The notes under the pieces are model-generated. The model was not told the DNA's origin. It saw nothing but the letters and a program-made list of their open reading frames with translations, and did no database searches. A stretch of DNA of 64,000 nucleotides from Parabacteroides sp. ZJ-118 (GTDB lineage: Bacteria; Bacteroidota; Bacteroidia; Bacteroidales; Tannerellaceae), in assembly GCF_011038785.1 (NCBI RefSeq), contig NZ_JAAKDT010000010.1, forward strand, positions 1 through 64,000, read 5' to 3'. The position numbers and the translations under genes were made by a program. Shown here piece by piece: positions 1-64,000 of the stretch (position 1 is the first letter of the stretch; the number at the start of each line of letters is the position of its first letter).

Positions 1-156
1 GCCAACAGACAAGCGACCCGCCGCCGCCTTCCCGGGGATATATCCGCCTGGGACAGGGCGGCTAAGTCTCTGGAATCCCCCTCGCGTCCCATTGGTTTGG
101 CGCCGGATCTCAATGGTTCTCCGGCCGGGTCCCGGTGGGAGACGAACGAGGAGAGC

Positions 157-300
157 AGGGCGCAAAGGGCGCATCTTTACGTGCCTTTATAAAAACTTTT
201 ATATATATATAAATTTACATCGTACTTACACAGTAAGATGAATATTTATATATATATATTTTTTTTAGCGGAGGTCTTGTTTTTGCGCCCTTTGCGCCCT
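157..300. repeat. Long inverted repeat with AT-rich core
   Basis: Perfect 17-bp arms (157-173, AGGGCGCAAAGGGCGCA; 284-300, its reverse complement) flank a strongly AT-rich core of about 110 bp. The match continues outward imperfectly (153-156 and 301-305). The core itself holds a second imperfect palindrome: TA-repeat arms around CTTAC-ACA-GTAAG near 222-240. The whole could fold into a long cruciform or hairpin. It lies between two weak coding frames with inward-facing ends. A small mobile element or a double terminator are possible readings; the sequence alone does not decide. Confidence 0.7.
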
Positions 301-308
301 GGCTCCTT

Positions 309-566
309 TTAGGGAGGCGGCGTTGGACCGGGCTTATCCTTTTGATCCTCAGTGTTCTCGGGTTTCTCAGGGTCGCTGTTCCCCTTCTCCTGCCCAGGGC
401 GCAAGAAATTGGCTTTTACCTGTTCCGACGTGATCTCCGTGATCTCGAAAAGACGTTTTTTCCGGCGATTCCGTGAGCGAAAAACCTGCTTTTCCAGTAC
501 CTCGACCGACGTGAGTGTACACGAAAACGTGTCGGCGCGATACGTAAAAACGCTCTTGTTTTCGCC
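309..566 (-). pseudogene. Start-less reading frame, probable gene remnant
   Basis: A frame of 85 codons is open from just after a TAA (567-569) down to the stop at 309-311. It has no ATG, GTG or suitable start near its beginning. It nevertheless reads like protein, with a regular central part (VEVLEKQVF, FEITEITSEQVKANF) and an acidic, proline-rich end (DPEKPENTEDQKDKPGPT then PPP). Such tails occur on HU-like DNA-binding proteins of Bacteroidetes, but I cannot show the HU fold, so the family is a guess. The likely reading is the 3' end of a gene whose 5' part was shifted out of frame or lost. Confidence 0.35.
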
Positions 567-731
567 TTAATTCCGGTCTGTGTAAGACGCGATAGTGTGT
601 CGAGGCGCTCCGGCTCGCGGAAGCAGGAGACAGTGGTGGGAAATAACAGGATGCTAAGGCGTTTGCAATAAAGAGGAAACCGTCTCTGTCCCATTTTAGG
701 ATTTTCACGCCTTGCCCGCATTTGCCGAAGG

Positions 732-1205
732 TTACCTCTTCTTCAACAAGAAAGTATTGATCTGCTTCACAAACTCCTCACGGGGAAGAGCTCCCATCGA
801 CATTTGAGGCTGTCCTTCCTTAGGGATAAACAAGAACGTAGGAATACTTTGTATACCAAAAGCGGCAGCCAACTCCTTTTCCTTATCCACATTTATCTTA
901 TAAACTACAATGTCATTCTTATACAGGATAGCCAAATCCCTTAAAATAGGAGCCACTTGCTTGCAGGGGCCACACCAGTCCGCATAAAAATCGACGATAC
1001 AAGGCTTATCACCTTCATAAACCCATTTCGTGGCGTTCTTCTCGTAATTGAATACCTTTTGCAGGAACTCGGCCTTGTTTAAAGTAATGACCTCTCCCTT
1101 GGAAACGGTACCAACCTCACTTGATTTATCTGATTTAGCGGACATCGAGCAGCTTACCAATAGCAGCACAACCGAAACCAGCCATAAACTTTTCAACTTT
1201 CTCAT
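732..1205 (-). CDS. Thioredoxin-fold lipoprotein
   Basis: 157-residue thiol-disulfide protein. A lipoprotein signal ends at Cys19 (LLLVSC), so the protein should be anchored facing the periplasm. The thioredoxin fold follows from about residue 45, with WCGPC at 77-81 and the cis-proline loop as QSIPTF. WCGPC is the classical thioredoxin active site, so a disulfide-reducing or electron-relaying role outside the cytoplasm is likely; the partner is unknown. It is monocistronic, with no related gene beside it. A TATTTTTG -7 box lies on this strand at 1243-1250. Confidence 0.9.
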   Translation of the reverse strand: MRKLKSLWLVSVVLLLVSCSMSAKSDKSSEVGTVSKGEVITLNKAEFLQKVFNYEKNATKWVYEGDKPCIVDFYADWCGPCKQVAPILRDLAILYKNDIVVYKINVDKEKELAAAFGIQSIPTFLFIPKEGQPQMSMGALPREEFVKQINTFLLKKR

Positions 1206-1242
1206 ATAGAAACCTTTTACTTGATTAATAAATTATTTGACG

Positions 1243-1250
1243 CAAAAATA
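1243..1250 (-). promoter_or_regulatory. Probable promoter -7 box of thioredoxin-like gene
   Basis: On the minus strand this reads TATTTTTG, matching the Bacteroidetes TAnnTTTG box, about 38 bases ahead of the ATG. No clear TTTG -33 box is seen at the expected distance. Confidence 0.4.
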
Positions 1251-1371
1251 GCAATAAAAAGGAGATTCCCACACATTCTGTATCTTAAAAGAAAAGAAGG
1301 CACGGGAGGGAAACTATCCACGGACATTTCCCCCTGCGCCAATTATATCTCAGTTATATCTTTTGCGGCAA

Positions 1372-1403
1372 GTTGTTTTATTGATGAATAGCCATTATAT
1401 TTG
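1372..1403 (+). promoter_or_regulatory. Promoter of DUF4494-YggS-DHOD-like operon
   Basis: GTTG at 1372-1375, a 20-bp spacer and TATATTTG at 1396-1403 match the Bacteroidetes vegetative promoter. The start point would be near 1410, leaving a leader of about 40 bases before the ATG at 1449. Confidence 0.65.
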
Positions 1404-1448
1404 TACGTTGTTTTAAACAGAGTACGGACTAAATAAAAAGTAAAGCAT

Positions 1449-1952
1449 ATGCACAATTGGTTTGAATGTAAGGTCTCTTACGAGAAAATGCTGGAAAATG
1501 GCATGCAGAAAAAAGTAACCGAGCCTTATCTAGTGGATGCCCTGTCTTTTACGGAAGCGGAAGCTCGTATTATCGAGGAGATCCGCCCCTTCATCACGGG
1601 TGAATTCACGGTAACAGACATCAAACGAGCTCGTTTATCCGAATTATTCTTCAATGAGAATGGTGATCGATTCTATAAGATCAAGGTTTATTTTATCACG
1701 TTGGACGAGAAGAGCGGAGCGGAAAAGAAAACCGCCGCGCAAATGCTTGCCCAAGCCACTACACTCAAAGAGGCCATCGCTGTATTGGAAGACGGAATGA
1801 AGGGGACATTGGCGGATTATACCATTGCCTCGGTAACGGAAACCCAACTGATAGACGTGTTTCCATTTGACGCAAACAGTATCCCCGGCGAGAAGGAAAG
1901 CGGCGAGAAACTGATAGCGGAACAAAAACAACAAGCTGAACAAAGAGGATAA
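1449..1952 (+). CDS. DUF4494 domain-containing protein
   Basis: 167-residue soluble protein without signal peptide, recognised as DUF4494, a small Bacteroidetes family of unknown function. Visible features are an N-terminal WFECKVSYEK segment, a central FTVTDIKRARLSELFF stretch and a Gln/Glu-rich tail. The next gene, a YggS-type PLP protein, starts 4 bases after the stop, so the two are almost certainly co-transcribed. That order suggests a link to amino-acid or PLP homeostasis, but this is only context. Confidence 0.85.
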   Translation: MHNWFECKVSYEKMLENGMQKKVTEPYLVDALSFTEAEARIIEEIRPFITGEFTVTDIKRARLSELFFNENGDRFYKIKVYFITLDEKSGAEKKTAAQMLAQATTLKEAIAVLEDGMKGTLADYTIASVTETQLIDVFPFDANSIPGEKESGEKLIAEQKQQAEQRG

Positions 1953-1956
1953 AAAC

Positions 1957-2625
1957 ATGAGTATCGCTCAAAACATAGTACAACTGAAAACGTCGCTCCC
2001 GCAAGGGGTGACGTTGGTGGCCGTCTCTAAGTTCCACCCGGTGGAAGCGCTGTGGGAGGCTTACAACGCGGGGCAGCGAGTGTTTGGCGAAAGCAGGGCA
2101 CAGGAGCTGAGCGCCAAGCAAAAAGTACTGCCTGAGGATATCGAATGGCATTTTATCGGTCCATTACAAAGCAATAAGGTAAAAGATATCGCTCCTTTTG
2201 TTCATTTGATCCATAGCATAGACTCCTTGAAGCTTTTGGCAGAGGTGAATAAACAAGCGAGAAAAAACGACCGCACGATCCGGGTATTATTGGAGATCCA
2301 TGTGGCGCAAGAGGAATCCAAGCACGGACTCAGTCCCGAGGAATGCAAGGAGTTGTTGCGTGACGAGTCCTTAGCGGAATTCCGGCATATCCGTATTTGC
2401 GGATTGATGGGCATGGCTACCAACACCGATGATACAGAGTTGATACGGGATGAATTTTGGAGAATCCATGATTTATTTATCGAACTGAAAGAGACGCTCT
2501 GTAAAGACAACGTCGACTTCAAGGAGATATCCATGGGTATGAGCCATGATTACCCGATCGCCATCCAAGAAGGAAGCACCTTGATACGGGTAGGTACCGG
2601 TATCTTTGGCGAACGGGAGTATTAA
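1957..2625 (+). CDS. YggS/PLPBP family PLP-binding protein
   Basis: 222-residue alanine-racemase-fold PLP carrier of the YggS/PROSC family. Members bind pyridoxal phosphate but lack the racemase C-terminal domain, and they buffer PLP and influence amino- and keto-acid pools. The PLP lysine is Lys25 in VAVSKFHP. The signature HFIGPLQSNK and the C-terminal SMGMSHDYPIAI phosphate-binding region are intact. Length is normal for the family. It is the middle gene of a three-gene operon, 29 bases before the next start. Confidence 0.93.
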   Translation: MSIAQNIVQLKTSLPQGVTLVAVSKFHPVEALWEAYNAGQRVFGESRAQELSAKQKVLPEDIEWHFIGPLQSNKVKDIAPFVHLIHSIDSLKLLAEVNKQARKNDRTIRVLLEIHVAQEESKHGLSPEECKELLRDESLAEFRHIRICGLMGMATNTDDTELIRDEFWRIHDLFIELKETLCKDNVDFKEISMGMSHDYPIAIQEGSTLIRVGTGIFGEREY

Positions 2626-2654
2626 AGTAATTATTAAATCTAAATATAGACAAC

Positions 2655-3632
2655 ATGATTGACATTAAAACCCAATACGCAGGGTTGACACTTCGCAATC
2701 CGATTATCGTCGGGAGTTCCGGACTCACCAATAAGGCGGAACATAACAGGGATCTTGAGAAAGCAGGCGCTGGAGCTATCGTATTGAAATCGCTTTTCGA
2801 AGAGCAGATCGAGCTGCAAAGCGAAGCTTTGATGCAAGACTCCGATTACCCCGAAGCCGCGGATTATATCCGTGGTTATGTAAAAGCGAATCAAGTAAAC
2901 GATTATCTAGAACTGATCAAGAAGAGCAAGGAATTATGTACGATCCCTATCATCGCCAGCATCAATTGTTATAAGGCGGACGCTTGGATCGATTTCGCCC
3001 GCCAAATTGAGTTAGCGGGAGCAGACGCTCTGGAATTGAACGTATTCTTCATGGAAACCGAACTGACCGAAGATCTCGAGAGTATCCGGAATACGTATGT
3101 CAGTATCATCCGCAAGGTAAAAGAGACCGTATCGATTCCGGTTATCATGAAGATCGGAAAGAATTACAGCAATATTCCTTCGCTGGTTCATTTGTTGAAA
3201 GTAAACGGTGCTGACGGAGTCGTGCTATTCAACCGTTTCTATCAACCGGACATTGACATCAATAATATGCAGATCGTTTCGGGTAACGTATTTAGCAATC
3301 ATTCCGATTTGAGCGATACGATTCGCTGGACGGCTATCGTATCCGGAAAGATCCCGGGAATCAGTATCGCTTCCTCTACCGGTGTGCATGATTGGGAAGA
3401 TGTCATCAAATGTCTATTGGCCGGTGCTTCCGCCATACAGATGTGTAGCGCCGTCTATACACACGGGGCGGAAATCATCTCCCAAGTATTGACTTGCGTG
3501 GAAGAGTGGATGCATCAGGCGCATTACCAGTCCCTCTCCCAATTCCAAGGTAAATTAAATTACGCCAATATCTCGAACCCGGCGATGTATGAGCGTTCAC
3601 AATTCATGAAATATTTCTCCAACAGAGACTAA
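2655..3632 (+). CDS. Dihydroorotate dehydrogenase-like flavoprotein
   Basis: 325-residue TIM-barrel protein of the dihydroorotate dehydrogenase superfamily (PF01180-type), probably FMN-binding: IVGSSGLTN at the N-terminus, VIMKIGKNY in the middle and SSTGVHDWEDV near the C-terminal phosphate site. True DHODs carry a catalytic Cys or Ser in an N-x-S/C-PN loop; here the matching place reads ELNVFFMETEL, with no such loop. I therefore infer an oxidoreductase with another substrate rather than a pyrimidine-synthesis enzyme. Last gene of the operon, followed by two hairpins. Confidence 0.85.
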   Translation: MIDIKTQYAGLTLRNPIIVGSSGLTNKAEHNRDLEKAGAGAIVLKSLFEEQIELQSEALMQDSDYPEAADYIRGYVKANQVNDYLELIKKSKELCTIPIIASINCYKADAWIDFARQIELAGADALELNVFFMETELTEDLESIRNTYVSIIRKVKETVSIPVIMKIGKNYSNIPSLVHLLKVNGADGVVLFNRFYQPDIDINNMQIVSGNVFSNHSDLSDTIRWTAIVSGKIPGISIASSTGVHDWEDVIKCLLAGASAIQMCSAVYTHGAEIISQVLTCVEEWMHQAHYQSLSQFQGKLNYANISNPAMYERSQFMKYFSNRD

Positions 3633-3654
3633 AAGAGAACAAATCTTTAGTAGT

Positions 3655-3693
3655 AGAGGGTGTATCAAATTGAAGCTATTTGGTACACCCTCT
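3655..3693 (+). terminator. Hairpin downstream of DHOD-like gene
   Basis: Arms of 16 bases (AGAGGGTGTATCAAAT and its complement with one G-U pair) around a 7-base loop, 22 bases after the stop codon. It has no long T run of its own; a second hairpin with a T run follows at once. Confidence 0.6.
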
Positions 3694-3698
3694 GATTT

Positions 3699-3726
3699 TA
3701 ACCCTGTAAGGGTTAGCTATTTTTTC
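3699..3726 (+). terminator. Rho-independent terminator
   Basis: TAACCCT-GTA-AGGGTTA, a perfect 7-bp stem, followed by AGCTATTTTTT. It is the second of two consecutive hairpins ending the operon. Confidence 0.7.
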
Positions 3727-3796
3727 AGAGATAGTCAAGTGGGTCAAACAAAAACATAAAAATCAAAAATAATTTCTTCAAATTCCGCTATGAGGC

Positions 3797-3827
3797 ATTG
3801 AAGATATTCAATTTATGACTAATTTTG
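3797..3827 (+). promoter_or_regulatory. mscL promoter
   Basis: ATTG at 3797-3800, a 19-bp spacer and TAATTTTG at 3820-3827 fit the Bacteroidetes promoter. The predicted start point is about 20 bases before the ATG at 3855. Confidence 0.6.
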
Positions 3828-3854
3828 TTGTTATAATATAAAAAGCGTTGTTTT

Positions 3855-4277
3855 ATGAAAAAAATGTTACAGGAGTTTAAGCAGTTCGCCATGCGAGGTA
3901 ACGTAGTAGACATGGCGGTAGGTATCATTATCGGTGGTGCCTTCGGAAAGATCGTATCTTCTATCGTAGCGGATCTGATCATGCCGATGGTAGGTTTACT
4001 TGTAGGTGGCGTGAATTTCACGGATTTAAAAATCACGTTGAAGCACGCCGTAATGGAGGGAGACAAGGTGATCTCTCCGGCGGTCTCCATTAACTATGGA
4101 AGTTTCATACAAGTGACACTAGATTTTATAATCATAGCTTTCGCCGTCTTTTTACTTATCAAAGGTGTTAATGCTTTAAACAAGAAGAAGGAAGAAGCCC
4201 CGAAAGCCCCAGCCGCACCCCCTGCTGATATCCAATTACTTACCGAAATCAGGGATTTGCTGAAAAATAACAGATAA
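3855..4277 (+). CDS. mscL: Large-conductance mechanosensitive channel
   Basis: 140-residue inner-membrane channel that opens under membrane tension to release solutes during hypo-osmotic shock. It has the typical MscL plan: an amphipathic N-terminus ([12 protein letters not shown]), TM1 with the pore-lining [18 protein letters not shown], a periplasmic loop, TM2 (residues about 88-107) and a cytoplasmic helix after [10 protein letters not shown]. Length is normal. Transcribed alone from the promoter just upstream. Confidence 0.96.
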
Positions 4278-4415
4278 ACACGAACCTTGTCGGTTGACTT
4301 ACTGTTTTAAATGTGTTGTTCGGTTTAGCCGCAGGTGTAATTGTGGGTGAAGGTGCAACGTTTTCTCGAATCCATTCGTCTCATAAGAAAAGAGTATAAA
4401 TTAATTACACTTCGT

Positions 4416-5252
4416 ATGAGAACAAGAATGATGGCCTTATTTGCGTTGATCGCTTTTTGCGTGATGCCTATCGAGGCGAAGAAAGTAAAAGGGAATGGGG
4501 ATATTATCACGAAAGAAATCTCCGTCGGAGACTATTCAGCGATAAAAGTCGGCTCAACCGCCATGGGGTATAGCGACAGTTGGTTCAGCCTATTCAGCCA
4601 TGGGGAAAGCCCGTCGTACGTTTTCGAGTATACGCAAGGAGAAGCAGCATCCTTACGAATCACGATCGACGAGAACTTATATCCTTATATAAACGTTCAA
4701 GTAAAAAATGAGGAACTTTCAATTTCCACGGAGAATGGTACACAATTAAACCCTACCCGATTTAAAATAGAGGGCACTTCCAAGAAGCTGGGAAAAATCC
4801 AGATGTCCGGTTGTATGGATTTTGTCTTAAGAGGCGCTTTATCGGGGGACGATCTGGAAGTTATAGCGACAAGGGGTAGCGAAGTAAAAATGAAGCCACC
4901 GGTCGATGTATCTAATTGCATAATTGAAGCGACCGGCGGTAGCGATATTATCATCAACAACCTTGCTACCCGGATAATACGAGGTAGTGCCAGCGGAGGT
5001 AGTGATCTCAAGCTAGCGGGAAAAGCGGAGAATGGCGAGTATTCCGCCTCAGGAGGCTCGGATATCAAGGCTTATGATCTTATCTTGAACCAGTTGGTAT
5101 GTTCTGCTAGTGGTGGTTCCGATATTTATACGCACGTGACCGATCATATCAAGGCTTCGGCAAGCGGAGGTAGTGATATACATTACAAAGGCTCGGCAAG
5201 ATCGGATACATACACTTCCGGAGGTAGTGATATTCTAAAAGAGGGTGATTAG
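4416..5252 (+). CDS. DUF2807 (head GIN domain) secreted protein
   Basis: 278-residue exported protein with the DUF2807 parallel beta-helix fold. I choose the ATG at 4416 because it gives a clean signal peptide (MMALFALIAFCVMPIEA); a TTG start 75 bases upstream would add a charged non-signal extension. The last third repeats SGGSD at regular spacing (GGSDII, GGSDLK, GGSDIK, GGSDIY, GGSDIH, GGSDIL), the turn motif of the stacked coils. Function is unknown; members are thought to be surface or periplasmic. The stop codon lies inside the loop of the terminator hairpin. Confidence 0.85.
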   Translation: MRTRMMALFALIAFCVMPIEAKKVKGNGDIITKEISVGDYSAIKVGSTAMGYSDSWFSLFSHGESPSYVFEYTQGEAASLRITIDENLYPYINVQVKNEELSISTENGTQLNPTRFKIEGTSKKLGKIQMSGCMDFVLRGALSGDDLEVIATRGSEVKMKPPVDVSNCIIEATGGSDIIINNLATRIIRGSASGGSDLKLAGKAENGEYSASGGSDIKAYDLILNQLVCSASGGSDIYTHVTDHIKASASGGSDIHYKGSARSDTYTSGGSDILKEGD

Positions 5253-5268
5253 CACCCTCTTTTTTTTC
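5240..5268 (+). terminator. Rho-independent terminator overlapping a stop codon
   Basis: AGAGGGTG / CACCCTCT, an 8-bp stem with a 5-base loop, followed by a run of seven or more T. The TAG stop of the DUF2807 gene (5250-5252) forms part of the loop, so translating ribosomes should cover the stem until release. Confidence 0.85.
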
Positions 5269-5327
5269 TCCTTACACATTGAATCTTATAACGAATAAAC
5301 CTAAAATCCGCGTCTCATCATCGATAA

Positions 5328-6581
5328 TTAAAACTTTGCCCGTGCACCGGGGTTATTTATTGGGGCACACTTGATAGCAAAATACAAGATATACAAGAAA
5401 GCGATCAACGGGACGATGAAACCCAGCGCCATATTCCCCTCGCCGATATATCCCATCAGCACCGGACTGAATGCGCCACCGGCAACTCCCATCACGATAT
5501 AAGAGGAGGCTTTCTTGGTATAAACGCCCATACCTTCCAGCCCCAAAGCGAAAATCGTAGGGAACATGATAGACATAAAGAAAAAGGACAAATAAAGAGC
5601 GTATAGCGAAAGCGTACCTACAGAAGCCACCACCAAAGCCATACAAACGGCACTCAACAAAGAATACCAAGTCAGCAAACGACCCGGAGCTAACCATTTC
5701 ATCGTAAAACTACCGCTCAAACGCCCGATCATAAACAAGGCCATTCCACCGAATGCCAAAATACGAGACGCTTGCAAATTACTGATATCCGGATCCATCT
5801 CCGTCACGTAATTGATAAAGAACCCGAAGATTCCCGTCTGCGCGGCGCAATAACAGAATTGGGCGACCACGGAACGTACAAACTGCCTATGTTTCCATAT
5901 TGAGACGGCGGGTTTCTCCTCGGCAATAGCGGTCACCTCCTCTTCATCTTCCGGCTTAATTTCAGGCAACTTCGTAAAAAAGAAGAGCGACGCTACGAAC
6001 AAGACGATACCACCTACCAAGATATAAGGTTTAGTCAACGCCATCGAATCTCCCTCCGGTGCCCCGAATATCAACAAGCCTCCCACCAAAGGTCCCAATA
6101 TCCAGCCCAATCCATTAAAAGACTGGGATAAGTTCAACCGTTGGGCGGCGGAAGCGGACGGCCCCAATATCGTAGAATAGGGATTCGCCGCCGTCTCCAA
6201 GATACAAAGTCCGCAAGCTATCACAAACAAGGCGATCAGGAAAGGCGTAGCCGAATGTAAGAAAGCCGCCGGAATAAACCCGAAAGCTCCGATAGCGAAC
6301 AATAGCAAACCCATGATAATCCCTTTCTTATATCCGTAGCGTCTCATGAATGCCCCCGCCGGCAGCGCCATCAAGAAATAAGCGATATACGTAGAGAATT
6401 GCACCAAGCCGCTCTCTGCCTTGGTCATCGTGAAGACTCCTTGAAAATGCTTGTTCAGCACATCCAAGAGCCCGTGGGCGAACCCCCAAAGCAAAAACAA
6501 ACTCGTGATCAAGATAAACGGGATCAAATAAGATTTCCCTCCCGGGGCGGCAACCAGCGACTGTTTCTTTTGTTTTTCCAT
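5328..6581 (-). CDS. fucP: L-fucose:H+ symporter (FucP-type MFS)
   Basis: 417-residue major facilitator with twelve predicted membrane helices, of the FucP family (sugar-proton symport). Family signs are FLLWGFAHGLLDVLNKHFQ in TM1, where FucP carries its key acidic residue, and ETAANPYSTILGP in TM4-5. The central cytoplasmic loop is acidic (PEDEEEVTAIAEEKP). It lies 8 bases after a sugar mutarotase gene, so import and anomer conversion of a 6-deoxyhexose are coupled in one operon. L-fucose is most likely; another deoxysugar is possible. Confidence 0.9.
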   Translation of the reverse strand: MEKQKKQSLVAAPGGKSYLIPFILITSLFLLWGFAHGLLDVLNKHFQGVFTMTKAESGLVQFSTYIAYFLMALPAGAFMRRYGYKKGIIMGLLLFAIGAFGFIPAAFLHSATPFLIALFVIACGLCILETAANPYSTILGPSASAAQRLNLSQSFNGLGWILGPLVGGLLIFGAPEGDSMALTKPYILVGGIVLFVASLFFFTKLPEIKPEDEEEVTAIAEEKPAVSIWKHRQFVRSVVAQFCYCAAQTGIFGFFINYVTEMDPDISNLQASRILAFGGMALFMIGRLSGSFTMKWLAPGRLLTWYSLLSAVCMALVVASVGTLSLYALYLSFFFMSIMFPTIFALGLEGMGVYTKKASSYIVMGVAGGAFSPVLMGYIGEGNMALGFIVPLIAFLYILYFAIKCAPINNPGARAKF

Positions 6582-6589
6582 CCTCCCGT

Positions 6590-6940
6590 CTATTTACTTG
6601 CGCCTGGCAATTTAAACATACATTCCATTAACTGCCATTTCTCGGACGAGGAGCTTCCCGGAGCAGCTTTCTGATACTTCGCCACAAAGTCCTCCCATTC
6701 CGCTTGCTTATCCATCGTCGCCAGACGGGCGAACGCCGCATCCCAATCAAAATCATCCGGTGTCTCCACAATCATGAACAACCGAGTTCCCAAACGGTAA
6801 ATCTCCATATCTAAGATCCCTACCGCACGGATTCCTTCCGGTATCTCCGGCCAAATATGTTCCGGCGAATGCCAATAGCAATACTCTTTCATCAATTGCT
6901 CATCTTCTTTCAGATCCAAAGTCTGACAATATCTTTTCAT
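6590..6940 (-). CDS. L-rhamnose/L-fucose mutarotase (DUF718 type)
   Basis: 116-residue cytoplasmic protein of the RhaM-like mutarotase family, which interconverts alpha and beta anomers of deoxyhexoses. The start is MKRYCQTLDL at 6940; upstream in-frame codons lie within the neighbouring gene. The YCYWHSPEHIWPEI segment holds the conserved His/Trp sugar-pocket residues. It immediately precedes fucP, which favours L-fucose over L-rhamnose as substrate, though the family is named after rhamnose. Confidence 0.85.
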   Translation of the reverse strand: MKRYCQTLDLKEDEQLMKEYCYWHSPEHIWPEIPEGIRAVGILDMEIYRLGTRLFMIVETPDDFDWDAAFARLATMDKQAEWEDFVAKYQKAAPGSSSSEKWQLMECMFKLPGASK

Positions 6941-6972
6941 AACATCGTTTTTTAAATAAAGTCGTAAAGGTA

Positions 6973-6980
6973 CAAAAGTA
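6973..6980 (-). promoter_or_regulatory. Possible promoter -7 box of mutarotase-fucP operon
   Basis: Minus-strand TACTTTTG at the end of the Nudix gene, about 33 bases ahead of the mutarotase ATG. No clear -33 box, so the operon could also be read from upstream. Confidence 0.4.
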
Positions 6981-6983
6981 TCC

Positions 6984-7610
6984 TTAATCCAGATAAACAT
7001 CTTCGAACGGATGCTTATAATAGGCATACATCCGTTGGATCTGCTCCGGGAGTACACGTTCCAAAGACAACGGGGGCAACTCCTGCACTCGAAAGAAACC
7101 TTTTCCCAAGATATCGAAGGTCTCGGTAAATACCCCGCCCTTTAACTCGCAAAGGATAAAAAACTTATATACATAATAGGGTATAGCGGGATGCGGATGC
7201 TTGCTCATATCCATCACGGCCAGCAAGCGTATCGGGAGCACATCTAAGCCCGTCTCCTCTTTCACCTCTTTCGCCGCTACCTCTTTCGGGGAATATCCCA
7301 CATCGCTCCATCCGCCGGGCAACGACCAGCATCCGTCCATTTTCTCACGAACCAGCAAAATCTCGTCTTTCTCGTTAAAGACAACCGCACGGATATCGAC
7401 TTTCGGAGTTACATACTCTTGAGCCGGGCGGTAAACACTGGCCACATCATCGGGCTTCAATCCCGTAGCCAGAGCCGTTATTTCATCACTTAGGCGGCTC
7501 AACTCTTCATAACGTTCCGTATCGTACTCACTTAATGAATAAACCAACCCCGTCTGAGACAAGGCCCGGATACGCTGGGCCAATAGAACCAACTCCTTAC
7601 TTCTAGACAT
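6984..7610 (-). CDS. Nudix hydrolase with N-terminal extension
   Basis: 208-residue protein: an N-terminal helical domain of the Nudix_hydro_N type (about 1-60) followed by a Nudix domain. The Nudix box reads GWSDVGYSPKEVAAKEVKE then ETGL; it keeps the metal-binding EVKEE part but has Tyr in place of the usual first box Glu, as I recall for this subfamily (B. subtilis YjhB type). ADP-ribose or a related nucleoside diphosphate is the likely substrate. A tiny membrane-like frame ends 6 bases upstream. Confidence 0.87.
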   Translation of the reverse strand: MSRSKELVLLAQRIRALSQTGLVYSLSEYDTERYEELSRLSDEITALATGLKPDDVASVYRPAQEYVTPKVDIRAVVFNEKDEILLVREKMDGCWSLPGGWSDVGYSPKEVAAKEVKEETGLDVLPIRLLAVMDMSKHPHPAIPYYVYKFFILCELKGGVFTETFDILGKGFFRVQELPPLSLERVLPEQIQRMYAYYKHPFEDVYLD

Positions 7611-7616
7611 ACAATT

Positions 7617-7712
7617 TTACTGTTTTAGATAACATGATCCTATGATATAGTTATTATAGATTGATCCGGACAACAGATAAATAACCGCCACGAGTATCAC
7701 GATGACCAACAC
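7617..7712 (-). CDS. Possible 31-residue single-TM peptide
   Basis: A short frame ending 6 bases before the Nudix start encodes a hydrophobic helix (VLVIVILVAVIYLLSG) followed by a Tyr/Asn-rich tail. The frame continues upstream as KRGRVV, which would obey the positive-inside rule, but it has no ATG; the only starts are GTG or TTG, after an AGAGGTAGG that could act as a ribosome site. A true small membrane protein, or the 3' remnant of one, are both possible. Confidence 0.3.
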   Translation of the reverse strand: MLVIVILVAVIYLLSGSIYNNYIIGSCYLKQ

Positions 7713-8180
7713 AACCCTACCTCTTTTCTCATATGCGAAGCGATTTACTATTTATTTCATTAAAACGTCTAAAGATAAAAGTTATTGTCCAATCTGCCAT
7801 TCTACTATGCCATAATAACGCATATTATGCCAATATTACAGATCTCCGTTTCATTGTATCTTATTCCAGTTTCTAAAAGATATTATTCCCTGCATCCGCA
7901 CCCCCCCCGAATCATAAGTTCCTCATGCGTGGGTTAAACCTTATTCAATCTCTTTTATCCGTATTAACACGCACATTATCAGATTGGCATGCCATTTGAA
8001 GTATCTATAGCGAATTCGAGGTTAAAAAGGACGAGAAAGTAATCGAGATCAAATAACCTCGATGCACTTCCCTTTGCAAAAACTCAACAAAACCGATCGT
8101 GGCTTGTTCTATGTTATAAACGACGTACATATAGGACAAGCCATGTCGTCTTATGAGAATGGTATGTTTTTTTATAGAGG
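7713..8180. other. Intergenic region with relics and hairpins
   Basis: No intact gene. It holds an AT-rich inverted repeat (CATAATA, about 7809-7827), a run of eight C (7901-7908), a short plus frame ending at 8056 that reads SEFEVKKDEKVIEIK without a start, an inverted repeat CGAGGTTA/TAACCTCG (8017-8024 and 8054-8061) and a longer hairpin at 8101-8142. A plus frame at 8062-8256 has a protein-like middle (GLFYVINDVHIGQAM) but runs into the antisense of the esterase gene. Best read as decayed coding DNA. Confidence 0.4.
8101..8142. repeat. Hairpin near the end of the SGNH gene
   Basis: Arms GGCTTGTTCTAT (8101-8112) and ATAGGACAAGCC (8131-8142) pair over 12 bp with a single G-U. The loop is 18 bases. 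It lies 39 bases beyond the stop of the minus-strand esterase gene and may end that transcript, although no T run is evident. Confidence 0.5.
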
Positions 8181-8969
8181 TCAAAGCCCTAAAGCCTTAC
8201 GAATCGCCTCACTCCACAATTCACCTAACCGGACCGCGCCTTTCTCATTCGGATGAAGATAAAACACTCCGGCGTTGCCCTTCTCCGCTTGGAAATCCGT
8301 TAAATGGTTTTCCTTAAAATAGTCGAATCCACCCGTATCTCCCAGAAAGACTTGTCCGGGGAAATGGGAGGCATAATAATCGACCAATCGTTGTATTTGC
8401 GGATAATAATCTTGAAGCCTTCGCAAGCCTTCTTCCAGATATTTAGCGCCATTATACGTATTCGGGCTATACCATAGAGGACGATGTACCACAATACGGC
8501 AACTCGGGTATAAAGCCAATAAGCGATTGATAATTGTCTTCATGTTCTCATAATACCGCTCAGGCGCTACCGGGCAACCGTTCGTACCTTCTATCGCGCT
8601 ATCGTTCGTACCTAGCATAATAGAGAATACCAAATCCGCCCAAGTCTCATCCTTAAATTTATCGGCAGCACGTACGGCCCACGGGAAGAGCGTATTCGTA
8701 TCCGGCAAGTAATCAACGGTAGTGCAGCCGCTCTGTCCTCTATTGGAATACTTAACCGAAGCCACTTCCGGACACTTGCTTAAAAACAACGCGGCCTTTA
8801 CAGGAGGCGCGTCACGGGCCGGTTTCGGCAACCCGGCGCCAAACGTGATACTATTCCCGATGAATACGATATTCACATAACGCTTATTGTTTGCGGCTGA
8901 AGCAGACCAACACATAACGATACTTATCAAAATACAGATGACTCCCTTCATTCGTCTCATGGTTCCCAT
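8181..8969 (-). CDS. SGNH/GDSL-family esterase, secreted
   Basis: 262-residue exported hydrolase. A signal peptide (MKGVICILISIVMCWSASA) begins at an internal Met 6 codons in; this may be the true start. SGNH blocks are visible: FIGNSITFGAG with the nucleophile Ser, the Gly of RGQSG, GTNDS with the oxyanion Asn, and a C-terminal YLHPNEKG with the catalytic His. Such enzymes remove acyl groups, often acetyl, from glycans. There is no adjacent glycan operon, so the substrate is open. Confidence 0.88.
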   Translation of the reverse strand: MGTMRRMKGVICILISIVMCWSASAANNKRYVNIVFIGNSITFGAGLPKPARDAPPVKAALFLSKCPEVASVKYSNRGQSGCTTVDYLPDTNTLFPWAVRAADKFKDETWADLVFSIMLGTNDSAIEGTNGCPVAPERYYENMKTIINRLLALYPSCRIVVHRPLWYSPNTYNGAKYLEEGLRRLQDYYPQIQRLVDYYASHFPGQVFLGDTGGFDYFKENHLTDFQAEKGNAGVFYLHPNEKGAVRLGELWSEAIRKALGL

Positions 8970-9086
8970 TCAATTGATTCTCCCGCGAAGATAAGAATAA
9001 GAAGTAATGATCGGGGCGGTATCCGCATTTTTTAATGTCAACCGATATCCTTGATCCTCTCGTATCGCTTTAACTAAGTTGGCCAT
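8970..9086 (-). CDS. Possible 38-residue protein or gene remnant
   Basis: An ATG frame whose TGA directly abuts the ATG of the esterase gene (TGAATG). The peptide starts MANLVKAIREDQGYRLTLK and ends YSYLRGRIN, which reads like ordinary protein. The same frame is open a little further upstream (LGGGIA) to a TAA, so it may be the tail of a decayed gene. Against it, a TATCTTCG promoter-like box at 8986-8993 lies within it and would suit the esterase gene. Confidence 0.3.
   Translation of the reverse strand: MANLVKAIREDQGYRLTLKNADTAPIITSYSYLRGRIN
8986..8993 (-). promoter_or_regulatory. Possible -7 box of the SGNH esterase gene
   Basis: Minus-strand TATCTTCG, a common variant of the Bacteroidetes box, 16 bases from the first ATG. 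That would leave a very short leader unless the internal Met at 8951 is the real start. No -33 box is seen. Confidence 0.35.
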
Positions 9087-9207
9087 AGCGATGCCCCCGC
9101 CCAATTAGCGTATGCCATCGACATTTTCTTTCGGTTTTTGCTACCTATCTACACAACTGAAAATAAATTGCAAGGCCACCCAAAGCATACAGCATCCAAA
9201 AATAATA

Positions 9208-9215
9208 TACCTTTG
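9208..9215 (+). promoter_or_regulatory. Probable -7 box of M64 peptidase gene
   Basis: TACCTTTG, followed by a leader of about 30 bases to the ATG at 9252. No good -33 box. Confidence 0.4.
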
Positions 9216-9251
9216 CGCCTTAAAGTTGCACATGATAAATAGTATAGATTT

Positions 9252-10544
9252 ATGAGAGCAAGAGTAACCTTATTAGTATTCGCCATTCTTTACAGTTTCA
9301 CGAGTCTGGCACAAACTAATTTTGAAAAACACTTCACGAAGAAAAGTCTTCGGATTGATTTCGCATTGAGCGGGAATTGGGATTTCCAAGCCGCCGCCAT
9401 ACAACAACTCCGGGAAGAACCCATCTGGGCAGGGCCGGTCAGAAACTTGATCGATCCGTTTGGTTATGGAGGATATTATGTTAATGTATACGATAAGACC
9501 GGTAAAGAGCTGATCTATTCGCGAGGATTCAATACGTTATTCGAAGAATGGAGAAGTACGGAGCAAGCGAAGGCCGAGACACAGTCTTGGACAAATAGTG
9601 TCTCTATCCCCTATCCGAAAGCTCCTGTCATCATTGAGATTACGGCAAGAGACAAGGCCGACATGCAGTTCCATCCTTTATTGAAACAAGAGATTGATCC
9701 GGCCAGTATTTTTATTGACCGAGGGAAACTCAAGGAAAACCGGATCACAAAAATCCAATACAACGGGGACTCTTCCGAGAAAGTAGACCTCGTATTTTTA
9801 GCGGAAGGCTATACGGTGGATGAGCAAGAGAAATTCGTAGCTGATGCCAAACGTTTTACGGAGGCATTGTTTAAAACCCCTCCTTATGACACGCGCCGGG
9901 AAGATTTCAATATCTGGGCGGTAGATGCCGTTTCGGAAGAATCGGGAACAGATGTATCCGGTAAAGGTATATTCAAGAATACCGCATTGAATTCTGGTTA
10001 TTATACGTTTGGTGTAGATCGCTATTTAACCACTCCGGATATGAAATCTATACGTAACGCCGTATGGAATGCTCCTTGCGACGCGATCTTTATCTTGGTA
10101 AACACAGACGCTTACGGTGGTGGCGGCATGTACAATTTTTACGCCATGGGAACCGCCGATAACCCACGTACCCCGGTCGTATTCGTTCACGAGTTCGGAC
10201 ATAGTTTCGCGGGTCTGGCAGATGAATATTTCAGTTCCGAGGTCGCTTATCAAGATTTTTATAACTTGAAGTACGAACCTTGGGAACCGAACATCACGAC
10301 CTTGGTTAACTTCGATGCGAAATGGAAAGATCTTTTGCCGGCTAATACACCGATACCTACCCCATTAGACGATGCTCATAAGGATAAGGCTGGTGTATTC
10401 GAGGGAGGCGGTTACCTCACAAGAGGTATTTATCGCCCGATGGATCACTGTATGATGCGTGATTACGCTCCATTCTGTCCGGCTTGCAGCCGGGCGATCT
10501 TACAAATGATCGATTACTTCACAGATAAACCGATAAAACATTAA
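9252..10544 (+). CDS. M64 family zinc metallopeptidase, secreted
   Basis: 430-residue exported protease. A signal peptide (LLVFAILYSFTSLAQ) is followed by the M64 N-terminal beta domain (to about 150) and the catalytic domain. The zinc site is HEFGHSFAGLAD, fitting the HExxHxxGxxD pattern. A C-terminal CMMRDY...CPAC segment probably forms a disulfide. M64 is named for the Clostridium ramosum IgA protease; Bacteroidetes members are common and their substrates are mostly untested, so IgA cleavage should not be assumed. Transcribed alone. Confidence 0.9.
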   Translation: MRARVTLLVFAILYSFTSLAQTNFEKHFTKKSLRIDFALSGNWDFQAAAIQQLREEPIWAGPVRNLIDPFGYGGYYVNVYDKTGKELIYSRGFNTLFEEWRSTEQAKAETQSWTNSVSIPYPKAPVIIEITARDKADMQFHPLLKQEIDPASIFIDRGKLKENRITKIQYNGDSSEKVDLVFLAEGYTVDEQEKFVADAKRFTEALFKTPPYDTRREDFNIWAVDAVSEESGTDVSGKGIFKNTALNSGYYTFGVDRYLTTPDMKSIRNAVWNAPCDAIFILVNTDAYGGGGMYNFYAMGTADNPRTPVVFVHEFGHSFAGLADEYFSSEVAYQDFYNLKYEPWEPNITTLVNFDAKWKDLLPANTPIPTPLDDAHKDKAGVFEGGGYLTRGIYRPMDHCMMRDYAPFCPACSRAILQMIDYFTDKPIKH

Positions 10545-10588
10545 AATCCGCAACTATAAATGTCGCGAAACGCATATTTCGAATATTT

Positions 10589-10615
10589 CATGTAAACATG
10601 TGATTCATGTATGAA
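10589..10615. promoter_or_regulatory. Paired short palindromes upstream of IMPDH gene
   Basis: CATGT-AA-ACATG (10589-10600) and TTCAT-GT-ATGAA (10604-10615) lie side by side just upstream of a TACTTTCG box at 10626-10633. Two adjacent dyads at a promoter suggest an operator; no regulator is known for it. Confidence 0.3.
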
Positions 10616-10625
10616 CAAAAATCGC

Positions 10626-10633
10626 TACTTTCG
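10626..10633 (+). promoter_or_regulatory. Probable -7 box of IMPDH gene
   Basis: TACTTTCG, variant of TAnnTTTG, giving a leader of about 30 bases before the ATG at 10671. No TTTG -33 box; the paired dyads occupy that area. Confidence 0.4.
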
Positions 10634-10670
10634 CGCAATAAAAAAACTCATCCCGTAAATATAAAATCTT

Positions 10671-12164
10671 ATGGCAATCTACTTAAACGATGTATCGAGA
10701 ACATTTGGCGAGTATTTACTTATTCCCGGTTTAACCACCAAAGAATGTATTCCTGCAAACGTTTCATTGAAAACGCCGCTTGTGAAATTCAAGTCTGGCG
10801 ATAAATCCGCTATTGAATTAAATATCCCTTTCGTTTCAGCGATCATGCAATCGGTTTCCGGCCCTAAATTGGCGATCGAGTTGGCTCGCAACGGAGGACT
10901 TTCTTTCATCTTCGGCTCGCAACCGATCGAAAGTCAAGCGGATATGGTTCGCAAAGTAAAGAAGTTCAAGGCCGGATTCGTTATCAGCGACTCTAACCTT
11001 ACGCCCGAGAACACCTTGGCCGATGTGCTTGAGCTAGTCCGCCGGACGGAACATTCCACGATTGGTGTGACAGACGACGGTACGCCTAACGGCAAATTGC
11101 TAGGTATGGTAACCAGCCGCGACTACCGTGAGGGCAAAGACCCGATGGACATGAAGGTAAAGGATTTCATGACCCCCTTCGCTAAACTAATCGTCGGCGA
11201 GTTAGGTATGACCTTGAAGGAGGCGAACCAGATTATCTGGGATCACAAGTTGAATACATTGCCGATCATCGACAAGGACCAGAAGCTTCAATACTTCGTC
11301 TTCCGCAAGGACTACGACAGCCACCGCGAGAACCCGAAAGAGTTGTCCGGCGGAGATAAGAAATTATTGGTAGGTGCCGGTATCAATACCCGCGACTATA
11401 AGGAACGTGTCCCGGCATTGGTAGAGGCAGGGGTCGACGTATTGTGTATCGACTCTTCCGATGGTTATTCCGAATGGCAGTACGAGACCTTGCACTGGAT
11501 CAAGGACACTTATGGAGACAAGGTATTGGTTGGTGCCGGAAACGTGGTTGACCAAGAGGGTTTCAACTATTTGGCTGACGCCGGAGCGGATTTCATCAAG
11601 GTAGGTATCGGTGGGGGGTCTATCTGTATCACCCGGGAGCAGAAAGGTATCGGCCGCGGACAGGCTACGGCCTTGATCGACGTAGCGAAAGCCCGCGATG
11701 AGTATTTCAAGAGACACGGCGTTTATATCCCTATCTGTAGCGATGGCGGTTTGGTACACGATTATCATATGGTATTGGCGTTGGCTATGGGAGCCGACTT
11801 CCTGATGATGGGCCGTTATTTCGCCCGCTTCGACGAGTCTCCTACGAAGAAGATGAAAATCGGGAACAACTTTGTGAAGGAGTATTGGGGTGAGGGATCC
11901 AACCGTGCGAAGAATTGGCAGCGTTATGACATGGGAGGAAACGAGTCCTTGAAATTCGAGGAAGGCGTGGACAGCTATGTACCGTATGCAGGAAAATTGA
12001 AAGATAATTTGAACGTGACATTGGGTAAGATGATCGCTACGATGTGCAGCTGCGGTTCCATCTCCATCCAAGCGTTGCAACAGCATGCCAAGATCACGCT
12101 TGTCTCCTCTACGAGTATCGTTGAGGGCGGTGCTCACGACGTGATCCTGAAAGAACAGAATTAA
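10671..12164 (+). CDS. guaB: IMP dehydrogenase, Tritrichomonas foetus-type
   Basis: 497-residue NAD-dependent enzyme converting IMP to XMP, the first step to GMP. The TIM barrel is split by a CBS pair (about residues 100-220). The catalytic Cys is residue 319 in [11 protein letters not shown]; Asp261 lies in CIDSSDG, and Arg418-Tyr419 in the mobile flap (NWQRYD). These three positions equal the numbers published for the protozoan Tritrichomonas foetus enzyme, and long stretches look alike from memory. A GMP reductase role is less likely but possible, as kinetoplastid GMP reductases also carry CBS domains. An AraC gene follows 44 bases later. Confidence 0.88.
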
Positions 12165-12208
12165 TTGCAATTTACACATTCAATAATCCACCATGAAGGA
12201 TCTGGAGA

Positions 12209-13087
12209 ATGGATATTATTCGCGAAATAACCCCTCTATCGGAAAAGGACTGTTTTTACATCGCAGACCGGCGTAAGACAGAATTTACCTATCCGATCCA
12301 TTGCCACTTGGAGTACGAGCTCAATTTCATCGAGCACGCTCCGGGGGTAAGGCGTGTGGTCGGTGATTCCGCGGAAGTGATCGGAGAATACGAGTTAGTA
12401 TTGATAACCGGGAAAGAGCTGGAGCATGTCTGGGAACAGAACACCTGTAAATCGCCTCTGATCCATGAGATCACGATCCAGTTCTCTCCCGATCTCTTCG
12501 GGAAGAATCTATTGGAGAAAAACCCATTCAACAGTATCCGGAAAATGTTGGAGAAAGCTCAATGCGGCATCAGCTTCCCGATGTCTTCCATCCTGAAGGT
12601 TTACCGTTTACTGGGAAAGCTGGTATCCGAGGAGCAAAGCTTTTATGCGGTAATCAATTTCTTCACTATCTTGTATGAGCTTTCCGTCGAGGAAAACTAC
12701 AAGGTATTGTCCAGCTCCTCATTCGCGAAAATAACGGATATACATTCCGAAAGCCGTCGTATCCAGAAAGTACAAACTTACATCAACGAGCGATACCAAC
12801 AGGACATCCGCCTGAACCTGCTGGCGGAGCTCGCAGGTATGACCCCTTCCGCTTTCAGCCGCTTTTTCAAGTTAAGGACAGGGAAGACCCTTTCCGACTA
12901 TATCACCGATATCCGTATCGGTTACGCCTCCCGCATGTTGGTAGACACGCAACGGTCCATCGCCGAGATTTGCTACGACTGCGGCTTCAATAACCTCTCG
13001 AACTTCAACCGTATCTTCAAGAAAAAGAAGAACTGTTCTCCCAAAGAGTTCCGGGATAACTACAAAAAGACAAAAATCATTGTATAA
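12209..13087 (+). CDS. AraC-family transcriptional regulator
   Basis: 292-residue regulator. The N-terminal half is a cupin-like sensor domain (HCHLEYELNFIEHAPG), the usual ligand pocket for sugars; the last 100 residues are two helix-turn-helix units (LNLLAELAGMTPSAFSRFF and SIAEICYDCGFNNLSNFNRI). The first ATG with an upstream AGGATCTGGAGA fits well. It sits directly before the SusC/SusD locus in the same direction, and is the likely local regulator of that locus, though a role near the IMPDH gene upstream cannot be excluded. Confidence 0.92.
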   Translation: MDIIREITPLSEKDCFYIADRRKTEFTYPIHCHLEYELNFIEHAPGVRRVVGDSAEVIGEYELVLITGKELEHVWEQNTCKSPLIHEITIQFSPDLFGKNLLEKNPFNSIRKMLEKAQCGISFPMSSILKVYRLLGKLVSEEQSFYAVINFFTILYELSVEENYKVLSSSSFAKITDIHSESRRIQKVQTYINERYQQDIRLNLLAELAGMTPSAFSRFFKLRTGKTLSDYITDIRIGYASRMLVDTQRSIAEICYDCGFNNLSNFNRIFKKKKNCSPKEFRDNYKKTKIIV

Positions 13088-13269
13088 GAGACCTTTTTAA
13101 CAGGGACAAATACATATTCCCCCCTATTTCTATACAAAATTCCCCCTTCTCTTTACCTTCACACCTCTATCTTCGCGACCAATCGCAGGGCTTTCATGCC
13201 TACGGCTTCCCTATCGCTGTGTTAAAAATACACGCGGGCAAAAAAGTATTATTCTTGGATAAAATAGTA

Positions 13270-13301
13270 TTTGAACGCACTTGGGATGCAACGTAATTTT
13301 G
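13270..13301 (+). promoter_or_regulatory. susC promoter
   Basis: TTTG at 13270-13273, a 20-bp spacer and TAATTTTG at 13294-13301: one of the best promoter matches in the window. It predicts a start near 13308 and an untranslated leader of about 145 bases before susC, long enough for leader control. The remaining 13088-13269 shows nothing recognisable. Confidence 0.75.
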
Positions 13302-13451
13302 CGACATAAATTAACAATATATATATTAACAACAAAAAAAATTGCCTATGAGAAAGGACCGAGAATCTAATGTTTTTAGCAGTTAACCGCTAATGGCCCT
13401 ATTGAGTAAATGAATTTTAGTTTAGCCTTATATGATTTAATGTAAAAAATA

Positions 13452-16400
13452 ATGAATTCAACAATTAAGAAAACGACGCTGTTTTTAGGCGCATGTATGG
13501 CCTTCCAGCTAGGTGGCATACCACAAATGTTAGCCGCTCCTGGTACTTCGATGGAAGTCATGCAACAAACAAAAAGAATCACTGGTACCGTGAAAGACGC
13601 GACAGGAATGGAAGTCATCGGTGCTAATGTAGTCGTAAAGGGAACAACGAACGGAGTGATAACCGATTTGGATGGTAAGTTCAGCTTAGAGGCCGCTCCC
13701 GGCTCTATCATTGAGATCTCCTACATCGGCTATATGACCCAAGAGATTCCTGTAACCGCCCAAACATCCAACCTACAGATCACCTTGAAAGAAGACACGC
13801 AGAGCTTGGACGAGGTAGTGGTAGTAGGTTATGGTGTACAAAAGAAAAAATTGGTGACCGGCGCTACCGTAGAGGTAAAAGGCGATGAGGTCGCCAAGCG
13901 TAATACGATCAGCCCGTTAAGCGCGTTGCAGAATCAAAGCCCGGGTGTCAACATCGTGGCCTCTTCCGGTCAGCCGGGTGACGGATTTAAGGTAAACATC
14001 CGCGGTGCCGGTACGAATGGAGATACGTCTCCGATCTATGTTATTGACGGTGTAGCCGGTGGCGATATCAATTCCTTGAACCCCTCCGATATCGAGCGTA
14101 TCGACGTATTGAAGGATGCCGCATCCTCCGCCATCTATGGAGCACGTGCCGCCAACGGTGTGATCTTGGTGACAACCAAGCAAGGCAAACAGGGGAAAGT
14201 ACAAGTAGGCTATGACGGCTATGTAGGTTGGCAAAATATCGTAAAGATGCCACAGACATTGACCGCGAAGCAATATATGGAGGTACAAGACCAGATCAAC
14301 TTCAACGCAGGTGTAGCCCCATTCGACTGGACAAAATATTTAGACGCGGACTTATTGGATGCTTACCGCAGTGGGGCAAACCCCGGGACAAACTGGTTGG
14401 AAGCCTTGCGCAACAAAAACGCTCTCACGACTTCCCATTCCGTCAACGTCACCGGAGGTTCCGAGCTGTCTAAGTTCTCTACCGGTATCGGTTATCAATA
14501 TCAAGACGGTGTTTTCGGAGGCCCGGTAAAATCAGATTACAAGCGTTTCACCCTTCGCTTGAACTCAGAGCATATACTTTGGAAGAACGATGATCTTGAG
14601 GTCATCAAATTCGGCGAGAATGTATACTATCAACACGCGGAGAAACAAGGTATCAGCATTGGCGATCAATACTCAAACAGTATTTACAGCATGTTATCGG
14701 CCAATCCGCTCGTACCCATGTATGATAAAGACGGCAACTACTTCGATTATGACGACCTGATCGCGCAAGGGACCGGATCGATGGGTCTGCTCGGCCTGAA
14801 CCAATACATCGGAAACCCGATGAATTCTTTGGTCAACAATAGCAGTGGCAACAACAAGAGCAGGGGACATAACCTGACCGCGATCGGCTATATCGAGGTG
14901 CAACCTATCAAGGACTTGAAGTATAAAGGGCAGGTATTCTACAAGCAAAACTCCAACCTTTGGAAAAGCTACGACGGTATCTATCATAACAATAACAACG
15001 ACATGAATACCGACGACACTATGCAGCAAAACATGACCATTGGCTGGAATTGGGGTATGACGCATACGTTAAGCTACGCTTTCGACATCAAAGAAAACCA
15101 TTTCGATGTCTTGGTTGGTACAGAATACTCGCGAGAAGGCAATAACATGTCTGAGACAATGACCGGACGTGCTACAACCAGTGTATTCAATGACTTCGCG
15201 CACGCTTACCTCAATAATTTCTCCGGACGTACGAATGGAATCTTAGGAGGCTATCCAACCGATGATCACTCGCTACTTTCTTACTTCGGCCGTGTTAACT
15301 ACGACTTAAAGGAAACCTATATGCTCAGCGCGATCATTCGTGCGGATGGTTCCTCTAACTTCGCGGACGGACATCGCTGGGGTTACTTCCCATCATTCTC
15401 CGCGGGCTGGGTAATCAGCAACGAGCATTGGATGGAGAATACACACGATTGGATGGACTTCTTGAAAATTCGCGCCAGCTGGGGACAGAACGGTAATGAG
15501 AACATCGGTGCCTACAAATACGCCGCCGCTTACGCGTTCGGTGACTTTGGACTGTATTCCTTCAACAGCGACAAGAACGGTGGAACACAAGGTGCTTACC
15601 CCTCCTTGCTTCCGAATAACGAGATCACGTGGGAAACATCCGAACAAACCAACGTCGGTTTGGACGCACGTTTCGTCAGCGGTAAGCTAAGCGCGAGCCT
15701 CGATTGGTACAACAAGAAGACAAAAGACCTCCTACTGGAAGTTCCGGTCTCCTCTATCAACGGATTCGCCTCAAAGATGGCTAACGCCGGCACCGTAAAG
15801 AATACCGGTGTGGAATTGTCATTGAACTGGAGAGACCAAGCCGGTGATGATTTCACGTATGGTATCGGCTTGAACCTCGCGCACAACAAGAATGAGGTAA
15901 CCGAGGTAAACAATGGTATGCATTACGTAAACGGTGGTAATAAATACCTGTCAGAGGGAACCACTTACATGGCTCGTATGGAAGAAGGATTCCCGATCGG
16001 CTACTTCTGGGGATACAAGACAGATGGTGTCATGCAGAGCGCGGCGGATGTACAAGCCTACCTGCAACAAAACTGTGGCGGCAACGCCGAGAACGCTTTG
16101 CAAGGGACGGCAATCGCTCCGGGAGACTTAAAGTTTGTCGATATGAACGGCGATGGAAAGATCTCAGAGGAAGACAAGACCGAGATCGGAAACCCACATC
16201 CGGATTTGACCATGGGCTTAAATCTTGATTTCTCCTATAAAGGATTCGATTTAAGTATCTCTACATACGGGGCATTCGGAATGCAGGTAGCTCACACGTA
16301 TCGTAAGTTCGGTAACGGGCAATTTGACAACTATACCACGAATGTCTACAACTACTGGCACGGTGAAGGTACCTCCAATCGCTACCCCATCCTCTTGCCG

Positions 16401-16697
16401 GGTAATACGGTCAACCACATTAACATATCAGACATCTACGTTGATGACGCGGATTACTTCCGTATCCAGAACGTAACCTTGGGCTACGACATCAAACGGC
16501 TGTGGAAGAGCTGTCAGTTCCAGCAACTCCGTCTGTATGTATCTGCCCAGAACCTGTTCACATTCACCGGATACAAGGGTATGGATCCGGAGAACGGTAA
16601 GGCCCTGCACGGTGACACACCTTGGATCACCGGCGTAGACGTAGGTAACTACCCGCAAGCGAGAACCTTCATGGTTGGTGTTAATGTCAAATTCTAA
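13452..16697 (+). CDS. SusC/RagA-family TonB-linked outer-membrane transporter
   Basis: 1081-residue outer-membrane importer. Order: signal peptide (about 1-28), a carboxypeptidase-like beta-sandwich (ITGTVKDATGMEVIGANVVV), the TonB box region (LDEVVVVGYGVQKKK), the plug (SPGVNIVASSGQPGDG...IYVIDGVAGGD) and a 22-strand barrel ending in VGVNVKF with the terminal Phe. It works with the SusD lipoprotein lid encoded 20 bases downstream to take up an oligosaccharide or peptide. No glycoside hydrolase follows, so the ligand cannot be read from context. Confidence 0.96.
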   Translation: MNSTIKKTTLFLGACMAFQLGGIPQMLAAPGTSMEVMQQTKRITGTVKDATGMEVIGANVVVKGTTNGVITDLDGKFSLEAAPGSIIEISYIGYMTQEIPVTAQTSNLQITLKEDTQSLDEVVVVGYGVQKKKLVTGATVEVKGDEVAKRNTISPLSALQNQSPGVNIVASSGQPGDGFKVNIRGAGTNGDTSPIYVIDGVAGGDINSLNPSDIERIDVLKDAASSAIYGARAANGVILVTTKQGKQGKVQVGYDGYVGWQNIVKMPQTLTAKQYMEVQDQINFNAGVAPFDWTKYLDADLLDAYRSGANPGTNWLEALRNKNALTTSHSVNVTGGSELSKFSTGIGYQYQDGVFGGPVKSDYKRFTLRLNSEHILWKNDDLEVIKFGENVYYQHAEKQGISIGDQYSNSIYSMLSANPLVPMYDKDGNYFDYDDLIAQGTGSMGLLGLNQYIGNPMNSLVNNSSGNNKSRGHNLTAIGYIEVQPIKDLKYKGQVFYKQNSNLWKSYDGIYHNNNNDMNTDDTMQQNMTIGWNWGMTHTLSYAFDIKENHFDVLVGTEYSREGNNMSETMTGRATTSVFNDFAHAYLNNFSGRTNGILGGYPTDDHSLLSYFGRVNYDLKETYMLSAIIRADGSSNFADGHRWGYFPSFSAGWVISNEHWMENTHDWMDFLKIRASWGQNGNENIGAYKYAAAYAFGDFGLYSFNSDKNGGTQGAYPSLLPNNEITWETSEQTNVGLDARFVSGKLSASLDWYNKKTKDLLLEVPVSSINGFASKMANAGTVKNTGVELSLNWRDQAGDDFTYGIGLNLAHNKNEVTEVNNGMHYVNGGNKYLSEGTTYMARMEEGFPIGYFWGYKTDGVMQSAADVQAYLQQNCGGNAENALQGTAIAPGDLKFVDMNGDGKISEEDKTEIGNPHPDLTMGLNLDFSYKGFDLSISTYGAFGMQVAHTYRKFGNGQFDNYTTNVYNYWHGEGTSNRYPILLPGNTVNHINISDIYVDDADYFRIQNVTLGYDIKRLWKSCQFQQLRLYVSAQNLFTFTGYKGMDPENGKALHGDTPWITGVDVGNYPQARTFMVGVNVKF

Positions 16698-16717
16698 TTA
16701 ATCGAACTATTATCAAA

Positions 16718-18478
16718 ATGAAACAAGTAATATATTTATTAGGAATAGCCGCTTCACTCACGATCGGAGTATCCTCCTGTACGTTGGATGCCGAGAATTA
16801 TGTGGTGAAGGGTGGCGGTAACTTCCCCGCCAATACAGAAGACGCCAACCAAGCGCTGGCCGGTGTCTACCAAAACTTAAATCAAGTATCCGCGACACCG
16901 CAATGTTCGTTTCTCTACACAGCGATGCTGGCAAGTGATGATTGCCTGGGCGGAGGCGGGCCCAACGATTTGCAGATGCAGTCATTGGATATGATGTTGA
17001 ACTCCCAGAATGATATGACCCATCAATTCTGGAAAGATCGCTATCAAGGTATCAATCGGGCGAATGCTTTGCTCGACGGCGTTAACGCCGTCGATCTGGC
17101 GGAGGCAGATCGCAACGTGATTGAAGGCGAGGCCAAATTCCTCCGTGCGTTCTACTATTACGAGCTGGCTTCCATGTATGGCAGGGTACCTCTGTCGATC
17201 ACTGCCCAATCGGCCGAGCCGGTACAACCGACTAGCGCGGAATTATGGGGACAGATCCTACAAGATCTACGCGATGCCTGCGAGGTATTGCCGGCGATTC
17301 GTAAGACAGACGGGCACGTAGACAAATACACAGCCGAAGCGATGCTGGGACGTGCCTTCTTGTTCTACACCGGTTTCTACGGAAACGGTGACGATATCTC
17401 CGCGTTGACCAGTACGACTTATTCTCCTATGACCTCCGTAGCCTTGCCGGATGGTACGACATTGAACAAAGACCAAGTAATCGGATATATCGACGATTGC
17501 GTGAACAATTCCGGTTATTCCTTGGTAACCTCCGATTTCCGTAACCTTTGGGCCTATACGAACAAGTATACGGTGGAAGACTACGAATACACCAAAGGCC
17601 AGGGCCTAAAATGGGTAGAGGATGATAATGCCGTAAACCCGGAGACTTTGTTTGCCATCAAATACAACAAACTGGCATCCTGGGGTACAACCATCGGCTA
17701 CGCCAACGGCTTCGCCCTTCACTTCGGTGTACGCGGTATGTCGGGCGTAGCGGAATCGTTCCCCTTCGGACAAGGCTGGGGAGCCGGACCTGCCGCACCC
17801 AACTTGGTAAACGATTGGAAAAGCGCCGAGCCGAACGACATGCGCCGTGATGCTTCCGTATCCGACGCGACCGCATGGGCCTCGCAAGGCTGGGTTCTCG
17901 GCGGCGGCGGTGAGTTCATCCAAGAGACAGGCTACTATTCAAAGAAGTGGCTTCCCGTGTGCGCAAAGAACGGAGACGCATACTCTGTATGTTTTGAGAA
18001 CTTGATGTATGGAACAGATGGATGGGCAGCAGGTTCCGAGAATCTACAACTGAACAATATCCACGACTTGGTATTGATCCGCTTCGCCGACGTGCTGCTG
18101 ATGCAGTCTGAGTTGAAAGAAAATGTAGACGGTATCAACCGGGTACGTGCCAGAGCAGGTTTGTCCCCGATCGCTTCCTATTCTTTGCAAGCTTTGCAAA
18201 ACGAGCGGCGATGGGAGCTGGCCTTCGAGGGAATACGTTGGAACGACATACGACGTTGGCACATAGCGGCAAGCGCACTCGATAAGCAATTAAACGTGAA
18301 AGTCTACAGCAATGGCGTAGAAGACACCAACAAGGCGCACGCCGGGGGCTACGCCGCTCGATATAACGCTACGGCCGGTTTCTGCAAGATCCCCGAGAGC
18401 GAGATCGACAACTCCAACGGAGGTATCACGCAGAATCCCGGATGGGATGGCGCGGACAGCCAATACTCTCGTTGGTAA
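16718..18478 (+). CDS. SusD/RagB-family surface lipoprotein
   Basis: 586-residue lipoprotein with lipobox VSSC near residue 21. The SusD fold shows in the TPR-like N-terminal part (FWKDRYQGINRANALLDGV, EGEAKFLRAFYYYELAS) and the C-terminal RWELAFEGIRWNDIRRW signature. It forms the hinged lid over the SusC channel and captures ligand at the cell surface. Length is within the family range. Confidence 0.96.
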   Translation: MKQVIYLLGIAASLTIGVSSCTLDAENYVVKGGGNFPANTEDANQALAGVYQNLNQVSATPQCSFLYTAMLASDDCLGGGGPNDLQMQSLDMMLNSQNDMTHQFWKDRYQGINRANALLDGVNAVDLAEADRNVIEGEAKFLRAFYYYELASMYGRVPLSITAQSAEPVQPTSAELWGQILQDLRDACEVLPAIRKTDGHVDKYTAEAMLGRAFLFYTGFYGNGDDISALTSTTYSPMTSVALPDGTTLNKDQVIGYIDDCVNNSGYSLVTSDFRNLWAYTNKYTVEDYEYTKGQGLKWVEDDNAVNPETLFAIKYNKLASWGTTIGYANGFALHFGVRGMSGVAESFPFGQGWGAGPAAPNLVNDWKSAEPNDMRRDASVSDATAWASQGWVLGGGGEFIQETGYYSKKWLPVCAKNGDAYSVCFENLMYGTDGWAAGSENLQLNNIHDLVLIRFADVLLMQSELKENVDGINRVRARAGLSPIASYSLQALQNERRWELAFEGIRWNDIRRWHIAASALDKQLNVKVYSNGVEDTNKAHAGGYAARYNATAGFCKIPESEIDNSNGGITQNPGWDGADSQYSRW

Positions 18479-18518
18479 TACGTAACATTAATGTTTCATT
18501 CTAAATAAACAGAAAGTA

Positions 18519-19352
18519 ATGAAGAAATTCTTATTAGCAATATCAGCATTCGCCCTTGTATTTACATCCTGCGATCCTACTGAGATCGAGGAGGGTAGCA
18601 TGGGAGCGAGCATAACTGCCGAGCAATTGCAAAGCCGGGTAACACTGACGCAGACTACGGCCGGGCAAAACAAGTTCACGTTCGAGACCAATCCTTCCAT
18701 CACGGTGCAAGTATTGGATCAAGATGGCAATATCCTGACGACCGGCACCTCCGGATCCATCATCGGAACTCCTCCGTTGACAGGCCTGATCGTCCGGGCG
18801 ATCAATCAAGACGGCTCCTTGGTTTCTTTCAAGAATGATGTGACCGTCACCGAGTACGTAGATGTCCCTGCCATCTACAAGCATCTATTCGGTCCGGAAT
18901 ACAGCAACCGCACATGGGTATGGGATACAGAAGCCTCGGATGGCGTTTGGGGTAACGGTGGTTACATGAGTAATTCCGGCCCGGGATGGTGGATTATCCA
19001 AGCGGCCGATCTAGACCAACAGGCTATTGACAAGGGTTATCCGGATGATACCATCGAGAAAGGATGGATGAAATTCACCTTAGGCGGGAAAAAAGTAGAA
19101 ATGAGCCGCGGTGAGAGTGGTACGATCTCATGGGATCTCTCCGCCATCGCCATGGAAGGTTGGGACATCGGTACATTGTCATTCGACGGAACGACTCCTT
19201 TACTGGGAATACAACCGAACGACGGCAACTCCAAGGAATACAATTATCATATTTTGGTAACAGACGATGATCACTTACGTCTCTGCGCTCCTGAAGCCGG
19301 AGCAGGTCAAGGTGGCACAGCTTGGTTCTGGAATTTCAAAGTGAAGAAATAA
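18519..19352 (+). CDS. Surface lipoprotein of the SusCD locus (SusE/F-like position)
   Basis: 277-residue lipoprotein with lipobox FTSC at about residue 19. After a beta-rich N-terminal region (FETNPSITVQVLDQDG) comes a Trp/Gly-rich domain (WVWDTEASDGVWGNGGY, GPGWWIIQAADL) typical of carbohydrate- or ligand-binding beta-sandwiches. It holds the place of SusE/SusF or an SGBP, third in the operon, 40 bases after susD. I do not recognise the exact family; ligand binding is inferred from position and composition. Confidence 0.8.
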   Translation: MKKFLLAISAFALVFTSCDPTEIEEGSMGASITAEQLQSRVTLTQTTAGQNKFTFETNPSITVQVLDQDGNILTTGTSGSIIGTPPLTGLIVRAINQDGSLVSFKNDVTVTEYVDVPAIYKHLFGPEYSNRTWVWDTEASDGVWGNGGYMSNSGPGWWIIQAADLDQQAIDKGYPDDTIEKGWMKFTLGGKKVEMSRGESGTISWDLSAIAMEGWDIGTLSFDGTTPLLGIQPNDGNSKEYNYHILVTDDDHLRLCAPEAGAGQGGTAWFWNFKVKK

Positions 19353-19390
19353 CAGACACGTCCGAGGGATAAAGAATATCACTCAATCAG

Positions 19391-19430
19391 GTAGGTCAGG
19401 AAACGAAAGTTTTCTGACCTACTTTCGTTT
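19391..19430 (+). terminator. Terminator of SusCD operon
   Basis: 14-bp arms starting GTAGGTCAGG with one G-U pair, closed by a GAAA tetraloop (19405-19408), then TTTCGTTT. The GNRA loop makes this a stable hairpin. Nothing further is recognisable up to 19625. Confidence 0.8.
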
Positions 19431-19625
19431 CCAGACCTCTGTGTGTCCATATCAGGTTTCTCACCACAGATCTAAAGATGCCAGGACGTTGGGCATCGAA
19501 ACTGCCTGGAATAGGGTCATGAACAACCGTAGATAGGCGCGCTAAACCTGTTACAATCCTATCGTAATCCAGTTACTTTCCTCTTCCAATCCTCGAGGAA
19601 GAAGCCCGGGGACGCGACTCAATGA

Positions 19626-20267
19626 TTATGCTTCCTTATTCCTTTTGAGTTCCTTCTTCTGATCCTCTTTCGCCAGAAGCACGACGTTGTACACGAAGTC
19701 CGTGATCCATTGCTCAGAGTAACCCAGTTTCTCGGCATACTTACGCACGCTCCACGCGGCCTTCTGTACGCTGACCTCCTTCCACTCGGACTTGGTCAAG
19801 ATATCGTGAACCGTCTTCATCGTCATGTTATACAGCAACTTCTTCACCAGCATGGAAAAGCGGAACTTCCACTGCATCAGATTGCCAAGCAAGTTGAACA
19901 AGTCATTGCAGAAGCCTTGGAACATGAAGAAATAGGTCTTGATATCGTTCTGGTTCTTGCAGTTCTTCTTCACCGAGCTGTCGATCTCCTTGAAGAAAGC
20001 CTCGCTCAGGCCGTAATCCTCCATCAAGACCTTGCGCACACGGGATTTCTCGGCAACTCCCAATTTGTTATTCTGGGTCGGTATCTTCAACATGCGTTTG
20101 AACAAGGCCATATCGGCGAGTATGTTCAAGTTGGTGACACCCAAGTTTACGGCCATGACGGCTTGATAATATACACGGATCAAAGATACGAACTCCTCCA
20201 CGGAGCCTTTACCGGCCTCTTCTGCCTCGGATACGTTCTTCTTGAATAGTTTAGAGATAAAATTCAT
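19626..20267 (-). CDS. Hypothetical helical protein
   Basis: 213 residues from the internal Met at 20267 (MNFISKLFKKN); a frame extending 17 codons upstream lacks a good ribosome site. No signal peptide or membrane helix. It is almost wholly alpha-helical with conserved-looking aromatic patches (YFFMFQGFCNDLFNLLGNL) and a lysine-rich end (KEDQKKELKRNKEA). I do not recognise the family. It stands alone between the SusCD terminator and murQ, and I assign no role. Confidence 0.8.
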   Translation of the reverse strand: MNFISKLFKKNVSEAEEAGKGSVEEFVSLIRVYYQAVMAVNLGVTNLNILADMALFKRMLKIPTQNNKLGVAEKSRVRKVLMEDYGLSEAFFKEIDSSVKKNCKNQNDIKTYFFMFQGFCNDLFNLLGNLMQWKFRFSMLVKKLLYNMTMKTVHDILTKSEWKEVSVQKAAWSVRKYAEKLGYSEQWITDFVYNVVLLAKEDQKKELKRNKEA

Positions 20268-20376
20268 CGTACGATTATTAAATGGTTTCGAGTCGCGAAT
20301 ATACGAATTCCACGTCATAATCCATGATCTTTTAGGTTTTACCCTGGAAGATGGGAATTCTTTGTTGTTTCAGCCT

Positions 20377-21192
20377 TCATTCACGGTGATAAGAATCGAT
20401 CGCCTCCCGGACGGAGCCATGCAGCAGCAGGAGGTTCTTGCTCCGCTCGTAATCCAGACGAAGCTCTTCCATGATCATGCGGGTACCGCGGTCTACCAAC
20501 TTTTGGTTGGTCAGTTGCATGTTTACCATCCGGTTCCCTTTCACCCGGCCCAGCTGGATCATCGTGGAAGTCGTGATCATATTCAACACCAACTTCTGGG
20601 CCGTACCGCTCTTCATCCGTGTGCTTCCGGTGACGAATTCCGGACCTACGACCGGCTCAATGGCGATCTCCGCCTCCGCCGCCATCGGTGAATCCGGGTT
20701 GCAGGAGATAGAGGCCGTCAAGATCCCCTCGGAACGTGCTTTGCGGAGGGCGCCGATCACATAGGGAGTCGTACCCGAGGCGGCGATCCCCACCAGGGTA
20801 TCGGCCGTATGGATATGATATTGTTGAAGTTCCTGCCAAGCCTTATCCGGATCGTCTTCCGCCGACTCCACGGGATTCCGAAGCGCCCGGTCACCACCGG
20901 CGATCAAGCCGATCACCAAGGTGTTCGGCATACCGTACGTAGGCGGGATCTCGGAGGCATCCAAGACCCCCAAGCGGCCACTCGTACCCGCCCCGATATA
21001 GAAGAGCCTACCGCCCCTCCGCATTCGCTCTACGATGCGGGTTACCAACTTCTCGATCTTCGGGATTTCCCGGCCAACGGCGATCGCCACTTTCCGATCC
21101 TCGTTATTGATACCCTCCAGCAACTCCCGGACTGACATCTGATCCAGATTATCGTACAACGATTCCGACTCGGTTATCTTTTGAAATGCCAT
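20377..21192 (-). CDS. murQ: N-acetylmuramic acid 6-phosphate etherase
   Basis: 271-residue SIS-domain enzyme that cleaves the lactyl ether of MurNAc 6-phosphate to GlcNAc 6-phosphate and D-lactate in cell-wall recycling. SIS motif FYIGAGTSGRLGVLDASEIP includes the catalytic Glu; GSTRMKSGTAQKLVLNM is the family's second signature. It starts 3 bases after the stop of a sugar kinase gene, so kinase and etherase form a salvage operon: phosphorylation, then ether cleavage. Confidence 0.96.
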   Translation of the reverse strand: MAFQKITESESLYDNLDQMSVRELLEGINNEDRKVAIAVGREIPKIEKLVTRIVERMRRGGRLFYIGAGTSGRLGVLDASEIPPTYGMPNTLVIGLIAGGDRALRNPVESAEDDPDKAWQELQQYHIHTADTLVGIAASGTTPYVIGALRKARSEGILTASISCNPDSPMAAEAEIAIEPVVGPEFVTGSTRMKSGTAQKLVLNMITTSTMIQLGRVKGNRMVNMQLTNQKLVDRGTRMIMEELRLDYERSKNLLLLHGSVREAIDSYHRE

Positions 21193-21195
21193 CGC

Positions 21196-22050
21196 TCACT
21201 CGTTTTTTTCTTTGTTTGTAAAATGATACCGGATCAATCCGTCCATGGGAGCCTGTACGACCGTACCGACCTTCAAGCCCAAGGATAAGGCCGCCGCTCT
21301 CAATACCTCTTGATAATAATAAGCGATAGAACCTACAAAATGGATCGGGTACGTGTCAGCTCCCGGATATGGCGCCACGTTACGGAGGAAGAAGCTACGG
21401 AAATTCGTATAGACCAAATTATAAATCGGTTGTTCCCGGATATTCTCCAACAAGAAAGGGGATAAGGTAGCCAAGAAACGATTGGGGAAAGGTTGTTTAT
21501 AGACCCGTTCCAACAATAAGGCGGGCGTCAGCTTATATTGATCCATAAACTTCCGGGCCAAAGGCTCCGGTAACTGACGCTTCAAGCAATCCCCTACCAG
21601 CGACTTCCCGAGTACGGCTCCGCTACCCTCATCCCCCAGGATGAACCCCAAGGGGGGGATATGCTCCGTTATCTCCGTACCGTCGTACAGGCAAGCGTTC
21701 GATCCCGTACCCAATATACAGGCGATTCCCGGACGGTTCCCGCACAGGGCACGAGCCGCCGCCATCAAGTCGCTATACACCGCTATGGGAGCCGCGATAT
21801 AAGGCATAATCGCCTCTTCCACGATCCGGTTCTTCTCCGGGAAGGCACAACCGGCGCCATAGAAGTAAATGGCATCGACCCGCTCTCCCTTCAACGCGGG
21901 CAATAAGGCATCCCGAACTTCCACGGCGATCTCCTCCCGCGTCTGGAAGTAAGGATTGGTACCCGCTGTCACGACCGTACGCACCGGCCTGCCTTGATCC
22001 GCCAAGCACCACTCTGTCTTTGTAGATCCGCTATCCGCGATTAATATCAT
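21196..22050 (-). CDS. BadF/BcrA-type amino sugar kinase
   Basis: 284-residue ASKHA-fold kinase of the N-acetylglucosamine kinase / BadF-BadG-BcrA-BcrD family. Phosphate-binding loops are ADSGSTKTEWCLAD at the N-terminus and LGTGSNACLYDG in the middle; LGDEGSGAVLGK is the adenosine motif. Being directly upstream of murQ, it probably phosphorylates MurNAc and/or GlcNAc at O6 to feed the etherase. This is the likely route where a PTS for MurNAc is absent, as in Bacteroidetes. Confidence 0.88.
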   Translation of the reverse strand: MILIADSGSTKTEWCLADQGRPVRTVVTAGTNPYFQTREEIAVEVRDALLPALKGERVDAIYFYGAGCAFPEKNRIVEEAIMPYIAAPIAVYSDLMAAARALCGNRPGIACILGTGSNACLYDGTEITEHIPPLGFILGDEGSGAVLGKSLVGDCLKRQLPEPLARKFMDQYKLTPALLLERVYKQPFPNRFLATLSPFLLENIREQPIYNLVYTNFRSFFLRNVAPYPGADTYPIHFVGSIAYYYQEVLRAAALSLGLKVGTVVQAPMDGLIRYHFTNKEKNE

Positions 22051-22249
22051 ATACTTATCAGCATTTCAAATCCTGGGACACAATGATGACCATTGCTGTC
22101 AACAGAACTTCATGATTCAGGTTTAAACGCTACAAATGTAGAAATAATAACGCTGTATCACGCCAGAAAGACGACATGTTTTTAAGCGAATAAAAACCAT
22201 AACCCCGATACCCGATCTATCCGATCGTCTCAGCTCGTTTATTTTTTCC

Positions 22250-22257
22250 TATATTCG
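22250..22257 (+). promoter_or_regulatory. -7 box overlapping the start of the MutS-like gene
   Basis: TATATTCG lies so close to the ATG at 22263 that the predicted transcription start falls on the initiation codon. Either the mRNA is leaderless or the real promoter is upstream. Confidence 0.35.
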
Positions 22258-22262
22258 CGCCT

Positions 22263-24071
22263 ATGGAAGAAGTCTATAGTTATTACCAAGAAAATATCGA
22301 CGCTTATACACGGCGCTTGAGCCATTTGAAGAAGAAGATCCATCTGATGGGGAGTATCCGGTTGGCTTTAGTGGCAGGGGCGATCCTTTCCCTGTGGATA
22401 TTCAGGGATGGGAGTTGGCAATGGTTGACGGGAATCGCCTTCGCTTATATCATCCCGTTCGCGTCGCTGATGTGGTACCACAATAAAATGTACGCACGAA
22501 AAGTATACGCTGAGACCTTGATCAAGCTGAACGAGGACGAGCTGAAAGGACTAGACTATGATTTCAGCGCATTCAACGGGGCAGCCGATAAGATCTCGGG
22601 CGGACACTCTTTCTGCTTGGATTTGGATGTGTTTGGAGACCGCTCCTTGTTTCAATCACTCAATCGTACCGTAACCGGGTTCGGGCGGGAGCGGCTGGCC
22701 CGTTGGTTCTCGAATCCCCTGACAGATAAGAAGGAGATCGTCAAACGGCAAGAGGCAGTCAAGGAATTAGCGGCTTTGTCCGCCTTACGGCAACATTTCT
22801 ATGTGACGGGAATTATCCGGCAGGACACGATAGATACGAGAGACAACGATACCAACTTCATGGATCGACTCACTCAGCGTAAGCATAAATTCGTTGACAG
22901 CCTACCGTGGAAACTGTTGATCCGGGCAGTCCCCGCATTGTGGATCGTATCGGGTATCGCTTACTCGCTGGATTGGATCGGCGGGAGTTTATTGAATATG
23001 TATTTCTTGATCACGCTAGTGATCGCCTACGCACGTGCCCGGGAGATCAATGCGCTTTACGCGACCGTCAATAAGATGGAGTCTATCTTCAATCGATACG
23101 CAAAGCTGATGCGATGTGTGGAAGAAGACAACTTCCAGTCGGAAGAGCTGAAAGAGATCAGCGGGCAATTGGCGAGTGAGAAGGAATTGGCCTCGCGTGC
23201 CATTAAACGTCTGTCGTCGTATATCGGAGGATTAGACCAACGATTCAGCCTGGCGGGTATCATTTTCAATCTCTTCTACTTGCGGGATACACGACACGCC
23301 ATCCTCTTGGAACGCTGGATCCAGACTTACTCCGATAAGCTTCCACTTTGGTTCGACGCATTGGCTCGTTTCGATGCGCTGAACTCGTTGGGAGGTTTCG
23401 CTTTTAACCATCCGGAATACATCTATCCGAAGATCGCCGACACTTATTTCCAAATGGAAGGCAAGGCTTTGGGACATCCTCTTTTGAACCGGGAAGTTTG
23501 CGTAAAGAACGGTATCGATATCCGCAAAAGTCCTTGGTTCCTAATTATCACCGGAGCGAACATGGCCGGAAAAAGTACATACCTCCGAACGATCGGTGTC
23601 AATTACTTATTGGCCTGCGTAGGCGCTCCGGTCTGTGCCGCCTCCTTGACGGTTTACCCCGCCCACATGGTCACCAGCTTGCGTACCTCGGATTCGTTGG
23701 CTGGCAACGAGTCTTATTTCTTCGCAGAGTTGAAACGGCTGAAAATGATTATCGACAGGCTGCAAAACGGAGAGAAGCTATTTATCATCTTGGACGAGAT
23801 CTTGAAGGGAACAAATTCTGTCGACAAACAGAAAGGCTCCCTTGCCCTTATGAAGCAACTGGTCGCTTATAAGGCTTGCGGTATCATCGCCACCCACGAT
23901 TTAGTGTTGGGTACTTTGGAGGAAGAGTTCCCGGAACAAATAAAGAATTATCGCTTCGAGGCGGATATAAAAGACGAGGAGCTATCCTTCTCTTACCAAC
24001 TAAGAGAAGGGATAGCCCAGAACATGAATGCTTGTTTCTTGATGAACAAAATGGGAATCATCATTCATTGA
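22263..24071 (+). CDS. Membrane-anchored MutS-like ATPase
   Basis: 602-residue protein with four predicted membrane helices in two pairs (about 30-75 and 215-260) and a C-terminal MutS domain V ATPase. Walker A is GANMAGKST (about 431-439), Walker B LFIILDEILKGTNS, followed by a conserved THD. It lacks the mismatch-recognition domain I and the connector domain of true MutS, so mismatch repair is unlikely. This architecture recurs in Bacteroidetes with no established function. It faces away from the kinase-murQ operon. Confidence 0.88.
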   Translation: MEEVYSYYQENIDAYTRRLSHLKKKIHLMGSIRLALVAGAILSLWIFRDGSWQWLTGIAFAYIIPFASLMWYHNKMYARKVYAETLIKLNEDELKGLDYDFSAFNGAADKISGGHSFCLDLDVFGDRSLFQSLNRTVTGFGRERLARWFSNPLTDKKEIVKRQEAVKELAALSALRQHFYVTGIIRQDTIDTRDNDTNFMDRLTQRKHKFVDSLPWKLLIRAVPALWIVSGIAYSLDWIGGSLLNMYFLITLVIAYARAREINALYATVNKMESIFNRYAKLMRCVEEDNFQSEELKEISGQLASEKELASRAIKRLSSYIGGLDQRFSLAGIIFNLFYLRDTRHAILLERWIQTYSDKLPLWFDALARFDALNSLGGFAFNHPEYIYPKIADTYFQMEGKALGHPLLNREVCVKNGIDIRKSPWFLIITGANMAGKSTYLRTIGVNYLLACVGAPVCAASLTVYPAHMVTSLRTSDSLAGNESYFFAELKRLKMIIDRLQNGEKLFIILDEILKGTNSVDKQKGSLALMKQLVAYKACGIIATHDLVLGTLEEEFPEQIKNYRFEADIKDEELSFSYQLREGIAQNMNACFLMNKMGIIIH

Positions 24072-24102
24072 GAATTGAGTATTAGAGGCTTGCCTTTAAT
24101 AT

Positions 24103-24897
24103 TCAATTCTTCTTGTATTTCGCCTTGATTGCCGGGAGCGCTTTCTGTATCTCCGCTATACGGGTGGCATCACTGGGGTGCGTACTCATAAATTCCGGAG
24201 TGGAGCCACTCTTTCCGGCGGACATCTTTTGCCAGAAGTTGACCGCCACGTCCGGATTGTATCCCGCCATAGTCATGAATACCAACCCCATATAATCCGC
24301 TTCCGACTCGTGCTTACGGGAGAACGGAAGCATTACGCCATACTGCGCTCCCACACCATATACCGTATTGGCCACCTGCTGTACCGCCGCGCTCTTATTG
24401 CTTACGGCCGCGCCTAAAATCGCCGCCCCATATTGGGCCATTAGTTGCTGGCTCATACGCTCATTGCTGTGTTTCGCTACGGCATGAGCGACCTCATGTC
24501 CGATGACCACAGCCAATTCATCGTCCGAGGAAACCAAAGGCAACAACCCCTCGTACACCACGATCTTACCGCCCGGCATACAGAAGGCGTTCACCTGCGG
24601 ATCATTCACCAAATTAAACTCCCACGCGAAGTTTTTCACCTCATCCGCCATCCCGTTCGCGCGCAAATACGCCTCCGTAGCGGAGGCTATCCTCTTCCCT
24701 ACCCGGGTTACCATAGCGCTCTTGTTCGCGTTCGTCGATTTTTTCGCCGTCTTTATATAATCGTTATACTGGGTAAGGCTGGACGACAACACCTCTTGAT
24801 CCGAAACCAACAGCACTTGCTTACGTCCTGTCAACGGTACGCTGGAACAGCCTGCCAACAAAAGCAAGGCCACGAATAAACTTGCTATTTTTCTCAT
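24103..24897 (-). CDS. M48 family metallopeptidase lipoprotein
   Basis: 264-residue periplasm-facing lipoprotein (lipobox LLAGC) of the M48B / LoiP-BepA-like group. Zinc ligands are HEVAH in the middle and Glu of ESEADYMGL; a C-terminal MSTHPSDATRIAEI closes the domain. Such proteases act in outer-membrane protein quality control. It lacks the TPR domain of BepA, so it is nearer LoiP/YcaL in size. Convergent with the MutS-like gene. Confidence 0.92.
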   Translation of the reverse strand: MRKIASLFVALLLLAGCSSVPLTGRKQVLLVSDQEVLSSSLTQYNDYIKTAKKSTNANKSAMVTRVGKRIASATEAYLRANGMADEVKNFAWEFNLVNDPQVNAFCMPGGKIVVYEGLLPLVSSDDELAVVIGHEVAHAVAKHSNERMSQQLMAQYGAAILGAAVSNKSAAVQQVANTVYGVGAQYGVMLPFSRKHESEADYMGLVFMTMAGYNPDVAVNFWQKMSAGKSGSTPEFMSTHPSDATRIAEIQKALPAIKAKYKKN

Positions 24898-24939
24898 ATC
24901 CTTTTATTTGAAATTAAACTTGATACTTTTTTAATAACG

Positions 24940-24947
24940 CGAAGATA
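24940..24947 (-). promoter_or_regulatory. Probable -7 box of M48 gene
   Basis: Minus-strand TATCTTCG, with a leader of about 36 bases to the ATG. No clear -33 box. The rest of 24950-25284 holds a weak plus frame (25000-25194) and an inverted repeat GGCGAG/CTCGCC (25139-25144, 25200-25205), neither of which I can assign. Confidence 0.4.
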
Positions 24948-25284
24948 CTACCATTTTGTTCAAAACGACCACATCCTTTCGTCCTTTCTATAGGAAGTAT
25001 TGGCCTTTTCCTATGATCTGAGTCTCCTTCAAAAAGATTACCAATCTACCCGAAACATTGCTTATTTGTTGATGGAGACATTCTATGCAATATTAATGTG
25101 CGTGCGTACATTAAAAAAACATCATTTAAGTATAAAACGGCGAGTGAAAACGATGTATGGTCAATACTGTGCCGGTTGTCGGCTTAGCTTATAACCGTTC
25201 TCGCCATAAAATAAGAGTCTTTTTGAGAAAGCGAAAGCATTTTGAATGAAAAGTCGTGAATAATAGATAGAAAAAAGCCCTTAG

Positions 25285-25317
25285 ATGAATATTTATTCAA
25301 TAACACTCCTTATATTT
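25285..25317 (+). promoter_or_regulatory. ARG box overlapping argR promoter
   Basis: TGAATATTTATTCA (25285-25298) fits the core of the E. coli ARG box (TGAATwwwwATTCA) exactly. The -7 box TATATTTG follows at 25310-25317. The ARG box covers the place of the -33 element, so bound ArgR would block the promoter. This predicts arginine-dependent self-repression of argR and the genes behind it. Confidence 0.75.
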
Positions 25318-25344
25318 GCAGCCTGTTTCGCATAAATATACAAC

Positions 25345-25785
25345 ATGAGTACAAAGAAGGAACGATTGGATGCCATTTGCGGTATTATACAGACGAAGGT
25401 GATAAGTAATCAAGAAGAACTGCTTAAAGAATTGGAAGATAGCGGATTCTCGGTTACGCAAGCTACGCTTTCCCGCGACATCAAGCAACTGAAAGGAGCC
25501 AAGGTACACGACGGGAACGGAGATTATGTATATCGCCTTCCCGAAGAGAGTATAAGCAAACAAGCACGGCCGGAAGACAAGAACAGGCCGAATATCGAGT
25601 TTTCCGGCAATTTGGCGGTGGTGAAAACACGACCGGGTTACGCCATGGGAATCGCCTCGGACATAGACTCCCATGCTCCTAGCGAGATACTGGCCACCAT
25701 AGCCGGAGATGATACGATCTTGGTAATCCCCCGCGACGGTGTAAGCCAAGAGGAGGTGATTGCCGCTTTATCACATTTCATATAA
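25345..25785 (+). CDS. argR: Arginine repressor
   Basis: 146-residue hexameric repressor. The N-terminal winged helix (QEELLKELEDSGFSVTQATL then SRDIKQL) binds ARG boxes; the C-terminal part holds the arginine-binding GDDTILVIPRDG segment. It is the first gene of the arginine operon, about 28 bases downstream of its promoter region and 30 bases before the GNAT gene. Normal length for the family. Confidence 0.96.
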   Translation: MSTKKERLDAICGIIQTKVISNQEELLKELEDSGFSVTQATLSRDIKQLKGAKVHDGNGDYVYRLPEESISKQARPEDKNRPNIEFSGNLAVVKTRPGYAMGIASDIDSHAPSEILATIAGDDTILVIPRDGVSQEEVIAALSHFI

Positions 25786-25814
25786 AAGGGAAAAACTAAG
25801 AACAAAACAATAAG

Positions 25815-26408
25815 ATGGAACAAAAAATAGAAATTGATGTTATGATCGCTGAAGCCTCTCATGAGGTATATGTGGATACGATCCTGGAGACGATCGAGTC
25901 TGCCGCTAAAGTCCGGGGCACGGGTATCGCCAAACGTACGCACGAGTATGTGGCCCAGAAGATGAAAGAGGGCAAAGCGGTGATCGCCTTGGCGGGAAAC
26001 GAGTTCGCCGGGTTTAGTTATATCGAGTCATGGGGAAACAAACAGTACGTGACTACCTCCGGCTTGATCGTGCATCCGGATTTCCGGGGCTTGGGCATAG
26101 CGAGACGCATCAAGGACATGACCTTCCGGCTTGCCCGCATGCGCTGGCCGAAAGCGAAGGTATTCAGCCTCACCTCCGGCGCTGCCGTGATGAAGATGAA
26201 TACCGAATTGGGATATGTACCGGTAACGTTCTCCGACTTAACGGACGATGAGGCTTTCTGGCGGGGTTGCAACGGTTGCGTGAACCATGATATCTTGGAA
26301 CGCACCGGGCGTAAGTATTGCATCTGCACGGCTATGCTGTTCGACCCGGCCGATCCGCATCGTGCGCAACGAGAGCGGGAGGCTCGCGATCAGGCTAAAA
26401 AAGACTAA
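25815..26408 (+). CDS. GNAT acyltransferase of the arginine operon
   Basis: 197-residue GCN5-type acyltransferase. The acyl-CoA loop is visible as GLIVHPDFRGLGIARRIKD, followed by FSLTSGAAVMKMN. The C-terminal part is Cys-rich (GCNGCVNHDIL, CIC). Its place between argR and argG marks it as the enzyme that acylates glutamate at the start of the pathway. Because Bacteroides fragilis is known to use N-succinylornithine instead of N-acetylornithine, the donor could be succinyl-CoA; that is inference. Confidence 0.85.
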   Translation: MEQKIEIDVMIAEASHEVYVDTILETIESAAKVRGTGIAKRTHEYVAQKMKEGKAVIALAGNEFAGFSYIESWGNKQYVTTSGLIVHPDFRGLGIARRIKDMTFRLARMRWPKAKVFSLTSGAAVMKMNTELGYVPVTFSDLTDDEAFWRGCNGCVNHDILERTGRKYCICTAMLFDPADPHRAQREREARDQAKKD

Positions 26409-26446
26409 ATTAATACGATAAAAGAACAACCTAAAATAAAGAAACA

Positions 26447-27646
26447 ATGAAGAAGAAAGTAGTAGTAGCGTTCAGCGGAGGTTTGGATACCTCGTTCACG
26501 GTCATGTATCTGGCGAAGGAAAAAGGATACGAGGTGTACGCCGCTTGCGCTAACACCGGTGGTTTCAGCGAGAAACAATTGAGACAAAACGAGGAGAACG
26601 CCTATAAGCTAGGCGCCACGAAATACGTGACGATCGACGTTACGAAAGAGTATTACGAGAAGAGCTTGAAGTACATGATTTTCGGGAACGTGCTGCGTAA
26701 TGGTACGTATCCTATCTCCGTGAGCTCCGAGCGTATCTTCCAAGCTTTGGCGATCGCCCGCTACGCGAACGAGATTGGCGCCGACGCTGTCGCTCATGGT
26801 TCTACCGGAGCGGGTAACGATCAAATCCGTTTCGATATGACTTTCTTGGTATTGGCCCCGAACGTGGAGATTATCACTTTGACCCGCGATATGGCCTTGA
26901 GCCGTGATTTTGAGATCAACTACTTGAAGGAGCACGGTTTCGAGGCTGATTTCACGAAGTTGAAATATTCCTACAACGTAGGTCTTTGGGGAACCTCTAT
27001 CTGCGGTGGCGAGATCCTCGATTCCGCGCAAGGATTGCCCGAGAGCGCTTATCTGAAACAAGTGGAAAAGACCGGTAGCGAGCAATTGCGCATTGAGTTC
27101 AAGAACGGTGAGGTTCATGCCGTGAACGGTGAGGTGTTCGAGGATAAGGTCGCCGCTATCCAGAAGATCGAGAAGATCGGGGCCGCTTATGGTATCGGTC
27201 GTGATATGCACGTGGGCGATACGATCATCGGTATCAAGGGGCGCGTCGGTTTCGAGGCTGCCGCTCCGATGTTGATTATCGGGGCGCACCGCTTCCTGGA
27301 GAAATATACGTTGAGCAAATGGCAACAATACTGGAAGGATCAGGTAGCGAACTGGTACGGCATGTTCTTGCACGAAAGCCAATATCTGGAACCGGTGATG
27401 CGCGATATCGAGGCGATGCTGCAAGAGTCTCAGCGTAACGTGAACGGTACGGCTATTCTGGAGCTTCGCCCGTTGTCCTTCTCTACCGTTGGCGTAGAGT
27501 CTGAAGACGACTTGGTAAAGACGAAATTCGGTGAGTACGGGGAGATGCAGAAAGGCTGGACCGCCGAGGACGCAAAAGGCTTTATCAAGGTTCTTTCCAC
27601 TCCGTTGCGTGTTTATTATACAAACCATAAAGACGAGGAGATATGA
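26447..27646 (+). CDS. argG: Argininosuccinate synthase
   Basis: 399-residue ATP-dependent ligase joining citrulline and aspartate. The ATP pyrophosphatase loop is VAFSGGLDTSF at the N-terminus; AHGSTGAGNDQIRFD and the YNVGLWGTSICGGEI region bind substrates. Length is normal. Its stop overlaps the argC start by four bases (ATGA), so translation is coupled. Confidence 0.97.
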   Translation: MKKKVVVAFSGGLDTSFTVMYLAKEKGYEVYAACANTGGFSEKQLRQNEENAYKLGATKYVTIDVTKEYYEKSLKYMIFGNVLRNGTYPISVSSERIFQALAIARYANEIGADAVAHGSTGAGNDQIRFDMTFLVLAPNVEIITLTRDMALSRDFEINYLKEHGFEADFTKLKYSYNVGLWGTSICGGEILDSAQGLPESAYLKQVEKTGSEQLRIEFKNGEVHAVNGEVFEDKVAAIQKIEKIGAAYGIGRDMHVGDTIIGIKGRVGFEAAAPMLIIGAHRFLEKYTLSKWQQYWKDQVANWYGMFLHESQYLEPVMRDIEAMLQESQRNVNGTAILELRPLSFSTVGVESEDDLVKTKFGEYGEMQKGWTAEDAKGFIKVLSTPLRVYYTNHKDEEI

Positions 27647-28611
27647 TTAAATGCGGAATTATAGGCGGAGCGGGTTACACGGCGGGTGAATTGATCCGCC
27701 TGCTCCTAAACCACCCTGATGCCGAGCTTACATTTATAAACAGTAGCAGTAACGCCGGTAACAAGATCACGGACGTGCATGGCGGTCTTTATGGCGAAAC
27801 GGACTTGGTGTTCACCAGCGAGTTGCCGTTAGATAGCATCGACCTACTGTTCTTCTGTACCGCTCATGGCGATACGAAGAAGTTCATGGAGAGCCACACG
27901 ATTCCCAAGAACGTGAAGATTATCGACTTGAGCATGGACTACCGGATCGAAGGCCCGGAGCACGATTTCGTATACGGCCTGCCGGAATTAAACCGCCGCC
28001 GGATTTGCGACGCCCGGCATATCGCGAACCCCGGTTGTTTCGCGACTTGCATCCAATTGGGCGTGTTGCCGCTGGCGAAGCACTTGATGCTGAATTCCGA
28101 CTTGCATGTCAATGCCATCACGGGATCCACGGGAGCGGGCGTGAAGCCTTCTTCCACCTCTCACTTTAGCTGGCGCAACGACAACATATCGATCTATAAG
28201 CCTTTTACGCATCAACACTTGGCCGAGATCAACCAAAGCCTGAGCCAGTTGCAGAAGAGCTATTCAAGCCGAATCAACTTCATCCCCGTACGCGGTAATT
28301 TCTCCCGCGGCATATTCGCCACGACGTACATCGATTGCAAGATCGACTTGGTGGAGATCCGACGTATTTATGAGGAATACTATGAGGATCACAGCTTCAC
28401 GTTTATCACCGATAAGAACCCGGATTTGAAACAGGTGGTAAATACAAATAAATGCTTGATCCACTTACAAAAAATAGATGGTAAGCTTCTTATCATCTCT
28501 ATGATCGATAACTTATTGAAGGGCGCCAGCGGCCAAGCGGTCCACAACATGAACTTATTGTTCGGGTTGGAAGAGACAGTAGGCTTGCACTTGAAACCCT
28601 CAGCGTTTTAA
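27643..28611 (+). CDS. argC: N-acyl-gamma-glutamyl-phosphate reductase
   Basis: 322-residue NADPH-dependent reductase making N-acylglutamate semialdehyde. The Rossmann motif is GIIGGAGYTAGELIRLL; the catalytic Cys is in ANPGCFATC, with HFSWR and HQHLAEI further on. It belongs to the shorter argC type. Acyl group may be acetyl or succinyl (see the GNAT gene). Confidence 0.95.
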   Translation: MIKCGIIGGAGYTAGELIRLLLNHPDAELTFINSSSNAGNKITDVHGGLYGETDLVFTSELPLDSIDLLFFCTAHGDTKKFMESHTIPKNVKIIDLSMDYRIEGPEHDFVYGLPELNRRRICDARHIANPGCFATCIQLGVLPLAKHLMLNSDLHVNAITGSTGAGVKPSSTSHFSWRNDNISIYKPFTHQHLAEINQSLSQLQKSYSSRINFIPVRGNFSRGIFATTYIDCKIDLVEIRRIYEEYYEDHSFTFITDKNPDLKQVVNTNKCLIHLQKIDGKLLIISMIDNLLKGASGQAVHNMNLLFGLEETVGLHLKPSAF

Positions 28612-28625
28612 AAAATACGACAAAG

Positions 28626-29753
28626 ATGAATTTATTCGACGTATATCCATTATTTAATATAGAGATCGTACAAGGCAAAGGATGTCATGTATGGGATAGC
28701 GAGGGAAATGAGTACCTCGATTTATATGGCGGCCATGCCGTGATGTCGGTGGGTCACAGCCACCCTGCTTACGTAAAGGCGATCACCGAGCAGGTAAATA
28801 AATTAGGCTTTTATTCGAACTCGGTCATAAATAGCTTGCAACAGAAATTAGCGGATAAGCTAGGGAAGGCTTCCGGCTACGATGATTATTCGTTGTTCTT
28901 GATCAACTCCGGAGCGGAGGCGAACGAGAACGCGTTAAAACTGGCCTCTTTTCACAACGGGAAAAAGCGGGTGATCGCATTCAAGCACGCCTTTCATGGC
29001 CGTACCTCCGCCGCCGTACGTGTGACGGATAACCCGAAGATCATCGCTCCGGTCAATGAGGATCTGGCGGTTACTTATCTTCCATTGAACGACGCTCCCG
29101 CCGTAGAGGAAGCGTTGAAGAAGGGGGATGTATCTTCCGTGATCATCGAAGGTATCCAGGGTGTAGGTGGTATCCAATTGCCAACGGATGATTTCATGCG
29201 CGAGTTACGCGATCTGTGTACGACTTATGAGACCTGTCTGATCGTGGATGAGATTCAATCCGGATATGGAAGAAGCGGTAAATTCTTCGCGCATCAGTAT
29301 GCCGGCATCAAACCGGATCTGATCTCGGTAGCGAAAGGTATCGCCAATGGCTTCCCGATGGGCGGGTTATTGATCAGCCCGAAATTCAAGCCGGTTTACG
29401 GTATGCTCGGCACTACTTTCGGCGGTAACCATTTGGCTTGCGCAGCTGCTATCGCCGTTCTGGATATCATGGAAGACGAGCGTTTGATTGATAACGTGGC
29501 GAAAGTGGGTGCCTATTTATTGGACGAGCTTCACCAGCTTCCGGGTATCAAGGAAATTCGGGGTCGCGGTTTGATGATCGGTATCGAGTTCGAGCAATCT
29601 ATCAAGGAGGTGCGTAGCAAACTTCTCTTTGAGGAGAAAGTGTTCACAGGCGTAGCCGGAATCCATACGATCCGTCTGCTTCCTCCGCTTTGTTTGACAA
29701 TGGATGAGGCCCGGGAATTTATCCGTCGCTTCAAGAAAGTCCTAAACGCTTAA
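28626..29753 (+). CDS. argD: Acylornithine aminotransferase
   Basis: 375-residue class III PLP aminotransferase acting after ArgC to form N-acylornithine. Visible sites: NSGAEANENALKLA, HAFHGRTSAAVRVT, the Asp of VDEIQSGYGRSG, and the PLP lysine in SVAKGIANGFPMGG. It is the last gene of the cluster, 14 bases after argC. argB, the acylornithine carbamoyltransferase and argH are not in this window. Confidence 0.94.
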   Translation: MNLFDVYPLFNIEIVQGKGCHVWDSEGNEYLDLYGGHAVMSVGHSHPAYVKAITEQVNKLGFYSNSVINSLQQKLADKLGKASGYDDYSLFLINSGAEANENALKLASFHNGKKRVIAFKHAFHGRTSAAVRVTDNPKIIAPVNEDLAVTYLPLNDAPAVEEALKKGDVSSVIIEGIQGVGGIQLPTDDFMRELRDLCTTYETCLIVDEIQSGYGRSGKFFAHQYAGIKPDLISVAKGIANGFPMGGLLISPKFKPVYGMLGTTFGGNHLACAAAIAVLDIMEDERLIDNVAKVGAYLLDELHQLPGIKEIRGRGLMIGIEFEQSIKEVRSKLLFEEKVFTGVAGIHTIRLLPPLCLTMDEAREFIRRFKKVLNA

Positions 29754-29769
29754 TTGTTCTTTATTTCAT

Positions 29770-29807
29770 AAAAAGGGAGGATGTCTTAATCAGCGTTCTC
29801 CTTTTTT
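29770..29807 (+). terminator. Terminator of arginine operon
   Basis: AAAAAGGGAGG ... CTCCTTTTTT with one bulge; the right arm runs into six T. It lies 17 bases after the argD stop. Confidence 0.6.
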
Positions 29808-29937
29808 CATACCTCCCCCGACGGCTACGTAAGTTAAGTATCACCCTTTGTCATGAAAACACCATTCCTTTTCCCGAAAAAACACTAACTTTACGCGGTC
29901 TAGACTTTGAGTCTTCAATTACTAATGAACACGATTG

Positions 29938-30540
29938 ATGAAATATCTATTTATAGGAATATTCACTTTGTTGTGCCTGATTGCCTGTCAATCTAACGAC
30001 TCCCAATACATCCTAGAAGGCACCTTACCCACCACGCAGCAGGATGGGGAATGGGTTTATTTGGCACCTATGGAAAACGCCTCGATCGAAAATATCGATT
30101 CTACGAGGATAGAGAACGCACGATTTACTTTCCAAGGGACGGGAGAAGAGATGAAGGTCCTCCGTATGCGCATCCTTTTGCGTTTCAAGTTCCAAGAATT
30201 ACTGGTCGTAACGGAACCGGGCGTGACCTCGGTACGGATAGACTCCATCAGCTCGGCCTCCGGTACCGCGCAAAACGATGCCTTGCAGCATTGGAAAGAG
30301 CGGAAACAAAAGACCGATGGCGAATCTTATGCTTTACGGACTGCGCTTAAGACTTGCTCGCCGGAAGATTCCGGCCGCATCAAGCAGGCGTGGGACTCCT
30401 TGCGAGTAGAGACGCAAGCTTTTAATTACGCATTCATGAAAGAACATATCCACCAAACGGTCGGGAAATTCCTCTATAAGATGATAAAGCCCTCCTTGAC
30501 CGAAGAACAACGGAGGGAACTGGATGAAGCGAATCTTTAA
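29938..30540 (+). CDS. DUF4369-like lipoprotein
   Basis: 200-residue lipoprotein: lipobox CLIAC at about residue 17, then a beta-sandwich (YILEGTLPTTQQDGEWVYL, RIENARFTFQG, LLVVTEPGVTSVRID) of the DUF4369 type that often precedes thioredoxin domains, and a helical C-terminal part. No thioredoxin domain is attached. I start at the ATG at 29938 rather than the TTG one codon earlier. Its end overlaps the next gene by 17 bases, tying it to the DUF6057/haem-propeller cluster. Confidence 0.8.
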   Translation: MKYLFIGIFTLLCLIACQSNDSQYILEGTLPTTQQDGEWVYLAPMENASIENIDSTRIENARFTFQGTGEEMKVLRMRILLRFKFQELLVVTEPGVTSVRIDSISSASGTAQNDALQHWKERKQKTDGESYALRTALKTCSPEDSGRIKQAWDSLRVETQAFNYAFMKEHIHQTVGKFLYKMIKPSLTEEQRRELDEANL

Positions 30541-32089
30541 ACAAGATCTGTCGATCACGCTGGCGGTATTGGGGATAGCGATTTTCGCTTTCTTCTTCCG
30601 GATGTACCCCTATCATTTGTTCCACAAAGAGCAAATGATGTTGTTCTTGTACAGCGAGGAGTTTCTCCGCGGATATTTTCAGGAGGGAGCGTGGCTGGCT
30701 TGTCTCGCCGGCGATTTCCTTACGCAATTCTTTTATTATATCGGGGGAGGCCCGTTCATCCTAAGCGTTGTCTTAACGTTATTCGCCCTGCTTACCTACC
30801 GGACATTCCGGCAATTCGTCGGCAAGAAATATGCCCTTCCTCTTATGATACTGCTTGTATTATGGGAGACAGGAAGGTCTTGCGGACTCGCCTATCCGTT
30901 GTCCGCGACTCTCTCCTTGATCGGTGCGGAAGGTGTTTTCCTTTTATATAGCCGGAGCCAAACCGAGGGGCAGCGTCTTCTCTCCTGTATTCCCGCCATG
31001 CTTCTTTGCTATTGGTGTTTCGGGTACGGGGCATGGCTCTGTCTCGCCCTTATGTTGGCCGCCGGAGTCATAGCGCACCATCAAAAGCTAAGTGCCCTGC
31101 TCGCGGCGGGTATATTGCTTCTTCCGGCGACCTCATATCCCGCTACCACCTGGTGGAGTAAACCGGATCTCGACCGGGAGTATGTACTCAGCCTCGATGC
31201 GGAACATTATTTCGGGAATATACAAAAGATGCGAAAATATCTCGAGACAGACCGCCACATCCTTTGGGCTACCTACTACCGAAACCTGTACAACGCCGCG
31301 TATCCGTCCGAGACCAACTTACCCGGATCTCTCTCCCGGAACCTCCTGGCGTGGGATCAACCGGGCACGAAAGCATTGATCCTCCCCGTGAATCCATCCG
31401 CGTCTTTCCTCTCTATCCTATTCGCCAACGAGTTGTGGCTCGCGGTAGGAGATATGACCATGGCCGAGCATTGTGCCATGCTAAGTATGATCTTCTCTCC
31501 CCGCAATTCAGGCAGCCGTATGATAAAACGGCTGGCTGAGATCAATCTGGTCAATGGGGATGATGGGGCGGCTCTTAAATATTTGCGTATATTAGACAAG
31601 ACACTGCTTCATAAAAGCTGGGCCGAAAAGAGAATGCCCGGTCAGCAGACCCCGCAGGTAATGGATTGGTTGGAGAAAAAACGTAGAGACATCCCGGCCC
31701 AAGACCCACTGCGTTCCGGTAATGATGCCGTGACTTCCTTACGGAACTTAGTCGCCTCAAACGCCGGGAACCTGTGCGCTTACGAATATTTGCTCTGCTA
31801 TCATTTACTCTCCAAAGATCTCCATTCCTTTGCAGAAGATTATGTGCCGGGCAAGGTATCCAGTCCTATCTTCGCCGAGGCCATGCTGATCAATCTCGCC
31901 CGCAAAGGTAACATCCGTGCGGAAGAGCTTATAAAATACCAAATACCGGTAGAGACAGCAAAAGGATTCGCCGATTATACTCGGCTTTATGAGGCAAAGG
32001 ACACGAGCTTGAGAGAGAAATACGACAAGACCTATTGGTTCTATTATCATTTTGCGACCACAGAATCCGGAAAGGAGAATAAGCCATGA
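30524..32089 (+). CDS. DUF6057 polytopic membrane protein, copy 1
   Basis: 521-residue inner-membrane protein. The first ~230 residues contain about seven or eight hydrophobic helices; an early segment PYHLFHKEQMMLFLYSEEF and FLTQFFYYIGGGPFI mark the family. The rest is soluble and looks TPR-like (RLAEINLVNGDDGAALKYLR). It recalls the layout of membrane proteins with a catalytic or scaffolding tail, but no function is known to me. A paralogue lies two genes downstream. It overlaps the genes on either side by 17 and 4 bases. Confidence 0.85.
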   Translation: MKRIFKQDLSITLAVLGIAIFAFFFRMYPYHLFHKEQMMLFLYSEEFLRGYFQEGAWLACLAGDFLTQFFYYIGGGPFILSVVLTLFALLTYRTFRQFVGKKYALPLMILLVLWETGRSCGLAYPLSATLSLIGAEGVFLLYSRSQTEGQRLLSCIPAMLLCYWCFGYGAWLCLALMLAAGVIAHHQKLSALLAAGILLLPATSYPATTWWSKPDLDREYVLSLDAEHYFGNIQKMRKYLETDRHILWATYYRNLYNAAYPSETNLPGSLSRNLLAWDQPGTKALILPVNPSASFLSILFANELWLAVGDMTMAEHCAMLSMIFSPRNSGSRMIKRLAEINLVNGDDGAALKYLRILDKTLLHKSWAEKRMPGQQTPQVMDWLEKKRRDIPAQDPLRSGNDAVTSLRNLVASNAGNLCAYEYLLCYHLLSKDLHSFAEDYVPGKVSSPIFAEAMLINLARKGNIRAEELIKYQIPVETAKGFADYTRLYEAKDTSLREKYDKTYWFYYHFATTESGKENKP

Positions 32090-33558
32090 AAGAGACAAGA
32101 AGCCTAAAAGGAGACACAATCTATTGCCTCGTCTGGATCATCTGCTTGTTGACAGGATGTACCCCTACCCCGAAGCAAATAGAGGATACCACAGACCCGA
32201 TCCCCATGTATCCCGATTATACGGATATCCGGATCCCCGCGAATATCGCCCCGCTCAACTTCTTATTGAGAAACGATGCGGACGCTATGCAAGTAACCTT
32301 AAAGGGGAAATCAAAGGAGATCCGATTATCTTTCGGGGAAAAAGCCATTTTCCCTTTAACTCTATGGGAAAACCTCCTAGAACAGGAGGTGGGCAGCCGC
32401 CTGCAAATAACCGTGGTCGCCCGTATCAGGGGCAAATGGCTCCGCTACCCCTCTTTCTACTGGCAAGTAGTCCAGGAGGAACTGGATAATTATATAAGCT
32501 ACCGGCTCATCGAACCGGGTTACGAGGTATGGAACAAGATCCAATTGCGCGAACGGGAGATCAAGACCTTCAAGGAACGGGTCATCGCCGACAATAAAGA
32601 TACCGATGGTTCTTGTGTGAACTGCCATATTTACGGAAATAAGAAGGGAAGTTTATCCATGTTTCATTTACGGGGAGAACGGGGAGGCACCCTGCTGAAC
32701 CGTGACGGATACTTGAGGAAATTGAAACTGAGCAACGACGGTCTGCCGAACGGGGCTGTCTATGGCGATTTCCATCCATCGGGGCAATTCGCCGTCTTTT
32801 CCACGAATATCATCATCCCCGCTTTTCATTCGCAAGGAAGTAAGCGATTGGAAGTCTATGACACGACTTCCGACCTAGTTGTCGCCGATTTCAGGGGACA
32901 ACAACTCATCAGCTCCCCTTTGACTAGCCGGAAGGATGTGTTAGAGACCTTCCCTACCTTCTCTCCCGATGGGAATTGGATCTATTATTGTTCCGCGCCC
33001 CTCAAGCCATTGCCCGATAGTATCCATAGCCTAAAATATTCCCTACACCGCATATCTTTCCATAAAGACACCAAAGAATGGGGCCGACGGATCGAGACCG
33101 TATGGAATGCCCGAAAGCATAATGGCTCCGCCTGCCATCCCAAGATATCGCCCGACGGGAAATACCTGCTTTTCACGGTAGCTGATTATGGGACTTTCCC
33201 GATCTGGCACCGGGAAACAGATCTGCATATGATGAACCTACAGACCGGGAAGATAGATACCCTACCTGCCGTCAACTCCGATAAATCGGATACCTACCAC
33301 AGCTGGTCCTCGAATAGCCATTGGTTTGTCTTTGCCAGTAAGCGGGATGATGGGTTGTACGGAAAGCCTTATTTCTCTTACGTGGATAGTGCCGGAAGAG
33401 CCTATAAACCGTTCGTACTCCCGCAAAAGGACCCGGAACATTACGATATCACGTTAAAATCTTATAATATACCTGAATTATCCACCAGCGAGCTTCCTTT
33501 CGACGCAGAAGATGTACAAGAGATCTACTACAACGAGGAGGCCGAGATTTTTAAATAA
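32086..33558 (+). CDS. CxxCH haem-motif beta-propeller lipoprotein, copy 1
   Basis: 490-residue lipoprotein (lipobox LLTGC, Cys about 22). A beta-rich N-terminal region opens with PDYTDIRIPANIAPLNF; one CVNCH motif follows at residues 177-181, the classical c-type haem attachment site. The last 300 residues form a PD40/TolB-like propeller (FSPDGNWIYYCS, ISPDGKYLLFTVADYGTF, WSSNSHWFVFASKRDDG). I infer a periplasm- or surface-facing redox or sensing protein. Equal in length and order to the paralogue at 35336. Confidence 0.85.
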   Translation: MKETRSLKGDTIYCLVWIICLLTGCTPTPKQIEDTTDPIPMYPDYTDIRIPANIAPLNFLLRNDADAMQVTLKGKSKEIRLSFGEKAIFPLTLWENLLEQEVGSRLQITVVARIRGKWLRYPSFYWQVVQEELDNYISYRLIEPGYEVWNKIQLREREIKTFKERVIADNKDTDGSCVNCHIYGNKKGSLSMFHLRGERGGTLLNRDGYLRKLKLSNDGLPNGAVYGDFHPSGQFAVFSTNIIIPAFHSQGSKRLEVYDTTSDLVVADFRGQQLISSPLTSRKDVLETFPTFSPDGNWIYYCSAPLKPLPDSIHSLKYSLHRISFHKDTKEWGRRIETVWNARKHNGSACHPKISPDGKYLLFTVADYGTFPIWHRETDLHMMNLQTGKIDTLPAVNSDKSDTYHSWSSNSHWFVFASKRDDGLYGKPYFSYVDSAGRAYKPFVLPQKDPEHYDITLKSYNIPELSTSELPFDAEDVQEIYYNEEAEIFK

Positions 33559-33565
33559 CAGGATC

Positions 33566-35335
33566 ATGGAAAATACACATAAACATAGGTACCTGAGAGG
33601 GATCGCCTCCTTATTATTCGGTGGTGCGATTTGCCTGTTTTGGGGACTTTATTATCCCCATCATTTACATTACCACGAACAATTCCAGTTATTTCTGTTC
33701 ACGCCGGAATATGGAATCGACAAATGCCTCTATCCCGGAGGTATCGCGGAATATATAGCGGAGTTCCTGACGCAGTTCTATTATTTCGCTTGGGCAGGAG
33801 CTGTGATCTTGGCGATCGTCCTCGTGCTTATCCAACGGCAAATAAACTGGCTTGCCAAACAAATGGGGGCTTCCGACTTCTGGTATCCATTCAGTTTTCT
33901 CCCCTCCATCCTGCTCTGGGTGTTTTTATGTGATGAGAATGCCCTGCTGGCATTTCCCATCTCCATAACACTCGCCCTCCTCGCTCTAATCATCCAGCGA
34001 AAAATCGCTCATCCATGGGGACAAATCATCTATACGCTCCTAATGATGCCGATACTCTACTGGGTGGTAGGTGGTGGAGCCTATTTCATCTTCGTGATCG
34101 GAGTAGCAATCGGGCATTGCATCAAATTCGTGCCAGCCGCATCCAAGAAATCCAATCTATGGATTCCTGTCTACATCTTGCTTGGAATCCTATGCCCCCT
34201 ATTGGCACAAAGCCTCACGCAATATCCATTGCTTAGCCTCATGGTCGGCATCGATTATTACCGTTTCCCCATGATCGTTCCCAATACGCTATTACTGTCA
34301 ATCGTTACCGTAGCCATGATTCCCGGGGCACTCGCTTTACTTCCCCCACCGGAAAAGGGTACCAAGGCTTGGAGGGTTGTTATCCCCACCTTGATTCTTA
34401 TCGGTGGCGGTACATGGATCTATGCCGCCGGCAATCCGGATAAGGAGGAGGTCTTGAAATACGATTACCTCACTCGCATGAAACAATGGAATAAGATCAT
34501 CAAGGCGGCGGAAAACAAAGAACCTGATTCTCCCTTCTCCGTGACCTGCCTGAATCTGGCTCTCGCCAAGACCGGACAATTAGGGGATCGCATGTTTCAT
34601 TTCTACCAGAATGGAACAGAAGGGTTGATCCCGGCCTTCCAAAGAGATTTTATCTCACCGCTCCCAACCAGCGAGATATTCTATCATCTGGGAATGATCA
34701 ACTCCTCGCAACGCTATATGTTCGAGGCGATGGAGGCTATCCCCGACTATAAGAAAAGCGGACGTGCCTATATGCGGCTGGCGGAGACCAATTTGATCAA
34801 TGGACAATACGCTGTTGCCGCCAAATACCTGCGGGCCTTGCAGCAGACCTTGTTCTATAAGAAATGGGCGACCCATGCCATGAGCTATCTGAATAACGAT
34901 GAAAAAATAGAGAAACATCCCGAATGGGGATGGCTGAGGGAAGCCCGATATACGGAAGATTTCTTGTTCAGCGACACGGAAATGGATGTCATGCTGGGTT
35001 TATTACTGCAACATAACAAAAGTAACCGGATGGCTTTCGAGTATATGTTAGCCTACGTTTTGCAAAAGAAGGATCTGGAACGTTTCATGAAATATTATCC
35101 GCTGGGAAAAGACCTGGGCTATAACCACATACCCATCTCTTACCAAGAGGCATTGATCTTCATTTGGACACAGCAGCATCCTAATTTCCAAGGCCTTCCT
35201 TGGAGCATTTCCCGCAATGTATTGGAAGGGGTAAGCGAGTTCGCCCGTGTTTATGTGACACAAAAAAACTCCGAGCCTATCCTTCGCCCGAAATATGAGA
35301 AGACATTTTGGTATTACTTATTATTCAGAAAATAA
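33566..35335 (+). CDS. DUF6057 polytopic membrane protein, copy 2
   Basis: 589-residue paralogue of the protein at 30524. I start at MENTHKHRYLRG (33566), 7 bases after the preceding stop; an earlier in-frame Met lies inside that gene. Shared features are YYPHHLHYHEQFQLFLFTPE, FLTQFYYFAWAGAVIL, about nine or ten membrane helices to residue ~300, and the soluble tail LAETNLINGQYAVAAKYLR. It is about 70 residues longer than copy 1, mainly in the membrane part. The next gene begins on the base after its stop. Confidence 0.85.
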   Translation: MENTHKHRYLRGIASLLFGGAICLFWGLYYPHHLHYHEQFQLFLFTPEYGIDKCLYPGGIAEYIAEFLTQFYYFAWAGAVILAIVLVLIQRQINWLAKQMGASDFWYPFSFLPSILLWVFLCDENALLAFPISITLALLALIIQRKIAHPWGQIIYTLLMMPILYWVVGGGAYFIFVIGVAIGHCIKFVPAASKKSNLWIPVYILLGILCPLLAQSLTQYPLLSLMVGIDYYRFPMIVPNTLLLSIVTVAMIPGALALLPPPEKGTKAWRVVIPTLILIGGGTWIYAAGNPDKEEVLKYDYLTRMKQWNKIIKAAENKEPDSPFSVTCLNLALAKTGQLGDRMFHFYQNGTEGLIPAFQRDFISPLPTSEIFYHLGMINSSQRYMFEAMEAIPDYKKSGRAYMRLAETNLINGQYAVAAKYLRALQQTLFYKKWATHAMSYLNNDEKIEKHPEWGWLREARYTEDFLFSDTEMDVMLGLLLQHNKSNRMAFEYMLAYVLQKKDLERFMKYYPLGKDLGYNHIPISYQEALIFIWTQQHPNFQGLPWSISRNVLEGVSEFARVYVTQKNSEPILRPKYEKTFWYYLLFRK

Positions 35336-36808
35336 ATGACCATGAGAAAACTTATCTTACTATATATATGTGTGGCGTTATTCACCGCTTGTGAGGAATC
35401 GGTGGTATCCCCCGAACAAATAGAGAAATACCCGTCCATCTATCCGGATTACATCGGGGTGACAATTCCCGCCACGATAGCTCCTATGAATTTCTCTTAT
35501 GCGGATACCTCCTATGAGCGGATCGATGTTATCGTAAAAGGACGCCAAGGCAAAGCAGTACATATAAACGCAAGGCGGCATGTCAAATTCCCGGAAAAAG
35601 AGTGGAAACAACTGCTCACCTCCAATCAAGGCGATAGTTTACTCTTTACTGTCAGTATCCAGCAAAAGGGTCGATGGAGTACTTACAAACCTTTCCCCAT
35701 GTACATCAGCCCCTACCCGATCGATTACGGTTTGGCATACCGGAAGATCGCTCCCGGCTATGAAGTCTATAGTCGTATGGGCATTTATGAGCGTGATCTA
35801 TCGTCTCATAAAGAAAGGCCCTTGGTGGAAAACACGTTGGTCAAAGGTATGTGCGTAAACTGCCATGCCTTCAACCGTACGGACCCGAGCTATTTCAGCC
35901 TTCATATCCGAGGGACGCATGGGGCCACTTTTATGAGAACTGATAATAAGGATGAATACCTCAACACGAAAACAGACCGGACAATCACTGCCTGTGTCTA
36001 TCCCTACTGGCATCCCGGAGGTGAATATATAGCGTATTCCACGAACAACACCCGGCAATCGTTCCATACGGTTAAAGACGAGCGGGTAGAAGTCTTGGAT
36101 CTGGAATCTGATGTAGTCGTTTACCATCCGGCAGACCATCATCTGCTCCTTTGCGATTCCTTGCAAAAGAAAGACAGGTTCGAGACCTTCCCCGCCTTCT
36201 CCCCGGATGGTCGTACGCTTTACTTTTGTTCCGCCGAAGCTAGAAAGATTCCGGAAGCCTATAAAGAGATCAGATATAACCTATGTCGTATCGATTTCGA
36301 TCCCTCCACCGGTGCATTCGGGAGCCGTATCGATACGTTGGTGAACGCCGAGGCTTTAGGAAAAAGCGTATCTTTTCCCCGTCCTTCCTATGACGGCAAA
36401 TATATTATGTTCACCTTATCTGATTACGGAAACTTTTCGATCTGGCATAAAGAGGCGGATCTATGGTTACTGGAATTGACAAGCGGAAACCTCCGCAAGC
36501 TATCCGAGGTAAATAGCGATGATACCGAAAGCTTTCACAACTGGAGCGGCAACTCCCGTTGGTTTGTCTTCAGTAGCCGCCGGGGTGACGGCCTTTATAC
36601 CCGCCTTTACCTGGCAAGCATGGATGAAAATGGCAAGATAAGCAAGCCCTTTCTCCTTCCCCAAGAAGATCCGGAGACCTATTACGATCGCTCGGTCTAT
36701 TCCTATAATGTCCCGGATTTCGTCAATACCCCGATCCAATTGGACACAAAAGTATTCAGGAAGAAGATAACCTCAAAAGAGCGTATACAGGTACAAGCTA
36801 AGAAATAG
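35336..36808 (+). CDS. CxxCH haem-motif beta-propeller lipoprotein, copy 2
   Basis: 490-residue paralogue of the protein at 32086. Lipobox FTAC; N-terminal PDYIGVTIPATIAPMNF; haem motif CVNCH at residues 173-177; then HIRGTHGATFMRT and a PD40-like propeller (FSPDGRTLYFCSAEA, DGKYIMFTLSDYGNFSIWH, WSGNSRWFVFSSRRGDG). The ATG directly follows the preceding TAA; a second Met two codons on is equally plausible. The two copies diverge well beyond recent duplication. Followed by an 85-base gap and the mannan operon. Confidence 0.85.
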   Translation: MTMRKLILLYICVALFTACEESVVSPEQIEKYPSIYPDYIGVTIPATIAPMNFSYADTSYERIDVIVKGRQGKAVHINARRHVKFPEKEWKQLLTSNQGDSLLFTVSIQQKGRWSTYKPFPMYISPYPIDYGLAYRKIAPGYEVYSRMGIYERDLSSHKERPLVENTLVKGMCVNCHAFNRTDPSYFSLHIRGTHGATFMRTDNKDEYLNTKTDRTITACVYPYWHPGGEYIAYSTNNTRQSFHTVKDERVEVLDLESDVVVYHPADHHLLLCDSLQKKDRFETFPAFSPDGRTLYFCSAEARKIPEAYKEIRYNLCRIDFDPSTGAFGSRIDTLVNAEALGKSVSFPRPSYDGKYIMFTLSDYGNFSIWHKEADLWLLELTSGNLRKLSEVNSDDTESFHNWSGNSRWFVFSSRRGDGLYTRLYLASMDENGKISKPFLLPQEDPETYYDRSVYSYNVPDFVNTPIQLDTKVFRKKITSKERIQVQAKK

Positions 36809-36861
36809 AAATAATACCACTATCCGATAAAATAATATTAGATTGTCTGCCCGATACCTCT

Positions 36862-36869
36862 TACATTCG
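36862..36869 (+). promoter_or_regulatory. Possible -7 box of mannan operon
   Basis: TACATTCG, about 25 bases before the GH26 ATG. ATTG at 36842-36845 is closer than the usual 19-20 bp, so the promoter is uncertain. Confidence 0.35.
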
Positions 36870-36893
36870 CATTCATAAAGAAAGACAGTTATC

Positions 36894-38000
36894 ATGAAGT
36901 ACACGAAATTAATCACTATGTTATGCCTAGGGGCATTAGTCGCCTGTTCACCGTCGAAGAAAGGACAGGAGCCGGCAACCGAGCAGGTTTCGCCGAGAGA
37001 ACGTCTCATAAAGAACCTGCGTGCGATTCCACAAAAAGGAATCATGTTCGGACATCACGATGATACGGTTTATGGCATCGGATGGGAATTTGAGGAGGGA
37101 GGTTCAGACGTGCAGAAAGTATGCGGCGATTATCCGGCCGTTATCAGCTTTGATCTTGGAGAGATCGAACTCGGAGGAGATAAAAGCCTGGATAAAGTAC
37201 CGTTCGAGAAAATACGACAAGAAATCATCCACCAATACAACCGGGGAGGCTTGGTATCCTTAAGTTGGCATGCCCGTAACCCTAAAACCGGAGGGGACGC
37301 CTGGGACGTATCCGATCATGCCGTCGTGAAATCGATCCTTCCGGAAGGAGAGAACTACGCAAAATTCCAAAGCTGGCTAGGCAAGGTGTGTGATTTCATC
37401 CTTTCCTTGAAAACAAGCGATGGCACCAAGATCCCGGTTCTGTTCCGTCCTTGGCACGAACACACCGGAAGTTGGTTCTGGTGGGGACAGGATTTATGTA
37501 CCGCAGATGAATACAAGGCGCTATGGCGAATGACCGCCGATTATCTAAACGCTCACGGGGCGACAGACCAGATCGTATACGCTTATTCCACGGGTACAGA
37601 GCCGCAGGATCAGGCGTCTTACCTGGAACGTTACCCCGGAGATGACTTGATCGATGTCCTAGGCTTTGACGCTTACCAACGGGAAGATAAGGATTTTTTC
37701 TTGAAAAGCATGGATACCAGTCTTTCCGTAATAGACAGCATAGGCAAAGCCAACCGTAAGATCATAGCGGTCACGGAGACTGGCTACGAAGGGGTACCAG
37801 ATTCCACATGGTGGACGGGAACCCTGCTGCCTGCCCTGGAGAAATATCCGGTCGCTTATGTATTGGTGTGGAGAAACGCCCGAGAGAGAGTCACTCACTA
37901 CTTTGCCCCCTATCCCGGACAAACCTCAGCCAAGGATTTCAAGAAGTTCTTTGAAAATCCGAAAACATTATTCACCTCCGACATCGACCTCTATAAATAA
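36894..38000 (+). CDS. GH26 beta-mannanase, lipoprotein
   Basis: 368-residue endo-acting or mannobiose-releasing beta-1,4-mannanase. Lipobox LVAC at Cys18 places it on a membrane surface. The GH26 barrel begins at IMFGHHDDTVYGIGW. The acid/base is Glu189 in RPWHEHTGSWFWWG and the nucleophile Glu295 in VTETGYEG. It starts the mannan operon, whose order matches that described in Bacteroides fragilis (mannanase, mannosylglucose phosphorylase, symporter, epimerase). It probably supplies mannobiose for the enzymes encoded next. Confidence 0.95.
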   Translation: MKYTKLITMLCLGALVACSPSKKGQEPATEQVSPRERLIKNLRAIPQKGIMFGHHDDTVYGIGWEFEEGGSDVQKVCGDYPAVISFDLGEIELGGDKSLDKVPFEKIRQEIIHQYNRGGLVSLSWHARNPKTGGDAWDVSDHAVVKSILPEGENYAKFQSWLGKVCDFILSLKTSDGTKIPVLFRPWHEHTGSWFWWGQDLCTADEYKALWRMTADYLNAHGATDQIVYAYSTGTEPQDQASYLERYPGDDLIDVLGFDAYQREDKDFFLKSMDTSLSVIDSIGKANRKIIAVTETGYEGVPDSTWWTGTLLPALEKYPVAYVLVWRNARERVTHYFAPYPGQTSAKDFKKFFENPKTLFTSDIDLYK

Positions 38001-38039
38001 CATCATACATAACAGATAAAGCACGTCATATCCAGTCGT

Positions 38040-38063
38040 AGAGACGGGGCATGCCCCGTCTCT
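38040..38063. repeat. Perfect 24-bp palindrome (REP-like)
   Basis: AGAGACGGGGCA followed by its exact reverse complement, with no spacer, in the 98-base gap between the GH26 and GH130 genes. It looks like a dispersed palindromic repeat. In RNA it would form a strong hairpin that could stabilise the upstream message or attenuate read-through. No T run follows, so a simple terminator is unlikely. Confidence 0.8.
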
Positions 38064-38098
38064 CCTCCATCTGGTGATATCTTTAAAGCAAAAGCATC

Positions 38099-39271
38099 AT
38101 GAAACAATTCCAAGAGAAAGTAGACGCACTCTTCGCTAAACACGAAGCCTTGTTAAGCCGAAAAAATATTCCTTTAGAAGACGGGAACGGAATCTTTACC
38201 CGTTATCAACACCCTGTACTGACAGCCGCGCATACCCCGATTTACTGGAGATATGACCTGAATGAAAAGACAAACCCCTACTTGATGGAGCGCATCGGAA
38301 TGAATGCGACCATGAACTCCGGCGCAATTAAATGGAATGGCAAATATGTATTAATGGTACGTGTAGAAGGAAACGACCGTAAATCTTTCTTCGCCGTGGC
38401 CGAAAGCCCGAACGGAGTAGACAATTTCCGCTTTTGGGAGTATCCGGTAACCATGCCGGACGATCTTGTCCCAGCCACAAATATTTACGACATGCGCCTG
38501 ACCGCCCATGAAGATGGTTGGGTTTACGGTATCTTTTGCGCCGAGCGCCATGACCCAAACGCTGCTCCCGGAGATTTGTCCTCGGCAACCGCCACGGCAG
38601 CCATCGCCCGGACAAAAGACTTGAAAAACTGGGAACGTCTTCCGGATTTGAAGACTAAGAGCCAACAACGCAACGTCGTATTACACCCGGAATTCGTAAA
38701 TGGTAAATACGCGCTTTACACCCGCCCTCAAGACGGATTTATCGACGCGGGAAGTGGCGGAGGTATCGGATGGGCCTTGGTAGATGATATCACGCACGCC
38801 GAAGTCAAGGAAGAAACCATTATCGACCAACGTTACTACCATACGATCAAGGAGGTAAAAAATGGCGAAGGTCCCCACCCGATCAAGACCCCGAAAGGCT
38901 GGTTACACCTCGCCCATGGCGTACGGGGATGCGCCGCCGGATTACGTTACGTACTTTACATGTATATGACCTCGTTGGAAGATCCCACGAAGCCTATCGC
39001 CACACCCGCCGGTTATTTCATGGCTCCGGAAAATGAAGAACGAATTGGCGATGTATCCAACGTTTTATTCGCCAACGGATGGATCGCGGATGAGGACGGA
39101 ACCGTATATATCTACTACGCGTCTTCCGATACCCGTATGCACGTGGCTGTGTCCACAATCGATAAATTGGTAGATTATTGCATGAACACTCCGGCCGACG
39201 GGTTGACCACGACCGCATCTGTCGAGACACTGAAAAAGCTGATTGATCGAAATCTTTCACTCTTGAAATAA
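38099..39271 (+). CDS. GH130 4-O-beta-D-mannosyl-D-glucose phosphorylase
   Basis: 390-residue cytoplasmic five-bladed beta-propeller enzyme that splits mannosylglucose with phosphate into mannose 1-phosphate and glucose. The proton-donor Asp falls at residue 131 (YDMRLT), the position reported for the B. fragilis enzyme. No signal peptide. It works after the epimerase encoded two genes downstream, which converts mannobiose to mannosylglucose. Assignment to this GH130 subgroup rests on the operon and length as well as the motif. Confidence 0.94.
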
Positions 39272-39289
39272 TCCACAAAAACCACTCAT

Positions 39290-40684
39290 ATGATTAAACT
39301 AACAGAGAAGATAGGATATGGTTTCGGAGACATGGCATCGTCCATGTTCTGGAAACTGTTTGGCGCTTACTTGATGATTTTCTATACGGACGTATTCGGA
39401 CTACCGGCAGCAGCCGTAGGTACGATGTTCTTGATAACTCGTGTATGGGACTCTGTATTTGACCCGATAGTCGGTGTCGCGGCAGATCGTACGCAAACAC
39501 GCTGGGGAAAGTTTCGCCCCTATTTACTTTGGCTGGCGATCCCATTCGCCGCTATCGGAGTGCTCACTTTCACGACTCCTTCTTTCGGGCAGACAGGCAA
39601 TTTGATCTATGCCTATATCACCTATTCCTTGATGATGATGGTTTACTCCGCCATAAACGTGCCTTACGCATCCTTACTTGGAGTCATGAGCCCATTGCCA
39701 CAAGACCGTAATACCCTTTCTACGTACCGCATGGTCTTCGCTTATATCGGTAGTTTCATAGCCCTTTTGCTATTCATGCCGATGGTGCGTTTCTTTAGCG
39801 GAAATAGCGACGAATTGGCGGACCAACAGCATGGATGGACCCTAGCGGTCGTAGTGATCGCCGTCCTGTGCGCCATTCTCTTTTATGGATGTTTCGCATG
39901 GACAAAAGAACGGGTAAAACCGATTAAGGAGCAGCAAGGCTCGTTAAAAGAAGACTTGAAAGACCTATTGCACAACAAGCCTTGGTGGATATTATTGGGA
40001 GCAGGTGTCTCCGCTTTGGTTTTCAATTCCATCCGTGACGGGGCTACCGTATATTATTTCAAGTACTTTATCGTAGAGGAAACCTATGCCAATATATCTC
40101 TTTTCGGAGTCTCCTTCGTCCTAAGCGGATTATATCTAGCAGTAGGACAGGCGGCTAACATTATCGGTGTAATCCTGGCCGCCCCATTGAGCAACCGGAT
40201 CGGAAAGAAAAGAACCTATATGGGCGCCATGCTGATCGCCTCGGTCTTAAGCATTCTCTTTTTCTGGCTCGACAAGACGGATCTTGCCCTGATCTTCACG
40301 TTCCAAGTATTCATCAGTATTTGCGCCGGCAGTATTTTCCCCCTACTTTGGTCGATGTATGCCGATTGCACGGATTACTCAGAACTAAAAACAGGGAATC
40401 GTGCCACAGGATTGATCTTCAGTTCCTCCTCCATGAGCCAGAAATTCGGATGGGCGATCGGTACGGCTATCACAGGCTGGCTACTCGCCTTCTTCGGATT
40501 TCAGGCCAACACCGTACAAAGCGAGGAAACGATTAGCGGAATCAAGATGTTCCTCAGCTTCTTACCGGCCGTAGGGACGATCCTTTCCGTTGTATTTATC
40601 GCCTTCTACCCGCTTAGCGAGACAAGCATGAAGGAAATCACCGCTACGTTAGAAACCAAAAGGAAGGAAAAAACACATGAATAA
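39290..40684 (+). CDS. GPH-family sugar:cation symporter
   Basis: 464-residue inner-membrane transporter of the glycoside-pentoside-hexuronide family (MelB/LacS fold) with twelve helices. Family marks are KIGYGFGDMASSMFW at the N-terminus, the DPIVGVAADRTQTRWGKFRP loop between TM2 and TM3, and DCTDYSELKTG in the C-terminal half. It should import mannobiose or short manno-oligosaccharides. Its end overlaps the epimerase gene by 8 bases. Confidence 0.94.
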   Translation: MIKLTEKIGYGFGDMASSMFWKLFGAYLMIFYTDVFGLPAAAVGTMFLITRVWDSVFDPIVGVAADRTQTRWGKFRPYLLWLAIPFAAIGVLTFTTPSFGQTGNLIYAYITYSLMMMVYSAINVPYASLLGVMSPLPQDRNTLSTYRMVFAYIGSFIALLLFMPMVRFFSGNSDELADQQHGWTLAVVVIAVLCAILFYGCFAWTKERVKPIKEQQGSLKEDLKDLLHNKPWWILLGAGVSALVFNSIRDGATVYYFKYFIVEETYANISLFGVSFVLSGLYLAVGQAANIIGVILAAPLSNRIGKKRTYMGAMLIASVLSILFFWLDKTDLALIFTFQVFISICAGSIFPLLWSMYADCTDYSELKTGNRATGLIFSSSSMSQKFGWAIGTAITGWLLAFFGFQANTVQSEETISGIKMFLSFLPAVGTILSVVFIAFYPLSETSMKEITATLETKRKEKTHE

Positions 40685-41873
40685 AATCGCCGAAGATTTA
40701 CAAAACGAGGTTCAATGGGAGCTAGAGAACAATATCCTTCCCTTTTGGATGAACCAAATGATAGATAGTAAGTATGGCGGCTTCCACGGGCAAATCAAGG
40801 GGAACGACCAACGAGTCGTACATGCCCCGAAAGGCGCTATCTTGAACGCTCGTATCCTATGGACATTCTCCGCCGCATACCGTTTATTACGAAAGCCGGA
40901 GTATCTGGAAACGGCGACCCGTGCCAAACGCTACCTTATCGATAAATTCTACGACCAAGAATTCGAGGGCATTTACTGGGAATTGGACTATACCGGTCAA
41001 CCCGCGCAAACCAAGAAGCAAATCTATGCCTTAGGGTTCGCCATCTACGGATTAAGCGAGTACAACCGGGCTACCGGAGATAAAGAAGCGCTGGATTACG
41101 CGATCCGTCTCTTCAAAGCGATCGAGCAATACAGTTTCGACCCGGAAAAGAACGGTTATATGGAAGCCTTTACGAGAGACTGGAAGCTGATAGAGGATAT
41201 GCGACTCAGTGACAAGGATGAGAATGAGAAAAAAACGATGAACACCCATCTGCATATCCTCGAACCTTATACCAACTTGTACCGGGTATGGAAAGACGAG
41301 CGCCTCAAGAAACAACTCCGGAACTTGATCCTGATTTTCACCGACAAAATTTTGGATCACCGTACCTATCATTTAAACCTCTTTTTCAACGAGGATTGGG
41401 AAAGTAAATACCGTATCATCTCCTACGGCCATGATATAGAGGCATCTTGGTTGCTGCATGAGGCCGCTATCGAATTGGGCGATGACGAGATTCTCCGGAG
41501 AGTAGAGCCTTTGGTCCAAAAAATAGCGATAGCGGCCGAAGACGGGTTATTAGCGAACGGCAGCCTCATTTACGAGTATCATCCGAATGAGAAGAAAGCC
41601 GACACAGACCTGCATTGGTGGGTACAAGCCGAAAATGTAGTGGGCCACTTCAACCTATATCAGCACTTTGGAGATGAGCCGGCCTTAGGCACAGCCTATA
41701 CATGCTGGAAATTCATTCAGCGTTATTTAATCGATAAGGAACATGGGGAATGGCATTGGAGCGTATCACTTGATCACGAGATCAATCGTGAGGATGACAA
41801 AGCTGGTTTCTGGAAATGCCCCTATCACAATGGACGCATGTGCATGGAAATTATCGAACGTACGATCTCATAA
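40677..41873 (+). CDS. Cellobiose 2-epimerase (AGE family)
   Basis: 398-residue (alpha/alpha)6-barrel enzyme that epimerises the reducing-end sugar of beta-1,4-disaccharides, here mannobiose to mannosylglucose. Catalytic histidine regions are visible: YGHDIEASWLLHEA (His252) and WKCPYHNGRMCMEI near the C-terminus, with LHWWVQAENVVGHF between them. The neighbouring phosphorylase uses exactly this product. Translation is coupled to the symporter by overlap. Confidence 0.94.
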   Translation: MNKIAEDLQNEVQWELENNILPFWMNQMIDSKYGGFHGQIKGNDQRVVHAPKGAILNARILWTFSAAYRLLRKPEYLETATRAKRYLIDKFYDQEFEGIYWELDYTGQPAQTKKQIYALGFAIYGLSEYNRATGDKEALDYAIRLFKAIEQYSFDPEKNGYMEAFTRDWKLIEDMRLSDKDENEKKTMNTHLHILEPYTNLYRVWKDERLKKQLRNLILIFTDKILDHRTYHLNLFFNEDWESKYRIISYGHDIEASWLLHEAAIELGDDEILRRVEPLVQKIAIAAEDGLLANGSLIYEYHPNEKKADTDLHWWVQAENVVGHFNLYQHFGDEPALGTAYTCWKFIQRYLIDKEHGEWHWSVSLDHEINREDDKAGFWKCPYHNGRMCMEIIERTIS

Positions 41874-41904
41874 TTAGGATTTTCTATTTAAAACAATTAT
41901 TCAT

Positions 41905-43326
41905 ATGCGTAAGATCAATCTTTTACTAATCGCTTTATTTATTTGTAGTACTCATTTGCTCGCCGAGATCAAGCTTCCGGCTTTGATAGGTGATAATATG
42001 GTACTTCAACAAGCCACTAAAGTACGGCTTTGGGGAAATGCCACCCCCAATTCGAGCCTGAAAGTCCGTAATTCTTGGGACAATACGGAATACACCGCCC
42101 AAGTAAACGATCAAGGCACATGGGAAGTCTGGATTCAGACCCCTTCGGCCAGTTTCGAAAAGCAACAGCTTACATTAGAGAATGGACAAGAGAAGATTGT
42201 CTTGCATGATCTTCTGATCGGCGAGGTATGGTTCGGTTCCGGCCAATCCAATATGGAAATGCCATTAAGAGGTTTCTGGCACTGCCCTATCGAGGGAGGT
42301 AACCGAGCTATCGCCACATCCGGGAAATATAAGAACTCGATCCGTTATGCTACGATCCAACGGGTCGGAGCCTTGGAGCCGAAAGATTATCCGGTAGGTG
42401 GCGAATGGAAAGTATGTGATCCGAGAAACGCCCCGAATTTCGGAGCTACTGCCTATTTCTTCGCAACCCTGTTGACCGAGGTATTGAACGTACCGGTAGG
42501 TATCATCAATTGCAGCTGGGGCGGCTCCACGGTTGAAGGTTGGTTACCCAAAGACATCCTGTTAAATTACAGCGATATCGATCTATCCTTAGCGGGTAAC
42601 GACGAGAAAATCCATCCGATGTTGCAACCTATGATCATGTATAACGGGATGTTGAAACCAGCCAGCAAATACACGGTCAGAGGTTTCCTATGGTATCAAG
42701 GGGAGTCAAATGTCGGACATCCGGACTACGCTAAACGCCTGGCGACCATGGTAGAACATTGGAGAGGATTATGGGGACAAAAAGAACTGCCTTTCTACCA
42801 GGTAGAAATCGCCCCTTACGAATATGGGGAAGGAGACCAAGCCGCGTACCTTCGTGAAGAGCAATACAAGGCGACCCAATTGATCCCCAATAGCGGTATT
42901 ATTTCCACGAACGATCTGGTACAGGATTACGAGAAACGGCAAATTCACCCTAAAGAGAAACAAAAGATCGGTGAGCGTCTTTGTTATATGGCTCTAAACA
43001 AGACTTATGGCTATACAACCATCGCCTGCGAGGGTCCTCAATACGATCATATGGAGATCGATAAAGACAAAGTCACTCTTTTTTTCAAGAACGCGGAAGA
43101 TGGCTTCAATCGAGATAACGGGATCATAGGCTTCGAGATAGCCGGAAAAGACATGCGTTTCCACAAAGCAAACGCGACCATGGACGCTAACAAGAAGACC
43201 GTTATTGTCTCAGCTCCGGGCGTAAAAGCCCCCAAAGCTGTTCGTTATGGCTTCCGGAATTTCCAAATTGGCAACTTGAAAAACGTACAAGGATTACCGA
43301 TGCTTCCATTCCGAACGGATAAATAA
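41905..43326 (+). CDS. SGNH acetylesterase (sialate O-acetylesterase-like)
   Basis: 473-residue exported esterase: signal peptide to about residue 20, a beta-sandwich, then an SGNH domain with the nucleophile in WFGSGQSNMEMPL, the conserved WYQGESN and the late QIHPKEK. Families annotated as sialate O-acetylesterases include enzymes acting on acetylated plant glycans. As last gene of the mannan operon it most likely removes acetyl groups from mannan; sialic acid is not suggested by the context. Confidence 0.88.
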   Translation: MRKINLLLIALFICSTHLLAEIKLPALIGDNMVLQQATKVRLWGNATPNSSLKVRNSWDNTEYTAQVNDQGTWEVWIQTPSASFEKQQLTLENGQEKIVLHDLLIGEVWFGSGQSNMEMPLRGFWHCPIEGGNRAIATSGKYKNSIRYATIQRVGALEPKDYPVGGEWKVCDPRNAPNFGATAYFFATLLTEVLNVPVGIINCSWGGSTVEGWLPKDILLNYSDIDLSLAGNDEKIHPMLQPMIMYNGMLKPASKYTVRGFLWYQGESNVGHPDYAKRLATMVEHWRGLWGQKELPFYQVEIAPYEYGEGDQAAYLREEQYKATQLIPNSGIISTNDLVQDYEKRQIHPKEKQKIGERLCYMALNKTYGYTTIACEGPQYDHMEIDKDKVTLFFKNAEDGFNRDNGIIGFEIAGKDMRFHKANATMDANKKTVIVSAPGVKAPKAVRYGFRNFQIGNLKNVQGLPMLPFRTDK

Positions 43327-43341
43327 AAAAGGGGGAAGATA

Positions 43342-43380
43342 CCGGTCCGACACCGGAAAGCATGTTGGGTGTCGGACCGG
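43342..43380. terminator. Terminator between convergent genes
   Basis: Perfect 13-bp arms (CCGGTCCGACACC and complement) around a 13-base loop. On the minus strand it is followed by CCCCCTTTTTT, so it mainly ends the TonB receptor gene; on the plus strand it lies 15 bases past the esterase stop and could serve both. Confidence 0.75.
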
Positions 43381-43389
43381 ACAAGACCC

Positions 43390-45495
43390 TTATAGATTAT
43401 AAGTCAACGTAAGCCAAGCTACCCGGGCATCGCGATTGCGTCTCTGCGTCATCGCCAGGTTCGGAGCGTCAATGATCGTTGTCTCTTCCAAGCTATCGAA
43501 TAGATTGTTGATACTTAAGTTCGCGCATAATTTACGATTGAGGAAATACTGAGAAAGACCGGCATTTACACTATAACGGCCTTTGATCTTACCTTGAGGC
43601 GTAAGTTGGTCGGAGACGTAGAAGCCGTCTACCTGAAAATCCGTAGTCGACGTAATACTTACGTTTACATTCCCCTTGACATCCCAACAAACCAGAGACT
43701 TCTTCGCGTCATAGCCTATCGTACGCCCGTCGATCTCGTCCCGATAGATATCCCCGGAGAAACCGACCGTCAAGATACGTACCGGATTCCAGCTGCCGGA
43801 CAAGTCGGCTCCGAGGGCTTGGCTATGCCCGATATTCTCTTTCTTCCAAACCGTCTCATCATTTACTTGGCTAGCGGTCTCCATGATACGATTCGTACGA
43901 TTCCGGTAATAAATAGCCGGAGTCAAACGGAAACGGGGAGCCGAGAACTGATATCCCAGCTCTACATGATGGATAAACTCGTCCTTCAAGTCCGGATTTC
44001 CCTGTATGATATAGGTAGGATCACTTTTATTCAAGAAAGAGCACAAATAACTGCCGTTCGGACGAATTACCCGTTGCTGATAACTCAAGCTTAAGCGATT
44101 GCTCCTATTCACCTCATAAGTAAAACGGGCGCGAGGATACAAATGAAAACGGGAGCTCTTGTTCTCTTTGTCTTTTATCCCCTGCCAATAAGGGTCGTTG
44201 ATCCAAGAAGGACTGAACTCATCCATCTTAAAATGACTAAATTCCACCTGCATCCCTATCTCCGCTTTAAAAGCGCCCCAATTCTTAACCACGTCCGCAT
44301 AGATCAAATTCAGGTAACGGTTGAAATCGTAATCATACGATTTCGCCTCATTCAAATCCATACGACCCTCTACGATATCAGAAACGGTCGTAAAATAATC
44401 CTCGTTTCGCATGCGACCGATATAACCGACCTTGAAGTCCCAGCCACCGATCTCCTGCCCATATCCTAATCCCCAGAAATAATTATGTTTCGTATGGTCG
44501 ATAGCTTGGTTATCCTCCGAGACGATATGCCCGTTTTGAGGATTCTCATTCTTGAAATCATTATCCTCATCATACGAGAAATTATTCGAGTTGAATACGG
44601 CATAAAAGCCTCGATCCTCCGCGATCGCATGGTTCCAATACGCTTCGACGGCATAAGCCTCCTGGCGCTGGTCGTTATACCGGTTACGGATCACGTACTT
44701 CATTTGCTCCCCTTTCGGGTTGAATACCCGGTTGTTAATGCGTCCATACCGGCTATAATCCATCAAATGATACAGGCCATGCACGGTGATCCGGTCTTTC
44801 GCGGAAAGATCATAATCTACTTTCATATCCGCCACATGTACGTCCGGACGAGCCGTAGCGTTATTGTTCATTTCCGTCCGGTTTTTAGCGGTCGCGGTCG
44901 ATTTGCTGAAAGATCGTTCCCGGTATTCCCTCCTATAATTGTATTTCGCGTTGATATGGAATTTTCCGGGATGCAAATTCAATACCGCACCCACGTTATA
45001 TCGCTCATTCCATCCCGCCCCAAGCGAGACATACAGAGGGGAATCTCCGGTTCCATACCTACGAGGCACCAGATCGAGTATGCCCGCGTCGCCATCCGGC
45101 ACCACGTTAATCGGAGGAAAAGCCCCTAATGAGATCTGGTTAAAGAACAGGGCAGGCAATTGGATCAACACGTCACCGCTATATTCTTCCAGCAAGCCGT
45201 AAGGAACCCCATTGATAAACATCCCTACATTACCGGAGCCCCTGTATGCAACGGCTCCTTCTATATCGGTTATGACAGAGGGCAATTGACGGAAAGCGTC
45301 CGCCGCCGTATTGGTAACGCTACTCAAGTTATTATCTACCCGCAAGATTTTCATCCCGTCTCTCTCGCTCAACCCGGCGAAGCGGGTACCCTGAATCTCT
45401 ATGTCCCGGATCGCAAGCGTCGTATCGGCAGGAGTCTGCGAGAATACCGGCATAGCCAATAAAGCGGCCCCTAAAAGAAGTAAAATTTGTCTCAT
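43390..45495 (-). CDS. TonB-dependent outer-membrane receptor
   Basis: 701-residue outer-membrane receptor. Signal peptide (LLLLGAALLAMPVFSQ), a plug domain with GSGNVGMFINGVPYGLLEEY, and a barrel with the RNRDARVAWLTLTYNL end. It lacks the N-terminal carboxypeptidase-like domain and is far shorter than SusC proteins, nearer to siderophore, cobalamin or metal receptors. No SusD or binding-protein gene is adjacent, so the ligand is unknown. Confidence 0.9.
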   Translation of the reverse strand: MRQILLLLGAALLAMPVFSQTPADTTLAIRDIEIQGTRFAGLSERDGMKILRVDNNLSSVTNTAADAFRQLPSVITDIEGAVAYRGSGNVGMFINGVPYGLLEEYSGDVLIQLPALFFNQISLGAFPPINVVPDGDAGILDLVPRRYGTGDSPLYVSLGAGWNERYNVGAVLNLHPGKFHINAKYNYRREYRERSFSKSTATAKNRTEMNNNATARPDVHVADMKVDYDLSAKDRITVHGLYHLMDYSRYGRINNRVFNPKGEQMKYVIRNRYNDQRQEAYAVEAYWNHAIAEDRGFYAVFNSNNFSYDEDNDFKNENPQNGHIVSEDNQAIDHTKHNYFWGLGYGQEIGGWDFKVGYIGRMRNEDYFTTVSDIVEGRMDLNEAKSYDYDFNRYLNLIYADVVKNWGAFKAEIGMQVEFSHFKMDEFSPSWINDPYWQGIKDKENKSSRFHLYPRARFTYEVNRSNRLSLSYQQRVIRPNGSYLCSFLNKSDPTYIIQGNPDLKDEFIHHVELGYQFSAPRFRLTPAIYYRNRTNRIMETASQVNDETVWKKENIGHSQALGADLSGSWNPVRILTVGFSGDIYRDEIDGRTIGYDAKKSLVCWDVKGNVNVSITSTTDFQVDGFYVSDQLTPQGKIKGRYSVNAGLSQYFLNRKLCANLSINNLFDSLEETTIIDAPNLAMTQRRNRDARVAWLTLTYNL

Positions 45496-45561
45496 CTCAT
45501 TATCTGCGGTTTATAAACAAAGAATGATACCTATTCGTTGTATTTGCATTCTGTTTACATC

Positions 45562-47226
45562 TCAATAATTGTTGTATAGGTAACGCTTAATACTTTTCTT
45601 CGGTGTTTTCTCGAATTCGGTGGGATACAATTGAATCTCCGAGATCGTTTCATAAGGAGCCAGTAGCTTGTTCAACTCTATCCTATTTTGCTCCATGATA
45701 ACCGGAAGATCCGCGTGCGATATACCCGTGCTATCCACCGTATCGTAATCCGGATACACCATACCGATCAATTTCCCGTTTTTCTCCACGACCAAACTCT
45801 CCATCACGAATGGCTGGTTGTTCAATTTAGACTCAATCTCTTCCGGATAAATATTCTGTCCGCTGGAGCCCAAGATCATTGTCTTGCTACGTCCACGAAT
45901 AAAAATACGGTTATCATGATCGATCGTACCCAAATCGCCGGTCTTCAGCCAGCCATCTTCCGTGAAGACTTTTTGGGTTGCCTCCTCGTTCTTATAATAG
46001 CCCTTCATTACGTTCTCGCCCGATACCTGAATCTCACCTACCTTGTTATAAGGATCTTCTGAATCGATACGGACCTTCATGATCCCTTTCAAGATCTGTC
46101 CGCAAGAGCCGGGCACGTACTCATTATTATGGTCATAACTGATCAACGGACCACATTCCGTCATGCCATAACCGATCGTGAACGGGAATTTGATCTTATA
46201 CAAGAAATCCGTCACTTCTTGATTCATGGCGGCGCCCCCCACGATCACTTCACGGAAACGTCCGCCCAAGGCATCCACCAAATGCTTGCGGATCTGGGCA
46301 TAGATACGCGAATCCAGCAAGGGGATATTCAAGGCCAACTTCAAGGTTCGCTTATTCAATTGGGGAAGGATCATCTTCTTATAGATCTTCTCCAAAATCA
46401 AGGGAACCATCAAGATCAAGTTCGGCTTCACCTCCTCGAATGCCTTTAATAAGATTTTAGGAGACGGCACCTTACCTAATAAGTAGACATGCACACCGAA
46501 AGCCATAGGTACCAACAAATTGAAAGCACAACTATAGGCATGAGCCAGGGGCAGAAAACATAGCTCACGTTCACCCCGGAACAATAAATCCAGTGTCCGG
46601 GCATACGTCACGTTACCAGCCAAATTATTCCCCGTCAACATAACCCCCTTGCTAAATCCGGTCGTACCCGACGTATAGTTGATCTCCACCACCTTGTCAT
46701 TATCCAGCTCGGCGTATTTGATATCCTCCGGGGTGAAGCCATCCGGATATTTCCCGGCCATCTTCTCATCCAGCGATTTCATAAACTTCTGGATGCTCTC
46801 CCCATCCCGTTGATGCAAACAACGATAATCAGAGAGAGAGAATACACCGCGGACCTCCTCGATCTTATCTTCCTCCAAGGAATCCCAAATCCGGTCGCTG
46901 ACGAACAAAAAGACAGATTCCGAGTGATTAATGATATGGTGTACATCATTCGGATTAAAGTCTTGAAGAATCGGTACGATAATCGCCCCGTAGGTAACAA
47001 CCGCCATGTAAACGATACACCAACGGGAACTATCTTTACCGATCAACGCAATCTTGTCCCCTCGGCGGACTTGGCACTCATGGAATAAAAGATGAATACG
47101 TGCGATCTCCGTCGCTACATCACCGAAAGTAAAGGTCTTTCCTCTTCCGTAATCCGTCAATGCCGGCAAGGCCCAGTTTTCCTTGAAACTCTCCTCGTAA
47201 ATCTTAATGAAATTCTCTTTGATCAT
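45562..47226 (-). CDS. AMP-forming long-chain acyl-CoA ligase
   Basis: 554-residue ANL-superfamily enzyme activating a fatty or related acid through an acyl-AMP. I start at MIKENFIKIYEE (47226); an 18-codon upstream extension has no support. Core motifs: NYTSGTTGFSKGVMLTG (P-loop), GYGMTECGPLI, GWLKTGDLGTID, and the C-terminal lysine in EKTPKKSIKRYL. Length and motifs fit FadD/FAA-type ligases. No neighbouring lipid gene on this strand. Confidence 0.92.
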   Translation of the reverse strand: MIKENFIKIYEESFKENWALPALTDYGRGKTFTFGDVATEIARIHLLFHECQVRRGDKIALIGKDSSRWCIVYMAVVTYGAIIVPILQDFNPNDVHHIINHSESVFLFVSDRIWDSLEEDKIEEVRGVFSLSDYRCLHQRDGESIQKFMKSLDEKMAGKYPDGFTPEDIKYAELDNDKVVEINYTSGTTGFSKGVMLTGNNLAGNVTYARTLDLLFRGERELCFLPLAHAYSCAFNLLVPMAFGVHVYLLGKVPSPKILLKAFEEVKPNLILMVPLILEKIYKKMILPQLNKRTLKLALNIPLLDSRIYAQIRKHLVDALGGRFREVIVGGAAMNQEVTDFLYKIKFPFTIGYGMTECGPLISYDHNNEYVPGSCGQILKGIMKVRIDSEDPYNKVGEIQVSGENVMKGYYKNEEATQKVFTEDGWLKTGDLGTIDHDNRIFIRGRSKTMILGSSGQNIYPEEIESKLNNQPFVMESLVVEKNGKLIGMVYPDYDTVDSTGISHADLPVIMEQNRIELNKLLAPYETISEIQLYPTEFEKTPKKSIKRYLYNNY

Positions 47227-47320
47227 AGCCCCTCTTTTGAAATTCGCGTAAAAGTAAAAACAAATCCTTACTTTTGCCACGATATAGCCTATAAATTAAA
47301 ATATCTGACCGTGCGCAACT

Positions 47321-47473
47321 ATGTGGCTAAGTTCCTCATAAAACACACAAACGTTGTTGTTTGTTTCCTGTGGCAAGGGCGGTAACCTAAATCCGAGTCT
47401 CCCGGCCGACGAACCCATGCTCGAGGCTAAAAATAAGGCGGCTGAATTTCAGGTGTGGTTATCCGGTTATTAA
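47321..47473 (+). pseudogene. Possible small lipoprotein relic
   Basis: ATG TGG CTA AGT TCC TCA is followed by an in-frame TAA (47339-47341), after which the frame continues TQTLLFVSCGKGGNLNPSL ... AAEFQVWLSGY to a stop at 47471-47473. LLFVSC looks like the end of a lipoprotein signal, and the rest has normal protein composition. One nonsense change would explain it. It could also be chance. The remainder of 47227-47546 holds a 9-bp hairpin (47479-47501) and nothing else I can name. Confidence 0.25.
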
Positions 47474-47546
47474 ACTTCATCGTGTAATTTGATTATACGA
47501 TTTAATGACGTACATTCGCGTACAAATAAATTAAATCTGCAGTCCG

Positions 47547-48398
47547 ATGAGAACGCATTTACGCGAAAGCATGCTGGCACTCCTTTGGATAGGAATCTTA
47601 GCCACAGGTTGCGATACCGGAACGAAGAAGGCTTCCGAAAACAGTATCACGTTTGATTCTATCAGCGTGGAAAAGACTTACCATTTGCTAGATGATCCGG
47701 ATAATCCCAATTGCGATTTGGAGATCAAGTTCGTTTATCCCCGGGAATATACGGATAAAGAGGTTCTTAAGAATCTACAGAGACAGTTCGTCTCCTCTTA
47801 TCTCGGCGAGGATTATGAGCTATTATCCCCCGAGGAGGCGGTACGGAAATATACCGACGACTATCTGGCTGCTTATAAGGATCTGGAAGAGGATTACAAG
47901 GTCGAGGTGGCGAAATCCGACGAGACACCGGTGGGCGCCTGGTTCTCTTACTATGAGCTGTCGTCGGATGAAATCACCTTCAACCAAGACGATATCATCA
48001 GCTATACGGTACGCTTCGAGAACTATACGGGCGGAGCGCATGGCGCACATTCCTACAGCAACCACACGGTGAGCCTCAAGACCGGTAAGCCCATCACTGA
48101 GGAGGAGATATTCGTGGACAACTACCAGGACAATCTGGCGCGAATATTGGTGGATCAGATCGCCAGGCAAAACAACGTATCCGATGCCAAGGAACTGGAA
48201 AACATCGGTTTCTTTAGCGTGGACGAGATCTTCCCGAACGGGAACTTCCTCGTAGACAAGACGGGTATCACCTATTCTTTCAACGAATATGAGATAGCGG
48301 CCTACGCGGTAGGCGTCACGAACGTCCATCTCCCTTACAAAGAGATCCGCTATTTGCTGCGGGATGACAGCCCGATAAGCCCGTTGATCGAAAACTGA
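47547..48398 (+). CDS. DUF3298 / RsiV-like lipoprotein
   Basis: 283-residue lipoprotein with lipobox LATGC at about residue 22. A DUF4163-type domain is followed by the DUF3298 domain (IISYTVRFENYTGGAHGAHS, VSLKTGKPITEEEIF), the fold of RsiV and PdaC C-terminal parts. In RsiV this domain binds lysozyme, but most Bacteroidetes members are uncharacterised and no sigma factor is adjacent here. It is 43 bases ahead of rsmG. Confidence 0.85.
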   Translation: MRTHLRESMLALLWIGILATGCDTGTKKASENSITFDSISVEKTYHLLDDPDNPNCDLEIKFVYPREYTDKEVLKNLQRQFVSSYLGEDYELLSPEEAVRKYTDDYLAAYKDLEEDYKVEVAKSDETPVGAWFSYYELSSDEITFNQDDIISYTVRFENYTGGAHGAHSYSNHTVSLKTGKPITEEEIFVDNYQDNLARILVDQIARQNNVSDAKELENIGFFSVDEIFPNGNFLVDKTGITYSFNEYEIAAYAVGVTNVHLPYKEIRYLLRDDSPISPLIEN

Positions 48399-48441
48399 GA
48401 ATTGAAAATGAACGATTGATAGAAGCAGAAACAGACGTCTT

Positions 48442-49083
48442 ATGGAACAACATACAGAGAAATTCTCAATTCTCACCTCCTATTTCCCCGATCTCACCGA
48501 TCGGCAAAAGGAGCAATACGCCGCCCTATATGAGCTCTATACGGATTGGAACGCCAAGATCAACGTGATCTCACGGAAGGACATCGAGAACCTATATCCG
48601 CATCATGTACTTCACTCGCTGGGTATCGCCGATATGTTGCGTTTCAAGCCGGGTTCCTCGGTGATGGATCTGGGTACGGGGGGCGGTTTCCCCGGCATCC
48701 CCTTGGCGATCTTATTCCCGGAGACTCATTTCCATCTGGTAGACAGTATCGGGAAAAAAATCAAGGTGGGACAAGCCGTGGCCGAAGCGATCGGGCTGGA
48801 GAACGTATCCTTCCGCCATTGCCGGGGCGAGGAGGAAAAGCAGCTTTTCGATTTCGTGGTAAGCCGGGCCGTGATGCCTCTGGCAGATCTGGCGAAGATC
48901 GTCCGCAAGAATATAAAGAAAAAACAGATCAACGCGTTGCCCAACGGATTGATCTGCCTGAAAGGCGGAGAGCTGGCGCACGAGATATTGCCCTTCCGGA
49001 ATCAGGCGATCAGCATAGATCTGAAAGGTCATTTTAAAGAAGCGTTTTTTGAAACTAAAAAAGTAGTGTACGTACCCTTATGA
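48442..49083 (+). CDS. rsmG: 16S rRNA (guanine527-N7)-methyltransferase
   Basis: 213-residue SAM-dependent methyltransferase that modifies G527 of 16S rRNA; its loss gives low-level streptomycin resistance in other bacteria. The N-terminal region contains NVISRKDIENLYPHHVLHSL, followed by the SAM-binding DLGTGGGFPGIPLAILFP and VSRAVMPL. Its TGA overlaps the next ATG (ATGA), so it is coupled to an MBL-fold hydrolase. Confidence 0.96.
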   Translation: MEQHTEKFSILTSYFPDLTDRQKEQYAALYELYTDWNAKINVISRKDIENLYPHHVLHSLGIADMLRFKPGSSVMDLGTGGGFPGIPLAILFPETHFHLVDSIGKKIKVGQAVAEAIGLENVSFRHCRGEEEKQLFDFVVSRAVMPLADLAKIVRKNIKKKQINALPNGLICLKGGELAHEILPFRNQAISIDLKGHFKEAFFETKKVVYVPL

Positions 49084-49718
49084 TTACGATAAAATCTTTC
49101 GAAGTAAACTATTTCTCCGAGAATACTTACTTGCTGTACGATGATACCAAGGAGGCGGTCCTTATCGATTGCGGCTGCCTGCGCGAAGAGGAACAAAAAG
49201 AAGTAAGCGACTTTATCGCCCGGAACGGGCTGACGCTGAAACGCTACCTTTGTACACACCTCCATCTGGATCACATATTCGGTAACGAATTCATCCATAA
49301 CACCTACGGATTGAGCCCGGAAGCCCATAAAGCGGACGTGAAGGGCCTTCCCTCTCCCGAGGCGCAAGCCAAGATATTCGGCCTGCCGATGAAGGTGAGA
49401 AGCATCCCGGTAGGGAACTATCTGGTAAACGGGGAAATCATAAAGTTCGGGAAATCCGAGCTGGCGGTATTGAGCGTCCCCGGCCATTCGCCTGGAGGCT
49501 TGGCTTTCTATAACAAGAAGAACGGTTTCGTGATCGTAGGAGACTCCCTGTTCGCCGGAAGCATCGGCCGTACCGATTTATGGGGAGGCAACCAAGATAT
49601 ACTGCTCGCCGCTATCAAAGACAAATTGCTGTCGTTGCCGGGCGAGACCGTGGTCTACCCCGGCCATGGCCCCGAGACACGAATCATTGATGAGAAATTA
49701 AATAATCCTTATTTATAA
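49080..49718 (+). CDS. MBL-fold metallohydrolase (glyoxalase II-like)
   Basis: 212-residue metallo-beta-lactamase-fold protein. The metal site is THLHLDHIFGN (HxHxDH), with VPGHSPGGLAFY, VGDSLFAGSIGRTD and YPGHGPET supplying the other ligands. These are the hallmarks of the hydroxyacylglutathione hydrolase-like group. Bacteroidetes usually lack glutathione, so another thioester is the probable substrate. Between rsmG (4-base overlap) and gcvP (12 bases). Confidence 0.9.
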   Translation: MITIKSFEVNYFSENTYLLYDDTKEAVLIDCGCLREEEQKEVSDFIARNGLTLKRYLCTHLHLDHIFGNEFIHNTYGLSPEAHKADVKGLPSPEAQAKIFGLPMKVRSIPVGNYLVNGEIIKFGKSELAVLSVPGHSPGGLAFYNKKNGFVIVGDSLFAGSIGRTDLWGGNQDILLAAIKDKLLSLPGETVVYPGHGPETRIIDEKLNNPYL

Positions 49719-49730
49719 AATACTAAAATT

Positions 49731-52583
49731 ATGGACACAAATAAATTTGTAAACCGCCACGTGGGTATCTCAGCGGAAGATATTCCGGCCATGTTGGAGA
49801 CGATTGGCGTGAAATCACTGGATGAGTTGATCGATCAGACCATTCCGGCCAACATCCGTTTGAAAGAGCCGTTGAACCTCCCGGAGGCCATGACGGAACG
49901 TGAGTTCGCCGAGCACATCGCCGAGCTGGCTTCCAAGAACGAGGTATTCACCTCTTATATCGGTATGGGTTGGTACGACACGGTTTGCCCGGCCCCGATC
50001 CAACGCAACGTATTCGAGAACCCGGTTTGGTATACCTCCTATACTCCGTATCAGGCGGAAGTATCCCAAGGACGCTTGGAGGCGTTGCTAAACTTTCAGA
50101 CTGTCATTTGCGAATTAACCGGATTGCCCTTGGCGAACTGCTCGCTACTCGACGAGGCGACAGCGGCAGCCGAGGCGATTACCATGTTCCATGGCTCACG
50201 CAGTCGTGCGCAGGTGAAAGCGGAGGCCGATACGGTATTCGTCGACGAACATGTGTTCGCCTCTACGCTGGCCGTCATCCACACCCGTATGATCCCGCAG
50301 GGTATCAAGGTAGTAGTGGGCGATTATAAGAAATTCGAGTTCACGCCGGATGTGTTCGCCGCCATCGTGCAGTACCCGAACGCAGATGGTTCGATCGAGG
50401 ACTACAAGGAATTCGTAGCCCGTGCCAACACGGCCGGTGCCAAGGTAGGCGTAGCCGCCGACTTGATGAGCTTGGTATTGTTGACTCCCCCGGGAGAATG
50501 GGGAGCGGATGTCGTATTCGGCAGCAGCCAGCGCTTCGGCATCCCGATGTTCTACGGAGGCCCTTCCGCCGCTTTCTTCGCCACGAAGGATGATTATAAA
50601 CGTACGATCCCGGGACGTATCATCGGTATCTCCAAGGACGCTTACGGCCATCCGGCTTATCGCTTGGCCTTGCAGACCCGTGAGCAGCATATCAAACGCG
50701 AGAAGGCTACGTCCAACATCTGTACGGCACAGGCGTTGTTGGCTACCATGGCCGGCTTCTACGCCGTATATCATGGGGCGGAGGGATTGCGTGACATCGC
50801 CGGACGGATTCATTCCACGACCGGATTCTTGGCCAAGGAGTTGGAGAGACTGGGATATACGCAATTAAACAAGGATTACTTCGATACCTTGAAGATACAG
50901 CTTCCCTCACACGTGTCTGTGAACGCGCTGCGTGAGATCGCCTTGGAGTGCAAGGTGAACTTGCGTTATTTCGAGGCCGGACAAGTGGGAGTCAGCATAG
51001 ACGAGACGACGTTGCCTACGGACATAGGCGTATTATTATACATCTTCGCCGGCGCCGCCGGTAAAGACTATATGCTGGACGAGTCTATCCCGGCCCGGAC
51101 TTATTTCGACGCTAAGTTCGCCCGTACCTCCGATTTCTTGCAGCAAGACGTATTCAAGAAATATCATACGGAGACCGAGTTGATGCGTTACATCACCCGT
51201 TTGGGACGAAAGGATGTCTCCTTGGCCCAATCCATGATCTCCCTGGGCTCTTGTACGATGAAGCTGAACCCCGCTTCCTCCATGCTGCCGCTCAGCCGTG
51301 CGGAATTCATGAATATCCACCCGTACGCTCCCGAGGAGCAAGTGGAAGGCTATAAGGAGCTGATCGAGAACCTATCTTCTTACTTATGCACGATCACGGG
51401 CTTCAAGGGCTGTACGTTGCAACCGAACTCCGGCGCCGCCGGCGAATATACGGGCCTTCGTGTGATCCGCGCTTATCTGGAAAGTATCGGCCAGGGCCAT
51501 CGCGATATCGTTTTGCTCCCGGCTTCCGCTCACGGAACCAACCCGGCCAGCGCTATCCAATGCGGGTATAAGACCGTAACCGTCAAATGCGACGAGAATG
51601 GCAATATCGATCTGGAAGATTTCCGTGCGAAAGCCGAGGAAAACAAGGAGCGTCTGGCTGCCAGCATGATTACCTATCCGTCTACGCATGGGATCTTCGA
51701 GGTGGACATCAAGGAGATGTGCGAGATCGTCCACGCTTGCGGAGGACAGCTTTATATGGATGGCGCCAACATGAACGCGCAGGTTGGATTGACAAATCCG
51801 GGTACGATCGGTGCCGATATATGTCACCTGAACCTGCATAAGACCTTCTCTTCCCCTCACGGAGGTGGCGGCCCTGGCGTAGGCCCGATCTGCGTAGCCG
51901 AGCATCTGGTTCCGTTCTTGCCGCAGCATCCGGTGCTTTGGGGCAGCGACTTGAATACGGTATCCGCGGCTCCTTATGGTAGCGCCGGTATCCTGCCGAT
52001 CACGTACGCTTACATCCGCTTGCTGGGTACGGAAGGCCTTGAGACCGTGACAAAAACGGCCATATTGAACGCCAATTATTTGGCCGCTAAGTTCAAGGAT
52101 ACGTACGGGATTGTTTATACCGGAGCGACAGGCCGCATAGGACATGAGTTGATTTTGGAATGCCGCACGGTAAAAGAGCATTCGGGCATCGACGAGGGCG
52201 ATATCGCCAAGCGTTTGATGGACTTCGGCTACCACGCTCCTACCCTATCATTCCCGGTACACGGCACCTTGATGGTAGAGCCGACCGAGAGTGAGAGCAA
52301 AGCCGAGCTGGATCGTTTCGTAGAGGTGATGGAATGTATCTGGAACGAGATCAAGGAAGTGGAGGAAGGCAAGGCATCCAAGGAGGATAACGTCTTGAAG
52401 AACGCTCCGCATCCGGAATACGAGGTAACCGCCGACGAGTGGAAACACGCATATCCCCGCGGCAAGGCCGCCTTCCCGCTGGAATGGTTGCACGACAGCA
52501 AGTTCTGGGTTAACGTAGCCCGTGTAGATAACGCTTATGGCGATCGTAACTTGATCCCGACTTTATGCGCTTGCGAGATCTGA
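49731..52583 (+). CDS. gcvP: Glycine dehydrogenase (decarboxylating), P-protein
   Basis: 950-residue PLP enzyme of the glycine cleavage system, which decarboxylates glycine and passes the aminomethyl group to lipoylated H-protein. It is the fused form: an N-terminal pseudo-half and a C-terminal catalytic half with the PLP lysine in HLNLHKTFSSPHGGGGPGV. FTSYIGMGWYDT and SCTMKLNPASSM are also typical. gcvT and gcvH are not adjacent. Followed by a terminator hairpin. Confidence 0.97.
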   Translation: MDTNKFVNRHVGISAEDIPAMLETIGVKSLDELIDQTIPANIRLKEPLNLPEAMTEREFAEHIAELASKNEVFTSYIGMGWYDTVCPAPIQRNVFENPVWYTSYTPYQAEVSQGRLEALLNFQTVICELTGLPLANCSLLDEATAAAEAITMFHGSRSRAQVKAEADTVFVDEHVFASTLAVIHTRMIPQGIKVVVGDYKKFEFTPDVFAAIVQYPNADGSIEDYKEFVARANTAGAKVGVAADLMSLVLLTPPGEWGADVVFGSSQRFGIPMFYGGPSAAFFATKDDYKRTIPGRIIGISKDAYGHPAYRLALQTREQHIKREKATSNICTAQALLATMAGFYAVYHGAEGLRDIAGRIHSTTGFLAKELERLGYTQLNKDYFDTLKIQLPSHVSVNALREIALECKVNLRYFEAGQVGVSIDETTLPTDIGVLLYIFAGAAGKDYMLDESIPARTYFDAKFARTSDFLQQDVFKKYHTETELMRYITRLGRKDVSLAQSMISLGSCTMKLNPASSMLPLSRAEFMNIHPYAPEEQVEGYKELIENLSSYLCTITGFKGCTLQPNSGAAGEYTGLRVIRAYLESIGQGHRDIVLLPASAHGTNPASAIQCGYKTVTVKCDENGNIDLEDFRAKAEENKERLAASMITYPSTHGIFEVDIKEMCEIVHACGGQLYMDGANMNAQVGLTNPGTIGADICHLNLHKTFSSPHGGGGPGVGPICVAEHLVPFLPQHPVLWGSDLNTVSAAPYGSAGILPITYAYIRLLGTEGLETVTKTAILNANYLAAKFKDTYGIVYTGATGRIGHELILECRTVKEHSGIDEGDIAKRLMDFGYHAPTLSFPVHGTLMVEPTESESKAELDRFVEVMECIWNEIKEVEEGKASKEDNVLKNAPHPEYEVTADEWKHAYPRGKAAFPLEWLHDSKFWVNVARVDNAYGDRNLIPTLCACEI

Positions 52584-52666
52584 TAAATATCTTTACGCTT
52601 GCGTCAAGGCGATCCACCAATCGCATACCGTAAAGCCCTGACTCGTAATTATTCTATACGATAAAA

Positions 52667-52716
52667 CAAAGACGAGGAGGCGCAGTTCTTCATTTTCTCA
52701 CCTGCGCCTCCTCTTT
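52667..52716 (+). terminator. Terminator after gcvP
   Basis: Perfect 12-bp arms (GAGGAGGCGCAG, 52674-52685, and 52702-52713) extended by CAAAG/CTTTG across a 2-base bulge. The T run is short, but stem strength and position support termination. Confidence 0.65.
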
Positions 52717-52755
52717 GATTTATCCATCTGATCTATCTTGCTAATAAACAATATC

Positions 52756-54135
52756 ATGACAACTAAGAAACAAGAGAAAATCAAGTTCAGTAAAGCTTTC
52801 TGGGTGGCGAACACCGTCGAGCTGTTCGAGCGAGCCGCTTATTACGGTGTATTTATCGTCATCACCCTTTATCTTAGCCGCATCCTGGGCTTTAGCGACA
52901 TTCAGGCCGCCAGCATCGCCGGTATCTTTTCCGCCTGTTTGTATCTGCTGCCCACGTTCGCCGGGGCGTTGGCCGACAAGATCGGTTTCCGCGGCTCCAT
53001 GCTATTGGCTTTTACTTTGCTAACCTGCGGTTATCTGGGACTGGCGATTTACCCTACTTGGCTCCAATCCGCCGGACTGGTTGAATACAGCACGACGACT
53101 ACCTTCACGGGATTGTTGGAGAGCAACCTTCAATACGGCATTATCCCCATCATGGCCTTGATCGTATGCGGCGGGGCTTTTATCAAGAGCGTCATCTCCG
53201 GCACGGTCGCTAAAGAGACAACGCCGGAAACCCGGGCGAAGGGTTTCTCTATCTTCTACGCGATGGTAAATATCGGGGCTTTCTCCGGGAAGACGATCGT
53301 GAAGCCGCTTCGCGAGGCGTTGGGCAACGAAGGGCTGATCACCCTGAATTATTTCTCGGCCAGCATGACGCTCCTGGCCTTGCTAGCCATCTGGTTCTTC
53401 TACAAAAGCACCCAACACTCGGGCGAAGGCAAGACGTTCGGGCAGATCTGGAATGCGCTGGTCAAGGTTTGCGGTAACGGCCGGTTGATCACCTTGATCA
53501 TCATTATCACCGGATTCTGGATGGTGCAACACCAATTATATGCCACCATGCCGAAGTACGTACTCCGCCTAGCCGGTGAAGGAGCCTCTCCTTCTTGGTA
53601 TGCCAACGTCAATCCACTGGTCGTCGTGCTTACGGTCAACCTGGTAACACAGATGATGCGCAAGAGAACCGCGCTTACCTCCATGACGATCGGTATGTTC
53701 ATCATGCCAGTATCCGCTCTTTGCATGGCATCCGGCAACATGCTGGATGGGAACGCAGATATACTAGGCATGCATCCTGTCGCCTTCATGATGGTGGTGG
53801 GTATCGTCTTCCAAGGGCTGGCGGAGACGTTTATCTCCCCTCGCTTCCTCGAGTACTTCTCCTTGCAAGCACCCAAGGGAGAGGAAGGTCTTTATCTTGG
53901 ATTCAGCCATTTGCATTCTTTCCTGTCCTCCATCTTCGGATTCGGGTTGTCCGGGTTCCTGTTGAGCAAATACTGCCCGGAGCCTACCCTCTTCGCCTCT
54001 CATGAGGAATGGCTGGCGGCTAGCGCGAACGCCCATTATATCTGGTATTATTTCGGCGCGATCGCCTTGGTATCAGCCTTTGCCCTCATTATCTACGGCC
54101 AAGTGGTGAAACGCTTGGACGCGAAACAGGTATAA
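52756..54135 (+). CDS. POT/MFS-family transporter
   Basis: 459-residue inner-membrane carrier with at least twelve helices, resembling proton-dependent oligopeptide transporters (POT/PTR2). Visible are ELFERAAYYGVFIVITLYLS in the first helix, matching the ExxERxxYY pattern of the family, DKIGFRGSM after TM2, and FSIFYAMVNIGAF later. I start at MTTKKQEKIKF; an upstream TTG is unlikely. Di- or tripeptides are the likely substrate. Transcribed alone. Confidence 0.85.
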   Translation: MTTKKQEKIKFSKAFWVANTVELFERAAYYGVFIVITLYLSRILGFSDIQAASIAGIFSACLYLLPTFAGALADKIGFRGSMLLAFTLLTCGYLGLAIYPTWLQSAGLVEYSTTTTFTGLLESNLQYGIIPIMALIVCGGAFIKSVISGTVAKETTPETRAKGFSIFYAMVNIGAFSGKTIVKPLREALGNEGLITLNYFSASMTLLALLAIWFFYKSTQHSGEGKTFGQIWNALVKVCGNGRLITLIIIITGFWMVQHQLYATMPKYVLRLAGEGASPSWYANVNPLVVVLTVNLVTQMMRKRTALTSMTIGMFIMPVSALCMASGNMLDGNADILGMHPVAFMMVVGIVFQGLAETFISPRFLEYFSLQAPKGEEGLYLGFSHLHSFLSSIFGFGLSGFLLSKYCPEPTLFASHEEWLAASANAHYIWYYFGAIALVSAFALIIYGQVVKRLDAKQV

Positions 54136-54258
54136 CGCCAAGACAGCGAGTAATCGCCCAATGTGCCGGTCTCACCGCGACAAAGGTCGCGCAACCCTGA
54201 ATGAAGAAAGGTCTTATGCTCAAAAGGGCGGGAAGTGTGCATTTCTCGCCCGAAATGC

Positions 54259-54288
54259 TTTGAGATAAAGAATGTTTGATTACTTTTG
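54259..54288 (+). promoter_or_regulatory. etfB-etfA-acyl-CoA dehydrogenase promoter
   Basis: TTTG at 54259-54262, an 18-bp spacer and TACTTTTG at 54281-54288. A hairpin GGGCGGGAA/TTCTCGCCC (54226-54251) lies just upstream and may be the weak terminator of the transporter gene. Confidence 0.55.
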
Positions 54289-54323
54289 CACGCGAGATTA
54301 ATCTAACATTCCTAATATATAAT

Positions 54324-55229
54324 ATGAGTTTAAGAATTATTGTTTTAGCGAAACAGGTCCCGGATACACGAAACGTGGGAAAGGACGCCATGAAAGCGGA
54401 CGGAACGATCAATCGCGCCGCCTTGCCCGCGATCTTTAACCCGGAAGACCTGAACGCGTTGGAACAAGCGTTACGCTTGAAAGACGCTTACCCCGGGACA
54501 ACGGTTACGCTGCTGACGATGGGTCCGGGACGTGCCGCCGAAATCATCCGCGAGGGTTTGTATCGTGGTGCTGACGGCGGTTTTTTGTTGACCGACCGTG
54601 CGTTTGCCGGAGCCGACACGCTAGCCACATCCTATGCGCTTGCCACGGCTATCAAGAAAATCAACGATTATGATATTATCATCGGAGGTCGCCAAGCGAT
54701 CGACGGCGATACGGCGCAGGTAGGTCCGCAAGTCGCCGAGAAACTGGGACTGACCCAAATCACGTATGCCGAGGAGATCCTGAACGTAGATAAAGAGGCC
54801 GGACGTATCACCGTAAAACGTCATATCGACGGGGGTGTCGAGACCGTGGAAGGTCCGCTTCCGATCGTAATCACCGTGAATGGTTCCGCCGCTCCCTGCC
54901 GTCCCCGTAACGCGAAGTTGGTGCAGAAGTACAAATACGCCATGGGCAAGCAAGAGCGGAACACGCAACCCGCCTGTCACCAAGATGAAGAACCGACCGT
55001 TCGTTACCCGAAATTGTACGAGACCCGCCCGTATCTGGATATTCAAGAATGGAGCGTAGCCGACGTAAATGGAGACTTGGTTCAATGCGGCCTTAGCGGT
55101 TCACCGACAAAGGTTAAAGCAATCCAGAACATCGTCTTCCAAGCCAAGGAAAGCAAGACGATCTCCGGTTCCGACCAAGATGTAGAGGATTTGATTGTCG
55201 AACTGTTAGCTAACCACACCATCGGATAA
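54324..55229 (+). CDS. etfB: Electron transfer flavoprotein, beta subunit
   Basis: 301-residue ETF beta subunit (AMP-binding side). The start is MSLRIIVLAKQVPDT; the family pattern continues with LNALEQALRLKD, LLTMGPGRAAE, IIGGRQAIDGDTAQVGPQVAE. It is about 40-50 residues longer than aerobic-type EtfB, as seen in anaerobes where ETF works with a specific dehydrogenase. First gene of a three-gene operon, 4 bases before etfA. Confidence 0.94.
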   Translation: MSLRIIVLAKQVPDTRNVGKDAMKADGTINRAALPAIFNPEDLNALEQALRLKDAYPGTTVTLLTMGPGRAAEIIREGLYRGADGGFLLTDRAFAGADTLATSYALATAIKKINDYDIIIGGRQAIDGDTAQVGPQVAEKLGLTQITYAEEILNVDKEAGRITVKRHIDGGVETVEGPLPIVITVNGSAAPCRPRNAKLVQKYKYAMGKQERNTQPACHQDEEPTVRYPKLYETRPYLDIQEWSVADVNGDLVQCGLSGSPTKVKAIQNIVFQAKESKTISGSDQDVEDLIVELLANHTIG

Positions 55230-55233
55230 GATT

Positions 55234-56253
55234 ATGAACAACGTATTTGTATATTGTGAGACAGAAGGCACGAATGTTGCCGATGTAAGTCTTGAGCTTC
55301 TGACCAAAGGTCGTAAGCTGGCCAATCAATTGGGCTGTGAGCTGGAGGCAATTGTCGCCGGATCCGGCCTTGAGGGTGTAGAAAAGCAAGTGTTGCCTTT
55401 TGGCGTCGATAAGGTTCATGTGTTCGACGCCCCGGGTTTGTTCCCGTATACGTCACTCCCTCATTCCTCTATCCTGATCCATTTGTTCAAAGAGGAGAAA
55501 CCGCAGATCTGCTTGATGGGCGCTACAGTGATCGGTCGCGACTTGGGCCCTCGCGTATCCTCCGCCTTGACAAGCGGCCTGACGGCCGATTGTACCTCTT
55601 TGGAGATCGGCTCGCACGAGGATAAGAAAGCGGGAATTACCTATGAGAACCTGTTATACCAGATCCGTCCGGCGTTCGGTGGTAACATCGTAGCCACGAT
55701 CATCAACCCGGAACACCGCCCGCAAATGGCGACCGTCCGTGAGGGCGTGATGAAAAAGGAGGTCCTCGACGAGAACTATAAAGGTGAAGTGATCCGCCAC
55801 GACGTAGCGAAGTATGTCCCCGAGACAGACTACGTGGTGAAGGTGATCGACCGTCATGTGGAGAAAGCGAAGCACAACCTGAAAGGCGCTCCGATCGTAG
55901 TGGCCGGAGGTTATGGCGTAGGCTCCAAGGAGAACTTTAATTTATTGTTCGATTTGGCGAAAGAGCTTCACGCCGAGGTAGGCGCCAGCCGTGCGGCTGT
56001 CGATGCCGGGTTCTGCGACCACGACCGCCAGATCGGCCAGACCGGTGTCACGGTACGTCCGAAATTGTATATCGCTTGCGGTATCTCCGGGCAGATCCAG
56101 CATATCGCCGGTATGCAAGACGCCGGTATCATCATTTCGATCAATAATGATGAGAATGCCCCGATCAACACGATTGCCGATTACGTAATCAATGGCACGG
56201 TAGAAGAGGTGATTCCTAAGATGATTAAGTATTACAAAAAGAACAGTAAGTAA
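55234..56253 (+). CDS. etfA: Electron transfer flavoprotein, alpha subunit
   Basis: 339-residue FAD-binding alpha subunit. The C-terminal FAD domain shows GAPIVVAGGYGVGSKENF, GASRAAVDAGFCD, QIGQTGVTVRPKLYIACGI and SGQIQH, and INNDENAPINTIADY. With EtfB it carries electrons from the acyl-CoA dehydrogenase encoded 2 bases downstream. Whether this ETF bifurcates electrons cannot be told from the motifs alone. Confidence 0.95.
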   Translation: MNNVFVYCETEGTNVADVSLELLTKGRKLANQLGCELEAIVAGSGLEGVEKQVLPFGVDKVHVFDAPGLFPYTSLPHSSILIHLFKEEKPQICLMGATVIGRDLGPRVSSALTSGLTADCTSLEIGSHEDKKAGITYENLLYQIRPAFGGNIVATIINPEHRPQMATVREGVMKKEVLDENYKGEVIRHDVAKYVPETDYVVKVIDRHVEKAKHNLKGAPIVVAGGYGVGSKENFNLLFDLAKELHAEVGASRAAVDAGFCDHDRQIGQTGVTVRPKLYIACGISGQIQHIAGMQDAGIIISINNDENAPINTIADYVINGTVEEVIPKMIKYYKKNSK

Positions 56254-56255
56254 AA

Positions 56256-57962
56256 ATGGCTAATTATTATACAGACATACCGGAACTCAAGTATCACTTG
56301 AACAATCCGATGATGGAACGTATTTGCGAGCTGAAGGAACGCGAGTACAGAGACAAGGAAGAGTTCGACTACGCGCCGCAAGATTATGCCGACGCGATAG
56401 ACTCGTACGATAAGGTGCTGGAGATTACCGGAGAGATCACCGGAGAGATCATCGCCCCGAACGCGGAAGGCGTGGATGCCGAAGGTCCTCACTGCGCGAA
56501 TGGCCGTGTGGAATATGCCTCGGGTACGAAGCAAAACCTCGACGCGATGGTAAAAGCCGGCTTGAACGGCATGACGATGCCGCGCCGTTTCGGTGGTTTG
56601 AACTTCCCGATCACGCCGTATACCATGTGTGCGGAGATCGTAGCGGCGGCTGACGCCGGCTTCGGTAATATCTGGTCATTACAGGATTGTATCGAAACCT
56701 TATACGAGTTCGGCAATGAGGATCAGCACAGCCGCTTCATCCCGCGTGTCTGCGCAGGAGAAACCATGTCTATGGACCTGACCGAACCGGACGCTGGCTC
56801 CGACCTGCAATCCGTGATGCTAAAGGCTACCTTCGACGAGAAGGAGAATTGCTGGCGGTTGAATGGCGTGAAACGATTCATCACGAATGGCGACGCGGAT
56901 CTTCACCTCGTGTTGGCTCGTTCCGAGGCAGGTACCAAGGATGGGCGCGGTTTGTCCATGTTTATCTACGACAAACGGGAAGGAGGCGTAAACGTACGCC
57001 GTATCGAGAATAAATTGGGAATCCACGGCTCTCCTACTTGCGAATTGGTTTACAAGAACGCGAAAGCGGAGCTTTGTGGCGATCGCAAACTGGGCTTGAT
57101 CAAATACGTGATGGCCTTGATGAACGGCGCACGCCTAGGTATCGCCGCTCAATCGGTAGGCCTCAGCCAAGCCGCTTACAACGAAGGATTGGCCTACGCC
57201 AGGGAGCGCAAGCAGTTCGGTAAGGCGATCATCGATTTCCCCGCTGTTTACGACATGCTCGCCATCATGAAAGCGAAGCTGGATGCCGGACGTGCATTGT
57301 TATACCAAACCGCTCGTTACGTTGATATTTACAAGGCGTTGGACGACATCGCCCGCGAGCGTAAACTGACTCCGGAAGAGCGCAAGGAACAGAAGCAATA
57401 CGCCAAATTGGCGGATTCTTTCACCCCGTTGGCAAAAGGTATGAATTCCGAATACGCCAACCAGAATGCCTATGATTGCATCCAAATACACGGAGGTTCC
57501 GGTTTTATGATGGAGTATGCTTGCCAACGTATCTACCGCGATGCCCGTATCACCTCCATCTACGAAGGCACGACGCAATTGCAGACCGTAGCGGCCATAC
57601 GTTACGTGACAAACGGGTCTTACCTGGCTACCATCCGCGATTTCGAGGCGATCCCTTGCTCCGCCGAGATGGAACCGCTGAAAGCTCGTCTGGTAGAGAT
57701 GGCTAATAAGTTCGAGGCTAGCATGGCGAAAGTAAAAGAGTCTCAAAATCAAGAATTACTCGATTTCGTGGCTCGCCGCTTGATGGAGATGGCCGCTGAT
57801 ATCATCATGGCTCATCTATTGATCCAAGATGCGACGAAAGCGCCGGAACTGTTCGCTAAGTCCGCGGTTGTTTACACCCATTACGTAGAGGCTGAGATTG
57901 AGAAACATCAGGGTTATATCGGACGATTCAACACAGAAGAATTGAGCTCATACAGGCCGTAA
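56256..57962 (+). CDS. Acyl-CoA dehydrogenase, long form
   Basis: 568-residue FAD enzyme introducing a double bond next to the CoA thioester. The usual three-part fold spans about 30-450: MDLTEPDAGSDLQ, the GVKRFITNGDADLHLV region, ERKQFGKAIIDFPAV and IHGGSGFMMEYACQRIYRD. The catalytic base is the Glu of SIYEGTTQLQ. A C-terminal helical extension of about 110 residues makes it longer than butyryl-CoA dehydrogenases. Its ETF partners are encoded directly upstream; the substrate is undetermined. Confidence 0.93.
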   Translation: MANYYTDIPELKYHLNNPMMERICELKEREYRDKEEFDYAPQDYADAIDSYDKVLEITGEITGEIIAPNAEGVDAEGPHCANGRVEYASGTKQNLDAMVKAGLNGMTMPRRFGGLNFPITPYTMCAEIVAAADAGFGNIWSLQDCIETLYEFGNEDQHSRFIPRVCAGETMSMDLTEPDAGSDLQSVMLKATFDEKENCWRLNGVKRFITNGDADLHLVLARSEAGTKDGRGLSMFIYDKREGGVNVRRIENKLGIHGSPTCELVYKNAKAELCGDRKLGLIKYVMALMNGARLGIAAQSVGLSQAAYNEGLAYARERKQFGKAIIDFPAVYDMLAIMKAKLDAGRALLYQTARYVDIYKALDDIARERKLTPEERKEQKQYAKLADSFTPLAKGMNSEYANQNAYDCIQIHGGSGFMMEYACQRIYRDARITSIYEGTTQLQTVAAIRYVTNGSYLATIRDFEAIPCSAEMEPLKARLVEMANKFEASMAKVKESQNQELLDFVARRLMEMAADIIMAHLLIQDATKAPELFAKSAVVYTHYVEAEIEKHQGYIGRFNTEELSSYRP

Positions 57963-57983
57963 TAAACAACTATCATCCTACAT

Positions 57984-58038
57984 AACAAAGAAGGCGAGAC
58001 TTGACTATCAACCAGATAGAGGTCCCGCTTTCTTTGTT
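57984..58038 (+). terminator. Terminator of ETF operon
   Basis: 17-base arms from AACAAAGAAGGCG, with two imperfect pairs, separated by about 21 bases; the right arm ends CTTTCTTTGTTTC. It lies directly before the 23-bp tandem repeats. Confidence 0.65.
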
Positions 58039-58040
58039 TC

Positions 58041-58132
58041 TTACAATGGGCATTATAAGTTCCTTACAATGGGCATTATAAGCTGCTTACGATGGGCATT
58101 GGCAGTTGCTTATAATGGGCATCGTAATTTCC
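58041..58132. repeat. Four 23-bp tandem repeats
   Basis: Units start at 58041, 58064, 58087 and 58110. The first two share TTACAATGGGCATTATAAG; the third and fourth have several changes, mostly at the paired positions around ATGGGCAT. Each unit is a near-palindrome (TTA.AATGGGCATT.TAA). The fourth unit encodes the last residues and the TAA stop of the minus-strand MATE gene, so the array probably grew outward from the gene end. Confidence 0.9.
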
Positions 58133-59408
58133 CGCATCGCCAAAGCATCCATTGCATACCGCCTCGCAAGGAAAGATACCCAAGGAAAGCCATCCATAAC
58201 GCGTGATTTCCCATCGATCGATAAAGCAGGTAATAAATAATAAAGAAAGTACCCGAGGCCACAAGCATCGAGTAAAGCATCTGGCGCGTAGCCGTGGCTC
58301 CAATAAAGATACCGTCCCAAAGGAAGGCGGAGAATCCGCATAAAGGGATCGCCAGTACCCAGTAGAAATAATCCCCGGAAGCCTCAATGACCGAGGTATC
58401 GTTCGTCAACAGCCCCAGAAAATCCCTCCCCAAAAGCGCATAAAGAGCCGTGAAAGACAACGAGAGACCCATTCCCCACAGAAACAACAGACGCGTGCAC
58501 TTACGTAATCCTCCGTCGTTTTGGGCCCCAATAAACCGGCCGGCCAATGCCTCTCCCGCATAAGCGAAACCGTCCATTATATAGGAGAACAAGGTAAACA
58601 ACTGCATCAACAAGGTATTTACGGCCAATATCACATCCCCTTGTCTCGCACCTGTAGAGGTAAAGAAAGTGGTAACAGCGACCAAGCACAAGGTCCGGAA
58701 AAATATATCACTATTGACCGAGAAGAAACGACGCATCGCCTCTCCACCCCAAAGACCGTTCCAATCGATATACGCTTTCAAACGCCCATAATGTTTCAAC
58801 CAAAGGGCGAACGCCATGAAAAGGCCCGCGTATTGGGCGATCAACGTTCCCAGCGCTACACCTTCCACCTTCATGCCCAGCACAAACACGAAACATAAAC
58901 TAGCCAAGATATTCACGATATTCTGTATGATAGCGACAAACATCGGGAAACGAGAATTCTGCATACCGATGAACCAACCGGCAAAGCCATACAATCCCAA
59001 TACGGCCGGCGCTCCCCAGATACAGATATTAAAATAAAGAGAGGCCCATCGCTTCACCTCCTCCGTCGCGTCGATCAAAACGAACGCGCCCCTCAGTATC
59101 GGGTATTGAAGGATCCAAAGCCCGAGAGCGATCCAAAGCCCTACCCCGACAGCCCGCGGCAAAGTCCGGGCCACCTCCGTCAAGTCCCGTTTCCCATAGG
59201 CTTGGGCGGTCATCCCACTTGTCCCCATCCGAAGAAAGCCGAATATCCAATAGATCATGTTAAACAGCATCCCGCCCACGGCGATCGCCCCAATGTACGA
59301 CGCCGATCCCAGATGCCCTACGATCGCCACATCAACCAGACCCAACAAAGGTACGGTTATATTGGAGACGATAGCAGGTATCGCCAGTTGAAGTATTTTC
59401 CGATTCAT
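58110..59408 (-). CDS. MATE-family efflux transporter
   Basis: 432-residue inner-membrane exporter with twelve helices, of the DinF-like branch of the MATE family. The first helix reads LAIPAIVSNITVPLLGLVD, and GHLGSASYIGAIAVGGMLF follows. Such pumps use a cation gradient to expel drugs or metabolites. The stop codon and last six codons lie within the fourth unit of a tandem repeat, and stops exist in the other frames of nearby units. It is separated by 14 bases from the histidine kinase stop. Confidence 0.92.
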   Translation of the reverse strand: MNRKILQLAIPAIVSNITVPLLGLVDVAIVGHLGSASYIGAIAVGGMLFNMIYWIFGFLRMGTSGMTAQAYGKRDLTEVARTLPRAVGVGLWIALGLWILQYPILRGAFVLIDATEEVKRWASLYFNICIWGAPAVLGLYGFAGWFIGMQNSRFPMFVAIIQNIVNILASLCFVFVLGMKVEGVALGTLIAQYAGLFMAFALWLKHYGRLKAYIDWNGLWGGEAMRRFFSVNSDIFFRTLCLVAVTTFFTSTGARQGDVILAVNTLLMQLFTLFSYIMDGFAYAGEALAGRFIGAQNDGGLRKCTRLLFLWGMGLSLSFTALYALLGRDFLGLLTNDTSVIEASGDYFYWVLAIPLCGFSAFLWDGIFIGATATRQMLYSMLVASGTFFIIYYLLYRSMGNHALWMAFLGYLSLRGGMQWMLWRCGKLRCPL

Positions 59409-59422
59409 ATCCTATCCTAAAT

Positions 59423-60265
59423 TTATCCTACGCAAGAAATTACAAACGTCACTTGAAAACCCGGCACAGGACGCTCCGCCAAACAAAGATCCCCGCCTTG
59501 CCGCACCATCATCTGCCGAGAAAGCGACAGGCCGATACCGGAGCCCGTTCTCTTAGTCGTGAAGAAAGGGATAAAAATCTCCCGTTCGATAGCTGCCGGA
59601 ATAGGCGCGCCATTGTTGCTGACCCACAGCCCTTTCATCCAACGCACATCCACGGTCGTCGCCCCGGCCTCTCGAGCATTCTTGACAAGGTTGATCAGTA
59701 CCTGCCGCAACATATTCTGATCCGTACACATCGTAGCAGACAAAGGGATGGAAAGATGCCACTCCAGATCGGGATAAAGTACCCGGATCCCCTCCACAAA
59801 ATCACTCAAATAGACCTCTCCCATAACAGGTTCTTGAAGTTCTGCCAGTTTCCGGTAGCTGTCCACGAACAGGGCAAGTCCCCGGCTGGTATCGTGGATG
59901 GCACGGATCCCCTCCTCGTAAACCGTCCCGGCAATCGCGGGATGCTCCAGATAGGCCTGGCTGATACTGGCGATAGGCGTAGTGGCATTCATGATCTCAT
60001 GTGTAAGCACACGGGTCAGCCGTTGCCACGATTCCACCTCATTACGGGCGAGCAACCGGCCAATGTCTCTGCCCGTCTCGTTGAGGGCCTCTTGCAACGC
60101 CCGCTCCCCGAAGAAGAGACCCTTCACGGGAAGACGGAACGTGAATTCTTGGTTGCGAATCGCCTCACGCATCAGATGCGCCCGATCTCTCAACAATACC
60201 TGATGGCGGTAAAACCATCCGATAAAGAGAATGACTGCCACCCCGAAAGAGACTATCAGAATCAT
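59423..60265 (-). CDS. Sensor histidine kinase, short
   Basis: 280-residue kinase with one N-terminal membrane helix (IVSFGVAVILFIGWFYR) and no periplasmic sensor domain. The phospho-acceptor is His89 in VLTHEIMNATTP; NLVKNAREA is the N box and TTKRTGSGIGLSLSRQ the G2 region. It overlaps the response regulator gene by 4 bases. With so little outside the membrane, it may sense the membrane itself or a partner such as the divergently encoded permease. Confidence 0.92.
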   Translation of the reverse strand: MILIVSFGVAVILFIGWFYRHQVLLRDRAHLMREAIRNQEFTFRLPVKGLFFGERALQEALNETGRDIGRLLARNEVESWQRLTRVLTHEIMNATTPIASISQAYLEHPAIAGTVYEEGIRAIHDTSRGLALFVDSYRKLAELQEPVMGEVYLSDFVEGIRVLYPDLEWHLSIPLSATMCTDQNMLRQVLINLVKNAREAGATTVDVRWMKGLWVSNNGAPIPAAIEREIFIPFFTTKRTGSGIGLSLSRQMMVRQGGDLCLAERPVPGFQVTFVISCVG

Positions 60266-60786
60266 AGCCTCCTCATTTTAGCATACAACGTCTGCCGGGT
60301 AATCCCCAACAATTCGGCAGCCCGGCTGATATTACCGTGGCAACACTCCACCACCTTGCTCACATGTTCCGACTCGACCTGCTCCAATGGAATCACTTTA
60401 CGCCCGGCATCAATCGCGTCTTTCAAGATGCGGATCAGCTCTTGATTATCCCACGGCTTGGCGACAAAGTCCGCCGCCCCCATCTTCAGCCCGCGCACCG
60501 CCAACTTGATATCAGCGTATGCCGTCACCAGTACCACCGGGATAGCCGGATGCTTTTTATGGATGGCCTGAAGCCAAAGCAGGCCGTCCTGTCCGGAGTT
60601 TCCCCCTTGCGTGAAGTTCATGTCGAGCAAAATCCCATCCACCTTCTCTTGTGCCAATACCGTAAGGAGCGTGTCGGGAGAAGCGAGTGTCAATACCCTG
60701 TCGAACTCACCGGCCAAGCAGATCTTGACCGCCGTAAGAACCGCCGGATTGTCATCCACCGCCAATATCGTTCCGTAATTCGCCAT
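60262..60786 (-). CDS. Response regulator, REC plus Fis-type HTH
   Basis: 174-residue regulator: a receiver domain (1-120) with acidic pair at residues 11-12, phospho-Asp55 in GILLDMNF, and Lys in FVAKPW, then a Fis-type helix-turn-helix (GNISRAAELLGITRQTLYAK). It looks like an NtrC-family protein without its AAA+ domain, so it cannot activate sigma-54 and should work as a dimer at palindromic sites. Two such sites lie 60 and 83 bases upstream of its start, towards the divergent ABC operon. Confidence 0.93.
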   Translation of the reverse strand: MANYGTILAVDDNPAVLTAVKICLAGEFDRVLTLASPDTLLTVLAQEKVDGILLDMNFTQGGNSGQDGLLWLQAIHKKHPAIPVVLVTAYADIKLAVRGLKMGAADFVAKPWDNQELIRILKDAIDAGRKVIPLEQVESEHVSKVVECCHGNISRAAELLGITRQTLYAKMRRL

Positions 60787-60845
60787 ATCCGATTCGTTTG
60801 TTTTTCCTTTATTCTTTCATCGGGGATAAAGGTACGGAAAAAGGC

Positions 60846-60885
60846 TGTATGAATATCATACAAGCGGGTGTATGATTTTCATACA
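60846..60885. promoter_or_regulatory. Twin 17-bp palindromic operators
   Basis: TGTATGA-ATA-TCATACA (60846-60862) and TGTATGA-TTT-TCATACA (60869-60885): identical 7-base arms, 3-base centres, 23 bp centre to centre (about two helical turns). They stand between the two-component system and the divergent permease operon, roughly 70 and 95 bases upstream of the latter's start point, a usual place for an activator. The adjacent response regulator is the obvious candidate. Confidence 0.75.
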
Positions 60886-60911
60886 AACTGCTCCGGACGC
60901 CCTTTATATCC

Positions 60912-60942
60912 ATTGCCGGATAGCGGTAACGGCCTACATTTG
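60912..60942 (+). promoter_or_regulatory. Promoter of FtsX/ABC operon
   Basis: ATTG at 60912-60915, a 19-bp spacer and TACATTTG at 60935-60942, followed 18 bases later by the ATG at 60961. The imperfect -33 box fits a promoter that needs an activator. Confidence 0.6.
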
Positions 60943-60960
60943 CAACAAATAGTAAAACGA

Positions 60961-63309
60961 ATGTTTATGAAATCATACTTCACTTTCCTTCGCCGCAACA
61001 AGTTCTACACGGCGATCCAGTTTTTCGGGATGGCCATCGCCTTGGGAGTCGTCGTTCTCCTTACTTCGTATGCCGAAACCGAGTTTAACATCGGGAACAG
61101 GCCTCCCTACTCTCGCCAACTGTATGCCATCGGCAATGGCACAAGCATCGGCATGACGCTCGGGACCGCCCCTGAACTGTTCCCTTCCATTCCGGAGATA
61201 AAGGAATGGACACGCCTTGTCAACAACGAGAAGACCGATCTGACCATTGGCGACCACTACTACCAAACGAATTGCCTTGCCGTCGATTCCAACTTCTTCC
61301 GGCTACTGGGATATCCGCTCATCGGAGACCACCGCGACAAGATACTGATCGGGACCGACGAAGCGGTCCTCTCCGAACCCTTCGCCCGCAAAGTGTTCGG
61401 CAACGAGGATCCGATCGGGCGTACTGTCATGTACAAAAACCGGACGCCGCTACGGGTGGTCGGGATCCTTCCCGCCTTCGATCCGACAGAACTGTTAAAA
61501 CCGGTCGATGTCGTAGTCCCTATCAAATTGGAGGAAAAGGATCTCTCCTGGATGGATGGCTTCGGTTCCGTCCATACGTTCGTCACGCTGGCGGAAGGGG
61601 CGACCCCTGAAACCGTCGCCCGTAAACTGCTCGACAGCTACAAAAGCTATTGGGATTATTGGGAAGAGGACAACCGTTCGAACTCCTTCGCATGGGGTTC
61701 CTCGCTCACTCGCATGGACGAAATCTATTTTTCACCCCTTAACAGCTACACCCCTTTCCGCAGCGGGACAAGGGAACAGGTCCGACTGTTATTGGCCATC
61801 GCTATGATCTTACTCGTTTCGGCTGTCTTCAACTATATCAACCTGACGGTATCGCAAGCCGGAAAGCGGGCGCACGAGATGGCTACCCGCCGGCTGATGG
61901 GCGACTCCGCAGGGCAGATCATATTGCGCTATCTTGCCGAGTCGGCGATTTTCACCACCGGATGCTTCATCGGTGGTTGCCTGATCGCCATCATTACCAA
62001 GCCCTATTTCGAATATCTGCTTTCTACCCGGATGGCCTTTTCGCCTTCGCCCGCAACGTTCATCTACGCCCTGTTGTTGCTGACCGGGATCTCCGGTGTC
62101 TCCGGGCTGCTGCCGGCACTCATCATCAGCAAGTATCGTCCGATAGATATTGTGAAGGGAAACTTCCGCCTACAAAACAAGCAATTGTTCAGCCGCATGT
62201 TCATCATCGTGCAAAACGTTATCAGCACGGTCCTCATCACATTAGGACTAATATGGGCCGCCCAAATACACCACCTTGCCACTTTGCCGACCGGCTACAA
62301 TACCGATTTGGCCTTCATAAAAGCTTGGGATTTGGGACCGACCTACGACAAACAGGTCATCCTGCAAAAACGTTTGCAGGCATTGCCGCAAGTGGTCGAA
62401 GTGGCCTTGGCACGGAAACTACCCTTCATCAGTGGTCACGATGGCGTACACCAGCCGGACGAGGAGGGGATGTCCTGGCTCCACCTTTCAGACATGGATA
62501 GCGTGGCTTTCCGGATGTTTGGTTTCCAAGTCGTGCAACGCTGGTCCGACCCGCTGCCCAATATGATTTGGGTAACAGAAGAGACTTGCCGCCGTTACCA
62601 ACTTTCATCCGACAGGCCCCATTTCGGGAAAAAGGACGACAAGGGCGGCTACCGATATAACGTCTGTGGCGTCATCCGTGACTACCGTTCGCTCATGCCA
62701 CTGAACACCCCGATACCCGACGCGCACGGGGCAGTCGGAGTAACAGACCCGAAAGGATACGTGAGCCATCAAGTCGTCCGCACACAAGGTGACCGGTCGG
62801 AAGCCCTGTCCGCCATCCGCCGCACCTGCCGGGAGGTCGCCAACGAACTGATCGGAATGCCCAAAGAGCTGGAGGTCGAGTATATCGACGATTATTTGGA
62901 TAAAAATCTGACACACGAGAAGAACACCGTCATGCTCGTCCTCTGCTTCATGACCATCTCTATCCTCATCTCTGCCTTGGGACTGCTGGCCATGTCGATC
63001 AGCTACACCGAACAGCAGAGCAAACGGATCGCCTTGTGCAAAGTGATGGGAGCCGAGCCAAGCGGTGCCGTATGGGAACTTTCCAAACGGTTCATGACCC
63101 TCTCGCTGCTTGCCGCCTGCATCGCTCTTCCCTTCAGCTTGAAAGCGGTCCAAGTCAGTTTGGAACCATTCTATAACCGTATCGCCTTTCCGTGGCACCT
63201 CATAGCGGCGGCTGTCTTGGCGACCATCGCCATCGCTTTCCTGTCCATCATCGGGCAGACCCTGAGAGTCGCCCGCCGTAATCCCATCGAAAGCATCCGG
63301 ACGGAATAA
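60961..63309 (+). CDS. FtsX/MacB-like ABC transporter permease
   Basis: 783-residue inner-membrane permease. I start at 60961 (MFMKSYFTFLRRNKFYTAIQ), as upstream codons overlap the promoter. Layout: TM1, a large periplasmic MacB-PCD-like domain (about 45-270), three helices, a second periplasmic domain (about 430-640), three further helices and the LRVARRNPIESIRTE end typical of the family. It is the eight-helix type. It should pair with the ATPase encoded 51 bases downstream, working by mechanotransmission rather than pore transport. Confidence 0.9.
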   Translation: MFMKSYFTFLRRNKFYTAIQFFGMAIALGVVVLLTSYAETEFNIGNRPPYSRQLYAIGNGTSIGMTLGTAPELFPSIPEIKEWTRLVNNEKTDLTIGDHYYQTNCLAVDSNFFRLLGYPLIGDHRDKILIGTDEAVLSEPFARKVFGNEDPIGRTVMYKNRTPLRVVGILPAFDPTELLKPVDVVVPIKLEEKDLSWMDGFGSVHTFVTLAEGATPETVARKLLDSYKSYWDYWEEDNRSNSFAWGSSLTRMDEIYFSPLNSYTPFRSGTREQVRLLLAIAMILLVSAVFNYINLTVSQAGKRAHEMATRRLMGDSAGQIILRYLAESAIFTTGCFIGGCLIAIITKPYFEYLLSTRMAFSPSPATFIYALLLLTGISGVSGLLPALIISKYRPIDIVKGNFRLQNKQLFSRMFIIVQNVISTVLITLGLIWAAQIHHLATLPTGYNTDLAFIKAWDLGPTYDKQVILQKRLQALPQVVEVALARKLPFISGHDGVHQPDEEGMSWLHLSDMDSVAFRMFGFQVVQRWSDPLPNMIWVTEETCRRYQLSSDRPHFGKKDDKGGYRYNVCGVIRDYRSLMPLNTPIPDAHGAVGVTDPKGYVSHQVVRTQGDRSEALSAIRRTCREVANELIGMPKELEVEYIDDYLDKNLTHEKNTVMLVLCFMTISILISALGLLAMSISYTEQQSKRIALCKVMGAEPSGAVWELSKRFMTLSLLAACIALPFSLKAVQVSLEPFYNRIAFPWHLIAAAVLATIAIAFLSIIGQTLRVARRNPIESIRTE

Positions 63310-63360
63310 AAACAACATTCTATAAAATAGGTATACACGCTCACAAAAACAAGACAAGTC

Positions 63361-64000
63361 ATGATTCAAATAAAAAACCTCAGCAAGAGCTTCCGGACGG
63401 AAGAGGTGGAAACCATCGCGCTCAATGGCATAAGCATGGAAGTGAAAAAGGGTGAGTTCATCGCCATCATGGGCCCCAGCGGATGCGGCAAATCGACCTT
63501 GCTGCATATTCTCGGCCTGCTAGATAACCCGGACGAGGGCAACTATCTATTAGACGGCGAAGAGGTGGGACACCTGAAGGAGAAAGATCGTACGCGCTAT
63601 CGCAAGGGACGCATCGGGTTCGTGTTCCAAAGCTTCAACCTCATCGACGAGCTTACCGTCGAGGAAAACGTAGACCTCCAACTGAAATACCTCGGAGTCT
63701 CCAAGACAGAACGCAAGCAACGGGTACTCGACATCCTGCGCAAAGTACGCCTCAGCCAACGCGCCAAACATTACCCGCGGCAGCTCTCCGGCGGCCAGCA
63801 GCAACGTGTCGCCATCGCCCGAGCCGTCGTAGGTAAACCCATGTTGATATTGGCTGACGAGCCGACCGGTAACCTCGACTCTAAAAACAGTCTTGAGGTT
63901 ATAGAATTACTCCGTCAACTGAATGCCGAAGGGACTACGATCGTCATGGTGACACACTCGCGACACGACGCGACCTACGCCGATCGTATCATTAATCTCT
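63361..64000 (+). CDS. ABC transporter ATP-binding protein, partial
   Basis: MacB/LolD-type ATPase, open to the window edge after 213 codons. Walker A is GPSGCGKST (38-46), the Q-loop VFQSFNLI, signature [14 protein letters not shown], Walker [14 protein letters not shown] and the switch His in VTHSRH are all intact. Only the last few residues are missing. It energises the permease upstream. More operon genes, such as further permeases or a membrane fusion protein, probably follow outside the window. Confidence 0.95.

Follow-up and report, generated by a model that had tools for sequence, protein, structure and literature searches.

A Tritrichomonas foetus-type enzyme as the only full-length IMP dehydrogenase found in a Parabacteroides genome that keeps a relic of canonical guaB

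The locus and the type of its enzyme

The window, i.e. the whole stretch of 64,000 nucleotides of Parabacteroides sp. ZJ-118 that was analysed, carries on its forward strand an intact open reading frame with an ATG at 10671, 497 codons and a stop codon that ends at 12164. The features discussed here are the following.

10671..12164, forward strand: gene of a PRK07107-type (Tritrichomonas foetus-type) IMP dehydrogenase (IMPDH), 497 aa; the sole full-length IMPDH/GMPR-family gene found in the genome
10998..11123, forward strand: Pfam CBS match, residues 110-151, Bateman insertion (coordinates computed from residue numbers)
11451..11453, forward strand: codon of Asp261; Asp in 154/154 distinct members
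11625..11627, forward strand: codon of the catalytic Cys319; Cys in 154/154 distinct members
11922..11927, forward strand: codons of the Arg418-Tyr419 flap dyad, the IMPDH hydrolase signature; Arg-Tyr in 154/154 distinct members

The product matches the NCBIfam model NF005493 (PRK07107, an equivalog named 'IMP dehydrogenase') with 958.2 bits over residues 1-496, for a cut-off of 585, whereas the model of ordinary IMPDH, i.e. canonical GuaB (TIGR01302), gives 342.5 bits and stays below its cut-off of 481.5. Among PDB chains searched with phmmer, the T. foetus IMPDH (1ak5) comes first, with 774 bits over residues 1-495, and Listeria Lmo0132 (8ebc) next, with 610 bits; apart from the chains of these two proteins, the best match is the IMPDH of T. 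maritima at 260 bits. In a tree rooted with canonical GuaB, the four canonical rows make a separate group (100*), apart from the T. foetus type. The sequence-only reading of this DNA had set the protein apart from ordinary GuaB and had proposed a tree as the check; scores and tree agree with it, and the window protein does not group with ordinary bacterial GuaB. As judged from sequence, it is an additional member of the PRK07107-type family, which is already known and includes Lmo0132, and it has no feature that would set it apart as a family of its own.

How close is the protein to the enzyme of T. foetus, the eukaryotic cattle parasite from which the type is best known? The same reading described it as almost residue-for-residue of that type. 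The type stands and the wording does not, since identity is only 68.1% over 495 aligned residues. The active-site loop of 18 residues is identical in the two proteins, but the flap segment of 10 residues differs by one letter from EYWGEGSSRA of T. foetus. The catalytic numbering was read correctly: alignment gives identical letters and numbers in both proteins for D261, C319, T321, R418-Y419 and E431. These six letters are invariant across 154 distinct T. foetus-type members and 52 distinct canonical GuaB. Hence, the catalytic residues do not distinguish the type; what does is their numbering, together with the loops and the score over the whole length. Canonical GuaB, e.g. that of P. distasonis, shares the Pfam family and the catalytic residues with the window protein but is only 36% identical to it, and position 382 is Arg in 154/154 T. 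foetus-type members whereas it is Ser, Gly or Asn in 52/52 canonical GuaB.

In the IMPDH mechanism as outlined in PMC2525682, Cys319 serves the dehydrogenase step and Arg418, Tyr419 and Thr321 the activation of water. Given the conserved residues, Cys319 of the window protein would attack IMP and NAD+ would take the hydride; the flap with Arg418-Tyr419 would then close, activate water and release XMP. The protein is thus expected to be catalytically active as an IMP dehydrogenase.

The best named relative in a plasmid collection is the protein of P. distasonis TSDC17.2, which is 99.2% identical to the window protein. By Pfam, genes for an M64 peptidase, an AraC regulator, a TonB receptor and a SusD protein lie near the gene both there and in the window. 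The window's genome would thus be that of a Parabacteroides (Tannerellaceae in the taxonomy line of the TSDC17.2 record) near P. distasonis. P. distasonis (L288) has its IMPDH gene flanked by a pirin and an alpha-galactosidase gene; the window, where the adjoining spaces are 10545-10670 and 12165-12208, has no room for them. No repeats of at least 12 were found in window positions 10400-10800 and 12100-12300. Genes similar to the window gene also occur on records labelled plasmid or phage. Two P. distasonis 'plasmids' carry tig-clpP-clpX-recQ-guaB and SusC/SusD loci, a gene content that makes these records look like pieces of chromosome, and we therefore gave no weight to such labels.

More distant relatives, 49-54% identical to the window protein, occur on actinobacterial plasmids of Streptomyces (L284), Embleya (L285 and L286) and Mycolicibacterium (L283). 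The Streptomyces protein is over the PRK07107 cut-off, and genes for asparagine synthase and amino acid adenylation start within 3.5 kb of its gene, on the other strand. One might speculate that these plasmid relatives perhaps confer self-resistance to an IMPDH inhibitor. No canonical actinobacterial GuaB was found in the Embleya record, which holds two other IMPDH-family genes, both below the cut-off; the canonical actinobacterial sequence was taken from Nonomuraea instead.

Origin of the Tritrichomonas foetus gene

The sequence-only reading had also suggested that a gut Bacteroidales gene of this kind could lie near the bacterial lineage that gave T. foetus its enzyme, i.e. that a PRK07107 gene of Bacteroidales passed to a parabasalid. 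A similarity of 68% invites the idea, but the closest relatives of the T. foetus enzyme lie elsewhere. Genomes, one for each species, were scanned with an alignment that has the T. foetus enzyme as its first sequence. Of the 577 relatives confirmed, the best 80 are by record title all Bacillota, bar one Coriobacteriales, with identities of 68-74% and with Listeria ilorinensis and Clostridium sporosphaeroides at their head; no Bacteroidales appear by title among these 80. A filter on motif and length kept 74 of the 80 loci and dropped 6. The best identity to T. foetus is 73.7% among these 74 scan proteins, versus 69.7% among 78 fetched Bacteroidales proteins.

Trees were made from rows thinned by identity (92 rows: 39 of the 78 Bacteroidales, 47 of the 74 scan proteins, the window protein, T. 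foetus and 4 canonical GuaB); 12 further rows of the window's own family were left out of the 78- and 80-row trees. Nesting of T. foetus within Bacteroidales was tried and rejected, because the Bacteroidales clade excludes it at 100/100 in two maximum-likelihood trees: one unrooted, of 88 rows, where the clade holds 39 of the 40 Bacteroidales rows (the exception is the protein of genome G155, discussed below), and one with a canonical outgroup, where it holds 27 rows. The T. foetus protein has an end branch of 0.5-0.6 and its place shifts between trees. In the unrooted 88-row tree it joins the branch that parts Bacteroidales from the remaining rows, as a Bacteroidales donor would allow. It falls among Bacillota rows with a canonical outgroup, there unsupported, or with an actinobacterial one. 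In the latter tree, T. foetus and 48 other rows from outside the Bacteroidales clade stand behind a 100/100 branch, and T. foetus pairs with the Coriobacteriales row at 96/88, two long rows whose pairing may be an artefact. The actinobacterial outgroup itself attaches among Bacteroidales rows at 11/57, which puts the root there without support, and because of this long branch no single branch of that tree separates the Bacteroidales from all other rows (0% of 200 bootstrap trees). The bootstraps of the unrooted tree, the canonical-outgroup tree with the 27-row clade and the actinobacterial-outgroup tree had not settled.

Trees in which T. foetus is forced together with Bacteroidales are worse by 11.2 and 11.7 log units, with p-AU of 0.38 and 0.37. 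These tests do not reject a sister relation, so that the data reach only as far as saying that T. foetus is not nested in Bacteroidales. With the 100/100 exclusion and the closer Bacillota-scan proteins on the other side, we regard a Bacteroidales donor near the window gene as very unlikely. Our best guess from these comparisons is that the T. foetus gene came from Bacillota rather than from Bacteroidales. Another protist, Cryptosporidium, also has a bacterial IMPDH, which according to PMC545779 derives from epsilon-proteobacteria and which would belong to another IMPDH subfamily than the window protein.

Canonical guaB in the genome, the genus and the order

The window comes from a draft genome (G000) of 3.17 Mb in 125 contigs, 99.88% complete. 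Searches of this genome with Pfam PF00478, the window protein and TIGR01302 returned no other full-length member of the IMPDH/GMPR family. The remaining matches are all short (11-30 bits against TIGR01302, 24-26 bits against PF00478), and there are two further short Pfam matches (C28 and C47). What is present is a relic. On contig 40, outside the window, at about 26,900-27,310 (L002 1293-1680, reverse strand), 387 nt between recQ and a peptidylprolyl isomerase gene (ppi) hold the end of a canonical guaB. The relic reads as residues 437-467 of the guaB of genome G004 (90%) and then, in another frame, as residues 468-491 (75%); at the DNA level, 259-261 nt of guaB end and spacer are 91-92% identical to G004 and G005. 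The upstream spacer is still recognisable beside it, its end and about 436 guaB codons are missing, and the junction is visible. Canonical guaB would thus once have stood between recQ and ppi, where the closest relatives still have it, and in the window's lineage a deletion would have taken the last part of the upstream spacer together with the gene up to about codon 436, leaving a frameshifted 3' scrap. An unassembled guaB may exist in a draft of 125 contigs, though the syntenic place is assembled in the middle of a contig and holds the relic.

The genome also contains guaA, and a source of XMP is therefore expected; XMP from the IMPDH would be turned into GMP by GuaA. We consider it very probable that the window gene is a functional PRK07107-type IMPDH and that this genome has no other way to make XMP from IMP, the guaB between recQ and ppi having been deleted down to a frameshifted scrap.

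Bacteroides carry a standard guaB, and the sequence-only reading had taken the window gene for a possible second, specially regulated isoenzyme beside it. Such pairs occur in relatives: P. distasonis TSDC17.2 has tig-clpP-clpX-recQ-guaB-ppi on one record and the T. foetus-type gene on another, and eight genomes of the genus carry a stop-free canonical copy as well. The expectation of a second IMPDH was thus right for relatives but fails for the window's own genome, where the only canonical trace is the 3' scrap, and the isoenzyme reading is highly improbable there. That the enzyme is instead a Bateman-domain GMP reductase of the kinetoplastid kind hardly deserves credence: the superfamily is shared and two GMP reductases in the PDB, 6lk4 (157 bits) and 6jig (153 bits), are matched, but the Arg418-Tyr419 dyad is present, the models NF052358, NF003470, NF003966, TIGR01305 and TIGR01306 give 88-181 bits for cut-offs of 344-675, and the genome would be left with guaA and without IMPDH.

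The preferred reading, a sole PRK07107-type IMPDH after deletion of guaB, fits into a pattern in the genus ('genus' and 'family' are used here as the search tool groups genomes). Of 38 genus genomes, 37 have the T. foetus-type gene in full length; the other, G031, has only a fragment at a contig end, of unverified type. Full-length canonical guaB occurs in nine of the 38, eight times without stops and once, in G021, with two in-frame stops. A tenth carrier, G023, has a copy truncated where the contig ends, and in G024 there is a second match, a partial one. In G021 the stopped guaB (contig 262, L096/L023), with the T. foetus-type gene present too, reflects either early decay or assembly errors. 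The interval from recQ to ppi could be measured in 33 of the 38 genomes (all but G023, G025, G028, G034 and G036): it includes full-length guaB in nine and lacks it in 24. Two of these 24 keep a coding remnant, the 3' end in the window's genome and 23 N-terminal residues in G015.

To count the changes of state of guaB, the T. foetus-type gene and a recQ tail were combined in one gene tree of 39 rows (37 genus genomes and two from the family), for which long branches and uneven base composition were flagged. On this tree guaB switches between presence and absence at least seven times, and four of these switches are forced by starred branches; however, 15 of 500 shuffles of the labels required no more changes than that. 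The window's genome lies in a set of four at 100/100 in which the other three carry guaB, and G015 forms a group (98/96) with G014 and G012, the latter a guaB carrier. The count of changes alone cannot separate gain from loss, but losses are the likelier direction because the guaB site is syntenic and relics exist. The site would be older than the genus, since it is common to the records of P. distasonis and of Bacteroides finegoldii, where the order is recQ, two lipocalin genes, guaB and ppi. The best reading is that canonical guaB was lost repeatedly after the PRK07107-type IMPDH had made it dispensable, the redundancy of two IMPDH enzymes presumably having allowed the loss. Genomes without guaB are also smaller (Mann-Whitney p 0.0026 for 24 genomes at least 95% complete, with kinship uncorrected and G021 counted as a carrier; p 0.00009 for all 38 genomes, again with kinship uncorrected). 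The loss of guaB may thus belong to a general shrinking of the genome and have brought no advantage.

Beyond the genus, the T. foetus-type gene is present in all 45 family genomes that are at least 95% complete, and ten of these have a canonical match over the cut-off, the stop-broken G021 copy included. Among 149 genomes drawn evenly from the order, 122 have the canonical type only, 18 the T. foetus type only and at least four both; one has fragments only (G084, not typed) and four have no match at E 1e-60. This tally was made from score bands among the matches listed, the second match of G069 being among those unlisted, and 20 of 20 fetched order sequences of the T. foetus type carry its motif. 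Such near exclusion of the two types is what functional replacement predicts. The four genomes without an IMPDH match at E 1e-60 (G086, G094, G127 and G191, all at least 95% complete) are either affected by assembly gaps or guanine auxotrophs, and they show that absence of the gene occurs in drafts.

G155 stands apart in the order. Its protein (L150, contig 19) scores 962 bits against the PRK07107 model, well over the cut-off, and is 69.7% identical to the T. foetus IMPDH versus 66.6% to the window protein. It groups with a Clostridia row in the canonical-rooted tree (98*) and in the unrooted 88-row tree (99/95), and G061, of the same genus, has canonical guaB. These data suggest that the gene of G155 may be a second, independent acquisition.

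The alarmone pocket and the displacement of GuaB

According to PMC9462843, the Bateman domain of most bacterial IMPDHs contains a pocket for (p)ppGpp. The pocket residues R71, R125, N144, E188, K206 and K210, in the S. coelicolor numbering of that source, were mapped through the sequence of 7pmz; the pocket E118 of the source corresponds to a D in the 7pmz chain as mapped, and the actinobacterial set in the comparison was a single row. Positions 71, 125, 144, 188, 206 and 210 read R, E, S, N, K and S in the window protein, i.e. most of the pocket signature is missing. More generally, canonical GuaB carries most of the pocket residues and the T. foetus type is without most of them: a basic residue at 125 is found in 51/52 canonical vs 0/154 T. 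foetus-type proteins, Asn144 in 51/52 vs 3/154, Glu188 in 52/52 vs 0/154 and Lys or Arg at 210 in 52/52 vs 1/154, this one being T. foetus itself. Yet, Lys206 is kept in 154/154 T. foetus-type proteins and position 71 is also basic in the window protein, while Leu stands at position 118 in 47/52 canonical GuaB, which makes the function of the pocket uncertain on both sides. The aspartates of Bateman sites 1 and 2 are Asp in 154/154 T. foetus-type proteins at both sites. With most pocket residues missing and these aspartates kept, the synthesis of guanine nucleotides should escape inhibition by (p)ppGpp through the pocket, and direct alarmone control would have been lost in genomes relying on the T. 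foetus-type IMPDH.

One might then propose, tentatively and at somewhat less than even odds in our judgement, that canonical, alarmone-type GuaB gave way repeatedly, in Parabacteroides and the family around it, to a T. foetus-type IMPDH that has no alarmone pocket, and that the synthesis of guanine nucleotides was thereby freed from direct (p)ppGpp control. The genus would show the stages of such a displacement: both genes intact, the canonical one with stops, a 5' relic, a 3' relic, and no trace. Our search of open-licence PMC papers found, among those listed and by title or start of abstract, none on a T. foetus-type IMPDH in Bacteroides or Parabacteroides. Since the family itself is known, the interest lies in this being the only IMPDH found in the genome, in the visible and repeated loss of the canonical one, and in the missing alarmone pocket. 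Species that depend on the T. foetus-type enzyme might escape inhibitors directed at canonical bacterial GuaB. Closely related genomes with one or both IMPDH types, which differ at the residues that bind alarmones in other IMPDHs, make a natural experiment, and the need for direct inhibition of IMPDH by (p)ppGpp in GTP homeostasis thereby becomes testable in gut commensals kept as laboratory strains.
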